From: Dehalococcoidia bacterium | GTDB taxonomy: Bacteria > Chloroflexota > Dehalococcoidia > Lucifugimonadales > SHYT01 | Reading direction: 5' to 3' | NCBI GenBank assembly: GCA_009692665.1 | Contig: SHYT01000003.1 | Location: 62,001-126,000 of the forward strand | DNA: 64,000 nucleotides | Notes under the pieces: model-generated | Databases searched by the model: none | The model's input: the letters and a program-made list of their open reading frames with translations, nothing else | What the model was told of the DNA's origin: nothing | Position numbers and translations under genes: made by a program | Shown: one piece after another, positions 1 to 64,000 of the stretch | Layout: each line of letters starts with the position of its first letter | Numbering within the stretch: the stretch's first letter is position 1

Positions 1-207
1 GAACACGCGCACCCACATCTGCCCACCGCGCCGCAGGTAGCGGACGATGACCCGGCGGCCTGCCTCGATTTGGCGCGCAGTAATCCACGCGGGCTCCATT
101 GCCTTCAGCCCAAACTGGCCGAAGCTGATCACCGCGCCGCGGGTGGCCACGCCCTTGCGGCGGCCGCGGTGCGACTTGCGGAATTTGACACGCTTAGGTT
201 GAAGCAT
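1..207 (-). CDS. rplP: 50S ribosomal protein L16 (partial, runs off window start)
   Basis: Minus-strand translation from ATG at 207: [53 protein letters not shown]16 signature. Confidence 0.95.
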
Positions 208-922
208 TGGGTATATCCTCCGCAGCATCCTCTGCGCGCACGGTCACCTCGAGAGGCGCCATGCGATCACCTTCCGCCTCAGCAACGCCAGGCGGAAGAA
301 TCATGCCCTTGTAAACCCAGACGCGGACACCGATCTTGCCCATCAACGTGTTTGCTTCCGAGACGGCAAAATCGATGTCTGCGCGCAGCGTGTGCAGCGG
401 CACACGGCCCATCATCACCTTCTCGCGCCGCGCGATTTCCGCACCGCCAAGACGGCCCTTCACAATGATCCTGATGCCCTTGGCGCCTGCCTGCATCGAG
501 CGGGTGGCCGTCTGCGTCATAGCGCGGCGGTGGCCTACGCGCCGCTCCAGTTGCTCCGCGACATTGCGCGAGACGAGCATCGCGTCCAGCTCCGGCTGGC
601 GGATCTCCTGGACTGCCACGCGGATGCGGCTGGGCGTCACCGCCTCAAGCGATTTCCGCAGCTCCTCCACACGCTGGCCCTGGCGGCCAATGATGATCCC
701 CGGCCGCGCGGTCCAGATCGTGAGCGTCGCCTCTTGCGCGTTCCGTTCAATCTCCACCCGTGCGATGCCCGCTTCCGGGTAAAAAGCTGCCACCGCTTGC
801 CGCAGGCGAAGGTCGTCCAGCAGCGTGGCGCGCATGGTTGGCGCGGTTGGCGCAAACCAGTGTGCCTGCCAATCGGCTGTAATGCCGAGGCGGAACCCGA
901 TTGGATGCGTTTTATGCCCCAT
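194..922 (-). CDS. rpsC: 30S ribosomal protein S3
   Basis: [14 protein letters not shown]... start inside the longer ORF; KH-domain GIIIGRQG; operon position. Confidence 0.96.
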
Positions 923-1262
923 TTGTATTCGCCTCCCCAACGACCACCGTGATATGACAGAACCTGCGAATGACCGGGCTTGTGCGGCCACGTGACTGCG
1001 GCCGGAAACGGCTGATCTTGAGCGCGTCATCCGCGAACGCGGTGACCACCTTCAGGTCCGTGGCGTCCATATTCTGGTTATTCTCTGCGTTGGCCACCGC
1101 CGACTGTACCGCCTTGCGCACAGCCGTTGCCGCCGGGCTGGGCATGAACTGCAGCATGGCCACGGCTTCCTTCACACGCTTGCCGCGAATGAGGTCGACG
1201 TACCGCCGCACCTTCTTGGGCGACATCCCAAAGTTCTTTACGTATGCTTTGATAGGTGGCAT
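912..1262 (-). CDS. rplV: 50S ribosomal protein L22
   Basis: IKAYVKNFGMSPKKVRRYVDLIRGKRVKEA. Confidence 0.95.
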   Translation of the reverse strand: MPPIKAYVKNFGMSPKKVRRYVDLIRGKRVKEAVAMLQFMPSPAATAVRKAVQSAVANAENNQNMDATDLKVVTAFADDALKISRFRPQSRGRTSPVIRRFCHITVVVGEANTNGA

Positions 1263-1273
1263 CTTTTCGTCTC

Positions 1274-1618
1274 CTACCGTCCGCCACGCGCGCCGGCGCC
1301 GGCCCCACCGCGCGCCGCAGGCGCGGGAGCGGGAGCAGGCCCCGCGGCTGCAGCGGCAACCTTGGAGCCGTGGCCGCGGAACAGGCGTGTGGGGGCAAAC
1401 TCGCCCAGCCGGTGCCCAACCATGTTCTCCGTCATGAAAACCGTGACGAAGCGCCGGCCGTCATGAATGGCAATGTTCATGCCAATCATGTTCGGCATGA
1501 TCATGGACGCGCGTGACCAGGTCTTGATAATGACCTTGTCGTTGGAGCGCCGCGCTGCCTCTATCTTCTTGGCCAGCTTGGCGTCAATGTATGGCCCCTT
1601 TTTAACCGACCTGCCCAT
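1274..1618 (-). CDS. rpsS: 30S ribosomal protein S19 with Ala/Pro/Gly-rich C-terminal tail
   Basis: [19 protein letters not shown]...[27 protein letters not shown]. Confidence 0.96.
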
Positions 1619-2450
1619 AGCCTATCTTCCTTCGCTTCACAATGAAGACGTTGGTCTTCTTGTTGTTCCGGGTCTTGTGGCCGCGTGCGGGCTTGCCCCA
1701 CTTGGTCTTCGGCCCCGGCATGCCAATCGGGTTCCGGCCCTCGCCGCCACCGTGCGGATGGTCGCGCGGGGACATGACCTTGCCGCGAACACTTGGCCGC
1801 CAGCCCAGCCAGCGGTTGCGTCCGGCCTTGCCGATAGACATATTCTGGTGCTCGGCGTTGCCTACTTGGCCAATGGTCGCGTAGCAGTCGCTCAACACCC
1901 GGCGAATCTCACCGGACGGCAGGCGAAGCTGTGTGTACTTCTCTTCCCTTGCCAGCACCTGGGCCACACCGCCGGCAGTGCGCACAATCTGCGCGCCCTT
2001 CCCCGGCTGGAGCTCAATCGCGTGCACCATGCTGCCCAGCGGAATCACCCGGAGCGGCAGCGCATTGCCCGTCTTAATGTCAGCGGTGGGGCCCGTGACA
2101 ATCGAATCGCCGGCCTTCAGTCCTTCCGGCCAGATAATGTAGCACCGCTCGCCCCCGTCATACTCCACGAGCGCGATGCGTGCGCTGCGGTTCGGGTCAT
2201 ACTCAATGGCGATAACCTTCGCGGTCTTGCCCTTTTTATCGCCCCGCTTGAAGTCAATGATGCGGTACATCTGCTTGTGTCCGCCGCCGCGATGGCGCGT
2301 GGTAACCTTGCCCTCGCGGTTGCGCCCAGCCCGCTTCCGGAGCGGCGCCAGCAGCTTCCTCTCCGGCTCCGTCTTCGTGATCTCGGCAAAGTCCGGGCGC
2401 ACCAGCCCTCGCTGGCTCGGCGTAGTTGGCTTATAACTTTTGATGCCCAT
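1602..2450 (-). CDS. rplB: 50S ribosomal protein L2
   Basis: [15 protein letters not shown]...[31 protein letters not shown]. Confidence 0.98.
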
Positions 2451-2452
2451 GG

Positions 2453-2746
2453 CTAGAGCCCCTCAAAAATTTGAATCTTTTGCCCAGGCTGCAGCGTGAC
2501 CACAGCCTTCTTATACGTCTTGCCTGGCACCATACGCATCCCGTACCGCTTTGTCTTGGTGGTGATGCGAATGGTATTAACGGTCTTCACCTTTACGCCG
2601 AACGTCTTCTCAACGGCCTCCTGAATGGCCCCCTTGGTGGCGCTGCGGGAGACTTCAAAGAGGTACTTGCTCTCATCCATGAGGCGCGTACCCTTTTCCG
2701 TCACCATTGGCCGGACCAAAACTTTTGCGAAAGATTCAGTGGTCAC
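2453..2746 (-). CDS. rplW: 50S ribosomal protein L23
   Basis: L23 fold motifs ([11 protein letters not shown]..., [11 protein letters not shown]); operon position. Confidence 0.94.
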
Positions 2747-2761
2747 GCTGGTTCTCCGTCC

Positions 2762-3418
2762 TTAGGCCGTAGCCTCAACCTTGCCACGCCGGTTGCGCTC
2801 CGCCCACAACTCCTCGATGCGTTTCACCGCATCGGTCGTGAGCAGCACGTGCTCATGGTTCAACAGATCCAGCACGTTCAAGTTGGCCGCCAATAGCGTG
2901 CGCACCTTCTTCAGGTTGTGCGCGGCGTGTACCACCGCGTCCTGCGGCTGGCCGGACACTACCAGGCAGCTTGCGCTGATGCCGAGCGCGCTGAGCACCT
3001 TCGCCATCTCCGCGGTCTTTGCCGCCGAAAGGCTCAGGTCATCAACGATGGTGTACTGGTTCTGGCGAATCTTCTCAGACAAAAGGCCCACCAACGCCTG
3101 GCGGCGCATCTCCTTCGGAAGGCTCAGCCGGTAATCACGGGGCTTGGGCGCAAAGACCACACCGCCATGCCGCCACTGCGGGGAGCGCGTGCTGCCCTGG
3201 CGCGCGCGGCCGGTGCCCTTCTGGTTCCACGGCTTGCGGCCCCCGCCGGAGACCTCTGCGCGGGTCAGTGCGCTCTGCGTGCCCTGGCGCTGGTTGGCGC
3301 GCTGGACCAACATGGCCTGGTAGACAACTGCCTTCTTCAGCGGCGCGCCGAAGACGGCCTCGCTTGCTTGCAGCGTACCCTTGTCCTTGCCGTCAATGCC
3401 TTTAATCGTCAGTTCCAT
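2762..3418 (-). CDS. rplD: 50S ribosomal protein L4
   Basis: [34 protein letters not shown]. Confidence 0.96.
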
Positions 3419-3421
3419 GGC

Positions 3422-4123
3422 TTACTTCTTCTCTTCAGTGGCTGAAGCACCCTTGTGCACCAGCACAATACCGTTGCTTGCGCCCGGCACTGCGCCGTGC
3501 ACAAAAAGAAGGTTGCGCTCTACATCAACCCGCACAACCTTCAGATTCCGTGTGGTCACCCGCACGTCTCCCATGTGGCCCGCCATGCGAAGTCCCTTAA
3601 ATACCCGTCCTGCGTACGTGGTCGAGCCGACGGAGCCGGGAGCGCGATGGCGGTCAGACTGGCCGTGGGTCTTGGGGCCGCCGTGGAACCCGTGGCGCTT
3701 GACCACGCCCGCGAAACCGCGGCCCTTAGAGGTGCCGACGACATGAATGGTGTCACCCGCCGCGAACATGCTCACGTCAACCTTTTGGCCGATCTGCAAT
3801 TCGCCAAGCTCGGTGGCGGGCACTTCCTTAATGTAGCGGAACATCTTGCCCGCGCGCTTGAAGTGGCCGACTTCCGGGAACGTCAGGGGCGCCACCTCGT
3901 CTCGCTTCACAGCCCGCTTCACGCCCAGGCCCTCGCGAATGTTCACATCGCCTATCTCTTCAAAGCCAAGCTGTACGGCGGAGTAGCCGTGGCGCTCTTC
4001 GGTGCGGAGCTCTGTGACAGTGCACGGCCCTGCCTGGAGCGCGGTCACGCCTTCAACGCTGCCGTCATCTTGAATGATCTGGGTCATGCCGATTTTCTTG
4101 GCGACGATTCCTTGAATACTCAT
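3422..4123 (-). CDS. rplC: 50S ribosomal protein L3
   Basis: GTSKGRGFAGVVKRHGFHGGPKTHGQSDRHRAPGSVG. Confidence 0.97.
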   Translation of the reverse strand: MSIQGIVAKKIGMTQIIQDDGSVEGVTALQAGPCTVTELRTEERHGYSAVQLGFEEIGDVNIREGLGVKRAVKRDEVAPLTFPEVGHFKRAGKMFRYIKEVPATELGELQIGQKVDVSMFAAGDTIHVVGTSKGRGFAGVVKRHGFHGGPKTHGQSDRHRAPGSVGSTTYAGRVFKGLRMAGHMGDVRVTTRNLKVVRVDVERNLLFVHGAVPGASNGIVLVHKGASATEEKK

Positions 4124-4127
4124 CTCA

Positions 4128-4436
4128 TTACGTCTTTATCGTGATGTCCACGCCTGCCGGCACGTTGAGCCGGGAGAGCGCTTCCAGAGTCCGGGCCGTC
4201 GGGTCCAGCACGTCGACCAGGCGCTTGTGCGTCTGCAGGTCAAAGTGCTCGCGTGAGTCCTTATCAACGTGGGTTGCGCGGATAACCGTAAACCGCTGGA
4301 TGCGTGTGGGCAGCGGCACAGGGCCGGCAACCTGAGCACCGGTCCGTTCGGCGGCTTCCACTATCTGCTTCGCGGACAAGTCCAGCAGCCGGTGGTCAAA
4401 CGCTTTCAACACAATGCGGATACGTTCTCTAGCCAT
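4128..4436 (-). CDS. rpsJ: 30S ribosomal protein S10
   Basis: [39 protein letters not shown]. Confidence 0.97.
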
Positions 4437-4450
4437 ATACCCTTACCCTC

Positions 4451-6514
4451 TTATGCCTGCGCCGCCAGCAGCGTCGCCGCTACCGACTGCGGTACTTCTT
4501 CGTAGCTGCTGAACTCCATGGTGTACGTTGCGCGGCCCTGCGTCAGCGAGCGGAGCTGCGTTGCATAGCCAAACGTTTCCGACAGCGGGACCATGGCGTC
4601 CACCACCTGGATGGTGCCCTGGCCTTCCATGTTCTGCACGCGGGCGCGGCGTGAGTTCAGGTCGCCCAGCACTTCGCCCAGGAACTCGGCGGGCGTGGTG
4701 ACTTGCACCTTCATGATTGGCTCCAGCAAATAGGCCCGCGCGCGCCGCATGCCTTCTCGCATTGCGATGGTAGAGGCCGCTTTGAACGCGATTTCAGAGG
4801 AGTCAACTGGGTGGAAACTGCCGTCCACTAGGGAGACCTTCAGGTCCACCACTGGATAGCCGCCCAACGCGCCGGACGCGAACATTTCTTTCACGCCCGC
4901 TTCCACGCCGGGCACATACTCGCGAGGGACCACGCCGCCGACGATTTTGTTCACGAACGAGTTGCCCGTGCCGCGCGGCTGTGGCTCAAATTGGAGCCAG
5001 ACATGGCCGTATTGGCCGCGCCCGCCGGACTGCCGGACAAACCGGCCTTCCACCTTGACCGCGTCGCGCACTGCTTCCCGGAAGGATACCTTCGGCTTGC
5101 CCACGGTGGCTTGCAAACCGAACTCGCGGCGCATGCGATCCACCAGGATTTCCAGGTGAAGTTCGCCCATGCCCGCAATGGTCGTCTGGTTGGTCTCCTG
5201 GTCAAAGCGGACCAAGAAGGTTGGGTCTTCATCCGCCAGCTTGCGGAGCGCTTCGTCCAGTTTCTCCTGGTCAGCTTTCGTCTTCGGCTCAATGGAAAGA
5301 GCGATGACAGGCTCGGGGAACCTAGGCGGCTCCAGCACTATGGGCCGGTCCTCCTCGCAGATCGTCTCACCGGTATACGTGCGCTTCAGGCCGACCACGG
5401 CGCCGATGTCGCCCGCCTGCAGCTCGGCTACTTCCTCGCGGCGGTTGGCGTGCATCTTCACCACGCGGCCCGCGCGTTCGTTCAGGTCGCGGGTGGAGTT
5501 GAATACACTTGCGCCGGACTTGAGCGTGCCGGAGTAGACCCGGACGTAGACCAGGCGGCCAATGTACGGGTCGGTCATGATCTTGAACGCCAACGCGCCC
5601 AGTTGCCCGTTCGGGTCCGCCTTCAACGTGACCTCTTCGTCCGTTTGGGGGTTCTTGCCGACGGCGGGTTTGGCGTCCAGCGGAGATGGCAGGTAATCAA
5701 TAATGGCGTCCAGGAGCGGCTGAATGCCCTTGTGCTGCAGTGCGGTGCCGCAGAGCACCGGCGTCATTTGCACATTGACCGTTGCCTTGCGGAGGGCTTT
5801 CTTCAACTCGTCAACGGTGTAGTCTGTCTTACCGTCCAGGTACTTCACCAGCAAGTCATCATCAGTCTCGGCAATCTTTTCGATCATTGCCATGCGTTGG
5901 AGCGCTGCTTCTTCCAGAAACTCAGCCGGAATCTCACCGACCACGGGTGGCAGCGGCTCCTCTGTTTCGAAGAAGAGGGCCTTCATTTCAACCAGGTCAA
6001 TCATCCCCCGGAACTGGTCCTCGGCGCCCATAGGCATCTGGATGGGCACGGGGTTGGCGTTCAGCCGCTTTTTGATCGTGTCCACAGCGCGGTAGAAGTC
6101 GGCACCGATGCGGTCCATCTTGTTGATGAATGCCATGCGTGGCACGTTGTACTTGGTGGCCTGGCGCCAGACAGTTTCCGACTGTGGCTGCACGCCGGCT
6201 ACGGCGTCGAAGATGACCACGCCACCGTCGAGAACACGCAGGGAGCGCTCGACTTCGGCCGTGAAGTCCACGTGCCCCGGCGTATCAATGACGTTAATGG
6301 TGACGTCTTTCCACGAGGTCATTGTGGCGGCGGCGGTGATCGTTATGCCGCGCTCCCGCTCCTGAGGCATCCAGTCAAGCGCCGTCGTGCCGTCATCAAT
6401 GTCGCCCACCTTATGGATACGGCCGGTGAAGAACAGCACCCGCTCACTGACGGTGGTCTTGCCCGCATCAATGTGCGCGATGAATCCGATGTTGCGAACC
6501 TTGCTTAAGTCCAT
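4451..6514 (-). CDS. fusA: Elongation factor G
   Basis: [25 protein letters not shown]; 687 aa. Confidence 0.98.
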
Positions 6515-6605
6515 GCCCTACACATCCACACAACAAACAATAATTTGACGAACGTCTTTGGTCTCTGTTGGTCTCTAGGGGGAATGATCCCGAAGAGGGT
6601 TTGCT

Positions 6606-7073
6606 TTACCAGCGGTAGTGAGCGAAGGCGCGGTTGGCCTCTGCCATGCGGTGGAGGTCCTCCCGGCGCTTGGCGGCTGCACCTTCTCCCTTGGCTGCGT
6701 CGAGCAACTCTTGACCCAACTTCAAGTGCATTGGGCGGCCCTTGCGTGCGCGTGCGGCGGACACAAGCCACCGCGACGCCAGCGCAATCCCGCGCTCCGG
6801 CCTGACTGCAAGAGGCACCTGGTACGTGGCGCCGCCTACCCGGCGGGCCTTGACCTCTAGCAGTGGCGTTGAATTCTTGAGAGCCTCCTGGAGCACTTCC
6901 AGCGGCGGACGCTTGACCTGTGCCTGGATGTGGTCAAGCGCCTGATAGACAATGCGGCGGGCCACGGTCTTCTTGCCGCGCTCCATGACGCGGGAAACAA
7001 GACCGGAAACCTCAACGCTGTTATAGCGTGGGTCAGGCAATACGGGACGGAGTTCTGCTTGTCGGCGTCGCAT
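6606..7073 (-). CDS. rpsG: 30S ribosomal protein S7
   Basis: S7 motifs and str-operon position. Confidence 0.97.
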
Positions 7074-7076
7074 GGC

Positions 7077-7580
7077 TTACTTCTTTCCTCCAGCAGCGGG
7101 AGCAGCCGCGGGCTTGGCGGCGGCTGCGGCGGGCCTAGCGCCTCCGGCAGCAGCGGCAGCGCCGCCCTTGCCGGCCTTGGCGCCGTACCGACTCCGGCCC
7201 TGCTTGCGGTTGGCTACGCCGGCCGCGTCTAGCGTGCCGCGGACGATGTGGTAACGCACACCCGGCAGGTCCGGCACTCGGCCGCCTCGCACGAGCACGA
7301 CTGAGTGCTCCTGGAGGTTGTGGCCTTCGCCGGGGATATACGCGGTGATTTCCACGCCGTTGGTCAGGCGCACGCGCGCGATTTTGCGCAGCGCTGAGTT
7401 TGGCTTCTTCGGTGTCATGGTGCGCACCTGCGTGCAGACGCCGCGCCGCTGAGGCGCCCCGGCGGCGCTCCAGGTGGTCTTATTGAGCAATGTGTTCTGC
7501 CGCCAGTGCAGGGCAGGAGCCTTGCTCTTGGCCTTAGAAGGGTGGCGGCCCTTTCGGACCAGTTGATTTACAGTAGGCAT
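7077..7580 (-). CDS. rpsL: 30S ribosomal protein S12 with Ala/Gly-rich C-terminal tail
   Basis: [12 protein letters not shown]...[19 protein letters not shown]... Confidence 0.97.
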
Positions 7581-7877
7581 GCCAAGCTCCTAAAAGTTCC
7601 GCTGAGCCCTGACTCCCAGGGCGATGTCGTGCTGCCAAGTCACGATCAAGCAATGCCCTTGCATTTTGTATCGTGCTCCCAAGTTCGGCCCCAAGTCCGG
7701 CGATGAAAGGCACAAAAGGAGATGATACGGTTGCAGCCCCTCATTGTCAATCAGCGGAGCCTTCCCGGCTGGGTTCACCGGGGGTCTCCGGGGGTGCACA
7801 AACGATGGCAGAAGTATACCTGAAATGGGCGCGGTTTTCCAGCAGGGCTTCTTACGATGATCCTAGGGCTGTTGATC

Positions 7878-8201
7878 CTAGAACCAAAGCCATCCAAACA
7901 TGGGCCAGTTCCATTCAAACATAGGTTTTCCAAGGCTTTTATTATGGAGGCCTACGAGTAAGAAAAAGACTCCAAAAAGGATAACGAGTGCTGAGAATGG
8001 ATCGCCGTTGCCAACGAAAAGCCATAAGAGACAGCCGGCCAGGAGTGCAGTGCCTAACAATGCAAAAAGTATCTCCCTAATGAACCACCGCTTCTGCTTT
8101 TGTTTTGGCACGGTCAACTCGACCCTCAAATCTTTTAAGTACGCGGTTGGCATCATCATGGGTGCAAGTGAATTGTAGCTTCTCCGAAAAAACTTAAACA
8201 C
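7878..8201 (-). CDS. Small hypothetical membrane protein (two predicted TM segments)
   Basis: ORF with two hydrophobic stretches; no family recognised. Confidence 0.5.
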   Translation of the reverse strand: MFKFFRRSYNSLAPMMMPTAYLKDLRVELTVPKQKQKRWFIREILFALLGTALLAGCLLWLFVGNGDPFSALVILFGVFFLLVGLHNKSLGKPMFEWNWPMFGWLWF

Positions 8202-8660
8202 CAGCGTCGATCATCGCCGTCAGTTCTAGAATGTCTACCCACGCCCCGTCTTCCCGCCTACCTTCACAAAACCGGTGCTAGCTTCAGGACACCAAACCCT
8301 TGCAACACTTCCCTGACTCCGCCATCATCAATAAGCAAGGCTGCACTGACGGACCGCCTTGACGAGTGCCATCCTGCCTGTATGCACAACCAATACGCAT
8401 TGTCACAACCCTATCCTCCCAGACGACGAGAGGAGGCGCCCAAATGCTCCACGCGACCCCGGCCCCCTTTAAAGAGCACGCTCTAGCCGCGTTGCCTCCC
8501 CACACGACACACGCCGAGTGCGTGGTCCTATGCGACCCAGTTGTGACACTCTACATGCATATTCGTCATGTATAAGCAGCGTCCCGGCGGAATTCGTCGA
8601 GGCAGGAACAACAGAAACTTCGTGCTGAGATTCAGAATGAGGCCAACAAGCAGGTGACCA

Positions 8661-9539
8661 ATGCGTATTGACGCACACACGCACATCTTCCCGGCCAGCT
8701 TCGCGCAGCGCCGCACTGCCGCCGATGAACGGTTGCTGCGCGATGACACCTTCCGCGAGACCTACCAGAATCCCAAGGCAAGAATGGCTACCGCAAAAGA
8801 GCTCGTGGCCACGTTGGACGAAGCGGACTTCGACGCTGCGGTCGTTGCGGGCATCGGCTGGACGGACCTCGATCTCGCGCGGGAGGCCAACGACTACGCG
8901 CTGGAGTCGGCGCAGAAGTTCCCCGGCCGCGTGCTGCCCTTCTGCTCGGTGAACCCCGCATGGGGCGACGCGGCGCTGCGGGAGGTGGAGCGCTGCGCGG
9001 ATGCTGGCGCGCTCGGCGTAGGCGAGCTGCACCCGGACACACAGGACTTCCTGCTGAGTGACCCCAAGTTCATGCGTCCCTTGGGGGAGTTGTTGCGCGA
9101 ACGCGGCCTCGTGCTGCTCACCCATACGTCGGAGCCTGTGGGACATCTGTACAGAGGTAAGGGGCGCGCGACGCCGGAGCAAGTGATGGGCTTGGTGCGG
9201 CTGGTGCCGGGATTGCAGGTCATCTGCGCACATTGGGGCGGCGGCCTTCCTTTCTATGCGCTCATGCCGGAAGTGGCTGCTGACCTCCAGCAGTCCGTGT
9301 ATTTCGACTCGGCCGCGTCTCCCTACCTCTATCAGCCTGATGTGTTCTCGACTGTAGTCAAATTGGTTGGCGCGGACAAAGTGCTGTTTGCCAGCGATTT
9401 CCCCCTCCTGAAGCCCTCCCGCGCAATGAAGGACCTGGAGGCCAGTGGCATGGGGGCAGGCATGCGGAAAAAGCTGCTTGGCGAAAACGCGGCGCGGCTG
9501 CTGAAGCTGCCACGGACAGCCAGGCGGGCCGGGAAATGA
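8661..9539 (+). CDS. Amidohydrolase family protein (metal-dependent hydrolase)
   Basis: MRIDAHTHIFP N-terminus, HTSEPVGH, CAHWGGG, FASDFPLL. Confidence 0.85.
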   Translation: MRIDAHTHIFPASFAQRRTAADERLLRDDTFRETYQNPKARMATAKELVATLDEADFDAAVVAGIGWTDLDLAREANDYALESAQKFPGRVLPFCSVNPAWGDAALREVERCADAGALGVGELHPDTQDFLLSDPKFMRPLGELLRERGLVLLTHTSEPVGHLYRGKGRATPEQVMGLVRLVPGLQVICAHWGGGLPFYALMPEVAADLQQSVYFDSAASPYLYQPDVFSTVVKLVGADKVLFASDFPLLKPSRAMKDLEASGMGAGMRKKLLGENAARLLKLPRTARRAGK

Positions 9540-10160
9540 GCGTAGGCATTATCAACAAGAAGCCGGACACTCTCCGCACATTTATTGCGGTTGAACTTTC
9601 AGCCGAGATAAAAAGTGCGCTCATCGATGTCCAGCGGACAATGCAGCGACATGCCGCCGCGCCCAACATACGCTGGGTGCAGCCAGACGCTGTGCACCTG
9701 ACGTTGAAATTCGTTGGAGATATCTTTCCGGCGCAGGTTGCCGGCGTGCAGGCTGGCATGGAGCAAGTCGCGCGTACCATTGCGCTGTTCGACGTTGCCC
9801 TGGGCGGTGTCGGAGCCTTCCCCAGCGAGCGAGCGCCACGTGTACTCTGGGTCGGGCTTGACGGAGACACACAATCGTTGAAGGCGCTGGCAAAGAACCT
9901 GGATGAGGAATTATCAAGGCGCGGGTTTCCCCCTGAGGAGCGTGGCTTTTCACCCCACCTCACGGTAGGGCGCACCCGCGAGGCCCCCCCGCGAAGGCCG
10001 AAAAGGCGCGATGCATCAAAATATCGCTGAGTTAGTAGCCGTAGCACCTCGTATGCCTCATCTCACGATGCACATAGCGTCACTCACCCTTATTCACAGT
10101 GTGCTTCTCCCGAAGGGGCCGGCATATACCCACCTTCATCAATGTGCCTTGAGCGGTTAG
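9536..10160 (+). pseudogene. thpR: RNA 2',3'-cyclic phosphodiesterase / 2'-5' RNA ligase, interrupted by a frameshift at a C7 run
   Basis: Two HxTx motifs (HLTLKF, HLTVGR); the intact ORF stops at 10030, but the other frame after C7 (9984-9990) gives a family-typical C-terminus MHIASLTLIHSVLLPKGPAYTHLHQCALSG ending at TAG 10158-10160. Confidence 0.85.
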
Positions 10161-10210
10161 CGCCTCAAGGCGGTAAACAATAGAAAAACCTTTCGCGAGG
10201 AGGTGTTGGG

Positions 10211-10819
10211 ATGGTAAGTCAACCTCAGCTACCACAAGAGGAACAAGAGGAGTTTTTTGAAGAGGAAGGGCTGGATGGCACGCATATTAGACACGCCCAG
10301 CGCATGATTCGGAGGGTGCCTGACCCAGTGCCAGTAGTAGCGGCGCCTCACGAGCATGTGAGCGACGTAGGAGGCCGGACTGTGGTTGAGCGCGCCCCCT
10401 GGAGCCCGGCGCAGTTCATTGCGCTTGGCGCGGGTGTATTGTTCATCGTTTTCGGCGCACTCACGTTGGCGCTGGGTGGCATCAGCGACATCTATAATCC
10501 CGTGACGTTTGGGCCGTTCAGCCGGACCCCCCTCATGGGTCTCATAGAGCTTGGGTACGGTATTTTGATGCTGGCTATCGGCTCCATACCCGGCATTGAC
10601 CGGGGAGGCATGACGCTCATCGGGGTTATTGCGCTAGCGTGGGGCATCGTCGTTGTCGCGCTGCCAGCAAACCAGTTCTACAACACACTGGGCTTACGGA
10701 ATGCAGATGGCTGGCTGTATGTGATCGTCGGCGGGCTTCTCCTAGTCGTCGCAGCGGCAGCGCCTGTGTTCATGGGCACCGGCCGCGTGTTCAAGCGCGT
10801 CCATCGCCAAGACCATTAG
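10211..10819 (+). CDS. Hypothetical integral membrane protein with acidic soluble N-terminus
   Basis: AGGAGG-type SD upstream; about four hydrophobic segments. Confidence 0.65.
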   Translation: MVSQPQLPQEEQEEFFEEEGLDGTHIRHAQRMIRRVPDPVPVVAAPHEHVSDVGGRTVVERAPWSPAQFIALGAGVLFIVFGALTLALGGISDIYNPVTFGPFSRTPLMGLIELGYGILMLAIGSIPGIDRGGMTLIGVIALAWGIVVVALPANQFYNTLGLRNADGWLYVIVGGLLLVVAAAAPVFMGTGRVFKRVHRQDH

Positions 10820-10867
10820 TCTGGTTTGACAAATCCCATGGTGCTGCCCTAGCCTGGTATGCACAGA

Positions 10868-11205
10868 GGCGTTGAACGGGACGAGTACGTTCCCAGCGAG
10901 GCCACAGAGAGTTGGGCATTGGTGAGAGCCCAGCGCCGGCGCAGGGGCCGAATGGATCCGGGAGCCTCAGCCAGAACGTAGTTTCCGTCACCCCTGGACA
11001 AGCGCAGGGTGAACCGCCAACTACAAGTAGGCGCTGACGGAGTGGGCACCGTTATCAGAGCCCTAGGTGGTCATAGTCTTCCAAAAGGAGGACTCTCACC
11101 GACAAGAAGGCATCGTCCCGATGGCTATCGGGACGGGCGAAGTAGGGTGGCAACACGAGGCAAAAAGGCCCCGTCCCTTCAAGGGACGGGGCCTTTTTGT
11201 TGTTT
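10868..11205 (+). promoter_or_regulatory. T-box leader, predicted tRNA-Trp specific, upstream of trpE
   Basis: Stem I elements GACGAGTACGT...AGAGAG...; candidate specifier GAA-TGG-A (TGG 10953-10955); T-box core AGGGTGGCAACACGAGG (11144-11160) directly before an intrinsic terminator. Confidence 0.82.
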
Positions 11206-11207
11206 TT
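11162..11207 (+). terminator. Intrinsic terminator of the T-box leader
   Basis: AAAAAGGCCCCGTCCC-TTCAA-GGGACGGGGCCTTTTTGTTGTTTTT. Confidence 0.9.
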
Positions 11208-11222
11208 AACGTGGAGGTTGAC

Positions 11223-11327
11223 ATGGCAAAACTGGAAAGCAGAAGTACGCCAATTCGTGGATTGGCGCAACAGAGATCGTGGATTGGGCGGCGCTGGCGG
11301 CAGGACTCGCAGCACTTCAACCAGTAA
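11223..11327 (+). CDS. Putative 34-aa small ORF with two Trp codons between T-box terminator and trpE
   Basis: GTGGAGGTTGAC ATG...; MAKLESRSTPIRGLAQQRSWIGRRWRQDSQHFNQ*. Confidence 0.4.
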   Translation: MAKLESRSTPIRGLAQQRSWIGRRWRQDSQHFNQ

Positions 11328-11368
11328 GTACGCCTGGCAGTTCAAAATCGGAATCGTAGGGGAGAGTC

Positions 11369-12847
11369 ATGTACTATCCATCGTTAGAAGACGTAAAGAA
11401 GCTGGCTGACCAGGGAAATCTGGTGCCGGTGTACCGCGAGCTCAACGCCGACCTGGAAACGCCGGTGACGGCCTACCTGAAGGTGGCGCGCAAGCCATAC
11501 TCGTTCCTGCTGGAGAGCGTTGAGGGCGGCGAACGGCTGGCGCGCTATAGCTTCATTGGCACGGAACCATCGTGGGTGCTGAAGACGGGCGCGGGCCAAA
11601 AGGCGGGCGAGGTTGACCCACTGACACTGCTTCAGAACAAGCTGGCAAACTACAAAGTCGTGCAGGTGCCGGGCTTGCCGCGTTTCCACGGCGGCGCCGT
11701 TGGCTACCTGGGTTATGACGCGGTGCGCTATTTTGAGCCGCGTGTGCCAAAGCCGCAGAACGACACGCTTGGGCTGCCGGAATCGGTGTTCATGCTGACC
11801 GATAACATGATCATTTTTGACCATGTGCAACACAAGATAAAAGTCGTGAGTCATATGCCGCTGAAGGGTGACGATGCTGTTGTTGAGAAGACGTACGCAA
11901 GGGCGGTCGCGCACATAGAAAGACTGGTGAGGCGGCTTGAGCGGCCGCTCAAGAGTTCATGGCTCCGTGCATACTCGCACGACGGGCAGACGGCGCCGGC
12001 GCCAAAGTTTACAAGCAACTTCACGCGGGAAGACTACCACCTGGCGGTGCTGCGCGCTCAGGAGTACATCAAGGCGGGTGACGTCATTCAGGTGGTGCTC
12101 TCCCAAAGACTAGCAGTGCCAACCCAGGCGGAGCCATTAGACCTGTACCGCGCGCTACGGGCTATCAACCCGTCGCCGTATATGTATTACCTGGCGCTAG
12201 ACGACTTCGCCGTGGTGGGCGCATCACCGGAACTGCTTATTCGAGTGGAGGACGGCGTGCTGGAGAACCACCCTATCGCGGGCACGCGGCGGCGCGGATA
12301 CTCGCCGGAAGAGGACGAGACGCTGGAGAAAGAACTGGTGACAAACGAGAAGGAGCGCGCCGAACACATCATGCTGGTGGACCTGGGCCGCAACGACATT
12401 GGTCGGGTGAGCAAGCCGGGGACAGTTAAGGTCACACAGTTGATGGACGTGGAGAAGTATTCGCATGTGATGCACCTGGTATCGCATGTGACTGGGGAGC
12501 TGCGCACGGACTACTCGGTGTACGACGCGCTGCGTGCATCGTTCCCGGCTGGCACCGTATCAGGCGCGCCGAAGATTCGCGCCATGGAGATCATCGCAGA
12601 GCTGGAGGGCCTGGCGCGCGGAGCATATGCGGGCGCGGTGGGGTACTTCAGCTTTGCGGGGAACATGGACACCGCCATCTGCATCCGCACAATGGTGGTG
12701 AAGGATGGCGCCGCGTATATCCAGGCCGGCGGCGGCATTGTGTACGACAGCGACCCGGAGGCGGAGTACCAGGAGACCCTGGCGAAGGCCCAGGCCGCGC
12801 TCCGCGCCATTGCCCAGGCGAACGCTGCACTTGAGGTGAAACAATGA
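11369..12847 (+). CDS. trpE: Anthranilate synthase component I
   Basis: Chorismate-binding domain: GDVIQVVLSQR, ASPELL, GTRRRG, LVDLGRNDIGRVS, GAPKIRAMEII. Confidence 0.97.
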   Translation: MYYPSLEDVKKLADQGNLVPVYRELNADLETPVTAYLKVARKPYSFLLESVEGGERLARYSFIGTEPSWVLKTGAGQKAGEVDPLTLLQNKLANYKVVQVPGLPRFHGGAVGYLGYDAVRYFEPRVPKPQNDTLGLPESVFMLTDNMIIFDHVQHKIKVVSHMPLKGDDAVVEKTYARAVAHIERLVRRLERPLKSSWLRAYSHDGQTAPAPKFTSNFTREDYHLAVLRAQEYIKAGDVIQVVLSQRLAVPTQAEPLDLYRALRAINPSPYMYYLALDDFAVVGASPELLIRVEDGVLENHPIAGTRRRGYSPEEDETLEKELVTNEKERAEHIMLVDLGRNDIGRVSKPGTVKVTQLMDVEKYSHVMHLVSHVTGELRTDYSVYDALRASFPAGTVSGAPKIRAMEIIAELEGLARGAYAGAVGYFSFAGNMDTAICIRTMVVKDGAAYIQAGGGIVYDSDPEAEYQETLAKAQAALRAIAQANAALEVKQ

Positions 12848-13875
12848 GCGAAGTCGCCACTAAGCCCGCCGCGGGAGGCCCCATTCGTGTTCTCTCCGGC
12901 ATCCAGCCAACAGGCAATCTGCACATTGGCAACTACATTGGCGCAGTCACGCAGTGGGTAGCCATGCAGCAGCCAGACTCGGAGAACTTCTACTGCATCG
13001 TTGACCTGCACGCCATCACGGTGCCGCAGGATCCCAAGGAGCTGCGCAAGAAAACGCGCGAGGTTGCCGCAATTCTGCTGGCAGCGGGCATTGATCCAAA
13101 GAGGTCCGTGCTGTTCGTGCAGTCGCAGGTGCTGGCGCATACAGAATTGGCGTGGATTCTCAGTTGTGTGACGCCGTACGGATGGCTGGCGCGCATGACG
13201 CAGTTTAAAGACAAGTCGCAGAAGCAGCGGGAGGACACCAGCGCGGGACTGCTCACCTATCCAGTGCTGATGGCGGCGGATATCTTGCTCTACCAGGCAA
13301 GCCAGGTGCCGGTGGGCGAAGACCAGAAGCAACACCTGGAGCTCACGCGCGATATTGCCATGCGGTTCAACCGCATGTTTGGCGAAACGTTCCGGATTCC
13401 CGAGCCTCGCATTTTGGACGTGGGCGCACGCATTATGGGCCTGGACGACCCGGTGAAAAAGATGAGCAAGAGTGAAGAGAACCCTAGCCACGCGGTAAAC
13501 CTAATGGACCCGCCGGACGTTATCCGGCGCAAGTTTCAGCGGGCCACCACGGACTCGCTGGCAACAATCGCGTTCACCGAAGAGCAGGCAGGCGTCTTCA
13601 ACCTGCTCACCATCTACCAGTCGTTCACCGGCCAGTCTCGCGAGGCAATTGAAGCGCAGTTCGCGGGCAGGGGGTATGGCGACTTGAAGAAAGCGGTGGC
13701 CGAGGCGGTCATTGAAGGGCTAAAGCCGCTTCAAGAACGGTATGCGGTATTTGCCAAAGACCCAGGCCAGCTTGACGCGCTCCTGAAAGAGGGCGCGGCT
13801 AAGGCGAGCGCTGTTGCCAATCGCACGATTGCTACCGTGTGGGAACGCGTTGGCCTCGGTATAGGCGGGGGCTGA
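12844..13875 (+). CDS. trpS: Tryptophanyl-tRNA synthetase
   Basis: SGIQPTGNLHIGNYIGA, PVGEDQKQHLELTRDIA, KKMSKS. Confidence 0.97.
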   Translation: MSEVATKPAAGGPIRVLSGIQPTGNLHIGNYIGAVTQWVAMQQPDSENFYCIVDLHAITVPQDPKELRKKTREVAAILLAAGIDPKRSVLFVQSQVLAHTELAWILSCVTPYGWLARMTQFKDKSQKQREDTSAGLLTYPVLMAADILLYQASQVPVGEDQKQHLELTRDIAMRFNRMFGETFRIPEPRILDVGARIMGLDDPVKKMSKSEENPSHAVNLMDPPDVIRRKFQRATTDSLATIAFTEEQAGVFNLLTIYQSFTGQSREAIEAQFAGRGYGDLKKAVAEAVIEGLKPLQERYAVFAKDPGQLDALLKEGAAKASAVANRTIATVWERVGLGIGGG

Positions 13876-13955
13876 GCACATGGCAATTGCAGGGGAGAGC
13901 CGGACTAATATGAAACCAGGTCCGGACGGCTCCCGGACATGATGTGGTGTAGGAG

Positions 13956-14105
13956 ATGAGTAGCATGGACGCTTATCGCCCGGAAGACATACGAGTATCG
14001 AAGATACTCGGCCAGCCTCAGCAACAGACCTTCTTCGTTAAAACTGTTGGGAATTGTAGGCAAATGTGGACAAGAGCTGGTGAGTTCAGCCGGCAAAGCT
14101 GGTAG
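13956..14105 (+). CDS. Putative 49-aa small ORF with Trp-containing C-terminus, upstream of trpG
   Basis: GTAGGAG SD then ATG; MSSMDAYRPEDIRVSKILGQPQQQTFFVKTVGNCRQMWTRAGEFSRQSW*. Confidence 0.35.
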   Translation: MSSMDAYRPEDIRVSKILGQPQQQTFFVKTVGNCRQMWTRAGEFSRQSW

Positions 14106-14201
14106 GAAATAGACGGCATAGTTGGTGGCAGGTTGGCAGCCTAGGACTACAAATTGGGTTGTTGGGCCAAAGCCGATAACAACACGGATAGGGAGACGCA
14201 C

Positions 14202-14780
14202 ATGTTAGTGCTCATCGACAATTACGACAGCTTCACCTACAACTTGTATCAGTACCTTTCTGAGCTTGGCGCGGAGGTCGTCGTCGTCCGCAACGATAAG
14301 ATGTCTATTGCGGAGATTGAGGCAATGCGGCCGGAGCACATCGTCGTATCCCCGGGGCCATGCACGCCGAGAGAGGCGGGGATATCCGATGAGGTCATCC
14401 GCCACTTTGGGCCCAAGATACCGGTGCTGGGCGTGTGCTTAGGCCATCAGTGCATAGGTGACGTGTTCGGCGCCAAGGTGGACCGGGCGGGCGAGATTAT
14501 GCACGGCAAGACGTCTCTGATTTACCATGACGGCAAGGGCGTCTTTGCTGGACTTCCTAGCCCGTTTGAGGCTATCCGATATCACTCGCTGGTCATCTAC
14601 CCGGAGACGCTGCCACCCGATTTGGAGATAACCGCGCGGACAGAGAAAGGTCTTATAATGGGTGTTCGCCACAAGCGGTACCCCATTGAGGGGGTGCAGT
14701 TCCATCCGGAATCCATCATGACCAAGGTGGGCAAGCAACTCCTTAACAATTTCTTGGCGATGCCCGTTCCGGCACAATAA
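14202..14780 (+). CDS. trpG: Anthranilate synthase component II (glutamine amidotransferase)
   Basis: [40 protein letters not shown]. Confidence 0.97.
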
Positions 14781-14898
14781 GCCCGGAACGTCATGTCACG
14801 GTGAGTTCTTTTCCCGTACACCGGGACGGGAATAGGTGTGGAGGCAGAGGCTCTTGTTGACGCTGGAAACGCTCAACGGCGAGTGGGGGAGGTGGCTC

Positions 14899-15126
14899 AT
14901 GGACATGCTGACATTAGCAACGAAGCACCAGGAGACCTGCAAAGCGCTCTCGCGCAAACCACGCGCAGATCTGTTGCTTTGGTATGCGGACTTAGGCGTG
15001 GAAGTGGACGATAACGAAGAGGTCGTCGACTACCATTGTCCAATCTGTGGCCGGCGGCGCACCATGCCGCTGGAGTTGTTTGTGTGTGTGGGCGAACGCA
15101 CCGACCTCCGCTGCAGCGAGTACTAG
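14899..15126 (+). CDS. Small CxxC (zinc-ribbon-like) hypothetical protein
   Basis: GGGGAGGTGG SD; MDMLTLATKHQETC...YHCPICGRRRT...C..C..; possibly continues past TAG codons. Confidence 0.5.
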   Translation: MDMLTLATKHQETCKALSRKPRADLLLWYADLGVEVDDNEEVVDYHCPICGRRRTMPLELFVCVGERTDLRCSEY

Positions 15127-15224
15127 GGCGACCCGGACGAGCGCGACGGCGAATAGCACTACCATAACGTGGATCCAACGTGACCCGGAAATACCAGCTC
15201 ATGGGGAGCTGAAGGGAGAGGCGC

Positions 15225-15458
15225 ATGGCCGTTCGAGCATTTGTGCTCATCACCGTGGATGCACTGCGGACTCGTGAGGTGATTGACCAGCTAAAGAAAG
15301 GCAAGCGCATCAAGACGGTCAACGAAGTGCTTGGCCCGTACGACATCGTGGCGGAGATTGAATCACCGGAACTGGATGATGTGACCAGCATTCTGCGCGA
15401 GGACATCCGGCCCGTCTCCGGCATCCGCAATACACTGACCTGCGTGGTCGTGCGCTAG
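15225..15458 (+). CDS. Stand-alone Lrp/AsnC ligand-binding (RAM) domain protein
   Basis: 77 aa: AFVLITVDALRTREVIDQLKKGKRIKTVNEVLGPYDIVAEIES...; matches AsnC C-terminal domain, no HTH. Confidence 0.85.
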   Translation: MAVRAFVLITVDALRTREVIDQLKKGKRIKTVNEVLGPYDIVAEIESPELDDVTSILREDIRPVSGIRNTLTCVVVR

Positions 15459-15500
15459 TATAGCCAGCACCGCGTGCCGAGTTGGTGAGGATAGGCGCCC

Positions 15501-16514
15501 ATGATTCGTGAAGCAATTGACGCGGCTGTCTCCGGCCGCAACCTGACGGAGCAGGAAGCCGCCGTGTGCATGGAAGAGATCATGACCGGAACGGCTACGT
15601 CCGCGCAGATTGCCGCGCTCCTGACTGCCTTGCGCATCAAGGGTGAGACTGCTGACGAGATCGCGGGCATGGCGCGGGTGATGCGCGACAAGGCCTTGCG
15701 TGTGGATGTTGCTGGCCCACTTCTGGACGTGGTTGGCACAGGTGGCGACGGCAAAGGCACCTTTAACATTTCCACTACTAGCGCGCTCGTCGTTGCGGGC
15801 GCGGGAGTGCGCATCGCCAAGCACGGCAACCGCGCGGCTTCTGGCATCACCGGCAGCGCCGACTTGCTGGAGGCGTGTGGCGTGAAGCTGGCGCTAAGTC
15901 CTGCCAGCGTCAAGCGCTGCATCGAAGAAGTCGGCATCGGCTTCATGTTTGCGCCCGCCTATCACCCGGCCATGAAGTTCGCCGCGCCCGTGCGCCGCGA
16001 AATCGGCATCCGTACCATCTTCAACGTGCTGGGGCCGCTGACAAACCCAGCATTCGCGCAATACCAACTCGTTGGCGTGGCGCAGGAGCGATTGGGCAGC
16101 CTGGTGGCGCACGCCTTTTTGGCGCTCGGCTCCAAGCACGCGCTTGTGGTGCATGGTGAGGATGGCATCGATGAGCTGACGCTGTCCGGCCCATCGCGTG
16201 TGTGGGAAGTGCAGCACGGCGCCGTCAAGGAAGCCCGCATGACGCCTGAAGACGCGGGCTTGAAGCGCGTTCCCACCGATGCCTTGAAGGGAGGCGACGC
16301 TCAAGCTAACAAGGTCGCGCTGGATAAACTTCTGCACGGCACGCCCGGCCCTATCCGTGACGTCGTGCTGTACAACTCGGCCGCCGCGCTCTTGGCCGCC
16401 GACCAGGTCAAAACGCTCAAAGAAGGCGTACAAAAGGCGGCCGCGTCCATTGACCAGGGCCAGGCGCTGAAGAAACTGCAAGCGCTGATGGAACTCAGCC
16501 AGAAACTGGAGTAG
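15501..16514 (+). CDS. trpD: Anthranilate phosphoribosyltransferase
   Basis: VVGTGGDGKGTFNIST, KHGNRAASGITGSADLLEACG, RTIFNVLGPLTNPA. Confidence 0.97.
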   Translation: MIREAIDAAVSGRNLTEQEAAVCMEEIMTGTATSAQIAALLTALRIKGETADEIAGMARVMRDKALRVDVAGPLLDVVGTGGDGKGTFNISTTSALVVAGAGVRIAKHGNRAASGITGSADLLEACGVKLALSPASVKRCIEEVGIGFMFAPAYHPAMKFAAPVRREIGIRTIFNVLGPLTNPAFAQYQLVGVAQERLGSLVAHAFLALGSKHALVVHGEDGIDELTLSGPSRVWEVQHGAVKEARMTPEDAGLKRVPTDALKGGDAQANKVALDKLLHGTPGPIRDVVLYNSAAALLAADQVKTLKEGVQKAAASIDQGQALKKLQALMELSQKLE

Positions 16515-16517
16515 GCG

Positions 16518-17318
16518 ATGCCCAACCTCCTAGACCCCATCGTCGAAGCCAAGCGCAAAGAAGTCGCTGAGCGCAAGGTGCAGACGCCGTTGGCGGAGCT
16601 GGAAAAGCGCATAGCGGCTGAGCCCATGCCGTTCAACTTCTCCGGTGCGCTCTGGGGCCAGTCCATGCGCCTCATCGCCGAAGTGAAGAAGGCATCGCCG
16701 TCCAAGGGCCTTCTTATGCCTGACTTTGACCCCGTGCGCCTCGCAACCACCTACGCGCGGAACGGCGCTGCCGCTATTTCCTGTCTGACTGACCAGCACT
16801 TCCAGGGCACCATTGACCATCTGCGCATCGTGAAGGATGCGGTGAAGGCCAAGAAAGTCCCCGTGCTCCGCAAGGACTTTGTGATTGACCAGTACCAGCT
16901 TTTTGAAGCGCGGGCGTACGGCGCTGACGCCTCGCTGCTCATCGTGGCCATTCTTCAGCCGCAGGAGCTAAAAGACCTCATGAAGCAGGCGAAGATGCTC
17001 TGGCTCCAGTGCCTGGTTGAGGTGCATACGGAAGAAGATCTCGCGCAGGCGGTGGACGCGGGTGCAGAGGTCATCGGAATCAACAACCGCGACCTGCACA
17101 CTTTCCACACCACGTTAGACGTGACGGAGCGCATTGCACCGAAGGTGCCGCGCGGCAAAGTCCTCGTCAGCGAAAGCGGCATCAGCACGCACGCTGACGT
17201 GCAGCGCCTCTCCAAGCTTGGCGTCCACGCCATCCTCGTTGGCGAGGCGCTGGTCACTTCCAAGGACATTGGCGCGAAGATGCACGAACTGGTTGGCGCG
17301 GGCGTTCCCGCACGCTGA
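16518..17318 (+). CDS. trpC: Indole-3-glycerol phosphate synthase
   Basis: AEVKKASPSKG, VLRKDFVIDQYQ, EVIGINNRDL, SESGI. Confidence 0.97.
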   Translation: MPNLLDPIVEAKRKEVAERKVQTPLAELEKRIAAEPMPFNFSGALWGQSMRLIAEVKKASPSKGLLMPDFDPVRLATTYARNGAAAISCLTDQHFQGTIDHLRIVKDAVKAKKVPVLRKDFVIDQYQLFEARAYGADASLLIVAILQPQELKDLMKQAKMLWLQCLVEVHTEEDLAQAVDAGAEVIGINNRDLHTFHTTLDVTERIAPKVPRGKVLVSESGISTHADVQRLSKLGVHAILVGEALVTSKDIGAKMHELVGAGVPAR

Positions 17319-17971
17319 TGCTCGTCAAAATCTGCGGCCTTCGCGAACCGGCACACGCCTTGGCTGCGGCTGAGTCGGGTGCTGACCTCCTTGGCATGAT
17401 TTTCGTTCCCAGTACCCGACGCTACATCACGCCAGACCAGGCACGCGCCATTGTCCAAGCAGTCCGCAAAGCACGCGGCGCAAATGCCCCGAAGCTCATC
17501 GGCGTCTTTCAGAACCAGCCGATTGCCCAGGTGAACGAACTCGCCCAAGGTGTTGGGCTTGACTACGTGCAGCTTGCCGGCAACGAGTCCAACGATTTCT
17601 GCAAGCAGTCCGCTCTGCCTCCACTCAAGGTTCTGCACGTACGTGCAGACCGGCCGCGCGAGCAGACCATTGCCGAATTGGACACGCGCCTCAGCGAGTT
17701 GAACACGGCCGGATGGCTCGCCATGCTGGACAAGTATTTGGACGCGCAGGGCGGCGGGACGGGCCAGACCTTTGACTGGACCATCGCCGCGGAGCTTGCT
17801 GGGCGCGGGCACCGTTTTCTGCTGGCTGGCGGCCTGACGTCGGAGAACGTGTCGCAAGCTGTGCGTGCAGCGCATCCGTTCGGCGTCGACGTGTCCAGCG
17901 GGGTTGAGACGAGCGGCGCCAAAGACATCGCCAAGATTCAGGCGTTCATTAAGGTGGCACGCACCGCCTAG
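17318..17971 (+). CDS. trpF: Phosphoribosylanthranilate isomerase
   Basis: VKICGLREPAHALAAAESGADLLGMIFVP, VDVSSGVETSGAKD. Confidence 0.96.
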   Translation: MLVKICGLREPAHALAAAESGADLLGMIFVPSTRRYITPDQARAIVQAVRKARGANAPKLIGVFQNQPIAQVNELAQGVGLDYVQLAGNESNDFCKQSALPPLKVLHVRADRPREQTIAELDTRLSELNTAGWLAMLDKYLDAQGGGTGQTFDWTIAAELAGRGHRFLLAGGLTSENVSQAVRAAHPFGVDVSSGVETSGAKDIAKIQAFIKVARTA

Positions 17972-17979
17972 CAGGACTG

Positions 17980-18432
17980 ATGTCGTGGCTCTTCATTGCC
18001 GCAGTTGCCGTCGTAGCGCTCCTCGTTCTCGGCGGTGCCATCTACGGCGGCGGCACAAACATCCAGGGCGGCCTGCGCGAGGCGCAGCGCATCCTGGGCA
18101 AGCACAAGCTCGGCATGAAACAGGTGATCCTCATCACGGACGGGCAGCCGACAACGTACACCACCGACGACGGCCACGTGGTGGGGTGGGGGCGGTTCCG
18201 CGCCACGCCGGACGTGCTGGCGGCGACTCTCAAAGAGCTATCGCGATGCACCAAGGACAACATCACCATTAACACCTTCATGATGACCAACCAGGACCGC
18301 ACGTTGACGGAGTTTGTGCGGATGATGGCGGAGATCAATAACGGCCGCGCGTTCTTCACTACTCCTAACCACCTTGGCGAGTACATCCTGGTTGACTACC
18401 TGGGCAAAAAGAGCAAGATTTTAGGCGGCTAA
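17980..18432 (+). CDS. C-terminal part of a VWA-domain protein fused to a TM segment (likely chimeric/relic)
   Basis: N-terminal hydrophobic helix then GGTNIQGGLREAQRIL...VILITDGQPT...FFTTPNHLGEYILVDYLGKK; lacks the DxSxS half. Confidence 0.6.
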   Translation: MSWLFIAAVAVVALLVLGGAIYGGGTNIQGGLREAQRILGKHKLGMKQVILITDGQPTTYTTDDGHVVGWGRFRATPDVLAATLKELSRCTKDNITINTFMMTNQDRTLTEFVRMMAEINNGRAFFTTPNHLGEYILVDYLGKKSKILGG

Positions 18433-18574
18433 CGGGCTCGTCGCGTGAATCTCCGCATCCGCTCCATTGTTGCTGACCCTTCCTCCAGGTCTTGGGCAAT
18501 GGCGAGGCGTTTTCAGGGAGCCTGAGCCGCATATCCGCTATCATGGGTGAGTCAGTTCGCCTTCAGGAGATGCC

Positions 18575-19783
18575 ATGGCTACTTCCAAAACAACAGGGAA
18601 AGTGCCTGACGAGCAAGGCCGCTTTGGCCCGTACGGCGGGCGGTTTGTGCCCGAGACGCTCATGGGCGCGCTGGACGAACTGACGAAGGCGTATGACGCG
18701 GCTCGGAACGACGCGGCGTTTCAGGCCGAGCTGGTGTCGCTGCTAAAGAGCTATGTGGGACGGCCTACGCCTCTGACGTTTGCCGATAACCTCTCAAGGA
18801 AACTCGGGGGTGCCCGCATTTACCTTAAGAGAGAAGACCTGGCGCATACGGGGGCGCACAAGATTAACAACGCCATCGGGCAGGCGCTGCTGGCCAAGCG
18901 GCTTGGGAAGCACCGGATCATCGCGGAGACGGGCGCGGGCCAGCACGGAGTCGCCACGGCAACGGTGTGCGCAAAGCTGGGGATGGAGTGCATCGTCTAC
19001 ATGGGCAGCGAGGATATTGTGCGCCAAGCTCCGAACGTGCTCCGCATGCGGCTGCTGGGCGCGAAAGTCGTCCCCGTAGTGAGTGGCAGCAAGACGCTGA
19101 AAGACGCTATTAACGAGGCGGTTCGCGATTGGGTAACGAACATCCGCACGACGCACTACCTCCTGGGCAGCGCCGTGGGGCCGCACCCGTACCCGATGAT
19201 GGTGCGCGACTTCCAATCGGTGATCGGGCTCGAGGCACGGCAGCAGATTCTGGACGCCGAGGGGCGCTTGCCTGACTACGTGGTAGCGTGTGTGGGCGGC
19301 GGGAGCAACGCCATCGGCACGTTCCATCCGTTTGTGGACGATTCTGGTGTGCACCTAGTGGGCGTAGAGGCCGGAGGCCAAGGTATGGAGACAGGGAAGC
19401 ATGCGGCGACGCTGACGGCGGGCCGGCCGGGGGTACTGCACGGGTCGTACTCGTACCTCCTGCAGGACCACGACGGGCAGGTGCTGGAGGCGTACAGCAT
19501 ATCGGCGGGTTTGGACTATCCGGGGGTGGGGCCCGAGCACTCGTACTTGAAAGATATGGGGCGGGCGACGTACGTGAATGTGACGGACGCGCAGGCGCTG
19601 GAGGCGTTTCAACTGCTGTGCCGCACGGAGGGGATCATCCCTGCGCTGGAGCCTTCGCACGCGCTGGCGTACGTGCGGGAGCTGGCGCCTCGGCTGGCGA
19701 AGGACAACATCGTGGTGATGTGCTTGAGCGGACGCGGGGACAAGGACATGCCGATTATCACGAAGGCACTCGGCATGACTTAG
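18575..19783 (+). CDS. trpB: Tryptophan synthase beta chain
   Basis: [39 protein letters not shown]. Confidence 0.98.
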
Positions 19784-20084
19784 TCCTGCACCATAAGGGC
19801 TTGAGATGGGTACATTTATGAGCGGGATGCTCCTCGCGATTTTGATGAGTGCGAGTTCCACTCTGGAAAGCTGTACACGAAGCATCCAGTCAGCCGCGGA
19901 CTGTGTCGTCATTTCAGTCTCTCCATACTGGATACACTTCACCATACCTCTCAGCGCAGGTGTAGGAAACCCCTTAGATTTTAGGAACTCCTGTAGTGCG
20001 GTTAAGCCATTCTGCTAATGTAGAATAGATGCTGGATTTAGCGGCACTCTGTGTTCCTCTTCGTGACCCCATGAAAGGAGCTTC

Positions 20085-21374
20085 ATGACAACCGCGCCCA
20101 ACTACCAGGCGCCCGCCACCCTTCGCAAGCAAGACCCTCAATTGGCAGCCGCGCTTGAAAAAGAGATGCGCCGCCAGGTGGAGTCCGTCATCCTTATTGC
20201 ATCGGAAAACTACGCGTCCAGGGCAGTCATGGAAGCCACCGGCTCGGTAATGACGAACAAGTACGCGGAAGGGTATCCCGGCAGGCGCTACTATGGCGGC
20301 TGTGAATTTGTGGACGTTGCGGAAAACTTGGCGATTGAACGCGCCAAGAAGCTGTTTGGCGCGGAGCATGCAAACGTGCAGCCGCACTCCGGCACACAGG
20401 CGAACATGGCGGCGTACTTCGCGCTACTCCAGCCAAACGACGTGGTCATGGGCATGAAACTGGATCAGGGGGGCCACCTCTCCCACGGCAGTCCTGTGAA
20501 CTTCTCAGGCAAGACATACAAGTTTACAGCGTACGGTGTTGACCGCGAGACGGAGCGCATCGACTTTGCTGAGGTAGAGCGGCTAGCCAAGGAGCATCGG
20601 CCCAAGCTTATTGTCGCGGGTGCAACCGCCTACCCACGCACTATAGACTTTGCACGCTTCCGCGCTATTGCAGATGAGATCGGCGCAATGTTGATGGTCG
20701 ACATGGCGCACATTGCAGGACTCGTGGCGGGCGGTGCGCACCCAACGCCGGTAGGCCACGCGCAGATTGTGACGACCACTACGCACAAGTCGCTGCGCGG
20801 TCCTCGTGCGGCGATGGTGCTATCCACGCAGGCGCTGGCCGCGAATGTCGACCGTGCGGTGTTCCCTCAGGCACAGGGCGGGCCGTTCATGAACGTGATT
20901 GCTGCGAAAGCCGTGTGCTTTGATGAGGCGCTAAAGCCGGGGTTCAAGCAGTACGCAGCACGAATTGTGGAGAACGCCAAAGCACTGGCGCAGACGTTGC
21001 AAAGCAATAAAATCCGCATCGTATCTGGCGGCACGGACAACCACCTGATGCTGGTTGATGTGGGATCGCTGGGCCTGACGGGCAGGGACGCCGAGGAATC
21101 GCTGGGGCGTGCGAACATCCATCTGAACCGCAATACCATCCCGTACGACACGAAGCCCGCGCGCGTAACCAGCGGTCTGCGCATTGGCACGCCGGCGGTC
21201 GCCTCTCGCGGCATGGGGCCAAAAGAGATGACTCAGGTGGGCGAGGCCATTGTGGAGGTGCTGGCGCACATGGGCGACGCCAGCGTGGAGAAGCGCGTTG
21301 GCGAGCGCATGGCCAAGATGGCGAGCGGATTCCCGGTGCCGGGGATTACAGCGGACAGCGGGTGGCCTCTGTAG
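20085..21374 (+). CDS. glyA: Serine hydroxymethyltransferase
   Basis: [36 protein letters not shown]. Confidence 0.98.
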
Positions 21375-21610
21375 CCCTTAGTAGGCTGTCGCAATCTCCA
21401 CGTAAGCATCCGGCTTCTGTGAAGACGCCAATTGACTCCGAAGTCATCTTGCTTGTCCACCGCTAACGAGTTGCCAATTGTTGAAAGGTGGATGACTTCT
21501 GCTGAGGGGCGCCAGTGAAGTCGGTCACGTTGGTATGCTATAATCTTGCGGCGGGTTGAGAAGCCCGAATGGTATCCTTTTGCGTAATTGATGATTCCCG
21601 AGGAGGCCCC

Positions 21611-21943
21611 TTGGCAAACACGTATGATTTGACGATTGTTTTTAATCCTGCGGCTGCGGAGGATCGCGTGGCGGCGGTCATGGATCGTGTGCAACGTATC
21701 ATCACGGAGCAGTCTGGCAGCATCCTCAAGCAGGAAAATCAGGGCATCAAAAAGCTGTCCTACCCCATTAAGCACCTGCAAGAGGGCAACTACATGTATA
21801 CGCAGTTCCAGGGCGGCCCCCAGACTGGCCATGAGCTGTCCACCAACCTGCGCGTCAGCGACGATGTGATGCGCTATCTGGTGGTGGACACACATGTCAA
21901 ACGGCCAAAGCCATTCAAACTTCGCCGCAGAAAGCCGCAGTAG
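21611..21943 (+). CDS. rpsF: 30S ribosomal protein S6 (TTG start)
   Basis: GAGGAGG SD, TTG; (M)ANTYDLTIVFNPAA...; precedes ssb and rpsR. Confidence 0.92.
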   Translation: MANTYDLTIVFNPAAAEDRVAAVMDRVQRIITEQSGSILKQENQGIKKLSYPIKHLQEGNYMYTQFQGGPQTGHELSTNLRVSDDVMRYLVVDTHVKRPKPFKLRRRKPQ

Positions 21944-21946
21944 CAC

Positions 21947-22360
21947 GTGGTTGGCCATATCCGCATCATTGTTATAGGACGCGTAGGCACCGACCCTGAA
22001 ATGCGGTATTCCGCGCAGGGGGTGGCGCGCACCACCTTTCGTTTCGCCAGCAGTCGCTATGTAAATACCCCCGGTGGCGAGCGGCAGGAGGAAACGGAGT
22101 GGTTCACCGTGGTGGCCTTCCGGCAACTAGCGGAGCAAGCCAACCAGTTCCTGGTAAAAGGGCAGCGCGCATACGTTGAGGGTCGCCTTCATTCGCGGTC
22201 ATACGAAGCCAACGACGGCAAAGCGCGCTTCGTTAACGAGATTGTCGCCGACCGCATCCTGTTCCTTGATCGGGCAAGCACGAGCGGGCCTGGCGTCGAA
22301 GGCTCTCCTGCACCAGCGCCGGAAGCTGGCCAGGTGGAGGCGGAGGACCTGCCGTTCTAG
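21947..22360 (+). CDS. ssb: Single-stranded DNA-binding protein (GTG start)
   Basis: IVIGRVGTDPEMRYSAQGVARTTFRFAS; acidic tail EDLPF. Confidence 0.96.
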   Translation: MVGHIRIIVIGRVGTDPEMRYSAQGVARTTFRFASSRYVNTPGGERQEETEWFTVVAFRQLAEQANQFLVKGQRAYVEGRLHSRSYEANDGKARFVNEIVADRILFLDRASTSGPGVEGSPAPAPEAGQVEAEDLPF

Positions 22361-22480
22361 CATATCCCTGCCTTTATTCCCAGCGTGCCTTAGAGTAAGT
22401 CCCTTGGCATGGAATACAGTTGGCGCATCAGGTACGGGCACTGAGTCTTTGCAATCACCAGAACTTGAGGAGAGCAACAT

Positions 22481-23014
22481 ATGACCACGCGACCGAGCGG
22501 AGCAGGCGGAGGATCAGGACCACGCAGGTTTGGGCCTCCAGGCGCTGGCGGACCATCCTCCGGTGGCGCTGGCGGCGGGCCAGGCGGCGTCAGGCCGCGT
22601 ACGGGCCGCGGCCGTAGGTTTTTTCCGCCACGCCGCAAAGTGTGTCAGTTCTGCATTGACCACGTTCCATCCATTGATTATAAGGACGGGGGCCGTCTTC
22701 GCAGATACCTGTCGGAGCGCGCACGCATTGAGCCCCGGCGCAAGACCGGCACGTGTGCTAAGCATCAGCGCGCCCTGGCCGTGGCTATCAAACGCGCACG
22801 GCACCTTGGGCTGCTGCCGTTCATTGGCACCATCCAGAGCGAGTTCCATCGTGAGCGTCCACCGCGTGACTTTGGGCCGCGTAACTTTGGGCCGCGTCCA
22901 CCAATGGACCAACAAATGCAGCCACCCATTGAGCCTCCCGCAATGACGGACACGGCGGTGCCAGCACCTGGAGCCGAGCCCGCCGCGGTGGGCCCGGCTC
23001 CAGCACAAGGCTAA
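22481..23014 (+). CDS. rpsR: 30S ribosomal protein S18 with long N- and C-terminal extensions
   Basis: [61 protein letters not shown]. Confidence 0.93.
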
Positions 23015-23073
23015 GCGTCGATTCGCATTACTCTTCTATCTAACTTGCACAGCGTGGTTAGGGGTTAGGGCGT

Positions 23074-24168
23074 ATGGCACAACGAGGCAAGGCAGTAGCG
23101 GCAAAGAATACGGCCCGCACCGAAACGCGAGCCGGTACCCGGCGGCTCTCCAGACGCGCTCAGACGGAGCAGCGCAACATCAGGCGCTTTCTGGTTATAG
23201 CCATCATAGGCCTTGTTGCCATTCTCACTATTCCGGCCGTTGGCTACTACATCACCATCATTGGCCCCACCCGGGAAATGGTGGTCAAGGTGAACGATAC
23301 TAAGTACACCCTGGGCTACCTGCTGAAGATTCTGCGCAGCTATCAGTACACCAGTAGCGGCTCCTTAGACTTGTCCCGTGTGCCCTTTGACGTGGTGCAC
23401 CTTATCGAAGAGAACGAGTTGGCACGGCAGTTTGCGCCTACACTAAACATTACGGTCACTGATGCAGAGGTGGCCGCAGACATTCGCAAGACTCTTATGG
23501 GCAAACCAAAACCAGGCGATACCACCGCACAAGACCAGCTTGACCGCGAATTTAAGGAGCGGTACCGCAACATGCTCACCGCAAGCAAGCTGAGCGAAGC
23601 CGAGCACCGTGAACTGGTACGCAGCAGCCTTCTCCGCGATCGGGTCACCGAGCGCGTCAGCACAGATATTGCGACCGTAGGGCCGCAGTACCACATGTAC
23701 GCGATCACCTTCGACAGCGAGGCGCGTGCCAAGGAGGCGAAAGCCGAATTTGAACGCGGGCTCGCGTTCAAAGACCTGGTCGCCAAGTACTCCACAGAAA
23801 CAGAAGCGGTGCGCAAAGAGGGCGCGGTTGGTTGGTTCGCGCGTGGGCTGTCCAGTTCGCTTGACGACCTTGCGGACAAACTTGCGGTGAACCAGCTCTC
23901 TGACATCACCCAAAACAACACGCCCGCTGCTCCCGGCCAGCCCGGCAAGGTGCAGTACAGCATGTTCATGATCAGAGAGAAGGCGGACGCCAGAGAGCTC
24001 ACAGACGACCAGAAGAGCCAGTTCAAGCAGCAGGCGTTCCAGAAGTGGCTCAACGAGCAGCGCACCAAGAGTGTGGTGGAAACCAAGTTTGGTTCTGACC
24101 AGTACACCTGGGTTGTCCAGCAGCTTCAAAAGAGCGCGCCCAGGCGGCCCCAGGCGCCCCAAGGCTAG
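23074..24168 (+). CDS. SurA/PpiC-type peptidyl-prolyl isomerase, membrane-anchored
   Basis: N-terminal TM helix; FKDLVAKYSTETEAVRKEGAVGWFARG parvulin-like region. Confidence 0.8.
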   Translation: MAQRGKAVAAKNTARTETRAGTRRLSRRAQTEQRNIRRFLVIAIIGLVAILTIPAVGYYITIIGPTREMVVKVNDTKYTLGYLLKILRSYQYTSSGSLDLSRVPFDVVHLIEENELARQFAPTLNITVTDAEVAADIRKTLMGKPKPGDTTAQDQLDREFKERYRNMLTASKLSEAEHRELVRSSLLRDRVTERVSTDIATVGPQYHMYAITFDSEARAKEAKAEFERGLAFKDLVAKYSTETEAVRKEGAVGWFARGLSSSLDDLADKLAVNQLSDITQNNTPAAPGQPGKVQYSMFMIREKADARELTDDQKSQFKQQAFQKWLNEQRTKSVVETKFGSDQYTWVVQQLQKSAPRRPQAPQG

Positions 24169-24176
24169 GGCGCAGC

Positions 24177-25490
24177 GTGGCGGCCAAAGAGATAGGTATT
24201 GGCCTGCTAGGCCTAGGCGTTGTTGGCTCGGGCGTTGCCGAGAGCCTGCTTTCCAACCACGCGAACTTGGCGCGGCGTGTGGGCGCTCCCGTCGCCCTCC
24301 GCGGCGCAGTAGTCCGCGACGTCAAGAAGCATCAGACTACCCGCTCCTGGCCTTTTCCTTTGTACACCGATGCCTCCAAGGTGCTGAACGCGCCGGACGT
24401 CGACATTGTCATTGAGGTCATGGGTGGCGAGCAGCCTGCGCTGAGCTACATGGAGCGCGCACTGCGTGCAGGCAAGCACGTGGTCACTGCCAACAAAGAG
24501 GTGATGGCCAAGCACGGCCCGCACCTGCTGGCCCTGGCACGCGAGATGGATCGCACGCTCAGCTTTGAGGCCAGTGTTGGCGGCGGCATTCCCATAATCG
24601 GCCCGCTCCAGCGCGACCTGCTGGCGAATGATTTGGTGTCTATCCGCGCCATCATCAACGGCACCACCAACTACATCCTTTCCAAGATGGCAAATGAGGG
24701 GATGGACTACAGCGTTGCGCTCAAGCAGGCACAACAGCTCGGGTTTGCTGAGGCTGACCCCACGAACGACGTGGAAGGCATCGACGCATCCTACAAGCTG
24801 GCGGTGCTTGCCAGTCTGGCGTTCCACACACGCGTGACCGCCACGGATGTGCCGCACGAGGGGATTACAAAGCTGCGCGCCAAGGACTTCCAATACGCGC
24901 GTGAGCTTGGCTACGCTATCAAGCTACTGGCCATCGCCACGCGTGAGAACGGCAGTGTGTGCGTGCGCGTGCACCCAACCATGCTGCCACAGGAAATGCT
25001 GCTGGCAAAGGTAGACGGTGCGTACAACGCCATCGAAGTGAAGGGCGAGCTGACCGGCACGCTCACATTCCACGGCCTGGGCGCTGGCTCCAAGCCAACT
25101 GCCAGTGCCGTGCTTGGCGACGTGGTCAACATCGCCCGCGCTCTTGCCGCCGGTGGCAGAAGCCCGTCACTGCTCACGCCTGAGGACTCAATGAGTGGCC
25201 AGGGCGCCACGCTGCGGAGTATGTCCGAGCTGTATCTGCGCTACTACCTGCGGCTAAACGTGCTGGACCGCGCCGGTGTGCTCGCCCAAATCGCCAGCGT
25301 GCTTGGCGAAGGGGGTATCAGCATCGCGTCGGTCATCCAGAAAGATACCGACGCCGTGGCCGGCACCGCAGAACTGATCTTCACGACGCATCCGGCCCAA
25401 GAAGCTCGGATGCGAGATGCGCTGAAGCGCATTGCGCAACTGCCGGTCATTAAAGAAGTTAGCAACGTAGTCCGAATGGAGCCCATCTAA
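24177..25490 (+). CDS. hom: Homoserine dehydrogenase with ACT domain (GTG start)
   Basis: IGLLGLGVVGSGV, VVTANKEVMAKHG, EASVGGGIPII, INGTTNYIL. Confidence 0.96.
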   Translation: MAAKEIGIGLLGLGVVGSGVAESLLSNHANLARRVGAPVALRGAVVRDVKKHQTTRSWPFPLYTDASKVLNAPDVDIVIEVMGGEQPALSYMERALRAGKHVVTANKEVMAKHGPHLLALAREMDRTLSFEASVGGGIPIIGPLQRDLLANDLVSIRAIINGTTNYILSKMANEGMDYSVALKQAQQLGFAEADPTNDVEGIDASYKLAVLASLAFHTRVTATDVPHEGITKLRAKDFQYARELGYAIKLLAIATRENGSVCVRVHPTMLPQEMLLAKVDGAYNAIEVKGELTGTLTFHGLGAGSKPTASAVLGDVVNIARALAAGGRSPSLLTPEDSMSGQGATLRSMSELYLRYYLRLNVLDRAGVLAQIASVLGEGGISIASVIQKDTDAVAGTAELIFTTHPAQEARMRDALKRIAQLPVIKEVSNVVRMEPI

Positions 25491-25672
25491 CATGAGACTC
25501 GCTGCGCATCCAAGCAAAGCGGGAATTGTAGAGGGTGGCTGCTTCCATTTTTGCGGTCGCATCGGCCTGGTACGAACCGGGCTCTGGCATTTCATCAGAG
25601 CTAGGTTTGCTGGGCGGTAACCTGGCTTGCGTTGCATACTCGCACAGGTGACAATGGTGCGCAGAGGGAAGC

Positions 25673-26734
25673 ATGGCACAGAGCCTTCTTGAGAAATACA
25701 GCGCCTACCTGCCTCTGAATGACCGCACGCCGATGATTACGCTGGGCGAGGGCAACACCCCTCTAGTGAAGTCGGAGAGCATTGGCAAAGAGTTGGGCGC
25801 AGAGGTCTACTTCAAGCTGGAAGGGTGCAACCCTACCGGCTCGTTTAAGGACCGCGGTATGGTCATGGCCATTGCCAAGGCGCTGGAAGCCGGCAGCCGG
25901 TTCATCGCATGTGCATCCACAGGCAACACCAGCGCTTCCGCCGCAGCGTATGGCGCACATTACGGGCTCACCACACTGGTGCTTGTGCCAAAGGGCAACA
26001 TCGCGTCCGGCAAGCTGGCGCAGGCCATCGCCTACGGCGCGCACATCCTCGCCATTTCAGGCAACTTCGACCGTGCGTTACAGCTGGTGCAGACACTCGC
26101 GTCCCGCTACCCCATCACGCTGGTCAACTCGGTGAACCCGTTCCGGCTGGAGGGGCAGAAGACTGGCGCCTTTGAGATTGTGGACGCGCTTGGTGAAGCG
26201 CCGGACTACCTGTGCATCCCGGTCGGGAATGCGGGCAACATTACGGCATACTGGCGCGGCTTTCGGCACTATAACCAGGCGGGCAAATCGGCTCGCCTGC
26301 CCAAGATGATGGGCTTTCAGGCGGAAGGCGCCGCGCCCATTGTAATGGGCCATCCCGTGGAAAACCCGCAGACCATCGCGTCAGCCATCAAAATCGGTAA
26401 CCCGGCAAGCTGGCAATTCGCCGTTGCCGCGCGCGACGAATCAGGCGGGCGCATTGAAGCGGTGAGTGATGAGGAGATCCTGGAAGCGTACAAACTGATA
26501 GCGCGCAAGGAGGGCATCTTCTGTGAGCCTGCGTCCGCCGCGTCCGTGGCCGGCCTCATGAAGCTGGCCCGCGAGGGCGTGAACTTGCGGGGCAAGAAGG
26601 TGGTCTGCATCCTGACGGGCAACGGTCTGAAGGACCCTGAATTGGCGCAGCAGATTGCGGACATCCCCTTGCAAGAGGTCTCAGCTGATTTGGAATCCGT
26701 AGAGGAAGCCGTCTCCAGCCTCTGGGGTCGCTGA
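25673..26734 (+). CDS. thrC: Threonine synthase
   Basis: EGCNPTGSFKDRGM, ACASTGNTSASAAAY, VGNAGNITAYWRGF. Confidence 0.96.
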   Translation: MAQSLLEKYSAYLPLNDRTPMITLGEGNTPLVKSESIGKELGAEVYFKLEGCNPTGSFKDRGMVMAIAKALEAGSRFIACASTGNTSASAAAYGAHYGLTTLVLVPKGNIASGKLAQAIAYGAHILAISGNFDRALQLVQTLASRYPITLVNSVNPFRLEGQKTGAFEIVDALGEAPDYLCIPVGNAGNITAYWRGFRHYNQAGKSARLPKMMGFQAEGAAPIVMGHPVENPQTIASAIKIGNPASWQFAVAARDESGGRIEAVSDEEILEAYKLIARKEGIFCEPASAASVAGLMKLAREGVNLRGKKVVCILTGNGLKDPELAQQIADIPLQEVSADLESVEEAVSSLWGR

Positions 26735-26927
26735 TGTCTGCGCGTCGCTGAGGAAGCGGCGTGGCGTCCTGTGAAAAAAACGAATCGCCGCAGTACGGCG
26801 GCTCTGCATCCCAACCCACTGCTTCCGCATCACAATCACAGTCAACTTGAATATTGCCCGGTATACACGAAGGCACGCGCCCGTATACTTGAAGGAGACC
26901 CTCGTTGCTCAGTGCAGGAACTAGCTC

Positions 26928-27926
26928 ATGACCTTGCAGGTGACCCAGGGAACCTTCAATTCGGTGCGGGATATCTGGAAGGAGCTCCTCCCAACCTGCG
27001 CGGCCAACACCATTTTCCTAACGCCCCTCTGGCAGCAGACGTGGTGGGAGACGCTTGGCTCTATGGAGGGCGCAAGCGCTGGGCGTGAGCTGCTGCTTCT
27101 GGTAGTCCAGTGTGCGGGGCAGCCGATTGGTCTGGCGCCGCTGCAGCGCATGGGCAGCACCATCGCGTTCCTGGGCGATACCGATGTGTTTGATTATCAC
27201 GATTTTATCTTTAAGCATGGCGAAGAGAAAGACTTCTACAGCGCACTCTGTAGCCACCTGAGCACGCTGGCATGGGACCATCTGTATTTTCCATCGGTGC
27301 CGCAGGAGTCGCCCACGCTCCAGTTTTTACCGGAAGAGGCGAAGCGTTTGGGCTGGCAATGTACCATTGAGCAAGAAGATGTGGCCCCTGGGCTTTCCCT
27401 CCCCAAGACCTGGGATGACTATCTCGCCAACAACCTCAACAAGAAAGACCGCCACGAACTCCGTCGCAAGATGCGGCGCCTCTTCTCCACCGGCGAACCC
27501 AAGTTCCAGACCGTTTCCGACCCGCAACCTCTTGCTGACTACCTCACCCGTTTTCTGGACCTTATGCGCGCAGGACGTGAGGACAAACGCACGTTCTTAA
27601 CGCCGGAGCGTGAAATATTCTTCCGTGCCATCTGCGGCGCCGCTGCGAGCGCGGGCATGCTGCGGCTGCACTTCCTGGAGCTACAGGGGAAGGCCGTAGC
27701 CGCCGCGATTTCGTTCGATTACAACGGGTGTCGGCTGCTCTATAACAGCGGCTTTTCTCCAGAGCACGCATCGTTGAGCGTGGGCTTGCTCATGAAAGCG
27801 ATGTCTGTGCAAGAGGCTATCGAAAAGGGGATGTCGTATTACGACTTCCTGCGCGGGAACGAGCCGTACAAGTACGACCTGGGTGGCAAAGACCGCGCAG
27901 TGTACCGGATCAATATATGGCGCTAA
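26928..27926 (+). CDS. GNAT-fold acetyltransferase (BioF2/CelD/FemAB-like)
   Basis: KDRHELRRKMRRLF...YDFLRGNEPYKYDLGGKDR motif typical of this family. Confidence 0.8.
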   Translation: MTLQVTQGTFNSVRDIWKELLPTCAANTIFLTPLWQQTWWETLGSMEGASAGRELLLLVVQCAGQPIGLAPLQRMGSTIAFLGDTDVFDYHDFIFKHGEEKDFYSALCSHLSTLAWDHLYFPSVPQESPTLQFLPEEAKRLGWQCTIEQEDVAPGLSLPKTWDDYLANNLNKKDRHELRRKMRRLFSTGEPKFQTVSDPQPLADYLTRFLDLMRAGREDKRTFLTPEREIFFRAICGAAASAGMLRLHFLELQGKAVAAAISFDYNGCRLLYNSGFSPEHASLSVGLLMKAMSVQEAIEKGMSYYDFLRGNEPYKYDLGGKDRAVYRINIWR

Positions 27927-27958
27927 CGCGCCACACTGGAAGAAAGAAGGCGAATTCG

Positions 27959-29176
27959 ATGCGTGCGGCTGTGATCAGCTTTCACACCTGCCCGTTGGAT
28001 GCGCCTGGCGAGAAGAACGCCGGGGGCATGAACGTCTACGTCCGCCGCCTGGCGCAGGAGCTGGGCGCGCTGGGCTGCCGGACTGATATCTTCACGCGCA
28101 AGCACGGCCACGAGCACCAGCCCATCGAAGAGATTGGCGAGGGAGCGCGGGTCATTCACATTCCCGCCGGCCCAGTCACGACTCCCAAAGAAGGTTTGTA
28201 TGATTTCGTCCCGGGTTTTACGCTTGGCGTTTTGCAGTTTGCGGAGCGCAATGGCCTGCGCTATGACGCCATCCATGCGCACTATTGGCTATCCGGTGTG
28301 GCCGCGCTGCAGCTGCGTGCGGCGTGGAATGCGCCGGTGATCGCCACGTTCCACACGCTTGCGGAGATTAAGAAGCAGGCGCGGTTGGGAGAAAGCGAAC
28401 CCGATATTCGCATTGAGCAGGAGAGGCGCATCATCGCGGAGGCGGATGCACTCCTCGTCTCCACCAGCCACGAGCAGATAGCCCTGGAACGCCTGTACGA
28501 AGTGCAGCCCGCCAAGGTGCTGGTGCTGCCGCCGGGTGTTGATACGGAGCTCTTCCGGCCCGTTGAACGCACCGCAGCGCATGATGCTCTGGGCCTGAAC
28601 GGGCGGCGGCACATGCTCCTGTTTGTGGGAAGACTTGATCCGCTCAAGGGGCTGGACATTGTCCTTGAGGCAATGGCGCTCCTGGAAGACCACGACGACG
28701 TGGAGCTTGTAGTTGTCGGCGGTGAGCAGGAAGGTAAGTCGGAGACAGTGCGCCTTCGTCGTGTCGCGGATGTGCTCGGCCTTGGCGACCACGTGCGGTT
28801 CGTTGGCATGGTTCCACATGAGGAGTTGCCCTATTACTACAGCGCCGCCGAGGCGCTGGTGATGCCCTCATACTATGAGAGCTTTGGGCTTGTGGCGCTG
28901 GAGGCGATGGCCTGCGGCACGCCCGTGGTGGCGGCGCGCGTGGGCGGACTGCCCACTATAGTGCGTGACGGCGAAACTGGCTTCCTGGTGCCCTGGCACT
29001 GCCCGGAACCGTTCTCCCAGCGCATCGAGATGCTGCTGACCAACAAGGGCCTGCGCGATTCTATGGGCCGCGCGGCGCGTGAGCGAGCGGCGCTGAGGGA
29101 TTGGAACACGGTAGCTCAGGAAACCTTGGCGCTCTATGCGGAGGTCGCGCACACGCGGCGCTCACGCAACGCGTAG
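27959..29176 (+). CDS. Glycosyltransferase family 4, MshA/sucrose-synthase-like
   Basis: [61 protein letters not shown]. Confidence 0.88.
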
Positions 29177-29205
29177 CCCTCTACAAAATTTCGTGAGGTG
29201 GCTGC

Positions 29206-29898
29206 ATGGAAACTCCCGGCATAGTGCTTGTGGTCTTTGCGCACCCGGATGATGCAGAATTTGGATGCTGTGGCACCATTGCCAAATGGTGCAAAGACGG
29301 CGCTGAGGTGCATTACCTTGTCGCCACCTACGGCGACAAGGGTTCACAGGACCCGGACATGCTGCCGGAGCGGATGGCGATCATCCGTGAAGCGGAGCAG
29401 CGCGCCGCGGCCGCCGTGCTGGGCGTGAAGTCGGTGGAGTTCATGGGCTATCCGGATGGTGAGGTTGAGCCTTCGCGGGAGATGCTGGGCAAGATTGTGC
29501 GCCGCATCCGCCAGGTGAAGCCGGACGTGCTGCTCACCATGGAGCCGCACCCTCGGCTAACCCACTCGCACCGCGACCACCGGATGGTAGGGCTGACCGC
29601 AGAGGATGCATGCTTCCCCTATTGCCGCGATCGCCTCCACTTCCCGGAGCACCTGCGTGAAGGGCTGGAGCCGCACAAAGTCGGCGCTGTCCTTTTTTTC
29701 GGCGGCAGCGATGAGCACCATGAGTTCGTGGACATTTCCGATGTGATGGACACGAAGATCGCGGCCATTAAGAAACACGCCAGCCAGGTGGGCACTCGCG
29801 AGATTGGGCCTCAGCAGTTCGAGCGCGCCAAGGAGATCGGCAAGAAGTTTGGCGTGCAGTACGCCGAAGCATTCCGAAAGATAGAGTTCAGGCGGTAA
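29206..29898 (+). CDS. PIG-L family deacetylase
   Basis: VVFAHPDDAEFGCCGTIAKW; HPRLTHSHRDHRMVG. Confidence 0.92.
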   Translation: METPGIVLVVFAHPDDAEFGCCGTIAKWCKDGAEVHYLVATYGDKGSQDPDMLPERMAIIREAEQRAAAAVLGVKSVEFMGYPDGEVEPSREMLGKIVRRIRQVKPDVLLTMEPHPRLTHSHRDHRMVGLTAEDACFPYCRDRLHFPEHLREGLEPHKVGAVLFFGGSDEHHEFVDISDVMDTKIAAIKKHASQVGTREIGPQQFERAKEIGKKFGVQYAEAFRKIEFRR

Positions 29899-29991
29899 GG
29901 GGTAGCCTGCCGGTGGAAACCGCCAGCGTAGCCGCAATAAGCAAGGCAACGGTGGTACACCGTGAGATGGTAAGATGAGGCGCGTCTCCAA

Positions 29992-31236
29992 GTGGAGATT
30001 GTCGGAGAATTCGCTTTGGCTTTCCGAGCGTTGCGGTACAGCAGCTACCGCTGGTTCTTGTCCAGCAGTTTGTGCCAGGCCTGCGCTATGGGGATGCAGC
30101 AACTCGCGCTGGGCTGGCTGGTGTTACAACTTACTGGCTCCGTTGCGCAGCTTGGCCTGGTTGTGTTTCTGCAGGGGCTTCCAGGTATGGTCCTCATGGT
30201 CTTTGCGGGAGCATTTGCGGACCGGGTTAACCGTAAAACGCTGCTGGTGGTCAGCCAAATACTGCTTACGAGTGTCATCCTCGCGCTAGCCTTACTGTAT
30301 TTTACAGGGGTCATCCAGGTATGGCACATCTACGTGGGCGGTGTGCTTTCAGGCATAGTGCAGGCATTCAATATGCCAGTGCGGACAGCCATTGTTCGGG
30401 ATCTGGTGGACCGCGAAAGCATCATGAATGCCGTGTCCCTCAACAACGCTATCGGGATGCTCTCACGCATCATCGCGCCGGCGGCCGCCGGGTTTATCAT
30501 CGACTGGATCGGCATCGGCCCTGCTCTCTTGATGAACGCTGGCTTCTACACTGGTGGGGTGGTTTGCCAGCTGTTTATGGGCGGACTGCCTCGCCAGTCG
30601 CCAAAAGCCAGCGTTGGGCGTGAAGTCCTTGTTGGCGTGCAGTTCGTGGCGTCGCATCCGCAGCTCTACACGTTTATCTTGCTCACAATGACAATGGGTT
30701 TCTTCGGGCAACCATACATGCAACTGACCCCTGCATATGCCACCACGGTCCTAGGTCTGGGAGCCCAAGGCACAGGCATGCTCCTCACGGCGGGCGGGGT
30801 TGGTGCACTGTGTGGGAGTCTATTACTAGCTGCACTAGGGGATTACAAGTACAAAGAGCGTCTGCTGTGGACTACCATTTTCCTCTACAACGCAAGCCTT
30901 TTCCTGTTCAGCTTGGTGCCAAACTTTGCGCTGGACCTGTTGATCTTGCCCATCGTGGGCTTTGGCGGCACAACCTTCCTGGCGTTGGCGAATATCATGC
31001 TGCAGCTCAACACTCCGCCAGGGCTGTCCGGCCGGGTCCTCAGCATCTGGATGATTGGCGGATCGCTTGTGTCTGTCGGAGCTTTACCCATGGGCATGGT
31101 GGCTAGCGAGTTCGGAATCCGCTTTGCGCTTGGCGGCGGCGCATTTATCTCCATGCTGGTGACCATTGCGCTGGCGCTCCTATACCTTCGTACGCGCAAA
31201 ACAGTACGGCAAGAGCCTCTGCCTTTAGAGGCATAG
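29992..31236 (+). CDS. MFS transporter (GTG start)
   Basis: Twelve-TM pattern; FAGAFADRVNRKTLL motif. Confidence 0.9.
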   Translation: MEIVGEFALAFRALRYSSYRWFLSSSLCQACAMGMQQLALGWLVLQLTGSVAQLGLVVFLQGLPGMVLMVFAGAFADRVNRKTLLVVSQILLTSVILALALLYFTGVIQVWHIYVGGVLSGIVQAFNMPVRTAIVRDLVDRESIMNAVSLNNAIGMLSRIIAPAAAGFIIDWIGIGPALLMNAGFYTGGVVCQLFMGGLPRQSPKASVGREVLVGVQFVASHPQLYTFILLTMTMGFFGQPYMQLTPAYATTVLGLGAQGTGMLLTAGGVGALCGSLLLAALGDYKYKERLLWTTIFLYNASLFLFSLVPNFALDLLILPIVGFGGTTFLALANIMLQLNTPPGLSGRVLSIWMIGGSLVSVGALPMGMVASEFGIRFALGGGAFISMLVTIALALLYLRTRKTVRQEPLPLEA

Positions 31237-31253
31237 CCTTCACACCTATCGTC

Positions 31254-31902
31254 GTGTCACCCTGGAACTATTTCGTCCAGGAGTTCGCCCATGCCGCCTC
31301 CCGTGGGACAGCCTCCAAAAGCCTTCGGAGCACGTCACACCGTCTTGCACAACCACCGCATCTCTCTAATGAAGACGTTCCGTGTCCCTTCCTGCGTACC
31401 CACGCGCGCTACAGCGGCCAGCAAGGCGGCGGTGCGGGCGTCATCGTGCACCAAGAGGGGCTGATAGTGACGAACGGGCGCGTGGTGCCGGCCCGCGTGC
31501 TGGCCATTGAGCGCGAACGTGATCTGGCGGCGCTGACCGTTGACGTCCACGGCCTGACGTCCATCGAGCTTGGGCGACTCAAAGGCGTTGCAGCTTGGGC
31601 AGTACGTCATCGCCATGGGCCATCCGTGGGGCATGACGAACGCAGCCACGGCGGGTGTTGTGGTTGGAGCTGCGGCGCATCCGGGGATTCCGCGCATGGG
31701 GCGTGATTGGGTGGTGGTGAATCTCCACCTGCGCCCCGGTTACTCCGGCGGCCCGCTGTTTGACGACCGCGGCAGGCTCATTGGCATCAACACAATGATG
31801 GCCGTTCACGACGTGGGCATGGTAGTGCCGGTGCACGCAGCCAAGCGGTTCCTGCGGGACACCCTCGCCGTCACGGCAGATGAGTCTGCCGTGACGGTCT
31901 GA
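31254..31902 (+). pseudogene. Trypsin-like (HtrA-type) serine protease remnant: deletion over catalytic His region plus frameshift
   Basis: Frame 1 GGGAGVIVHQEGLIVTN|GRVVPARVLAIERERDLAALTV...SIEL; frame 2 from ~31570 LGDSKALQLGQYVIAMGHPWG...PGYSGGPLFDDRGRLIGIN. Confidence 0.8.
31868..31897. repeat. Perfect 13-bp-stem inverted repeat at the end of the protease remnant
   Basis: CCGTCACGGCAGA-TGAG-TCTGCCGTGACGG. Confidence 0.9.
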
Positions 31903-31983
31903 CGGCAAGAGACATCCGGGCAAAGATGAAAGAGGGCCGCTCCGTGAACGGGGTGTCCTTCTTTTCCGATGCCTCATGATTCC

Positions 31984-32415
31984 CTAAGAGATGTTCGCCG
32001 CCGCGCCAACAAGATGCTCCGGCAGGATTTTTATCTTGATGCGGACCTCCGAGGTCTTCCCGCGGCCCGCGCCGGCGAGCCATCCCGCGTAGGCTCGACC
32101 GCTGTACTTCATGGACAGCTTGTCGATGTGTTCATCTGCGCCCTGCGTCGTCACTTCAACAACCCGCCCACGAATCTGGAGGTCGTTGCGCGTGCCGTTC
32201 TTCACGTCCGCGATGGACAGGGCAACGAGAGCATCTTTCTTAAGGTTGCGCGCTTTAGTGCGGCCCTGCGCGGTGTTTATATAGACGTACTCACCGTCCG
32301 TGTCTACCCATACGGGGGTCACCTGCGGCGAGCCATCCCGCATCAACGTGGCAACGTGCGCGAGTACCGGCCTGTCCAGGAGTTCGCAGACTGCCGCCGG
32401 AAGTTTTTTGGGCAT
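31984..32415 (-). CDS. PPOX-class (F420/FMN-dependent) pyridoxamine 5'-phosphate oxidase-like protein
   Basis: VLAHVATLMRDGSPQVTPVWVDTDGEYVYINTAQGRTKARNL. Confidence 0.9.
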   Translation of the reverse strand: MPKKLPAAVCELLDRPVLAHVATLMRDGSPQVTPVWVDTDGEYVYINTAQGRTKARNLKKDALVALSIADVKNGTRNDLQIRGRVVEVTTQGADEHIDKLSMKYSGRAYAGWLAGAGRGKTSEVRIKIKILPEHLVGAAANIS

Positions 32416-32498
32416 TATTTTATTCTCCTCGCTTGTGAATGAAGCCTGCTCGAGGCAGGCTTTGTTCCCATGTGCAGGATATGCCGTGGGTAGCCGGG

Positions 32499-33323
32499 CT
32501 ACTCGATGCGCGCGATGCGGTACCGCAGTGTGCCGCGCGGGCTGGAAACGGAGACTTCTTCGCCTGTACCCTTATCGATGAGTGCGCGGCCCAGCGGGGA
32601 TGCGATGGAGATTTTCCCCTCGTGAGGGCTGACCTCTTGCGGATCGACCAGCAGGTACGTCACTTCTTTGCCGGACACGACTTCCTGCAACATTACTCGG
32701 CAGCCGTGGTAGACCTTAGAACGTGCAGTCTGGTGCTCGCCACTCAGCACCTCGGCACCTTCGAGCGTGGCCTCAATCTGCCGGAGCTGTCCCATAAGGT
32801 GTCCCTGCTGCTGGCGCGCGGCTTCTAGAGGGAAGTTCTCCCGGAAGTCTTTGTCGGCGGCCGCCTTTTTGATATCCTCAGAGTTCTTGATGAGGTCTTC
32901 TTTGAGCTGTACCAGCTTGGCCTGGAGGCTGGCATGGCCCTCAACGGTGAGCTGCGCGGGTTCCCTGGGCCGCCTCTTGGAGGCGTCGGAAGCCTTGCCA
33001 ACCCGGCGCGCCTTTACGTGCGACGCCAGGCCCACAGGCAGCGCTGCCTGTTCAACGATATATGTGAAGAACTCCTTCAGCACCTTGACTCGCTTGGATG
33101 CCGTCTCCATGCTGGTAGATATGGTGCTGGAGTACGCTTCAATATCTCGCGGTGTGAGTTGGGCAAGCTGATACTGACGCCCAAAATGCCGCAGAAGGCT
33201 ACTCAGTTCTTGTTGCGTCGCGGCGTCGACTTTAGAGAGGCTCTGAAGGTAGAGGGTAGCCGCTGCTTCTAAAGTAGACGGGGTAAACTGGGTGCTCACG
33301 AACGTCTCCGGCCTGTTAACCAT
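32499..33323 (-). CDS. greA: GreA/GreB-type transcript cleavage factor with N-terminal integrase SAM-like (core-binding) domain
   Basis: N-term TLEAAATLYLQSLSKVDAATQQELSSLLRHFG...LTPRDIEAYSSTI...KRVKVLKEFFTYIVEQ; C-term coiled coil + ...LVDPQEVSPHEGKISIASPLGRALIDKGTGEEVSVSSPRG. Confidence 0.85.
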   Translation of the reverse strand: MVNRPETFVSTQFTPSTLEAAATLYLQSLSKVDAATQQELSSLLRHFGRQYQLAQLTPRDIEAYSSTISTSMETASKRVKVLKEFFTYIVEQAALPVGLASHVKARRVGKASDASKRRPREPAQLTVEGHASLQAKLVQLKEDLIKNSEDIKKAAADKDFRENFPLEAARQQQGHLMGQLRQIEATLEGAEVLSGEHQTARSKVYHGCRVMLQEVVSGKEVTYLLVDPQEVSPHEGKISIASPLGRALIDKGTGEEVSVSSPRGTLRYRIARIE

Positions 33324-33395
33324 GTAACTAGTGTATCGAGCACCCTTTCGCGCTGTCAACCAAACGATGAGCCCCAGCCAAGATCACGCGCGTGC

Positions 33396-34364
33396 TCATG
33401 ACGCTTTGCCCGCGCGCTCCAGGATCTCTTCTCTACTGAACGGTGTTTGTAGCGGAGCAATCACCTCGCGGGCTAATGTCTCTACCTGCGACATGAACTC
33501 TTCCGGCCTGCACACCGCGCGCATCACCAGTTTTGTGGCACCGGCGTCTACGAACTCGTTCACCTTGCGCCGAACGTCGTCCGGCGTGCCCAGCGCCACC
33601 ACTTCGCGTATTGGTTTCTCACGCCCAAGGTACAAGAGATCCGCGGCGCTCTCGGCAGCTTCTTGAGGTGTCCTGCCAAAGCGAAACTGCACGTAGGCGC
33701 CGAAGTGGTCCTCCGGGATTGCCCGGCCTGCCTCCGCCGCGTACCGCTTAATGGTGGTAACACCCTCAGCCACCTCGGCAGGGCTTGCCGTGCCCACCAG
33801 CCAGCCGTCACCATGATAGCCGGTGCGCCGATATGCGCCGTCGCTCTTCCCGCCGATCCAGATGGGTGGGCCGGGCTTTTGCCAGGGCTTTGGATACACC
33901 GTGATATCGTCTACCTGGTAGTACTTTCCGTGGTACGTCACGTGGTCTTCTGACCACAGCTTCCGCATGAGCGCGATGGACTCATCAGCTCTGCGCGCCC
34001 GCTCGATGGGCTTCACACCAGTAGCCTCCAGGTCGCGCGTTGCTGGGCTGCCAATACCAACCACGACCAGCAGCCGTCCCTGCGAGAGGAAGTCGAGCGT
34101 GGCGAGTTGCTGCGCCAGCGGTACAGGGTGCCGCGTGCCCAGCACAATCGCGCTTGGGCCGAACTTCATAAGCTTGCTGCGCGCCGCTACGAATGCCATG
34201 GTCGTGATGGGATCAAGGTTCATGTTGGTAGAGACGAGCCGGTCGCTGAACCAGAGCGAGTCGATTTGCCACTCATCGCACCGATCGATGAACTTAACGA
34301 GTGCATCGGGTGTTTTTCTTGGAAACGGCCACGCGCCAAAGCTAAGGCCCAGCCGAACTTTCAT
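33396..34364 (-). CDS. LLM-class (luciferase-like, probably F420-dependent) oxidoreductase
   Basis: MKVRLGLSFGAWPF; family-wide luciferase-like motifs (GTRHPVPLAQQLATLDFLSQGRLLVVVGIG). Confidence 0.9.
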   Translation of the reverse strand: MKVRLGLSFGAWPFPRKTPDALVKFIDRCDEWQIDSLWFSDRLVSTNMNLDPITTMAFVAARSKLMKFGPSAIVLGTRHPVPLAQQLATLDFLSQGRLLVVVGIGSPATRDLEATGVKPIERARRADESIALMRKLWSEDHVTYHGKYYQVDDITVYPKPWQKPGPPIWIGGKSDGAYRRTGYHGDGWLVGTASPAEVAEGVTTIKRYAAEAGRAIPEDHFGAYVQFRFGRTPQEAAESAADLLYLGREKPIREVVALGTPDDVRRKVNEFVDAGATKLVMRAVCRPEEFMSQVETLAREVIAPLQTPFSREEILERAGKAS

Positions 34365-34525
34365 TGTCCCTCCCCATCTCACGTCAAGCGTATTCTGCGC
34401 CGTGCACGCGTGTTGTCAAGCTTGACGGGAACTGAGTGAAAGGGGAAACTCCAAGGAAGGAGTGCTCCTCCTTCCCCTAGTACTCGGGACAGGCTCTCTG
34501 GATACCCTGCTTAAGGATTTAGCGA

Positions 34526-35563
34526 GTGCGCATTCTTGGAATAGAAAGCTCGTGCGATGAGACTGCTATCGGCATTGTTGAAGATGGCCGCAAGCTGCTC
34601 TCTAACGTGGTCAGTTCACAGGTGGAAATCCACGCACGCTACGGCGGCATCGTACCAGAAGTCGCCTCGCGGCAACACGTCCTCGCTATCCTGCCCATTT
34701 ACCACCAGGCGCTGGAGTTAGCGCGCACCCGTCCGCAGGACCTCGATGCTATCGCCGTGACCAACGGACCGGGACTCGCAGGCTCCTTACTTGTTGGGCT
34801 GAATTTCGCAAAAGGGCTCGCGCTGTCGCTTGGCATGCCGCTCCTGGGCATGAACCACATGGAAGGGCACATCTACGCATTCTGGCTGGAAGACGCGCCA
34901 GACCCCTCAAAAGAGCCAGGTTTCCCCCTCATCATCCTCCTCGCTTCCGGCGGGCACACAGAACTGGTACTCATGTCCAACCACGGCCAGTACCGCCTCC
35001 TTGGGAAAACACGCGACGACTCCGCAGGTGAGGCATTCGACAAGGCAGCCCGCTTGCTGGGCCTTGGCTTCCCTGGCGGACCAGAAATTCAGCGCGCAGC
35101 AGCAGGCGCAAAATCATCCGAGCCGTTCACGCCGCCCATGCTCCATGAAGGGGGACTCGACTTCAGCTTCAGTGGTCTCAAAACTGCACTGGTGCGGCGC
35201 GTGCAGGACACCCCTGTCCCTGTCGTTGGGCCATTCGCTGCGGGGTTTCAGCGCTCCGTAGTAGAGGTCCTCGTTACCAAGACACTTCAAGCAGTAGGGA
35301 TACACGGGGCAAGAGGCGTCATCCTCGGCGGTGGCGTAGCGGCCAACAGCCTCCTTCGCGAGCAGATGCAGGCTCGCGCTCCCGTGCCAGTGCTCCTGCC
35401 GAGGCCGGGTCTTTGCACGGACAATGGCGCTATGGTTGCGGCGGCGGCGGCCTTCCGATATGGCAGTGCGCTGCCGCGCACGGGCTACGGATTGGACCTG
35501 GACGCAATACCGAGTTTAAAGATTGATGATGTCCCAGGGGGTTATCAAACCCTCCGGACTTGA
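34526..35563 (+). CDS. tsaD: tRNA N6-adenosine threonylcarbamoyltransferase (GTG start)
   Basis: ILGIESSCDETAIGI, HMEGHIYAF, LASGGHTELV, GGGVAANSLLR. Confidence 0.97.
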   Translation: MRILGIESSCDETAIGIVEDGRKLLSNVVSSQVEIHARYGGIVPEVASRQHVLAILPIYHQALELARTRPQDLDAIAVTNGPGLAGSLLVGLNFAKGLALSLGMPLLGMNHMEGHIYAFWLEDAPDPSKEPGFPLIILLASGGHTELVLMSNHGQYRLLGKTRDDSAGEAFDKAARLLGLGFPGGPEIQRAAAGAKSSEPFTPPMLHEGGLDFSFSGLKTALVRRVQDTPVPVVGPFAAGFQRSVVEVLVTKTLQAVGIHGARGVILGGGVAANSLLREQMQARAPVPVLLPRPGLCTDNGAMVAAAAAFRYGSALPRTGYGLDLDAIPSLKIDDVPGGYQTLRT

Positions 35564-35799
35564 AGATTTACGTGGAGGCATTACACCGCCGTCCAACTAC
35601 TGCAATCGCACGTTCAGGGTGTTCTCGCAATTGATTCTGACGCCTTGACTGCTAAGCGGAATTGCTAGATGGCAAGGGTATCCAGATGCCGCCCCAACAG
35701 CAAGTGAGCACGACGTTCAAGAAGGCACCACGGGCAAAGGAACCAAAGGGCACCAACCTAGCCTTGCCGCTAGGTTGACCCTGCGTCAAGCGTTACATC

Positions 35800-36169
35800 A
35801 CCTTCGCAAAAGGACTGTGCCCTGTGGTGGCTGCGGGAGATGTGGCGGAGATACAGCAGGCGCTTCTCGTAGAAGCGCCTGCGTCGGCCTTGGCTACGAA
35901 ACATGCACCGAAACTCATTGGCTTCTCAACGCGCCGGCGAGATTGCTGTGAACATCCTTCTACCGTTCGCAGCAGCCTTTGGGAAGGCAAAAAGTGACAC
36001 TAATTTGGCAAGGAAAGCATTCGCTGCCTACGAGGCTTGGCCGGCGCTAGAGACAAACCACAAAGTGGGAGAGGCTGTACGGGTTTTCGGGCTACGCGTG
36101 CCAGTGTCCCAGTTGACCGCCCGGCAGCAACAGGGATCGCTGCATCTTTATAAATCTCACCTTGGTTAA
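35800..36169 (+). pseudogene. C-terminal remnant of a DUF2851-family protein, frameshifted
   Basis: ...AEIQQALLVEAP..KLIG (one frame) then SQRAGEIAVNILLPFAAAFGKA...TARQQQGSLHLYK (frame of ORF 35903-36169). Confidence 0.65.
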
Positions 36170-36370
36170 CGAAACAAGGAGGGTGATGTCCCTTAGAGAA
36201 TGGATTCGTGCATAAAATCGCACAGGGTGGTATCAAGGACGTAATCCATAAACCTTGTAAGTAGGATTTATAACAAGCATAGCTTGTAGGCCGTGCGCGG
36301 CTGTGTTACCCTTAGAATAGGCTCATCTAAAAGAGCCGTGCGTTACCACAGGATCGGAAAGGAGAATGAC

Positions 36371-37921
36371 ATAGCGATTACTATACCTGTCATCCTTTTC
36401 GCCATCGTGGCCTTGGTCATTGGGACCGGTATCGGATACCTAGTCCAGGCAAAGCGCGCCAGCAAGATACTGGCCGGCGCTGAGGCGAAGGCCCGAGAGG
36501 CCGACGCTGAGGCAAAAGATGTGCTGCAGAACGCTGAGGCCCAGAAGAAGACGTTACTTCTGGAGGGCCAAGATGAACTGCGCAAGCTGCGAGTTGCTCA
36601 GGAAGCTGAGCTTCGAGAGCGGCGCAGCGAACTGCAGCGGCAAGAACGCCGCGTTGCGGGCCGTGAAGAAGCCCTTGATCGGCGGTCGGACAGCCTGGAG
36701 CGGCGGGAGCGCGCCATTGGCTCGCGCGAGCAGGAAATGGAGCAGCGCCTTGCCGAGGTAGAGGACCTTAAGAAGCGTCACCTCAAGGAGCTAGAGGTAG
36801 TGGCGAACCTGAACGCTGCCGAAGCTCGCGAGTTGGTGCTGAAGAAGGCTGAAGAGGATACGAAGCAGGATCTTGCGCGCCAGTACTACGAGTTGCAGCA
36901 GCGATTCGCCAGCGAGGCCGACCAGCATGGTCGCAGGCTCCTGGTGGAAACGATGCAGCGGCTGGCGTCCGATGTTGTTTCCGAGTCCACCGTTACTGTC
37001 GTCCCGTTGCCCAATGATGAGATGAAGGGTCGTCTCATTGGCCGTGAAGGGCGGAACATTAGAGCAATAGAGCAGGCCACCGGGGTAGACCTGATCATCG
37101 ATGATACGCCGGAAGCAGTTACTATATCTTGCTTCGATCCCGTGCGCCGTGAAATCGCTAGGCTCGCGCTCACAAAGCTGATTAGTGACGGGCGCGTGCA
37201 GCCGGGACGCATTGAGGAAACGGTTGAGAAGGCCCGCCAGGAAGTCGAAAAGACCGTTTGGGAGTCCGGCGAGCGTGCCTGCTTGGAGGTAGGCGTCACT
37301 GGTCTGCATCCGGAGGTAATCAAGCTGCTGGGCAGGCTCATCTTCCGGACCAGTTATAGCCAGAATGTGCTGAAGCACAGCATTGAAATGTCATTCATGG
37401 CGACGATGATAGCCACGGAATTGGGAGCCAACGTCAACGTGGCCAGGGCAGGCGCACTGCTGCACGACTTGGGCAAAGCTCTCACCCATGAAGTGGAGGG
37501 TCCCCATGCGGAAATTGGCGCAGAGTACGCCGCCAAGTACAACGTGCCTGAGCCAATCCTGAAGTGCATTCGCGAGCACCACGATCCGCAGCAGACTACA
37601 GTTGAGTCATGCATAGTGCAGATGACGGACGCGCTTAGCGCAGCGCGTCCCGGCGCACGGCGTGACACGCTGGAGCGGTACGTGAAGCGCCTAGAGGAGC
37701 TCGAAGCAGTCGCCAATAGCTTCCCTGGTATCGAGCGGTGCTTTGCCATCCAGGCAGGCCGTGAGGTGCGGGTGATAGTGAAGCCGGAGCAGGTGGATGA
37801 CGCCAATGCTTTGATGCTCGCCAAAGACATCGCTAAAAAGGTGCAAGACAAGCTGGCGTTCCCGGGCCAAATCAAAGTCGTAGTCATCCGCGAAACGCGG
37901 TCGACTGAATACGCCCGGTAG
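36371..37921 (+). CDS. rny: Ribonuclease Y; start uncertain (GTG 36338 or non-canonical ATA 36371)
   Basis: TM helix, coiled coil, KH GRLIGREGRNIRAIEQATGVDLIIDDTPEAV, HD LLHDLGKALTHE. Confidence 0.95.
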   Translation: MAITIPVILFAIVALVIGTGIGYLVQAKRASKILAGAEAKAREADAEAKDVLQNAEAQKKTLLLEGQDELRKLRVAQEAELRERRSELQRQERRVAGREEALDRRSDSLERRERAIGSREQEMEQRLAEVEDLKKRHLKELEVVANLNAAEARELVLKKAEEDTKQDLARQYYELQQRFASEADQHGRRLLVETMQRLASDVVSESTVTVVPLPNDEMKGRLIGREGRNIRAIEQATGVDLIIDDTPEAVTISCFDPVRREIARLALTKLISDGRVQPGRIEETVEKARQEVEKTVWESGERACLEVGVTGLHPEVIKLLGRLIFRTSYSQNVLKHSIEMSFMATMIATELGANVNVARAGALLHDLGKALTHEVEGPHAEIGAEYAAKYNVPEPILKCIREHHDPQQTTVESCIVQMTDALSAARPGARRDTLERYVKRLEELEAVANSFPGIERCFAIQAGREVRVIVKPEQVDDANALMLAKDIAKKVQDKLAFPGQIKVVVIRETRSTEYAR

Positions 37922-37951
37922 CGACGACGCCACGGCAAATTGGTGTCCGGT

Positions 37952-37982
37952 AGGTAGGGGCGAGGTAACCTCGCCCCTACCT
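37952..37982. repeat. 31-bp palindrome (15-bp perfect arms) between rny and ymdB
   Basis: AGGTAGGGGCGAGGT-A-ACCTCGCCCCTACCT. Confidence 0.9.
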
Positions 37983-38048
37983 GTTTATGGATGCACGATA
38001 ATAGGGGCCAAAGTTTCGCCCGCGCAGAAGCGGTAGCAAGGGAATGTC

Positions 38049-38816
38049 GTGCGTATCTTGATGATTGGTGACGTGGTGGGGCGACCAGGACGACGCGCCC
38101 TGGAGTTGTTCGTCCATGGCTTGCGGAAAGAATTCGCCATTGACATGGTCATTGCCAACGGGGAGAACTCCGCAGGCGGTTTCGGCATTACGTCTGAGAC
38201 CGCAGGCGAAATATTGCGGGCGGGCGTAGATGTCATCACTACTGGCAACCACATTTGGGACCAGCGGGAAATAATCCCGCACCTGGACGAAGGGCTTCCT
38301 ATTCTGCGGCCGCTGAATTACCCGCCGGGCTCTCCGGGGCGGGGGTTCATGCTCAAGAGTGGCGTGCTCGTCATTAATGCGATGGGCCGCGTCTTCATGG
38401 ACGCGCTCGACTGCCCGTTCCGTGGCATTGATGCTGTGCTCCAGTCCGTTAATCCGCTGCCGAAAGTCATTGTCGTAGACCTGCACGCTGAGGCGACCTC
38501 TGAGAAACAGGCTATGGCCTGGTATTTGGACGGCAGGGTAAGTCTCGTCGTGGGTACGCACACCCATGTGCCTACTGCGGACACCCGCATCATGCCCAAA
38601 GGCACTGCCGCTGTGACTGATCTTGGTATGGCAGGCCCAGCACTTTCGGTTATTGGCATGGACCCTGCTACTGTACTTGAGAAGTTTCTGACTCAGACCC
38701 CGCGCCGATTCACCGTTGCCAGTGGACCCGTCAAGATGAATGCCGTCCTCGCTGATATTGATGAGACTACTGGCAGAGCGCGCTCTATTGTCCGTGTGGA
38801 CAGGGAGGCGGCATGA
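38049..38816 (+). CDS. ymdB: YmdB-family metallophosphoesterase (GTG start)
   Basis: RILMIGDVVGRPGRRAL, NGENSAGGFGIT, TTGNHIWDQ, GTHTHVPTADTRI. Confidence 0.94.
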   Translation: MRILMIGDVVGRPGRRALELFVHGLRKEFAIDMVIANGENSAGGFGITSETAGEILRAGVDVITTGNHIWDQREIIPHLDEGLPILRPLNYPPGSPGRGFMLKSGVLVINAMGRVFMDALDCPFRGIDAVLQSVNPLPKVIVVDLHAEATSEKQAMAWYLDGRVSLVVGTHTHVPTADTRIMPKGTAAVTDLGMAGPALSVIGMDPATVLEKFLTQTPRRFTVASGPVKMNAVLADIDETTGRARSIVRVDREAA

Positions 38817-39673
38817 CGATTGGCAACGCCCAAGTCGACCTGCACCTGCACACCACAGCATCCGACGGGCGGCGCACTCCACAAGAACTAGTGCAGCTGC
38901 TCGTGAAGCGCGGTGTGCGCTATGCCGCCATCACCGACCACGACACCACTGAGGGCCTGGACGCCGCGTTTGAAGAAGCTGCAAAACACCCTGGCCTGAC
39001 GCTTATTCCCGGGATTGAGCTTTCCTGCGACATACCCGGCAGCGAAGTGCACATGCTAGGGTTATTCATGGACTACAGGAACCCGGAACTGCAAACGACG
39101 CTCAGGCGCTTTCGCGATGGGCGCGCCCATCGGGGCCAGCAGATGGTGGAAAAGCTCACCGCGCTGGGCTATTTACTTGAGTGGGCTGATGTCCAGCGCA
39201 TAGCTAATGGCGCAGCCATCGGCCGCCCCCACGTTGCGCTTGCGCTTATGGAGCGCGGCTACGTGTCCAGCACGCAAGAAGCCTTCGACCGCTTCTTGGG
39301 CAGGAACGGCCCTGCCTATGCCGAGCGGGAAAAGATGACGCCGGTGGAGGCCATCCACATGATTTCCGCCTACAAAGGGCTGGCGGTGTTCGCGCACCCC
39401 ACATTCACTGAAAACGCGGATGCTCTGATATCAGAGATGTGCCAGGCCGGCTTAGTAGGTATGGAAGTGTTCTATAAAAGCTACCCGCCGGACGTAGTTG
39501 GATATTTATTCCGCTTGGCGCGCAAGCACAATCTGGTGCCGTGTGGTGGCACGGACTTCCACGGCTTGAGCACACACGGCGAAGTGGAGCCCGGCACAGC
39601 TGGCCCCCCCATCGAGGTGTTCACGCAGCTTGAGCGTCTCGCAAACGCGAAGAGGAGCGTTACCACCGCGTGA
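38813..39673 (+). CDS. PHP-domain phosphoesterase
   Basis: VDLHLHTTASDGRRTPQELV, ITDHDTTEGL, GIELSCD. Confidence 0.93.
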   Translation: MTIGNAQVDLHLHTTASDGRRTPQELVQLLVKRGVRYAAITDHDTTEGLDAAFEEAAKHPGLTLIPGIELSCDIPGSEVHMLGLFMDYRNPELQTTLRRFRDGRAHRGQQMVEKLTALGYLLEWADVQRIANGAAIGRPHVALALMERGYVSSTQEAFDRFLGRNGPAYAEREKMTPVEAIHMISAYKGLAVFAHPTFTENADALISEMCQAGLVGMEVFYKSYPPDVVGYLFRLARKHNLVPCGGTDFHGLSTHGEVEPGTAGPPIEVFTQLERLANAKRSVTTA

Positions 39674-40380
39674 ATGCGCTGACACCCTCATCTTGGCTTG
39701 TCGCGCTTGTTGTTCTGGCAGCCTACCTGTGGGGTGGGGTGCCTTCCTCGTATCTCGTGGTTCGCCTCAAGAAGGGTGTAGACCTCCGCAAGACTGGCTC
39801 CGGTAACGTTGGCGCCACTAACGTTATGATGCACCTGGGCTTCAAGACCGGCCTTCTTGTGGGCGCGTTTGAGGCCATTGGCAAAGCCACCATTCCTATT
39901 CTGTTGGTGCGTCTCTTCGGCCTCAGCTTAAGCGTCCAGGTCGCCGTTGCGCTTGCGGCCATCGCAGGCCACAACTGGTCGCCGTACTTAAAGTTCACAG
40001 GCGGACGAGGTATTGCTACCATGGCAGGCGCCATTATCGGCCTACTGGCCTGGAGTGATTTTATTGTTATGCTCTTCTTTGCTATCCTCATCGGCCGCAT
40101 CATCACCAAGCAGTTCGCGCTGTGGACTACGGTTGCCCTTATCTTAATGGCGCCGGTCTCGCTGCTGATCCGTGCACCGTCCGAAATCATTTGGTTCAAC
40201 ATCGGCGCATTCGGTATCATTGCGGCGAAGCGGTTCACGGCGAACTGGGAGCGTCCTGCCAAGGGCGTGCCGCTCTACAAGGTCTTTTGGTACCGTTTCC
40301 TGTATGACCGCGACATAGCAGACCACACGCAGTGGATCACACGTGGCATCACTAACACCTATCGCCCCAGTACGCGGTAG
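39670..40380 (+). CDS. plsY: Glycerol-3-phosphate acyltransferase
   Basis: GGVPSSYLV, GSGNVGATNVMM, GHNWSPYLKFTGGRGIAT. Confidence 0.94.
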   Translation: MNALTPSSWLVALVVLAAYLWGGVPSSYLVVRLKKGVDLRKTGSGNVGATNVMMHLGFKTGLLVGAFEAIGKATIPILLVRLFGLSLSVQVAVALAAIAGHNWSPYLKFTGGRGIATMAGAIIGLLAWSDFIVMLFFAILIGRIITKQFALWTTVALILMAPVSLLIRAPSEIIWFNIGAFGIIAAKRFTANWERPAKGVPLYKVFWYRFLYDRDIADHTQWITRGITNTYRPSTR

Positions 40381-40503
40381 CGCGCAGGCGCGCGCCGACC
40401 TGCTGAAGAGACCCTGTTATTGAGAGAGATGAGTCTCCACAGTCAACAATTTATCGAAGGGAAGAGAGTCCAGAGGGTTGCAGTCCTCTGGCGTAGCAAA
40501 CCG

Positions 40504-41016
40504 ATGGCCCAAGAAATACTCTATTGCTCAAACCACAAAGACATTGAAACGACGCTTCGCTGCGCGAAGTGCGATAAGCCCATCTGCGGCAAATGTGTCG
40601 TCTTCACCGACGTGGACACCCGGTGCCGTGAGTGTGCGCGGCTGCAGCGCATTCCCACCTATAATGTCAGCCCCATCTACCTCGTGCGCGGTCTGGTTGG
40701 CGGCCTTGCGATAGGTGTGGCCGCTGGCTTTACACTTGCGCTGCTGCTGACCGTCGGTCTGCCGGGCCAGCTTGGGCGCGTGGCGGGCATCGTTGGGCCG
40801 CTCGCCATCATAGCCATTGGGTATACCGTTGGCGAGACCGTGACGCTGGTCACCAACAAGAAGCGAGGCCCGGCGCTTCAAGCTGTTGGTGTGGCAAGCC
40901 TGGTAGTCGGCTATCTGGTGCTTGAAGCGCTGACACCATGGCTCATAATCGGTAGCCTGTTCGGCATCATAGCGGCCATCGTCGCCATTGCGATTGTTGT
41001 TGGGCGGCTTCAATAA
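40504..41016 (+). CDS. B-box-like zinc-finger membrane protein
   Basis: YCSNHKDIETTLRCAKCDKPICGKCVVFTDVDTRCRECA followed by TM helices. Confidence 0.8.
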   Translation: MAQEILYCSNHKDIETTLRCAKCDKPICGKCVVFTDVDTRCRECARLQRIPTYNVSPIYLVRGLVGGLAIGVAAGFTLALLLTVGLPGQLGRVAGIVGPLAIIAIGYTVGETVTLVTNKKRGPALQAVGVASLVVGYLVLEALTPWLIIGSLFGIIAAIVAIAIVVGRLQ

Positions 41017-41168
41017 CCTGACCCCTGAGGCTGGTCCACTTTATCAAAAGCACTTCGTTTTGCATGGCGCGCCCCTCAATTTAGGTGGCGCTATACTGTT
41101 TTCGTATCACAGAATTAATCAAACTATAGTTTGCGCCCCAGAAATGGCCATATCAGGGAGGGACACGG

Positions 41169-42356
41169 ATGCCCATCTCCGCAAAAGTCCGCCAGGCCAT
41201 GCAGTCGCAGTCCTGGATACGCCAGATGTTTGAGCTCGGCATTGCGCTGAAGAAGCAGTACGGCGATGAGAACGTCTATGACCTCTCGCTGGGCAACCCC
41301 ATCCTGGAGCCGCCCGCAGCGTTCCAAGCCGAGTTGAAGAAGCTGGCAGAGCACCCCGGCAAAGGCACGCATCGCTACATGCCCAACGCGGGCTATTTGG
41401 AGACTCGCCAAGCGGTAGCCACGCACATTGCTACAGACACCAGCCTGTCCTTTACAGATGCCCACATAGTCATGACTGTTGGCGCAGGTGGCGCCATTAA
41501 CGTGACGCTCAAGGCGTTGCTTGACCCTGGCGATGAAGTGCTGGTCCTTGCGCCATTCTTCCCGGAGTACATGGCGTACGCTGACAACCATGGCGGCTTA
41601 GCGCGCATTGTGAAAACCGATGAGTCCTTCCAACCGGACCTGGAAGCACTGGAGAAGGCCATCACGCCGCGCACGAAAGCGCTTATCGTCAACTCGCCCA
41701 ACAATCCCACCGGCGTCATCTACACAGATGAGAAGCTGCGGGGCTTGGGACAGGTGCTGGCTCGCGCCCAAACCCGTATCGGCCATCCCGTCTACATGAT
41801 CAGCGACGAGCCGTACGCCAACCTCGTGTACGACAGCCAACCATTTCCACGTCCAGTGCACTACTACGAGACGAGTATCATAGCAACGTCCTACTCTAAA
41901 GACCTCTCCCTCGCTGGCGAGCGCATTGGCTATGTGGCAGTGCATCCCTCTTGCCCGGACGCACAAGAACTGGTGAATGCCTGCATTTACACGAACCGTG
42001 TGCTCGGGTTTGTGAATGCACCAGCGCTCATGCAACATCTAGTCCGAGCGCTTCAGGACTCGCACGTGGACGTCGCCTGGTACCAGCGGCAGAGGGACAC
42101 GGTCTACAACGCCTTGAAGAAAATGGGCTATACCTTAGCCAAGCCGCAGGGTGCCTTCTACGCTTTCCCGCGTTCGCCCATTCCGGACGACGTTGCGTTT
42201 GTGCAAGAGCTTCTCAGGGAGCGTGTCATCGTTACGCCGGGTACGGGGTTTGGAGCGCCGGGATACTTCCGGATCTCCTATTCTGTAGAAGAGCGAGTGC
42301 TGAACGGCGCGTTAGAAGGTTTCGCGCGGGTGGCAAAGGCACATAAACTCGGCTAG
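41169..42356 (+). CDS. Pyridoxal phosphate-dependent aminotransferase, class I/II
   Basis: NSPNNPTGVIY, SYSKDLSLAGERIGY. Confidence 0.93.
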   Translation: MPISAKVRQAMQSQSWIRQMFELGIALKKQYGDENVYDLSLGNPILEPPAAFQAELKKLAEHPGKGTHRYMPNAGYLETRQAVATHIATDTSLSFTDAHIVMTVGAGGAINVTLKALLDPGDEVLVLAPFFPEYMAYADNHGGLARIVKTDESFQPDLEALEKAITPRTKALIVNSPNNPTGVIYTDEKLRGLGQVLARAQTRIGHPVYMISDEPYANLVYDSQPFPRPVHYYETSIIATSYSKDLSLAGERIGYVAVHPSCPDAQELVNACIYTNRVLGFVNAPALMQHLVRALQDSHVDVAWYQRQRDTVYNALKKMGYTLAKPQGAFYAFPRSPIPDDVAFVQELLRERVIVTPGTGFGAPGYFRISYSVEERVLNGALEGFARVAKAHKLG

Positions 42357-42427
42357 CCGCACGCCACTGCATGTGGTCACAGTACATCCCCTCGACATCC
42401 ACCAAGAGCGCGGCACGTGATTCTACG

Positions 42428-42468
42428 CAATAAAAAGGGCGCCTCCAATGGAAGCGCCCTTTTTATTG
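42428..42468. terminator. Bidirectional intrinsic terminator
   Basis: CAATAAAAAGGGCGC...GCGCCCTTTTTATTG. Confidence 0.9.
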
Positions 42469-42646
42469 CTGTGGCTCCACCCCTTGAAGCGTGCCTAACC
42501 CGAAAGTTAAGCAATCCCCTCAAAGGAGGGAGCCAATGGTTGTGCTGGGTTGGTACGCATAGGCTCTCACCTCCTTCCATGTAAATTCAGTCTATCAAAG
42601 CAAAGTCTAGGGTGCAATGGCTGTCGAATAAATGTGCTGATTATTG

Positions 42647-43192
42647 CTACGTGGCTTGGTGTACGCTCACGCGACCATATGCCATCTCAATCTCGAGGTG
42701 AAGCTTGCTGCTGGCTGCGGCGTATTCAGGCGAAGTATGCATAGCGCGGCGAAGGACTCCGCTCATTTGACACCCAAGGACCCTGACTTCACCCACCGTC
42801 ACCTCTGCGTCCACGCTGGCGACAACCTCGGCCGGGAGCCACACTTCTACCACCCCAACGACGCCATTCACGATGACGGAGTGCTCGCCTGGCACTGCTG
42901 TGGCTTGTCTGAAGTCCAGCACAATGGAGCCGAGACCGACCTGATAGACGCTATCGCTGATGGTTGTTGGGGCTGCGCGTATGGAGCCGAGTGTCTTGTC
43001 CTGAAAGACGGGTGGTGGGTTTCGGTGGTAGCGACGGAGCGTGCCGAGTATGAGGGGGAGCAGGAGCAGCACGCTGGCGCCCAGCGCGGCATCGCCGAGG
43101 CTGATGTCCACGACGCCTGTGCCGTTCAACAGCGCCACTGCCGCCACGATGACAAGCACCAGCAGCAGCACCTGCCGCCAAACGGCTCCCAT
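42647..43192 (-). CDS. LiaF-like membrane protein (cell-wall-active antibiotic response C-terminal domain)
   Basis: Two N-terminal TM segments; C-term beta-rich GSIVLDFRQATAVPGEHSVIVNGVVGVVEVWLPAEVVASVDAEVTVGEV. Confidence 0.75.
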   Translation of the reverse strand: MGAVWRQVLLLVLVIVAAVALLNGTGVVDISLGDAALGASVLLLLPLILGTLRRYHRNPPPVFQDKTLGSIRAAPTTISDSVYQVGLGSIVLDFRQATAVPGEHSVIVNGVVGVVEVWLPAEVVASVDAEVTVGEVRVLGCQMSGVLRRAMHTSPEYAAASSKLHLEIEMAYGRVSVHQAT

Positions 43193-43360
43193 CTACTGGG
43201 TGCGGCCGCGCCAGGGACCCTTGAAGTTGCCAAGCAAAATGCCGAGGCCGATAACAATCAAGATAACGGGCCAGTACGTGCCAAGGCCCTGCGTAATGAT
43301 ACCTAGCTTCTCCAGAAGCAGCAGCACACCGACTGCGATGAGGACCAGACCGAACAACAT
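43193..43360 (-). CDS. Small LiaI/LiaF-like TM region protein
   Basis: MLFGLVLIAVGVLLLLEKLGII...YWPVILIVIGLGILL. Confidence 0.75.
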   Translation of the reverse strand: MLFGLVLIAVGVLLLLEKLGIITQGLGTYWPVILIVIGLGILLGNFKGPWRGRTQ

Positions 43361-43373
43361 TGCTTGACCTTTC

Positions 43374-46370
43374 TTACGAACGTCCGCTTGCGACCTTTTG
43401 TCGAGCTTTGCCGGCAGCTTTCTTTCCGTTGGTGCGGGCGCCATTATTGTGCACTTCCGGTACTGCGCCGTTTGTCTCGTTCGTTGGCGCATGGATTTTG
43501 GGCTTCCCGCCAATGAGCGATTGCAGGTACTCGCCGGTTATTGACTCAGGGGTGCGCGCCACATCTTCCGGCGTGCCCACGGCGATGACGCGGCCGCCGC
43601 GCTCGCCCGCGCCGGGCCCAAGGTCTATGAGCCAGTCCGCGTTCTTGATCACGTCCAAGTGATGCTCGATAACGATGATGCTGTTGCCCGCGTCCACCAA
43701 CCTGTGCATCACGCGCAGGAGCGCGGCCACGTCCTCAAAGGACAGTCCTGTGGTCGGCTCATCAAGGATGTAGAGCGTGCGGCCCGTGGCGCGTTTGGAA
43801 AGCTCCGTGGAGAGTTTGATGCGCTGCGCCTCGCCGCCGGACAGCGTGGTGGCTGGCTGGCCCAGGCGCATGTAGCCAAGGCCCACTTGCTGCATGGTCT
43901 CCAGCTTGTTGCGGATGGATGGAATGTTCTTGAACAGTTCCGCCGCTTCATCCACGTTGGAGTTCAGGATGTCCGTGATGGACTTGTCGTGGAACTTTAC
44001 TTCCAGCGCTTCGCGGTCGTAGCGGGCGCCCTTGCAGACTTCGCAGGGGACCGTGACGTCCGGAAGGAACTGCATTTCGATCTGGATGTAGCCGTCGCCC
44101 TGGCAGGCTTCGCAGCGGCCGCCCTTTACGTTGAAGGAGAAGCGGCCCGGCTGATAGCCGCGCGCCTTTGCTTCAGGCAGTGAAGCGAAGAGCTCGCGCA
44201 TGGGCGTGAACGCGCCCACGTATGTTGCCGGGTTGCTGCGCGGCGTCCGGCCAATGGGCGACTGGTCAATGTTGATGACCTTGTCTATGTTCTCGATGCC
44301 GGTGATGGAATCGTGCTCACCCGGCTTGTCCTTGGCCCGGTACAGGATCTGCGCCAGTCGCTTGTAGAGCACGTCGTAGACAAGCGTGCTCTTGCCGGAG
44401 CCCGAGACGCCCGTAATGCAGACCATCTTGCCTAACGGGAAGTCCACGGTCACGTTTTTAAGGTTGTTTTCGCGCGCGCCCTTGAGCACCACGGACTTGC
44501 CGCTGCCGGCCCGTCGTGTCTTGGGGACAGCAATCTGCTTCCTGCCGGACAGGTACGCGCCGGTCAGGGAGTTGGGATTGTCCATGACTTCTTGCAGCGT
44601 GCCCGTGGCCACCACGTAGCCGCCGTGCTCGCCCGCGCCGGGGCCCATGTCCACGATGAAGTCCGCCGCGCGCATGACCGCCTCGTCATGCTCCACCAGC
44701 AGGACCGTGTTGCCCAGGTCGCGCAGGCGCTTGAGGGTTTCCACCAGCCGGTAATCGTCTGCGGGGTGCAAGCCGATGGTTGGCTCGTCGCAGACGTACA
44801 GGACGCCCATGAGGCCTGAGCCGATTTGCGTCGCCAGACGGATGCGCTGCGCCTCACCGCCGGAGAGGGTCGCGGCCATGCGCTCTACGGTAAGGTATTC
44901 CAGGCCAATGTCGGCCAAGAATTTTAGGCGCGCATAAATCTCTTTTAGGATTTGCTTCGCGATGAGCAGGTCACGCTCAGAGAGCGCGGTCTCGTCCGCC
45001 ACGCGCTCCGGCGACGTCTTCTGGATGTCGTTCACCCATGCCAGCGCCTTCTCCACGCTGAGCGCGGATACCTGCATGATGTTCTTCCCGCAGACAGTGA
45101 CCGCGAGCGCTTCGGGCTTCAGCCGCTTGCCCGTGCACTTCGTGCAGGGCCGCTGGGCCATGTACCGCTCGATTTCCGCCTTAACGAAATCGGATTCGGT
45201 CTCCTTGTAACGGCGCATGAGGTTGGGGATAACGCCCTCAAACGTGGTCTCCCACGAGTACGTGTGCCCCCGGTGCGTGCGGTGGCGCATGGTGAACGAG
45301 TTCTCTCGGTCGCCGTAGAGGATGAGGTCGAGGGTGTCCGGCATCAGGTTGCGCACCGACGTCTTCGTTGAGAAGCCGTGCTTCTTGGCCAAAGACTCCA
45401 GCAAGCTGGTGTACCAGACGCTGGACGAGCCTGAGCGCACCCACGGTTGGATGGCCCCCTCTGCCAATGAAAGATCCCGGTTGGGGATGACCATGTCCGG
45501 GTCAACCTCCAATTTGAACCCCAGGCCGGTGCACTCCGGGCACGCGCCGTGCGGGTTGTTGAAGCTGAACGACCTCGGCTCCAGCTCGCCGAGGCTGACG
45601 CCGTCGTAGGGGCAGGCGAACTGCTGCGAGAAGACCATCTCTTGCTCTGGCGCGCTCAGCACAGAAACGCCTACCACGCCCTCGGCAAGCTTGATGGCGG
45701 TGTCGACCGAGTTGGCGACGCGCGACTGCTCCAGTGATGCGTTGGCGACCAGGCGGTCAATGACGATCTCCACCGTGTGGCGCTTGTTCTTGTCGAGCGT
45801 GATCGTCTCGGACAGCTCGTGCATCTTCTTGTCCACGCGGGCGCGGACGAAGCCTTTCTTGCGCGCGTCTTCCAGCACGTCCTTGTACTCGCCCTTGCGG
45901 TCACGCACGGCGGGGGCCAGCACTATGAAGCGCGTGCCCTGCGGCAGCGCCATGATGGAGTCCACGATTTGCTGGGTGGTCTGCTTCTGCACGGGCCGCC
46001 CGCACTGCGGACAGTGCGGCTTGCCTGCGCGGGCGTACAGCAGGCGCAGGTGGTCGTACACCTCCGTGATGGTGCCGACGGTGGAACGCGGGTTATGTGA
46101 CGCGCCCTTCTGGTCGATGGAGATGGCGGGAGAAAGCCCCTCGATGTAGTCCACATCGGGCTTTTCCATGCGGCCCAGGAACTGGCGGGCGTACGCGGAC
46201 AACGACTCGACGTAGCGGCGCTGGCCTTCGGCGTAGATGGTGTCGAAGGCCAGGGAGCTTTTGCCTGAGCCAGAGACGCCGGTGATGACCACCAGCTTGT
46301 TGCGGGGGATGGTGACGTCAATGCCCTTGAGGTTGTGCTCTCGGGCGCCTTTAACAACGATGTTTTCCAG
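43374..46370 (-). CDS. uvrA: Excinuclease ABC subunit A (probable CTG start)
   Basis: [53 protein letters not shown]; two ABC modules and Zn fingers. Confidence 0.97.
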
Positions 46371-46831
46371 GAGAGTGCTCCTTCTACGTGTGGGGAATTG
46401 GGATAAAAGCCGCAAGAACTATTGTACCAGCCAGAGGCGCGGACGCGGCACGCTGCGCGAGGTGTTAGGGTGTGTCTGGCGGGCGAACGCCTGGTGCCTG
46501 ATAGGGTCTGGTGTTTACATACGACCGTTTGACTTCGCGGGGCCTGACAGGTTTTCAGGCCGTGGCGCGGCGCCCGGTTTGATGTCCTGTAGAGGTTCGT
46601 GGGTTTCACGCGAGCGATAAGCGGGGGGGGCACGAGCGCTAAACGGCTGAGTCTATTGGGTCGGCAATCCTACGTTGCCAGCGCACGTGAGGCTTCGTGG
46701 TAGATATAACCCATTCCTGGTTTGTGCTTTTCTGAACGTACCCGTTCGCCGCATCGTACCCGCGTTTACAGGCTCCTGAGATTTGACATTGGAGTGGGCC
46801 GAATGCTATAGTCTGGCTGTTTGGAGGGTGC

Positions 46832-47200
46832 ATGCCTCAGGAATACGCCATCAATTACGGCGCAGTGGTACTGGCGGCAATCGTAGGGCTCATGGCAGTG
46901 CTTTTCATGTTCCTGACCAACTATTTGTTGGCTCCCCGGCGTTCCTCAGCGATAAAAGGTCTTCCGTTTGAGTGTGGCGTCCCCGCCGCACCGTTCACCT
47001 GGTCACAAATCAACATCCGGTACTACATCTTCGCCATTTTGTTCCTGGTGTTTGACGTTGAGGCGGTGTTCCTATTCCCTTGGGTCATCATCTACCTGAA
47101 GAGTGCACCCATCGTCTTCTACGAAATGCTCGTGTTCCTCGCCATCCTGCTTTTCGGCCTGCTGTACGGCTGGAAGAAAGGGATGCTTGAATGGCAGTAA
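46832..47200 (+). CDS. nuoA: NADH-quinone oxidoreductase subunit A
   Basis: [39 protein letters not shown]. Confidence 0.96.
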
Positions 47201-47892
47201 CTGGCAACACTCCTCCAGGGAATTTTGGGCCGGAGAACCCAGGAAAACCGGGACTTCTTCCGGCTGACAAAGCACGCCAGGTCATCTGGAAGAGCATTGG
47301 GCCAAGAACGCCGGCAGAAGAGGGCATTACTGTAGGCACGGGCAATAGGCCTGCCCCCGCGCCCTACCAGAAATACGCGCCTGCAATGATCACGACGACC
47401 ACGCAGAAGCTCTTTGCCATGGCGCGCGCGAACTCGCTGTGGCCGCTGCAGTTCGGGCTGGCGTGCTGCGCCATCGAGATGATTTCCACCTACATGGCGC
47501 ACCACGACCTCGACCGGATTGGCGTCGTCACGTGGCCATCGCCGCGGCAGAGCGACGTGATGATTGTGGCTGGCACGGTGGTCAAGAAAATGGCGGAACC
47601 TATCAGGCTGCTGTACGAGCAAATGCCGGAGCCGAAGTGGGTCATTGCCATGGGCGCGTGCGCGACCAACGGCGGGCCGTATTGGCGGTCATACTCGGTT
47701 GTCATGGGTGTAGACCACATTATCCCGGTCGACATCTACATCCCTGGTTGCCCCCCGCGCCCCGAAGCACTTCTTGACGGCATCTTCAAACTGCAGGAAA
47801 AGATACAACAGGACGCGAAACGCAGTGGTCAGTCAGGAACCGCCCAGGCCGGCGACACCGCCACCCTCGAGGCCCCCCGTCCCAGCGGCTAG
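47191..47892 (+). CDS. nuoB: NADH-quinone oxidoreductase subunit B
   Basis: [56 protein letters not shown]. Confidence 0.97.
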
Positions 47893-48391
47893 CGCTGGTC
47901 ATGGGGCCGCCGAGGCTCCCTCAAAATTGAATGCCAAGGGCCTGGCGTTGATGCGCCTGCTGCCTGAAGTCCTCGCTCCTTTTTCACCACAGATTGCCGC
48001 CAGCTACGACGACGTGGTCATTACGGTGGACAAGAGCAAGCTCGTCCAGATGGCCCGTGTCCTGCGCGACGATAGCCGCCTGAGCTTTGACCTGATGCGT
48101 CTACTCACCGTGGTTGACTACAATGACCACTTCCAAGTCGTGTACCATCTATGGTCGCTGGGCAAGCGGCACCGCACGGTAGTGAAGGTGGACACGCCCG
48201 CCGCTGAGGCTTCAGTCCCGTCCGTCACATCGGTGTGGAGGACGGCAGACTGGTACGAACGCGAGGGCAAAGAGCTGTTCGGCGTGAACTTTGAAGGGCA
48301 TCCCAAGCTAGAGCCGCTCCTGTTGTGGGAGGGCTTTGAGGGATACCCGGGGCGCAGGTCCTACCAGCTCTTCGATTACAAGGAGTTCTAG
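47825..48391 (+). CDS. nuoC: NADH-quinone oxidoreductase subunit C (start uncertain)
   Basis: [44 protein letters not shown]. Confidence 0.93.
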
Positions 48392-48392
48392 C

Positions 48393-49511
48393 ATGGCGCA
48401 ATCGCGTCCACTGCAATCGCTGGACATGATGGTGAACATGGGGCCGCAGCACCCCAGCACGCACGGCGTCTTCCGCATGGTGCTGTGGGTGGACGGCGAG
48501 TACATCGTGGAGGCCGAGCCATACATCGGCTACCTGCACCGCGGCACGGAGAAGCTGTGCGAGGGCGAGCTGTACCCGCAAATCATCACGCTCTTTGACC
48601 GGCTGGACTACCTGGCGAACTTCAACAATGAGTGGACGCTCTGTCTGGCGATGGAAAAGCTGATGAGCGTGCAGGTGCCGGAGCGCGCCGAGTACATCCG
48701 CCTCATCCTCTGTGAGCTGAACCGTATCGCGAGCCACATGCTGTTCTACGGTACGATGGGCCTGGACGCGGGCGCTATGACGCCGGTGATGTGGGGTTTC
48801 CGCGAGCGCGAGCGCATCCAGCGCCTATTCGAGGCGACGAGCGGCGCGCGCATGATGCACAACTACTTCCGGATCGGCGGCATTAAAGAGGATGTGCCAG
48901 AGGACTGGAAGGCCCGTGTGAGCGGGCTGGCCTCAGAGCTGGAAAAGAGCATCGAAGAGTGCGACAAGCTGCTCACTTATAACGAGGTGTACCTGGTCCG
49001 CTCCGTCAACGTCGGTAAGCTTTCCGCCAAGGAAGCACTGGAGTGGGGCGTAACCGGCCCGTGCCTGCGCGCTTCCGGTATCCCCTACGACGTGCGCACG
49101 TCTGAACCGTACTCGCTCTACAATCGGTTCCAGTTCGACATCCCGGTGGGCAAGAACGGGGACACGTGGGACCGGTACGCGTTGCGGGTTGAAGAGATGC
49201 GGCAGTCGGTGAAGATCATCAAGCAGGCGCTGGGGCAGATGCCGGATACCGGGCCGTTCATGGCGACCGGCGTGCGGCGCATCCCCAGACCGCCCAAAGG
49301 CGAGGTGTACCTTGGCACTGAAAACCCACGTGGCGAGTTTGGCGTGTACATAGTGAGCGACGGCGGCGATAAGCCGTACCGCTTGAAGATTCGCCCGCCG
49401 TCCTTTGTGAATTTGCAGGCGCTGAAGGCCATGCTCCGCAACTCGTACATTGCGGACTCGGTCATGATCCTTGGCTCCCTGGACATTGTGCTTGGCGAGG
49501 TGGACCGTTAA
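48393..49511 (+). CDS. nuoD: NADH-quinone oxidoreductase subunit D
   Basis: VNMGPQHPSTHGVFRMVLWVDGE; C-term DIVLGEVDR. Confidence 0.97.
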   Translation: MAQSRPLQSLDMMVNMGPQHPSTHGVFRMVLWVDGEYIVEAEPYIGYLHRGTEKLCEGELYPQIITLFDRLDYLANFNNEWTLCLAMEKLMSVQVPERAEYIRLILCELNRIASHMLFYGTMGLDAGAMTPVMWGFRERERIQRLFEATSGARMMHNYFRIGGIKEDVPEDWKARVSGLASELEKSIEECDKLLTYNEVYLVRSVNVGKLSAKEALEWGVTGPCLRASGIPYDVRTSEPYSLYNRFQFDIPVGKNGDTWDRYALRVEEMRQSVKIIKQALGQMPDTGPFMATGVRRIPRPPKGEVYLGTENPRGEFGVYIVSDGGDKPYRLKIRPPSFVNLQALKAMLRNSYIADSVMILGSLDIVLGEVDR

Positions 49512-49621
49512 TGACGTGGTTTGGATGGGTCGCGAGTCTCGGTGGCATCCTGTCAGTTCTCTGCGTGTGCGGCGTCTTGGGCGTGTTCCTGGCGACCATG
49601 AAGGGTGAGCTGGAGCGGTAA
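49511..49621 (+). CDS. 36-aa single-TM small protein between nuoD and nuoH, overlapping TAATG on both sides
   Basis: nuoD stop TAA overlaps ATG (TAATG) and its stop TAA overlaps the nuoH ATG: MTWFGWVASLGGILSVLCVCGVLGVFLATMKGELER*. Confidence 0.75.
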   Translation: MTWFGWVASLGGILSVLCVCGVLGVFLATMKGELER

Positions 49622-50892
49622 TGGACCACTGGTTTGCGGTCGCCGCGTCCATAGGCGGCGTGCTGGCGATAAGCTGCTTCCTGGCCGTGGGCGGGATGTT
49701 CGTGGCCATGATGTTCGGCTGGAAGTTCGCGGTGCTGACCGGGCTGGCGCAAACCGGCGCGGCGCTGGTCACGGCTATTGTGGCGCTGCTGCTCATCTTT
49801 GGCGGATGGCGCATGGTGTTCATCGCCGCGGGCACTGTGGGTCTGTTCGCGTTCCTGTCCGTGGCGGTCCTGGCTATCACGCTCTACGAACGAAAAGTGC
49901 TCGCGCGGTTCCATCAGCGGCTCGGGCCGATGCGTGTGGGGCCGCACGGCATTCTGCAGCCGCTTGCGGACGCCATTAAAATTGTGACCAAGGAAGACAT
50001 CATGCCCGCGTGGACAGACCATGCGGTGTTCTGGTTGGCGCCCATTGCGTTCTTCATCCCCACGTTCCTCATCTGGCTGGTGGTGCCGTTTGCAGACGGG
50101 TGGGTCGTCGCGGACATGGAGCTGGGCCTGCTGTACCTGGTGGCGTTCTCTGTGCTGGCCATTGCGGGACTGTTCATGGCGGGATGGAGCTCCGCGAACA
50201 AGTACAGCATGATAGGCGGCCTGCGGGCGATTGCGCAGCTCATCAGCTATGAGATCCCCATCATCGTGATTGTCATCACGCTGGGCCTGACCGCCGGGTC
50301 GCTGAACATCAGCGCCGTCGTGAACGCGCAGAACACTGCGTGGTACATCCTGACGCAGCCGCTGGCGTTCGCAATCTTCTTCCTGGCGGGCCTGGCGGAG
50401 ATCGGCCGGACGCCCTTCGACATCTACCACGCGGAATCGGAAGTCATGGGCGGTCCGTTTCTGGAGTACAGCGGCGCACACTGGGCCATCTTCTATCTGG
50501 CCGAGTACATTAACACCTTCCTGCTAGGCGTGTTCGTCACGCTGCTGTTCCTTGGCGGCTGGCTCGGGCCAGTGCTGCCCGCCATCTTATGGTTCTTCAT
50601 CAAGGTGTTCGCGGTCATTGCGGTGATGTTCTGGTTCCGCGGCACGTTCCCGCGCTTCCGCATTGACCAACTGATGTCGCTGGGGTGGAAGTTCCTGATT
50701 CCACTGGCCTTCGTGAACTTCATCGTCACGGCTGTGGTAGCCTTCTACGGGCTGCCCGCGTATGTGTTGGCAATTATCGAACTGGCGGCACTGGTGGGGA
50801 TCGCAGTCCTGGTGCAGTCGAAGCTGACTTCACCGAGCCGGCGGCCGACGCTGCGGCTCATATCTGCGAGGGAGTTGCGTGATGCTCAATAG
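49621..50892 (+). CDS. nuoH: NADH-quinone oxidoreductase subunit H with extended N-terminus
   Basis: ERKVLARFHQRLGPMRVGPHGILQPLADAIKI, AEIGRTPFDIYHAESEVMGG. Confidence 0.96.
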   Translation: MDHWFAVAASIGGVLAISCFLAVGGMFVAMMFGWKFAVLTGLAQTGAALVTAIVALLLIFGGWRMVFIAAGTVGLFAFLSVAVLAITLYERKVLARFHQRLGPMRVGPHGILQPLADAIKIVTKEDIMPAWTDHAVFWLAPIAFFIPTFLIWLVVPFADGWVVADMELGLLYLVAFSVLAIAGLFMAGWSSANKYSMIGGLRAIAQLISYEIPIIVIVITLGLTAGSLNISAVVNAQNTAWYILTQPLAFAIFFLAGLAEIGRTPFDIYHAESEVMGGPFLEYSGAHWAIFYLAEYINTFLLGVFVTLLFLGGWLGPVLPAILWFFIKVFAVIAVMFWFRGTFPRFRIDQLMSLGWKFLIPLAFVNFIVTAVVAFYGLPAYVLAIIELAALVGIAVLVQSKLTSPSRRPTLRLISARELRDAQ

Positions 50893-51454
50893 CTTGAAGG
50901 GCCTTTTGCTGACGCTCCGAATCGCGCCGCGCAAGCCGGTGACAGCGGAGTACCCGAAGAAGCATCTGCCTATCCAGGACAGCTACATGGGCTTTCCTGT
51001 GCTGACCTGGGATAGCAGGATTGGCGAGCCGTACTGCACGGGGTGCATGGTGTGCGTCCGGATGTGCCCCACGAACTGCATGAGCGCACTCATGAAGGAC
51101 AACCCGCTGAATAAGGAAGGGAAGAGCCCTCGCAAGAAGATTATCGAAGCGTTCGAGATCAACTACGGCCGGTGCATCCTGTGCGGCATCTGCGAAGAGG
51201 TGTGCGCCTTTGACGCCATCACGATGAGCCACCAGCATGAGCTGGGTTCCATGGCGCGCAACGGCCGCCGCGTGGATTTGCCTCGCCTGCTGGAGCTTGG
51301 CAAGCTGTACCAGGACGAGTCCGGCTGGCGTCCGCCAACGGAGATAGAGAAGGAGAAGCAAGCTGCGCTCAAAACAGTCCAGGCGAGCGCCGCCGCAGGC
51401 GCCATTCCGCCGCCCGTCGTGCAGCCGACGAGCCCGCCGCAGGCAGGCCCATAG
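50882..51454 (+). CDS. nuoI: NADH-quinone oxidoreductase subunit I (2x[4Fe-4S])
   Basis: CTGCMVCVRMCPTNC and CILCGICEEVC. Confidence 0.95.
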   Translation: MLNSLKGLLLTLRIAPRKPVTAEYPKKHLPIQDSYMGFPVLTWDSRIGEPYCTGCMVCVRMCPTNCMSALMKDNPLNKEGKSPRKKIIEAFEINYGRCILCGICEEVCAFDAITMSHQHELGSMARNGRRVDLPRLLELGKLYQDESGWRPPTEIEKEKQAALKTVQASAAAGAIPPPVVQPTSPPQAGP

Positions 51455-51979
51455 GTGGGAAGTCTTATCGCCTACAGCTTCCTGGCAGCCCTGATTGTGG
51501 GCGGCGCGCTCGGTGTGGTGACCAGCCGCAATGTGGCCCATGCCGCGCTGTTCCTGCTCACGACGCTCGCGGCCGTGGCGGGCATCTTCATCCTGTCGCT
51601 GGCCGAGTTTCTGGCACTGGTGCAGGTGCTCATCTACGGCGGCGCCATCACCATCGTGCTGCTGTTCGCGTTGATGCTCACCCGCCTGGAAGAGTTCTCC
51701 AACGTAAGAGACAACACGCAGTGGCCGATGGCGATTATCGCATCGGTGGCACTGCTGGTCGTGCTGGTCGGCGCCATCTTCGCCTCGCGACCATCCGGCG
51801 CCGCGCTGCGCGGGGCGTCGTTTCAGGAAGTCGGCACTCAATTGTTCACGAAGTGGGCGGTGCCGTTTGAGGTCGCGTCCCTTGTCCTGCTGGTCGCGCT
51901 TGTGGGCGCGTTCCTGCTAGCCCGCGGCGGCGGCAACCCCGGCGACGACGGCATACGTGACGGAGGGAATCGCTCATGA
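51455..51979 (+). CDS. nuoJ: NADH-quinone oxidoreductase subunit J (GTG start)
   Basis: Five-TM protein in nuo order; LALVQVLIYGGAITIVLLFALML. Confidence 0.95.
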   Translation: MGSLIAYSFLAALIVGGALGVVTSRNVAHAALFLLTTLAAVAGIFILSLAEFLALVQVLIYGGAITIVLLFALMLTRLEEFSNVRDNTQWPMAIIASVALLVVLVGAIFASRPSGAALRGASFQEVGTQLFTKWAVPFEVASLVLLVALVGAFLLARGGGNPGDDGIRDGGNRS

Positions 51980-52281
51980 CGCTGCTGCACACGGAGCTCC
52001 TTAGCGCAGTCCTCTTCGTCATTGGCCTGTACGGTGTGCTGGCGCGTCGCAACGCAGTGCTGGTGCTCATGTCGGTAGAGCTGATGCTGAACGCGGTGAA
52101 CATTAACCTGATCGGATATGCCGCGTTCACCGACCCGGGCCGGGTGCTTGGCCAAGTGCTCGCCATCTTCGTCATCACGGTGGCCGCCGCGGAAGTGGGT
52201 CTCGCGTTGGCGATCATCCTGAGGCTCTATCGCAATCGGGGCACCGTAAACCTGAACGAAATCAACCTAATGAAATGGTAG
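51976..52281 (+). CDS. nuoK: NADH-quinone oxidoreductase subunit K
   Basis: LARRNAVLVLMSVELMLNAVNINLI. Confidence 0.96.
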   Translation: MTLLHTELLSAVLFVIGLYGVLARRNAVLVLMSVELMLNAVNINLIGYAAFTDPGRVLGQVLAIFVITVAAAEVGLALAIILRLYRNRGTVNLNEINLMKW

Positions 52282-52392
52282 GCGCTCATGCGCGCGCGGC
52301 TGTGGGAACATCGTCCATTCGGGTGCATATGAGGCGTCTCAGTGAAGTGAAATAGCTCGAATACGACAAGGCAATCGGTGGGGGGGTGAGGT

Positions 52393-52419
52393 GGTCAGTC
52401 TGAGGGGACTGGCCTTTTT
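52393..52419 (+). terminator. Intrinsic terminator-like hairpin inside nuo operon (nuoK-nuoL gap)
   Basis: GGTCAGTC-TGAGGG-GACTGGCC-TTTTT. Confidence 0.7.
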
Positions 52420-52447
52420 ACGGACTACATGGTAGCGAGGAACACTG

Positions 52448-54331
52448 GTGTTAGGGATGGAACAGGCCTGGCTGCAGCCCGCGATCTGCGCGGTGGCGTT
52501 TGTGGTGATCGCCCTGCCGGGTCGCGTGCTGCCGCGCAGCGGCGCGTGGCTGGGGCCGCTCGCTATCCTCTCCGCGTTCGTCATCTTCTGGTTCGTGCTA
52601 AGTGACCTGCTGAAGAACGGCCCCGCGACGTTTAGCTTCACGTGGCTTGAGGCCGGTGACGTCCGGATCATGTGGGGCATGATTCTGGATAACCTCTCGG
52701 TGTCGATGCTCGGCCTGGTGAGCTTTGTAGCCCTTGGCGTGCAGGTCTACTCATGGGCGTACATGTCGGGCGAGCCGCGGTTTGGCTGGTATTTCGCTGT
52801 CCATTCGCTCTTTGCCGCGTCCATGATGGTGCTGGTTCTGGCGGACAACCTGCTGTTCATGTACATCGCGTGGGAGCTGGTCGGGCTTTGCTCCTACCTG
52901 CTGATTGGCTTCTACTACGAGCGCCGCTCCGCTGCCGAGGCGGCGAAGAAGGCATTCGTCACGACCCGCATCGGCGACGTGGGGATGCTCATCGGCATCC
53001 TTTTGCTTTATAAGACAGTGGGTACGTTCGACATTTCTGGAATCATCCATGCCGCCCAACACGTTGGCGAGCCGGGTAATCCCCTTTCCTCGGTAATGCT
53101 AACGGTCTCCATGCTCCTCATCTTTGCGGGCGCGGTGGGCAAGTCGGCCCAGTTCCCGCTGCACGTCTGGCTGCCGGACGCCATGGAAGGCCCCACGCCG
53201 GTCAGCGCCCTCATCCACGCAGCGACGATGGTGGTGGCGGGCGTGTACTTGGTGGCGCGCATGTTCCCCGCCTTTGAGATGGCCCCCACCGCGATGACCG
53301 TGGTGGCAGTTATCGGGCTGATTACGGCGCTGCTTATGAGCTTCTTGGCCGTTGTCATGACGGACATCAAACGTGTGCTCGCCTACTCGACGGTGAGTCA
53401 CCTGGGCTTCATGATGCTGGCACTTGGCTCGTTTGGAGTGGGCGCGGCCATCTTCCACCTGTTCACACACGCCTTCGCCAAGGCGATGCTCTTCTTGAGC
53501 GCGGGCAGCGTCTCGCACGGCGTGCACGGCAAGCTGGACATGCGCGAGATGGGCGGGCTGCGCTCCAAGATGCCGGTTACGTTCGCGTGCATGGCCATCG
53601 GCGCACTGTCGCTGGCGGGGCTGTTCCCGCTGAGCGGCTTCTTCAGCAAGGACGCCGTTCTTGGCACAGTCTTGGCTGGGCGCGGGCCGGTGTTCTTTAT
53701 TCTCACATTGGTTGCAGCGTTCTTCAGCGCGTTCTACATGGCCCGCCTGGTGCTGGTGGTGTTCACCGGTCAGCCGCGCAGCCACGAGGCCGAGCACGCG
53801 CACGAGTCGCCGGTGCTGATGTTGATTCCGTTGGTTGCGTTAGCGCTGCTGACTATTGGCGCGACCGTCCTGGCCTTCCCAATCGCGGGCCACGCGAACT
53901 TTGGCCAGTTTATTTATCCGGCAGGTGAGGCCGAGCACTTCCAGTTGTGGCTTGCGGGCCTGTCCACGGTGACGGCCGGCGCCGGCCTGCTGATGGGCTG
54001 GCTCATCTACGGCACGCACGCCATCTCGCCGTCCTTCTTCCGTGACCGGTTCCCGGCCGTCCAACGCGTTCTGGAGCACAAGTACTACATCGACGACTTT
54101 TACCAGTGGGTCATCGACCACATCGTGCTCGGCGTCGGCGGCTTCGTGGCCCTCTTCGACCGGATCGTCATCAACGACGTGGGCATAAACGGGCCGGGCA
54201 GGTCGGTCGTTCAGACCGGGAACAAGCTGCGGTTGCACGTGACCGGACAGCTTCCGAACTACGCGATGGTCATGGTGTTGGGCGCCATTGTTATCGGCGT
54301 TATCTGGTGGCTCTTCGCGGTCAGGGCCTAG
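52448..54331 (+). CDS. nuoL: NADH-quinone oxidoreductase subunit L
   Basis: Proton_antipo family: LHVWLPDAMEGPTPVSALIHAATMVVAGVYL; nuo order. Confidence 0.96.
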   Translation: MLGMEQAWLQPAICAVAFVVIALPGRVLPRSGAWLGPLAILSAFVIFWFVLSDLLKNGPATFSFTWLEAGDVRIMWGMILDNLSVSMLGLVSFVALGVQVYSWAYMSGEPRFGWYFAVHSLFAASMMVLVLADNLLFMYIAWELVGLCSYLLIGFYYERRSAAEAAKKAFVTTRIGDVGMLIGILLLYKTVGTFDISGIIHAAQHVGEPGNPLSSVMLTVSMLLIFAGAVGKSAQFPLHVWLPDAMEGPTPVSALIHAATMVVAGVYLVARMFPAFEMAPTAMTVVAVIGLITALLMSFLAVVMTDIKRVLAYSTVSHLGFMMLALGSFGVGAAIFHLFTHAFAKAMLFLSAGSVSHGVHGKLDMREMGGLRSKMPVTFACMAIGALSLAGLFPLSGFFSKDAVLGTVLAGRGPVFFILTLVAAFFSAFYMARLVLVVFTGQPRSHEAEHAHESPVLMLIPLVALALLTIGATVLAFPIAGHANFGQFIYPAGEAEHFQLWLAGLSTVTAGAGLLMGWLIYGTHAISPSFFRDRFPAVQRVLEHKYYIDDFYQWVIDHIVLGVGGFVALFDRIVINDVGINGPGRSVVQTGNKLRLHVTGQLPNYAMVMVLGAIVIGVIWWLFAVRA

Positions 54332-54344
54332 GTCAAGAGGATAG

Positions 54345-55856
54345 ATGGAAACGCTCGGCGAATACATCCTGCTCATTCTGACGGCACTTCCGTTCGTCGG
54401 AGCGCTCGCGCTGATCTTGTTCCCGACTAACCGGCCCAAGGCGGTTGCGCCGCTTGTTCTGGTCATCACCAGCATTACTCTGGTGTTGAGCGTGTATGTC
54501 TTCGTTGCCTACGACCGCGTTGCGGGCGGCTACCAGTTCATAGAGCGCTACGAATGGCTCCCGCAGATCGGCGCGTCACTGCACCTTGGCATCGACGGCA
54601 TTGCGGCGGCGATGATGCTGCTGAACGGCGTGGTGGCATTCACCGGCACGCTCGTGTCGTGGAAGCTCGTGACCCGTCCCAAGGACTTTTTCATCTTGTT
54701 CCTCCTGCTGGTGTCCGGCGTGTACGGCACCTTCGCCTCGCTGGACCTGCTGTTTTTCTTCTTCTTCTACGAACTCGCCGTGCTGCCCATGTACCTGCTC
54801 ATAGGCGTGTGGGGCAGCACCACCGACTTCAAGACGTTCTTCCGGCCGAAAGAGTACGGCGCGTTGAAGCTGACGCTTATGCTGGTGGCAGGCAGCGTGC
54901 TGGTGTGGATCGCGCTGCTAGCCATGTGGCAGCAGGGCAGCGATTCTATTGGCAGGCTGACGTTCAACTTCTTCGATCTGCGCGAGGTCGCGTTCCCACC
55001 CACATTCCAAAAGATATTCTTCCCGTTCCTGTTTGTAGGCTTTGGCGTGCTGGCGGGTCTCTGGCCTTTCCACACCTGGTCGCCGGACGGCCACGTGGCG
55101 GCACCGACGTCTGTGAGCATGCTGCACGCGGGCGTGCTGATGAAGCTGGGCGCGTTCGGTATCCTGCGCGTGGGCATGGAGCTGCTGCCGGAAGGCGCGC
55201 GGTCCTGGGGGCCGGTAATGATCGGGCTCGGCTCCGTCAACGTCATCTACGGCGCCGTCTCAGCGTTGGCGCAGAAGGACCTCAAATACGTTGTCGGCTA
55301 CTCCAGCGTCAGCCACATGGGCTACGTCATCATGGGCCTGGGGACGCTCGACCAGATCGGCATAAACGGCGCGGTGATGCAGATGTTCTCCCATGGCATC
55401 ATGACCGCTCTCTTTTTCTGCATGGTAGGCGTCATCTACGAGCGCGCGCACCTTCGCGACATCACCGTGCTGGAGGGTCTGTCCAAACGGATGGGCTTCG
55501 CGGCTGCGTTTCTCACGATTGCCGGTCTGGCGTCGCTTGGCCTGCCCGGACTCAGCGGCTTTGCCGCCGAGCTGGTGGTGTTCATCGGCATCTTCCGCAC
55601 GTATCCAATCCTGGGCGTGCTCGCCGTAATTGGCGCAGCGTTGACCGCCGTGTACATCCTACGCCTGCTCGGCAAGGTCTTCTTTGGCCCTGTGAGCGAG
55701 CGCTGGGCGCACCTGACCGACGCTTCGAAGCTGGACATCGCAGCCGCGAGCATTCTGGTGGGCATGCTAGTGTTATGGGGACTCTACCCGCTTTACATCT
55801 ACCGCATCATTGACAGTGGTGTGCTGCCCATTGCCAAACGCCTGGTAGGTGGATAA
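54345..55856 (+). CDS. nuoM: NADH-quinone oxidoreductase subunit M
   Basis: FHTWSPDGHVAAPTSVSMLHAGVLMKLGAFGILR; nuo order. Confidence 0.96.
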   Translation: METLGEYILLILTALPFVGALALILFPTNRPKAVAPLVLVITSITLVLSVYVFVAYDRVAGGYQFIERYEWLPQIGASLHLGIDGIAAAMMLLNGVVAFTGTLVSWKLVTRPKDFFILFLLLVSGVYGTFASLDLLFFFFFYELAVLPMYLLIGVWGSTTDFKTFFRPKEYGALKLTLMLVAGSVLVWIALLAMWQQGSDSIGRLTFNFFDLREVAFPPTFQKIFFPFLFVGFGVLAGLWPFHTWSPDGHVAAPTSVSMLHAGVLMKLGAFGILRVGMELLPEGARSWGPVMIGLGSVNVIYGAVSALAQKDLKYVVGYSSVSHMGYVIMGLGTLDQIGINGAVMQMFSHGIMTALFFCMVGVIYERAHLRDITVLEGLSKRMGFAAAFLTIAGLASLGLPGLSGFAAELVVFIGIFRTYPILGVLAVIGAALTAVYILRLLGKVFFGPVSERWAHLTDASKLDIAAASILVGMLVLWGLYPLYIYRIIDSGVLPIAKRLVGG

Positions 55857-57317
55857 ATGCCAGTGGTAAACCTGTCGCTTCTATTGCCTGAGTTCCTGGT
55901 GGCGGCGCTCGCGTTCGCGGTGTTCGCCGCCGACCTGTTCATGCGGCCCAGGCAGCGGAACGTGCTGTCGGTCGTTTCGGCCGTCGGCCTCGTCGCCATC
56001 GGCGTCTTCACATACTGGTTCCTCCAAGGCAAGAGCGAGAGCCTGTACAACGGCGTCTTGAAGATTGATAACTACAGCCTCTTCTTCAAAGTCTTTTTTC
56101 TAGCGATGGGTGTAATGATCGTCATCGCGTCCGCATCCTTTGTGAAGCAGTACCTCTCGCACCCCGGCGAGTATTACGGCATCCTGCTCTTTTCCGTGGT
56201 GGGCATGATGCTCATGTCCGGCGCGGGTGAACTCCTCACGGCCTACATCTCGCTGGAGTTGCTCAGCTTCAGCCTGTACATCATGGCCTCATACGCTCGC
56301 GATAACCCCAAGTCCAACGAGGCGGGCATCAAGTACGTGCTGCTCGGCGCGCTGTCGTCCGCCATTCTGCTGTACGGCATCAGCATGATCTACGGCGCAA
56401 CGGGGACGACGACGTTCTCCGACATTGCGGCGGCGCTGCGCAATCTTGATGCAGTCAACCCGCGTTTGCTCATCGGCATGGCTCTTGTGTTGGCGGGACT
56501 GGGGTTCAAGCTGGCCGCGGTGCCGTTCCATATGTGGGCACCAGACGTGTACGAAGGCGCGCCGCTGCCAGTGACAGCGTACATCGCCATCGGCTCCAAG
56601 GTGGCGGCTTTCGCACTCATGCTGCGCCTCTTCGGCGAAGCCTTTCTCCCTGCCATTGACCAGTGGCGCATGCTCGTCGCCATTCTGGCCGCGCTCACCA
56701 TGAGCGTCGGTAACCTGGTGGCGCTGGCGCAGACCAACATGAAGCGGTTGCTGGCGTATTCAAGCATCGCGCACGTGGGCTATCTGCTCATAGGCATTGC
56801 GGCCCTCTCGCCAATGGCGTCCACCGGCCTCATGTTCTATCTGGTCGGCTACTCCGCCACCAACATGCTGCTGTTCGCCGCGGTCATCGCGTTCTACAAC
56901 AAGGAGCCACGTGACGACATCAGCGCGCTGGCGGGTCTCGCGGACCGCTCTCCCTTCCTAGCTGGAGCCATGGCCGCCGCCCTCTTCTCGCTGTCCGGCC
57001 TGCCATTCTTTGCGGGGTTCATTGTGAAATTCTACCTATTCAGCGCGGCAACACATGAGGGGCTGCTCTGGCTGGCGGGGCTCGCCATCTTTAATAGTCT
57101 TGTCTCGCTCTACTACTACCTCATGATTATTAAACAGATGTACATCAACCAGTCGCCGGACAAAACGCCTATCCGGGTATCGGGCGGCATGGCTGCGCTT
57201 GTCATTGCGCTGGTCATCGCCGTATTCGTGATTGGCCTCTATCCCGCCCCATTCGTCGATGTGATTGAAAGTGCCACCCGCACCATCTTCCCAGCAACGA
57301 TGATGGCATCCTACTAG
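55857..57317 (+). CDS. nuoN: NADH-quinone oxidoreductase subunit N
   Basis: FHMWAPDVYEGAPLPVTAYIAIGSKVAAFALMLR; nuo order. Confidence 0.96.
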   Translation: MPVVNLSLLLPEFLVAALAFAVFAADLFMRPRQRNVLSVVSAVGLVAIGVFTYWFLQGKSESLYNGVLKIDNYSLFFKVFFLAMGVMIVIASASFVKQYLSHPGEYYGILLFSVVGMMLMSGAGELLTAYISLELLSFSLYIMASYARDNPKSNEAGIKYVLLGALSSAILLYGISMIYGATGTTTFSDIAAALRNLDAVNPRLLIGMALVLAGLGFKLAAVPFHMWAPDVYEGAPLPVTAYIAIGSKVAAFALMLRLFGEAFLPAIDQWRMLVAILAALTMSVGNLVALAQTNMKRLLAYSSIAHVGYLLIGIAALSPMASTGLMFYLVGYSATNMLLFAAVIAFYNKEPRDDISALAGLADRSPFLAGAMAAALFSLSGLPFFAGFIVKFYLFSAATHEGLLWLAGLAIFNSLVSLYYYLMIIKQMYINQSPDKTPIRVSGGMAALVIALVIAVFVIGLYPAPFVDVIESATRTIFPATMMASY

Positions 57318-57386
57318 GCGACTGCGGTTTCAGCACCTCTGCCTTGCGTAGCCCATTGGGCCTCGTCGAAGGGATGTCTTCGTCGG

Positions 57387-58308
57387 CTACCGGTCTTGCG
57401 GAACATTTGAATCGTGCGCATTGTGATGGCCCTCCACGCACGCCTCACCATTCGGGCCTTCCAGTTGGATAGTGACGTGAGAAATGCCAAGCTCTCCGGT
57501 TGCAATATTCCTCAGGAGTTGGAGCACCTAGGCCGGGTGCAACATGCCGTTTTGGTTGGTCGTGACGTGTGCGCTCAGGACTTCGTATCCAGGTGAAATG
57601 GTCCACACGTGGATGTCATGGACAGCGCTGACACCGTCAACCTGCTCCAGCCGCTGGCAGAGAACGCCTGTGCGGGGTGCCTTCCATAAGTACGTGTGTC
57701 ACTCTCCACAAAAGGCGCGTGGAGCTTACCAGGATAAGACACGCGGTGATTGCACCAAAAATTGGGTCAGCAACGGACCAGCCAAACAGAATGGTAAGAC
57801 CGCCCGCCACAACGACTCCGATAGAACCGAGCAGGTCTCCAATGACGTGGAGGAAAGCACCTTCTACGTTGACATTGCGGCCGGCAGACCGTTTTAAAAT
57901 CAGGGCGACAGGGGCGTTCACAACGAGTCCGGCAAGGCCTATGACGACCATGAGTGGAGCTTGAGGTTGGATCGGCGCTAGGAAACGACGGTACGCCTCA
58001 AAGAAAATCCAGCCGGCGATAATCCACAGACTGACTGCATTGAGCAGGGCTGCCAGAACTTCAGCCCGTTGGAAGCCGAATGTGCGGCCAGCCGACGCCG
58101 GGCGCGTGGCTACCCATATTGCAAGCAGCGCGAGCAAAAGCGAAGCGGCGTCCGTGACCATATGGCCTGCATCCGCTAGCAGGGACAGGCTGTTGGCGCG
58201 AAGTCCCCCAACGACTTCAACCACCATGTAACAGGCCGTGAGAGCCAACGCGAACATGAGGCTGTTACGGCTAGCCTGGTAGGAATCATGCTGGTATTTT
58301 TCGTTCAT
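57387..58308 (-). pseudogene. CDF-family cation efflux transporter, broken by frameshift/deletion and an in-frame TAG
   Basis: Intact TM domain (57637-58308); other frame continues LEQVDGVSAVHDIHVWTISPGYEVLSAHV...HPA*VLQLLRNIATGELGISHVTIQLEG. Confidence 0.88.
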
Positions 58309-58599
58309 TTCTCAGTCAATCGGGTGCGTGCATCGCGTGCGTGAAAGGGCAGTAAAGCGGTCACTACCTCAATTTCATCTTAGGTTGCTAGGTTAGGAGG
58401 GTCAAGAAATAGCGGGCAACCCTAGAAAACTGGCTTGACATAGCCCGAATTCCGCTTTTACAATCTTAGGCAAGCATAGTCATGGTACCAACACTCTATT
58501 TCCAGGCGGCTATGCAGGCCACATGAGTTATCAATCCCTCTTGAACTCCACTCCGTTGTCATGGCATACGCCCGAATACCATTGGTTAGGGTAGTGTAG

Positions 58600-60282
<1,683 letters not shown>

Positions 60283-60320
60283 GGGCTTGAACTAAAAGGC
60301 CCTAGTTGAAAAATTCCTAC

Positions 60321-60378
60321 CCCTTCTCCCACAGAGCCTGTCCTGAGCAGAGCGTAGTGGAGTCGAAGGAAGAAGGGT
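60321..60378. repeat. Short dispersed-repeat-like element
   Basis: CCCCTTCTcccacaGAGCCTGTCCTGAGCAGAGCGTAGTGGAGTCGAAGGAAGAAGGG. Confidence 0.5.
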
Positions 60379-60462
60379 GCAGAAAAAGATGAGGTATCGC
60401 TGAATGTATATGCGCCAACCAAATGCACGAACAACGAAATCCTGCTATACTAGGAGGCACCA

Positions 60463-61128
60463 ATGAGACTCTTCCTCGATACCGCTAACGTCGAGGAAAT
60501 TCGTGAGGCTGCCGCCCTCGGCGTTATCAGCGGCATTACAACAAACCCCTCACTAGCTGCCAAAGAGCGCATCGGCGATTTGGAGTCCTATAAAGCAGCC
60601 ATCCTCACTATTACAAAACTCATAGACGGCCCCATCTCCGTGGAAGTAACCGCCTTGGACACCGCCGGCATGGTGCATCAGGCGGAAGACATCGCAACGT
60701 GGCACCCCAACGTGGTGGTCAAGTTGCCCAGCACCGTAGACGGCTTCAAGGCCATGGCCGTCATGCGCAAGAGGCACATCCCGGTCAACCAGACCCTGTG
60801 CTTCTCCGTGAACCAGGCTATCCTCGGCGCCGAGCTTGGCGTCAAATACGTCAGTCCATTCATAGGCCGGTTTGACGATGAGGGGCAGGACGGGATGGAA
60901 GTGGTAAAAGACATCGTAGAGGTCTACAGGACACAAAAGGTGCGTACCCAAGTACTGGCAGCAAGCATCCGCCATCCGCTGCACGTCGTGCAAGCGGCCA
61001 AAGTCGGCGCGGACGTCGCCACCCTCCCCTTCAAAATCCTCATGCAAATGACCCAACACTCCCTGACAGACGTCGGCATGGCCAAGTTCACGCAAGACTG
61101 GAAAAACGCGACAGGAGGGAGGCGGTAG
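60463..61128 (+). CDS. Fructose-6-phosphate aldolase/transaldolase-like
   Basis: MRLFLDTANVEEIREAAALGVISGITTNPSL; 221 aa small transaldolase. Confidence 0.94.
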   Translation: MRLFLDTANVEEIREAAALGVISGITTNPSLAAKERIGDLESYKAAILTITKLIDGPISVEVTALDTAGMVHQAEDIATWHPNVVVKLPSTVDGFKAMAVMRKRHIPVNQTLCFSVNQAILGAELGVKYVSPFIGRFDDEGQDGMEVVKDIVEVYRTQKVRTQVLAASIRHPLHVVQAAKVGADVATLPFKILMQMTQHSLTDVGMAKFTQDWKNATGGRR

Positions 61129-61296
61129 GATATGTTCCTCCCTTCCTTACCCGCGCAGCGCACCATAAGGCCGCCCATGTGCCCTTAAAGCACCGCCTGT
61201 AAAGCGCCACACGCCAAATCGACAGTCCAAACCAACCCACGCCGCACCATTCCAATGCCACAACAGGCACTCGGCACAACAGAAGAGGAGAACCCC

Positions 61297-62580
61297 ATGA
61301 ACCTAGCAGAACTAGAAACAAAGACCAAAGAAGAATTGATAGAAATGGCCCAGTCCCTGGGCCTTGAGAACGGGGCCGGCGCGGGCGCGGTCAAGCGCGA
61401 GGACTTGGTCTACCAACTCCTCGAAGCCGAAGCCAAGCAGCAAGGGCTCGTCCTTTCCACCGGCATCCTGGAGCTTGCGCAGGAAGGCTATGGGTTCCTC
61501 CGCGCCAACATGCCCAAGAACGGCCCGGGCGACGTCTACGTCTCCCAGTCCCAAATCCGCCGATTCGGCCTCCGCACCGGCGACCAGGTCACCGGTCAGG
61601 TGCGACCGCCCAAGGAAGGGGAGCGCTACTTCGGCCTCATTCGCGTCGAAGCCATCAACGGCATTGACGCCGAGCAGGCCCGCAACCGCCCCAACTTTGA
61701 TAACCTCACCCCCATCTACCCAACGCGCCACCTGAAGCTTGAGACCAATCCCGGCAACCTGGCCCAGCGGATGATTGACGTCATCGCGCCCATCGGCGCA
61801 GGCCAGCGCGGCATGATCGTATCGCCGCCAAAAGCCGGCAAGACCACCCTGCTTAAGAACATCGCCGCCGGCATCAGCCAGAACCACCCGGACGTGCAGC
61901 TCATGGTCGTGCTCGCCGGTGAGCGCCCTGAAGAAGTCACCGACATCAAACGCTCCATCAAAGGCGAAGTCTACAGCTCCACCTTTGACGAGCCTGTCGA
62001 AGACCACTGCCGCATCGCCGAGCTCTCGCTGGAGCGCGCCAAGCGTCTCGTCGAAAGCGGCAAGCACGTGGTCCTGCTGCTCGATAGCCTGACCCGCCTC
62101 GTCCGCGCCTACAACCTGGCGCTGCCGTCCACGGGCCGCACGCTCTCCGGCGGCGTTGACCCCGCCGCACTCTATCCGCCCAAGCGCTTCTTCGGTGCCG
62201 CCCGCAACACGGAAGAAGGCGGCAGCCTCACCATCATCGCCTCCTGCCTTATCGACACCGGCAGCCGCATGGACGAAGTCATCTATGAAGAGTTCAAGGG
62301 CACCGGCAACTGCGAAATCCATCTTGACCGCCGCCTGGCTGAGAAGCGCGTCTTCCCAGCCCTGGACATCCAGCGTAGCGGCACCCGCCGTGAAGACCTC
62401 ATCCTGACCGAGTTGCAGATGAAGCAGGTCGTGCTGCTCCGCCGCATGAGCTCCCTGCTCACCAGCGGCCAGAACGCCCTCGACCCCACAGAAGCCACCG
62501 AGAAAATCCTGGACCGCCTCTCCCGCACCAAGTCCAACGAAGACTTCCTTAAAAACCTCACCCGCGCCGGCAGCGACTAA
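61297..62580 (+). CDS. rho: Transcription termination factor Rho
   Basis: [53 protein letters not shown]. Confidence 0.98.
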
Positions 62581-62607
62581 CACCGTCCTGCCTCAACCGA
62601 CACGAGA

Positions 62608-62638
62608 AGAGGGGAGCCAGTTGGCTCCCCTCTTTTTA
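62608..62638 (+). terminator. Intrinsic terminator after rho
   Basis: AGAGGGGAGCCAGTTGGCTCCCCTCTTTTTA. Confidence 0.92.
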
Positions 62639-62662
62639 TTTGTAGGTTCACACCGTCGCGCT

Positions 62663-63355
62663 TTAACTCCTCGTCTTTTGCCAGCAACTACGGCACAGGG
62701 GCTTCTTGTACGATGTCTCAGCGTGGTTCCCGCAGATGTGGCAACACTTCTCCGGATAGTCGGGGTTCTGGTATTCAGCCCAAGAGTCATAGCAAGGATC
62801 ACAGAGGGGCTTCGACGGCCCTAGGAAAAGAGAGCGCTGGCATCGAATACAAAATCCGGTGTTGGATGTTCGCGCCTTTCTGTCTTCGATAGATTGGTCA
62901 ATTTGTGCCTTTGATACATCGATGAATGTGGCACTCTTGAACAACTGTCGGTTGACGTACTCGCGAACCTCTTCAGCATCCCGAGGATTGGTAACAAGAT
63001 AGGCAATTTCCCAAGAGTTATCGGCTGATGACTCGTACAAGTTCATAGAACTTAGGAGGGTGTTCTTTTCACTGAAATATATTTTGGCGTGGAGATCCTG
63101 GAGAACGTATAGTTTGGCTCCGTTCGCTACCAACCAACGAAGACAATCAAAGTCCGGATTGTCCTGATTCTCACGGACCAAGACTCAAACTTCTACGCCC
63201 CTCTGGACAGCTAACGTGAGTGACTTCTCTACATGTCCCAATAGTTTCATGTAAGGGGCAATAAGTACAATGTGGCGCTCCGCCTCATTGAGAAGGGAAA
63301 GCAGTTGGGCCGCAACCTCACTATTTACAAAAACCGCTTTCTCCAAATCTACCAC
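62663..63355 (-). pseudogene. PLD-like domain protein with C-terminal zinc ribbons, interrupted by in-frame TGA (63185-63187)
   Basis: VVDLEKAVFVNSEVAAQLLSLLNEAERHIVLIAPYMKLLGHVEKSLTLAVQRGVEV*VLVRENQDNPDFDCLRWLVANGAKLYVLQDLHAKIYFSEKNTLLSSMNLYESS...CIRCQ..C..C..CCHICG. Confidence 0.78.
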
Positions 63356-63581
63356 CTTTAGCTTCTAGGACTGCTGCAATGCCCCCCTAGTCAGTCAACA
63401 TCCTGCGTCTCTACTTGTCGTCGCGCAAACGCGGGAGCATCCTCATGTCCGGGGACGGATCACTGCCCGTCTCTCTGCAGGCTTAATCGTTATCACCGCC
63501 ACGGGGCTGCGACGCATCACCTGCTCCGCAGGAACCAGTCGTACGGCACCCTCACCCTCTGGTGGGTTCTAGGCCACTGCC

Positions 63582-64000
63582 CTAGTCGTCGAACCTTTTG
63601 AGCACCAGGCAGGCGTTTTGCCCGCCAAAGCCGAAGCTGTTGGACAATACCGTGCGCACATTCTTCTTGCGCGCCACGTTCGGAATGTAGTCCAGGTCAC
63701 ACTGCGGGTCCTTTTGCTCCTGGTTGATGGTTGGGTGCATGATGCCATCACGGATGGTCATCACGCAGGCCACCGCCTCCATCGCGCCGGAGGCGCCTAG
63801 GCAGTGGCCGATCATGGACTTGGACGAGCTAATGGGGATCTTGTACGCCTGTTCGCCAAACAGCCGCTTGATGGCCAGCGTTTCCACCTGGTCATTGATG
63901 GGTGTGGACGTGCCGTGCGCGTTGATGTAATCAAGCTCCGTGAAGCTAAGGTGCGCTTTCTCCAGCGCCATTTTCATGGCGCGGCGGGCGCCGTCGCCGG
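63582..64000 (-). CDS. fabF: Beta-ketoacyl-ACP synthase II, C-terminal part (runs off window end)
   Basis: [25 protein letters not shown]...[18 protein letters not shown]...[18 protein letters not shown]. Confidence 0.95.

Follow-up and report, generated by a model that had tools for sequence, protein, structure and literature searches.

Gre factors such as GreA, which rescues stalled RNA polymerase (RNAP), are small, freely diffusing proteins of the secondary channel of that enzyme, and they dock on the beta-prime rim of the enzyme with the coiled coil inserted and the globular domain left outside. Gfh1 does not stimulate cleavage but acts as an inhibitor of transcription. At the catalytic centre of RNAP, Mg2+ interacts with residues D41 and E44 of E. 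coli GreA (PMC7527559). Gre parts also occur in larger proteins: the GreA/B-C conflict systems combine TPR, GreA/B-C and PIN domains with variable effector domains (PMC8195603), and NCBIfam holds the models PRK06330 (718 aa, 'transcript cleavage factor/unknown domain fusion protein') and PRK14720 (906 aa).

The gene considered here lies in a window of 64,000 nucleotides (the whole stretch of DNA that was analysed) and encodes GreA preceded by a domain of the kind that tyrosine recombinases use for core binding. The protein has the coiled coil, the tip acid pair and the FKBP-like C-terminal domain in common with GreA/GreB (PF03449 and PF01272; TIGR01462), to which it adds an N-terminal recombinase-type domain of about 110 residues. 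With the XerC/XerD-type core-binding domain (PF02899, PF13495) this additional domain shares the helical fold and two basic positions in the last long helix, but it lacks T18, Y22 and R68, is not followed by a catalytic domain and is joined to a transcription factor instead. PRK06330 and PRK14720 likewise carry GreA at the C-terminus; the match to them covers the Gre part only, so that their N-terminal parts are unrelated to ours at the sensitivity of NCBIfam. The conflict proteins resemble the fusion in having a Gre C-terminal domain, within a fused protein, that is thought to engage RNAP (PMC8195603), whereas the fusion possesses a full GreA with its coiled coil, bears no effector and is near-universal in its class. 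The literature searched, from which most subscription journals were missing, yielded neither a description of a recombinase-domain/GreA architecture nor experimental work on the fusion; domain databases may list the architecture.

Architecture of the fused gene

The features of the gene are collected in Table 1. The open reading frame runs on the minus strand from an ATG at 33323 to a stop codon at 32501–32499. In the AlphaFold model the N-terminal domain consists of helices 18–28, 34–47, 58–65 and 72–93, and K/R residues are kept at positions 104, 106 and 107, directly ahead of a linker whose residues 111–116 are disordered in the model (pLDDT <50). The two helices of the GreA coiled coil (127–156 and 164–189) enclose a tip in which D159 and E162 are the alignment equivalents of E. 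coli GreA D41 and E44, and the C-terminal FKBP-like domain should attach to the rim helices of the RNAP beta-prime subunit.

Table 1. Coordinates of the fused gene and its parts within the window
Feature	Residues	Position	Strand	Evidence
Whole gene (core-binding domain and GreA)	274 aa	32499..33323	-	ORF, translation, fusion conserved in relatives
Integrase core-binding (SAM-like) domain	14-112	32988..33284	-	hhalign, AlphaFold/Foldseek, profile matches
Flexible linker	108-123	32955..33002	-	Model confidence
GreA coiled-coil domain, GreA_GreB_N	124-192	32748..32954	-	Pfam PF03449, E 4.7e-12
Coiled-coil tip DKDFRENFPL	157-166	32826..32855	-	Alignment to E. coli GreA
GreA C-terminal FKBP-like domain	202-274	32502..32720	-	Pfam PF01272, E 1.3e-19

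Both GreA domains pass the Pfam cut-offs, and Pfam together with the structural model and its Foldseek matches places a full GreA at residues 124–274. Against the NCBIfam greA model TIGR01462 the fusion scores 108.9 bits, below the curated cut-off of 139, which is a naming threshold for typical members and not a functional feature. Pfam found no Phage_integrase domain, the carrier of the R-H-R-Y catalytic residues, in the fusion, and all the remainder of the protein is GreA. A sequence-only reading of the window had described precisely this arrangement, an integrase-like core-binding fold with no catalytic domain followed by a GreA coiled coil and an FKBP-like domain, and it proved right on each of these points, the bounds of the first domain now being refined to about residues 14–112. 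Judged by its domains and tip residues, the protein is a Gre factor and not a recombinase, and we regard its identity and its two-part architecture as practically certain.

Homology and translation of the N-terminal domain

Searches with the single sequence returned sub-threshold matches only: Phage_int_SAM_4 in Pfam (E 0.035 with the first 131 residues, 0.18 with the whole protein) and XerD in NCBIfam (E 0.025, first 131 residues). These were not accepted as proof of an integrase N-terminus, since matches of this level are not decisive, and a profile search of the PDB by sequence was similarly weak, its top match being the integrase domain 2kd1 (E 0.05). The comparison of profiles gave a clear result. 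When 62 aligned N-terminal regions were compared by hhalign with 28 Xer SAM-like domains from relatives, the score was 40.8 (probability 94%, E 1.5e-7), while 100 column-shuffled Xer profiles reached at most 16.5 and the reversed profile 9.8. AlphaFold2, run on 63 fusion proteins, produced a model with a mean pLDDT of 88.6 and four N-terminal helices; its pTM of 0.46 means that the mutual placement of the domains is not fixed. With the whole model, Foldseek retrieved GreA and Gfh1 through the Gre part and then integrase core-binding domains (2kob, the Tn1549 integrase, 3nrw and the lambda integrase), and with the N-terminal model alone (pLDDT 76) the first 26 matches were all integrase or Cre-type recombinase domains. 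The TM-score against 3nrw was 0.75/0.71, the Foldseek E-values being modest (0.014 and up). Finally, in whole-genome searches with the N-terminal profile the fusion ranked first, and where a genome gave a second match, all ten of those scanned were tyrosine recombinases with a Phage_integrase domain; in the source genome the profile retrieved the fusion only. The agreement of these three lines of evidence (hhalign, AlphaFold/Foldseek and whole-genome profile searches) settles the question of integrase homology, and the descent of the N-terminus from a tyrosine-recombinase core-binding domain, without the catalytic domain, is well supported.

It might be argued that translation omits the N-terminal frame, or that the gene is a chimaera of one metagenome bin. 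The frame is open, and both frame and sequence are conserved, along with the fold, over hundreds of genomes and species, including single-contig genomes, which supports the translation of the N-terminal part. The one observation that could be turned in favour of an artefact comes from D. mccartyi CBDB1, where GreA (cbdbA743) bears an acetylation at K17 that is stronger in stationary phase (PMC7918482). Residue 17 of the full-length Dehalococcoides-like relatives is N or S, and it is K only when numbering begins at an internal Met that leaves about 150 aa. The acetylation was thus discarded as proof of N-terminal translation, and it suggests that the CBDB1 annotation probably starts downstream of the domain, which we count as a choice of annotation rather than as evidence against the fusion. 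We consider an artefact of either kind extremely improbable. In the Dehalococcoides-like genomes of loci L150, L153 and L156 the fusion is the only Gre, and some GreA annotations may begin past the N-terminal domain and in this way hide it.

Genomic context

The neighbours of the gene in the window are ordinary: a luciferase-like oxidoreductase, a PNPOx-like protein and tsaD. Around the fusions of 18 relatives the neighbouring proteins fell into 83 families, none of them represented by more than three proteins, and the virus search found no viral relatives of the fusion. The idea of a mobile or phage-borne gene in the source genome was dropped on these grounds, and the earlier impression of a resident gene among ordinary genes holds. 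Elsewhere in the window, at 31254–31902 on the plus strand, a Trypsin-like peptidase (Trypsin_2, PF13365) is split across two frames; the usual position of its catalytic His is apparently occupied by R ('VTNGRVV') while the serine motif 'GYSGGPL' is kept, and the locus is either a pseudogene or the product of a frameshift error.

Distribution and origin of the fusion

Within the order of the source genome, 139 of 147 genomes match the fusion protein, most of them across both parts. In a phylum sample of 400 genomes the full-length fusion was present in 8/8 members of this order and in 44/46 of the rest of the class, hence in 52/54 for the class, and outside the class in about 39 of 346 genomes from some 20 families. 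The N-terminal profile alone detected 256 of the 294 genomes of the class, and 168 of the 181 good ones, counts that include a few recombinase matches. There are also divergent fusions (G373, L169), in which the profile matches the Gre part alone, and two genomes of the same class (G354 and G323, 95% complete) gave no GreA_GreB protein in the family search. The nearest named relative, Baikal-deep-G107, contains two full-length copies of the fusion (L033, L034) and a stand-alone GreA. A scan of GTDB genomes yielded 480 relatives; beyond Chloroflexota our coverage consists of this single pattern-based scan, and the best 80 of the 480 loci belong to Chloroflexota, the group being Dehalococcoidia, Dehalococcoidales or SAR202 wherever one is given, and to one unassigned record, Bacterium HR23.

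When 73 Gre domains were placed in a tree, a single branch (SH-aLRT 89) set the 48 that come from fusions apart from the others, and the fusion trait requires one change, compared with a mean of 20.9 after shuffling. Multiple fusion events were therefore rejected as the tree requires one change only. The single clade looks like the trace of one ancient fusion event followed by vertical inheritance. The tree was built by a quick method with SH-aLRT support only and is unrooted, and because the root was not inferred this reading of the sequences is consistent with the data rather than proven by them.

The fusion as a Gre factor of its lineage

The source genome has a second, stand-alone GreA of 157 aa (C9:124832–125302), as counted by six-frame searches in an assembly estimated to be 91% complete. 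In all 82 fusions the tip pair equivalent to D41/E44 is D/E, whereas in the stand-alone GreA paralogues of the order, namely the copy of the source genome and those of 29 relatives, it is G/D (30/30). Their tip reads GG(T/N)xDN and the first acid is missing in each of the 30 examined, which, being one inherited group, do not represent 30 independent events. The stand-alone GreA of the order is thus a possible non-cleaving Gre paralogue. Stand-alone GreA proteins of Chloroflexota genomes without a detected fusion have acidic residues at both tip positions in 20/20 cases (D/E in 11, E/E in 8 and D/D in 1), these 20 loci being picked from the best-scoring rows of the phylum sample.

A stand-alone GreA was present in 62 of 117 genomes of the order, about half being without one. 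Several groups have complete or near-complete genomes whose only GreA_GreB protein is the fusion; these genomes include the Dehalococcoides-like G153, G166 and G194 as well as G176, G185, G251, G331, G440, G085 and G141. The retention of the D/E tip, the G/D pair of the paralogues and the frequent status of the fusion as sole Gre together point to a cleavage-competent factor. The fusion would usually be the only GreA, or the only catalytically intact one, of its Chloroflexota carriers, and we consider it likely to be the main, cleavage-competent Gre of the lineage.

Since conflict systems are known in which a Gre-type C-terminal domain is joined to effector domains (PMC8195603), we also considered a non-cleaving, Gfh1-like inhibitor of RNAP or a conflict-system effector. 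The fusion has the fold of Gfh1, which is among its Foldseek matches, and differs from it by keeping the GreA-type D/E pair, which speaks against an inhibitor of that type, and the pair is canonical in every fusion aligned. Moreover, effector domain and conserved conflict neighbours are both missing, and the single clade and near-universal presence in the class are unlike those of conflict genes. Such a role is, in our opinion, very unlikely.

Possible role of the N-terminal domain

The residues of the N-terminal domain give a mixed picture. In the alignment, Xer K69 and R74 fall at positions 78 and 83, which both stay basic, the frequency of K/R in fusions being 93% at residue 78, 98% at 83, 100% at 104 and 97% at 107. 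The Xer-invariant T18, Y22 and R68 are lost, and the mean net charge of the helical core (residues 14–95) is +0.4 in fusions versus +3.1 in Xer, most of the positive charge of the fusion N-terminus residing in the tail, outside this core. Such losses and a core charge close to zero would be compatible with the disappearance of DNA binding, and the domain may have lost that activity. The same features would suit a protein–protein module that contacts RNAP or some other factor of transcription or replication, or that restrains Gre through autoinhibition, and so would the strong conservation of F43, W46, G48, Y64, F85 and L99, although most of these hydrophobic or aromatic consensus positions could simply form the core of the fold. 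Against a domain devoid of DNA binding stand the K/R residues kept at four positions and the descent of the domain from a DNA-binding fold; we therefore treat a pure protein module as a possibility to be taken seriously but held in some doubt. That the domain is a nucleic-acid tether rather than a protein contact is suggested by its basic residues and its ancestry, with a chance that we put just short of even. The proposal of the sequence-only reading that the domain could bring Gre to DNA is plausible.

Residue P5 of E. coli GreA is close to I75 and F88 and falls between the coiled coil and the globular domain (PMC7527559), and a domain joined to the GreA N-terminus, at the base of the coiled coil beside the globular domain, would accordingly find itself outside the channel. 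In the mechanism we propose, the C-terminal domain would dock on the beta-prime rim of RNAP, the coiled coil would enter the secondary channel and D159/E162 would help to position Mg2+ for the cleavage of backtracked RNA, while the recombinase-type domain would remain outside the secondary channel on its short flexible linker. Its conserved basic residues would then most probably touch nearby nucleic acid, be it extruded RNA or the duplex DNA of the elongation complex, or else the RNAP surface, and the domain would keep Gre close to paused or backtracked polymerases. We give even chances to this reading of the fusion as a working Gre factor with an added nucleic-acid or RNAP tether outside the secondary channel.

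A more specific role, in which the domain would guide Gre to particular DNA sites and make it a locus-selective anti-pausing factor, could be proposed from the fold match, as core-binding domains of tyrosine recombinases contribute to DNA site recognition. Isolated core-binding domains usually bind weakly, however, and the Xer-invariant residues are lost; in addition, many genomes have no Gre other than the fusion, which implies that it must act genome-wide and counts against site-specific targeting. We find such targeting improbable.

Returning to the tethered Gre factor, its history might be reconstructed as the capture of a recombinase domain once and early in much of Chloroflexota, giving a DNA-tethered cleavage Gre, after which the stand-alone GreA lost its tip or vanished. 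We offer this scenario tentatively, as less likely than not.

Biological significance

Across much of a phylum the working Gre has been replaced by a form that bears a recombinase-derived domain. This offers an instance in nature, open to experiment, of a secondary-channel factor that may be tethered, and it shows how a recombinase domain was domesticated for a task in core transcription. Since the fusion is usually the only Gre, or the only intact one, of its carriers, the core transcription machinery may have acquired a means of tethering or targeting. The finding concerns the Dehalococcoidia, including SAR202-type bacteria, and in Dehalococcoides-like genomes the fusion is apparently the sole Gre. 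If the DNA-tether reading is true, these bacteria would possess a class of Gre factors that couples secondary-channel rescue to DNA binding.

Follow-up and report, generated by a model that had tools for sequence, protein, structure and literature searches.

An overlooked, family-specific microprotein gene between nuoD and nuoH of Dehalococcoidia, which apparently arose as a duplicate of the NuoH leader helix

Introduction

What is encoded by a 36-codon reading frame squeezed between nuoD and nuoH, and where did it come from? To our knowledge, it is mostly obscure how the numerous one-helix subunits of respiratory complexes arose, since sequence similarity to the core subunits that they accompany can rarely be recognized. 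The locus that raises the question lies in a window of 64,000 nucleotides from the genome of a Dehalococcoidia bacterium (G000), within an 11-gene complex I operon of the order nuoA-B-C-D-(small ORF)-H-I-J-K-L-M-N. This genome has a single NuoH and no NuoF, that is, a complex I free of the NADH module. A sequence-only reading of the window had described the frame as a transmembrane microprotein tied by TAATG to both neighbors, and had proposed that it is a small paralogous subunit of complex I born from the first helix of NuoH. Here we examined the frame by ORF reading, similarity to this leader helix, codon tests and hydropathy, and compared it in three genomes of its family, G000 and two Dehalococcoidia MAGs from the deep water of Lake Baikal (G001 and G002).

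Results

The small ORF (positions 49511..49621, + strand) encodes a single-TM peptide of 36 aa, MTWFGWVASLGGILSVLCVCGVLGVFLATMKGELER, followed by a stop. The preceding nuoD (48393..49511, +; 372 aa) ends in GTTAATG, its TAA and the small-ORF ATG at 49511 having one A in common, while the last A of the small-ORF TAA is the first base of the ATG of nuoH (49621..50892, +; 423 aa); the overlap is of 1 nt on each side, exactly as the sequence-only reading had it. Its place inside the nuo operon and its single predicted TM helix are in keeping with an accessory-subunit gene. A stop-start overlap between nuoD and nuoH is, however, the rule in this order: in most of 29 relatives nuoH starts at offset -3, overlapping the nuoD stop, and in two of them at offset 0. 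As such coupling, by TAATG or RTGA, is normal at this junction, the upstream TAATG of the small ORF is an inherited arrangement which alone is no evidence of anything special; what stands out is the peptide. In one genome of the set (G006, locus L018) a hydrophilic ORF of 27 aa (MSEDTGARGEMPLPQPVDCGRRGVVGR) is TGATG-coupled behind nuoD; it is missing in a congener (G043, L016) and looks like a chance spacer ORF.

NuoH itself carries an N-terminal extension of 61-66 aa, as had been noticed from the sequence. The Pfam NADHdh match starts at residue 73, and solved NuoH/ND1 chains align with the G000 protein only from about residue 62 on. A structure prediction of moderate confidence (pLDDT 67.7), used for the helix count alone, gave helices at residues 2-32, 34-61 and 63-97 ahead of the ERK loop. 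The first two are extra: a leader helix, TM-a (residues 2-32; 49624..49716, +), which is either the template of the small ORF or its paralogue, and a second helix, TM-b (residues 34-61; 49720..49803, +), which precedes the canonical TM1. Neither has a counterpart in any solved NuoH/ND1 sequence; a fold search with the predicted NuoH returned NuoH/ND1 chains, as expected, and did not inform on the extra helices. In the literature that we searched, no description of this extension or of the small ORF was found. Families f6 (L004, L005) and f21 (L006) have NuoH extensions of their own, with one and two extra hydrophobic helices, respectively; the two-helix extension of G022, from f21, showed no significant BLASTP match to that of G000.

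When the 36-aa peptide was compared with the whole G000 genome, the only matches were the peptide itself and residues 4-33 of NuoH (47% identity, E 0.004). Windows of 42 residues were compared across ten of the Nuo proteins (all but NuoC: A, B, D and H-N); the one at NuoH position 1 scored 77, against at most 34 for any that lay elsewhere than at the N-terminus of NuoH. The resemblance also exceeded that of shuffled copies (z = 8.9, p about 5e-5), and the small copy of G002 was even closer to its own leader by the same procedure (z = 14). The similarity thus goes beyond composition and hydrophobicity, as is expected of a paralogue; chance hydrophobic similarity is ruled out by the shuffles and by the low scores of the remaining operon helices. 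The peptide did not match the NADHdh (PF00146) or NuoH profiles, and within NuoH only residues 1-33, which lie outside PF00146, were resembled. Against PDB chains there was nothing better than E 0.55, and against Pfam only DUF5692 appeared, an identity that we set aside since its score was under the cut-off (14.1 bits vs 27; E 0.028). An assembly or frameshift artefact was likewise discarded: the copies differ at 45% of their bases, the leader is present in both and the G002 layout is independent. These comparisons give good support to the view that the small ORF encodes a diverged duplicate of the helix that leads NuoH.

The junction itself suggests how this copy could have been made. The nuoD tail plus ATG (49494..49513, +; GGCGAGGTGGACCGTTAATG), the putative 5' end of a duplicated unit, carries the SD-like motif GAGGTGG, and what appears to be a second copy of this tail (49604..49623, +; GGTGAGCTGGAGCGGTAATG) comprises the 3' end of the small ORF and the nuoH start, with an SD-like GGAG for nuoH. 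The two stretches are identical at 16 of 20 bases, with an offset of 110 which is the same as that between the two starts, as would be left by the tandem duplication of a unit of about 110 bp; in the same sense, the peptide end GELER echoes the NuoD end GEVDR. Such a duplication over the nuoD/nuoH junction would be the simplest history of the small ORF. The unit would have run from the last nuoD codons through the first helix of nuoH, and its product, nuoD - TAATG - [leader helix] - TAATG - nuoH, would have kept every reading frame intact, the copy supplying the helix, a stop of its own and, for the start that follows, an SD-like motif already in place. The tail match could also come from selection of the SD motif and is less certain than the homology with the leader. 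Taken with the shuffles, the genome search and the clearer copy in G002, it nonetheless upholds the proposal of a small paralogue derived by duplication of the leader helix.

The same ORF was found in G002 (L003:2881-3000:-), where it encodes 39 aa, MSWLGVAAIIGAIIALGVFTGVLTMFKFVGEDPPSRVQQ, directly after nuoD with TAATG. NuoH of G002 begins MSWLGVFAIIGGVVALMVFAGVLGMFTFVGRDP, and the small copy is identical to this leader at 20 of 29 core residues. Here the small ORF ends 78 nt ahead of nuoH, so the perfect translational coupling on both sides that had been claimed holds for G000 and fails for G002. G001 has neither the small ORF nor a broken remnant of it at the junction, nuoH starting on the nuoD stop, and a profile search of its whole genome detected no small copy elsewhere; its NuoH carries the same two-helix extension. 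The family tally is then the leader in three genomes and the small ORF in two of the three. A profile of small copies and leaders gave nothing convincing outside the family among 250 genomes of the order and 393 from the class, and a scan of genome and viral contigs yielded no further small copy; as far as we searched, the NuoH leader appears confined to this family. No match to the NuoF-type family PF01512 was obtained in G000 or G001, which therefore would have an 11-subunit complex I; in G002, PF01512 matched twice, and besides the NuoH with the leader there is another that lacks it.

In a tree of nine concatenated Nuo proteins, G001 and G002 grouped together (support 100) with G000 outside; therefore, the ORF was either gained once and then lost in G001, or gained twice. 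Two independent duplications, in G000 and in G002, would concern the origin only and be compatible with any function. They are favored by the patchy presence of the ORF, given that the tree joins G001, which lacks it, to G002; by the nuoD-tail remnant, which was not detected in the G002 copy; and by the small copies being nearer to their own leader (20/29 in G002, 13/29 in G000) than to each other (9/29), a resemblance that favors either separate gains or gene conversion. However, the start M[ST]W[FL]G is common to both small copies and the G002 leader, whereas the G000 and G001 leaders have M[DA]HWF, and these patterns fit a single ancient duplication, the leader of G002 having been converted. 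Under a single gain, recombination between the copies would offer an easy route for the loss in G001. With three genomes the event counts of both histories are about equal, and we place the two-gain history slightly short of an even chance. The G002 NuoH (L003, G002:C6) shows a 13-residue insertion at about residues 33-50, making a longer acidic linker between the leader and the second extra helix, which suggests that the small copy gave rise to this leader by re-fusion or conversion.

If the duplicate were a neutral relic, it would be translated through its position, the peptide would be idle, and the frame would stay open only since a frameshift or stop would uncouple nuoH. In accordance with this, the ORF is missing in G001, it is short (in GC-rich DNA, open stretches of 36 codons are no rarity) and in G000 the loss of the frame would break the TAATG coupling to nuoH. 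The small copy and the leader of G002 differ with dN 0.27 and dS 1.01, about half of the synonymous sites being changed; the maximum likelihood omega was 0.10 and neutrality was rejected (LRT, 2lnL 16.2; 0/150 neutral simulations as extreme). Letting only the small copy be neutral, in a model that takes equal age for both copies, made the fit worse by 9.96 in 2lnL, a deficit reached in 2/150 simulations. For the G000 pair the neutrality test gave 8.86 (0/150 simulations) and the small-copy-neutral deficit was 3.55 (4/150). The tests use 29 codons, near synonymous saturation, and depend on how codon frequencies are modeled: when these are set uniform, G002 keeps its result (LRT 8.8; small-copy-neutral deficit 3.6), but a neutral small copy is no longer rejected in G000. 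On those 29 codons, they support purifying selection on the peptide firmly for G002 and weakly for G000. Moreover, despite the near-saturation of synonymous change, the diverged copy has stayed in frame and has kept its length, its hydrophobic helix and the pattern of its charges, which fits a translated and selected peptide. A mere relic is hard to reconcile with G002, where the ORF is detached from nuoH and yet keeps its helix, and we consider it unlikely. Conservation at sister junctions, on which the sequence-only reading had staked its proposal, is thus split: in G002 the frame is open, TM-like and constrained, while in G001 it is lacking.

A role in which the peptide has little weight and the ORF serves as a translational relay, tuning stoichiometry through spacing and reinitiation between nuoD and nuoH, would agree with the precise TAATG junctions that flank the ORF in G000 and with the SD-like motif from each tail, but it appears very improbable, as the direct overlap is the rule of the order without such an ORF, a relay has no need for a helix resembling the NuoH leader, and reinitiation is almost abolished by a gap of about 20 nt (PMC10666635), so that the 78-nt gap excludes a pure coupling role in G002.

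Discussion

Our data point to a real, overlooked, family-specific microprotein gene that arose by duplication of the NuoH leader helix and whose product probably belongs to complex I as a small accessory subunit. The best explanation, to which we assign a probability of roughly 0.6, is that of a maintained duplicate of the leader helix acting as a single-helix accessory subunit beside NuoH. Against the subunit reading, G001 manages without the ORF, which implies that it is not essential across the family.

Hydropathy shows a single hydrophobic segment in each of the two small peptides (means of 2.5 and 2.4; about residues 10-28 in G000), and all their charged residues lie at the C-terminal end, which by the positive-inside rule predicts an N-out/C-in topology. 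The canonical NuoH TM1 of complex I runs from periplasm to cytoplasm, and the first extra NuoH helix should therefore likewise be N-out/C-in. According to the accessory-subunit reading, ribosomes ending nuoD would restart on the small ORF and, in the case of G000, once more on nuoH; the peptide of 36-39 aa would insert as one helix with its N-terminus outside and its K/R residues at the cytoplasmic C-terminus. It might then pack in or beside the groove of the fused leader, near TM-a and TM1 of NuoH at the heel of the membrane arm, and stabilize NuoH or its assembly as a lineage-specific subunit. We infer both translation and the subunit role, which we regard as plausible, and this position is deduced from a leader that is itself in no solved structure. 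An enrichment of short gene overlaps has been reported for the subunits of heteromeric complexes (PMC10666635).

There may be about an even chance that this locus displays a new bacterial complex I accessory subunit near its birth, with a leader helix tandemly duplicated over a gene junction and now independent. One operon holds the helix both free and fused, and close relatives differ in its presence and possibly in conversion between the copies. As the parent helix can still be recognized beside its copy, in one operon, and a sister genome shows the layout without the copy, the birth of such a subunit becomes directly testable. Furthermore, duplication of a TAATG junction represents a frame-safe route to new operon genes, and the small ORF is an example of a gene missed by annotation size cutoffs.

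Several small subunits of known respiratory enzymes invite comparison. Subunit IIa (CbaD) of the ba3-type cytochrome oxidases is a single helix (34 aa in Thermus), often unannotated, encoded beside the core subunit in which it takes the structural place of a helix, and this helix may be fused to the core subunit or separate (PMC3128077). Unlike the small ORF, CbaD replaces a helix missing from subunit II, to which no sequence similarity was reported (PMC3128077), whereas here NuoH retains its own helix, of which the small protein is an additional, recognizable copy; our peptide had no Pfam or PDB-sequence match to CbaD. NdhP and NdhQ of cyanobacterial NDH-1, a bacterial relative of complex I, are single-helix subunits of <5 kDa, and NdhP, whose N-terminus is predicted on the lumen side, is required for stable assembly of NDH-1L (PMC4131877). 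In contrast to what we propose, NdhP is located at the distal end and not at the NuoH/NdhA heel, and has no known derivation from a core-subunit helix; no sequence relation to NdhP or NdhQ was found among PDB chains. At the heel of mitochondrial complex I, the TM accessory subunits NDUFA1, NDUFA3 and NDUFA13 pack on ND1, the NuoH counterpart; NDUFA1 fills the groove between TMH1 and TMH7 of ND1, and NDUFA13 makes up for a helix present in Thermus Nqo8 (PMC8762328). These proteins are, however, eukaryotic and longer, their genes are not beside that of ND1, and PDB chains of the NDUFA1 type showed no sequence relation to the small peptide. CydX of cytochrome bd oxidase has 37 aa, a variable sequence and a frequently unannotated gene in the operon of its enzyme (PMC4325964); it belongs to another enzyme and is not known to stem from the duplication of a core helix. 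In summary, separate single-helix subunits that replace core helices are a known kind among respiratory enzymes; a visible derivation from the leader of a neighboring core subunit is, as far as the literature searched shows, new.
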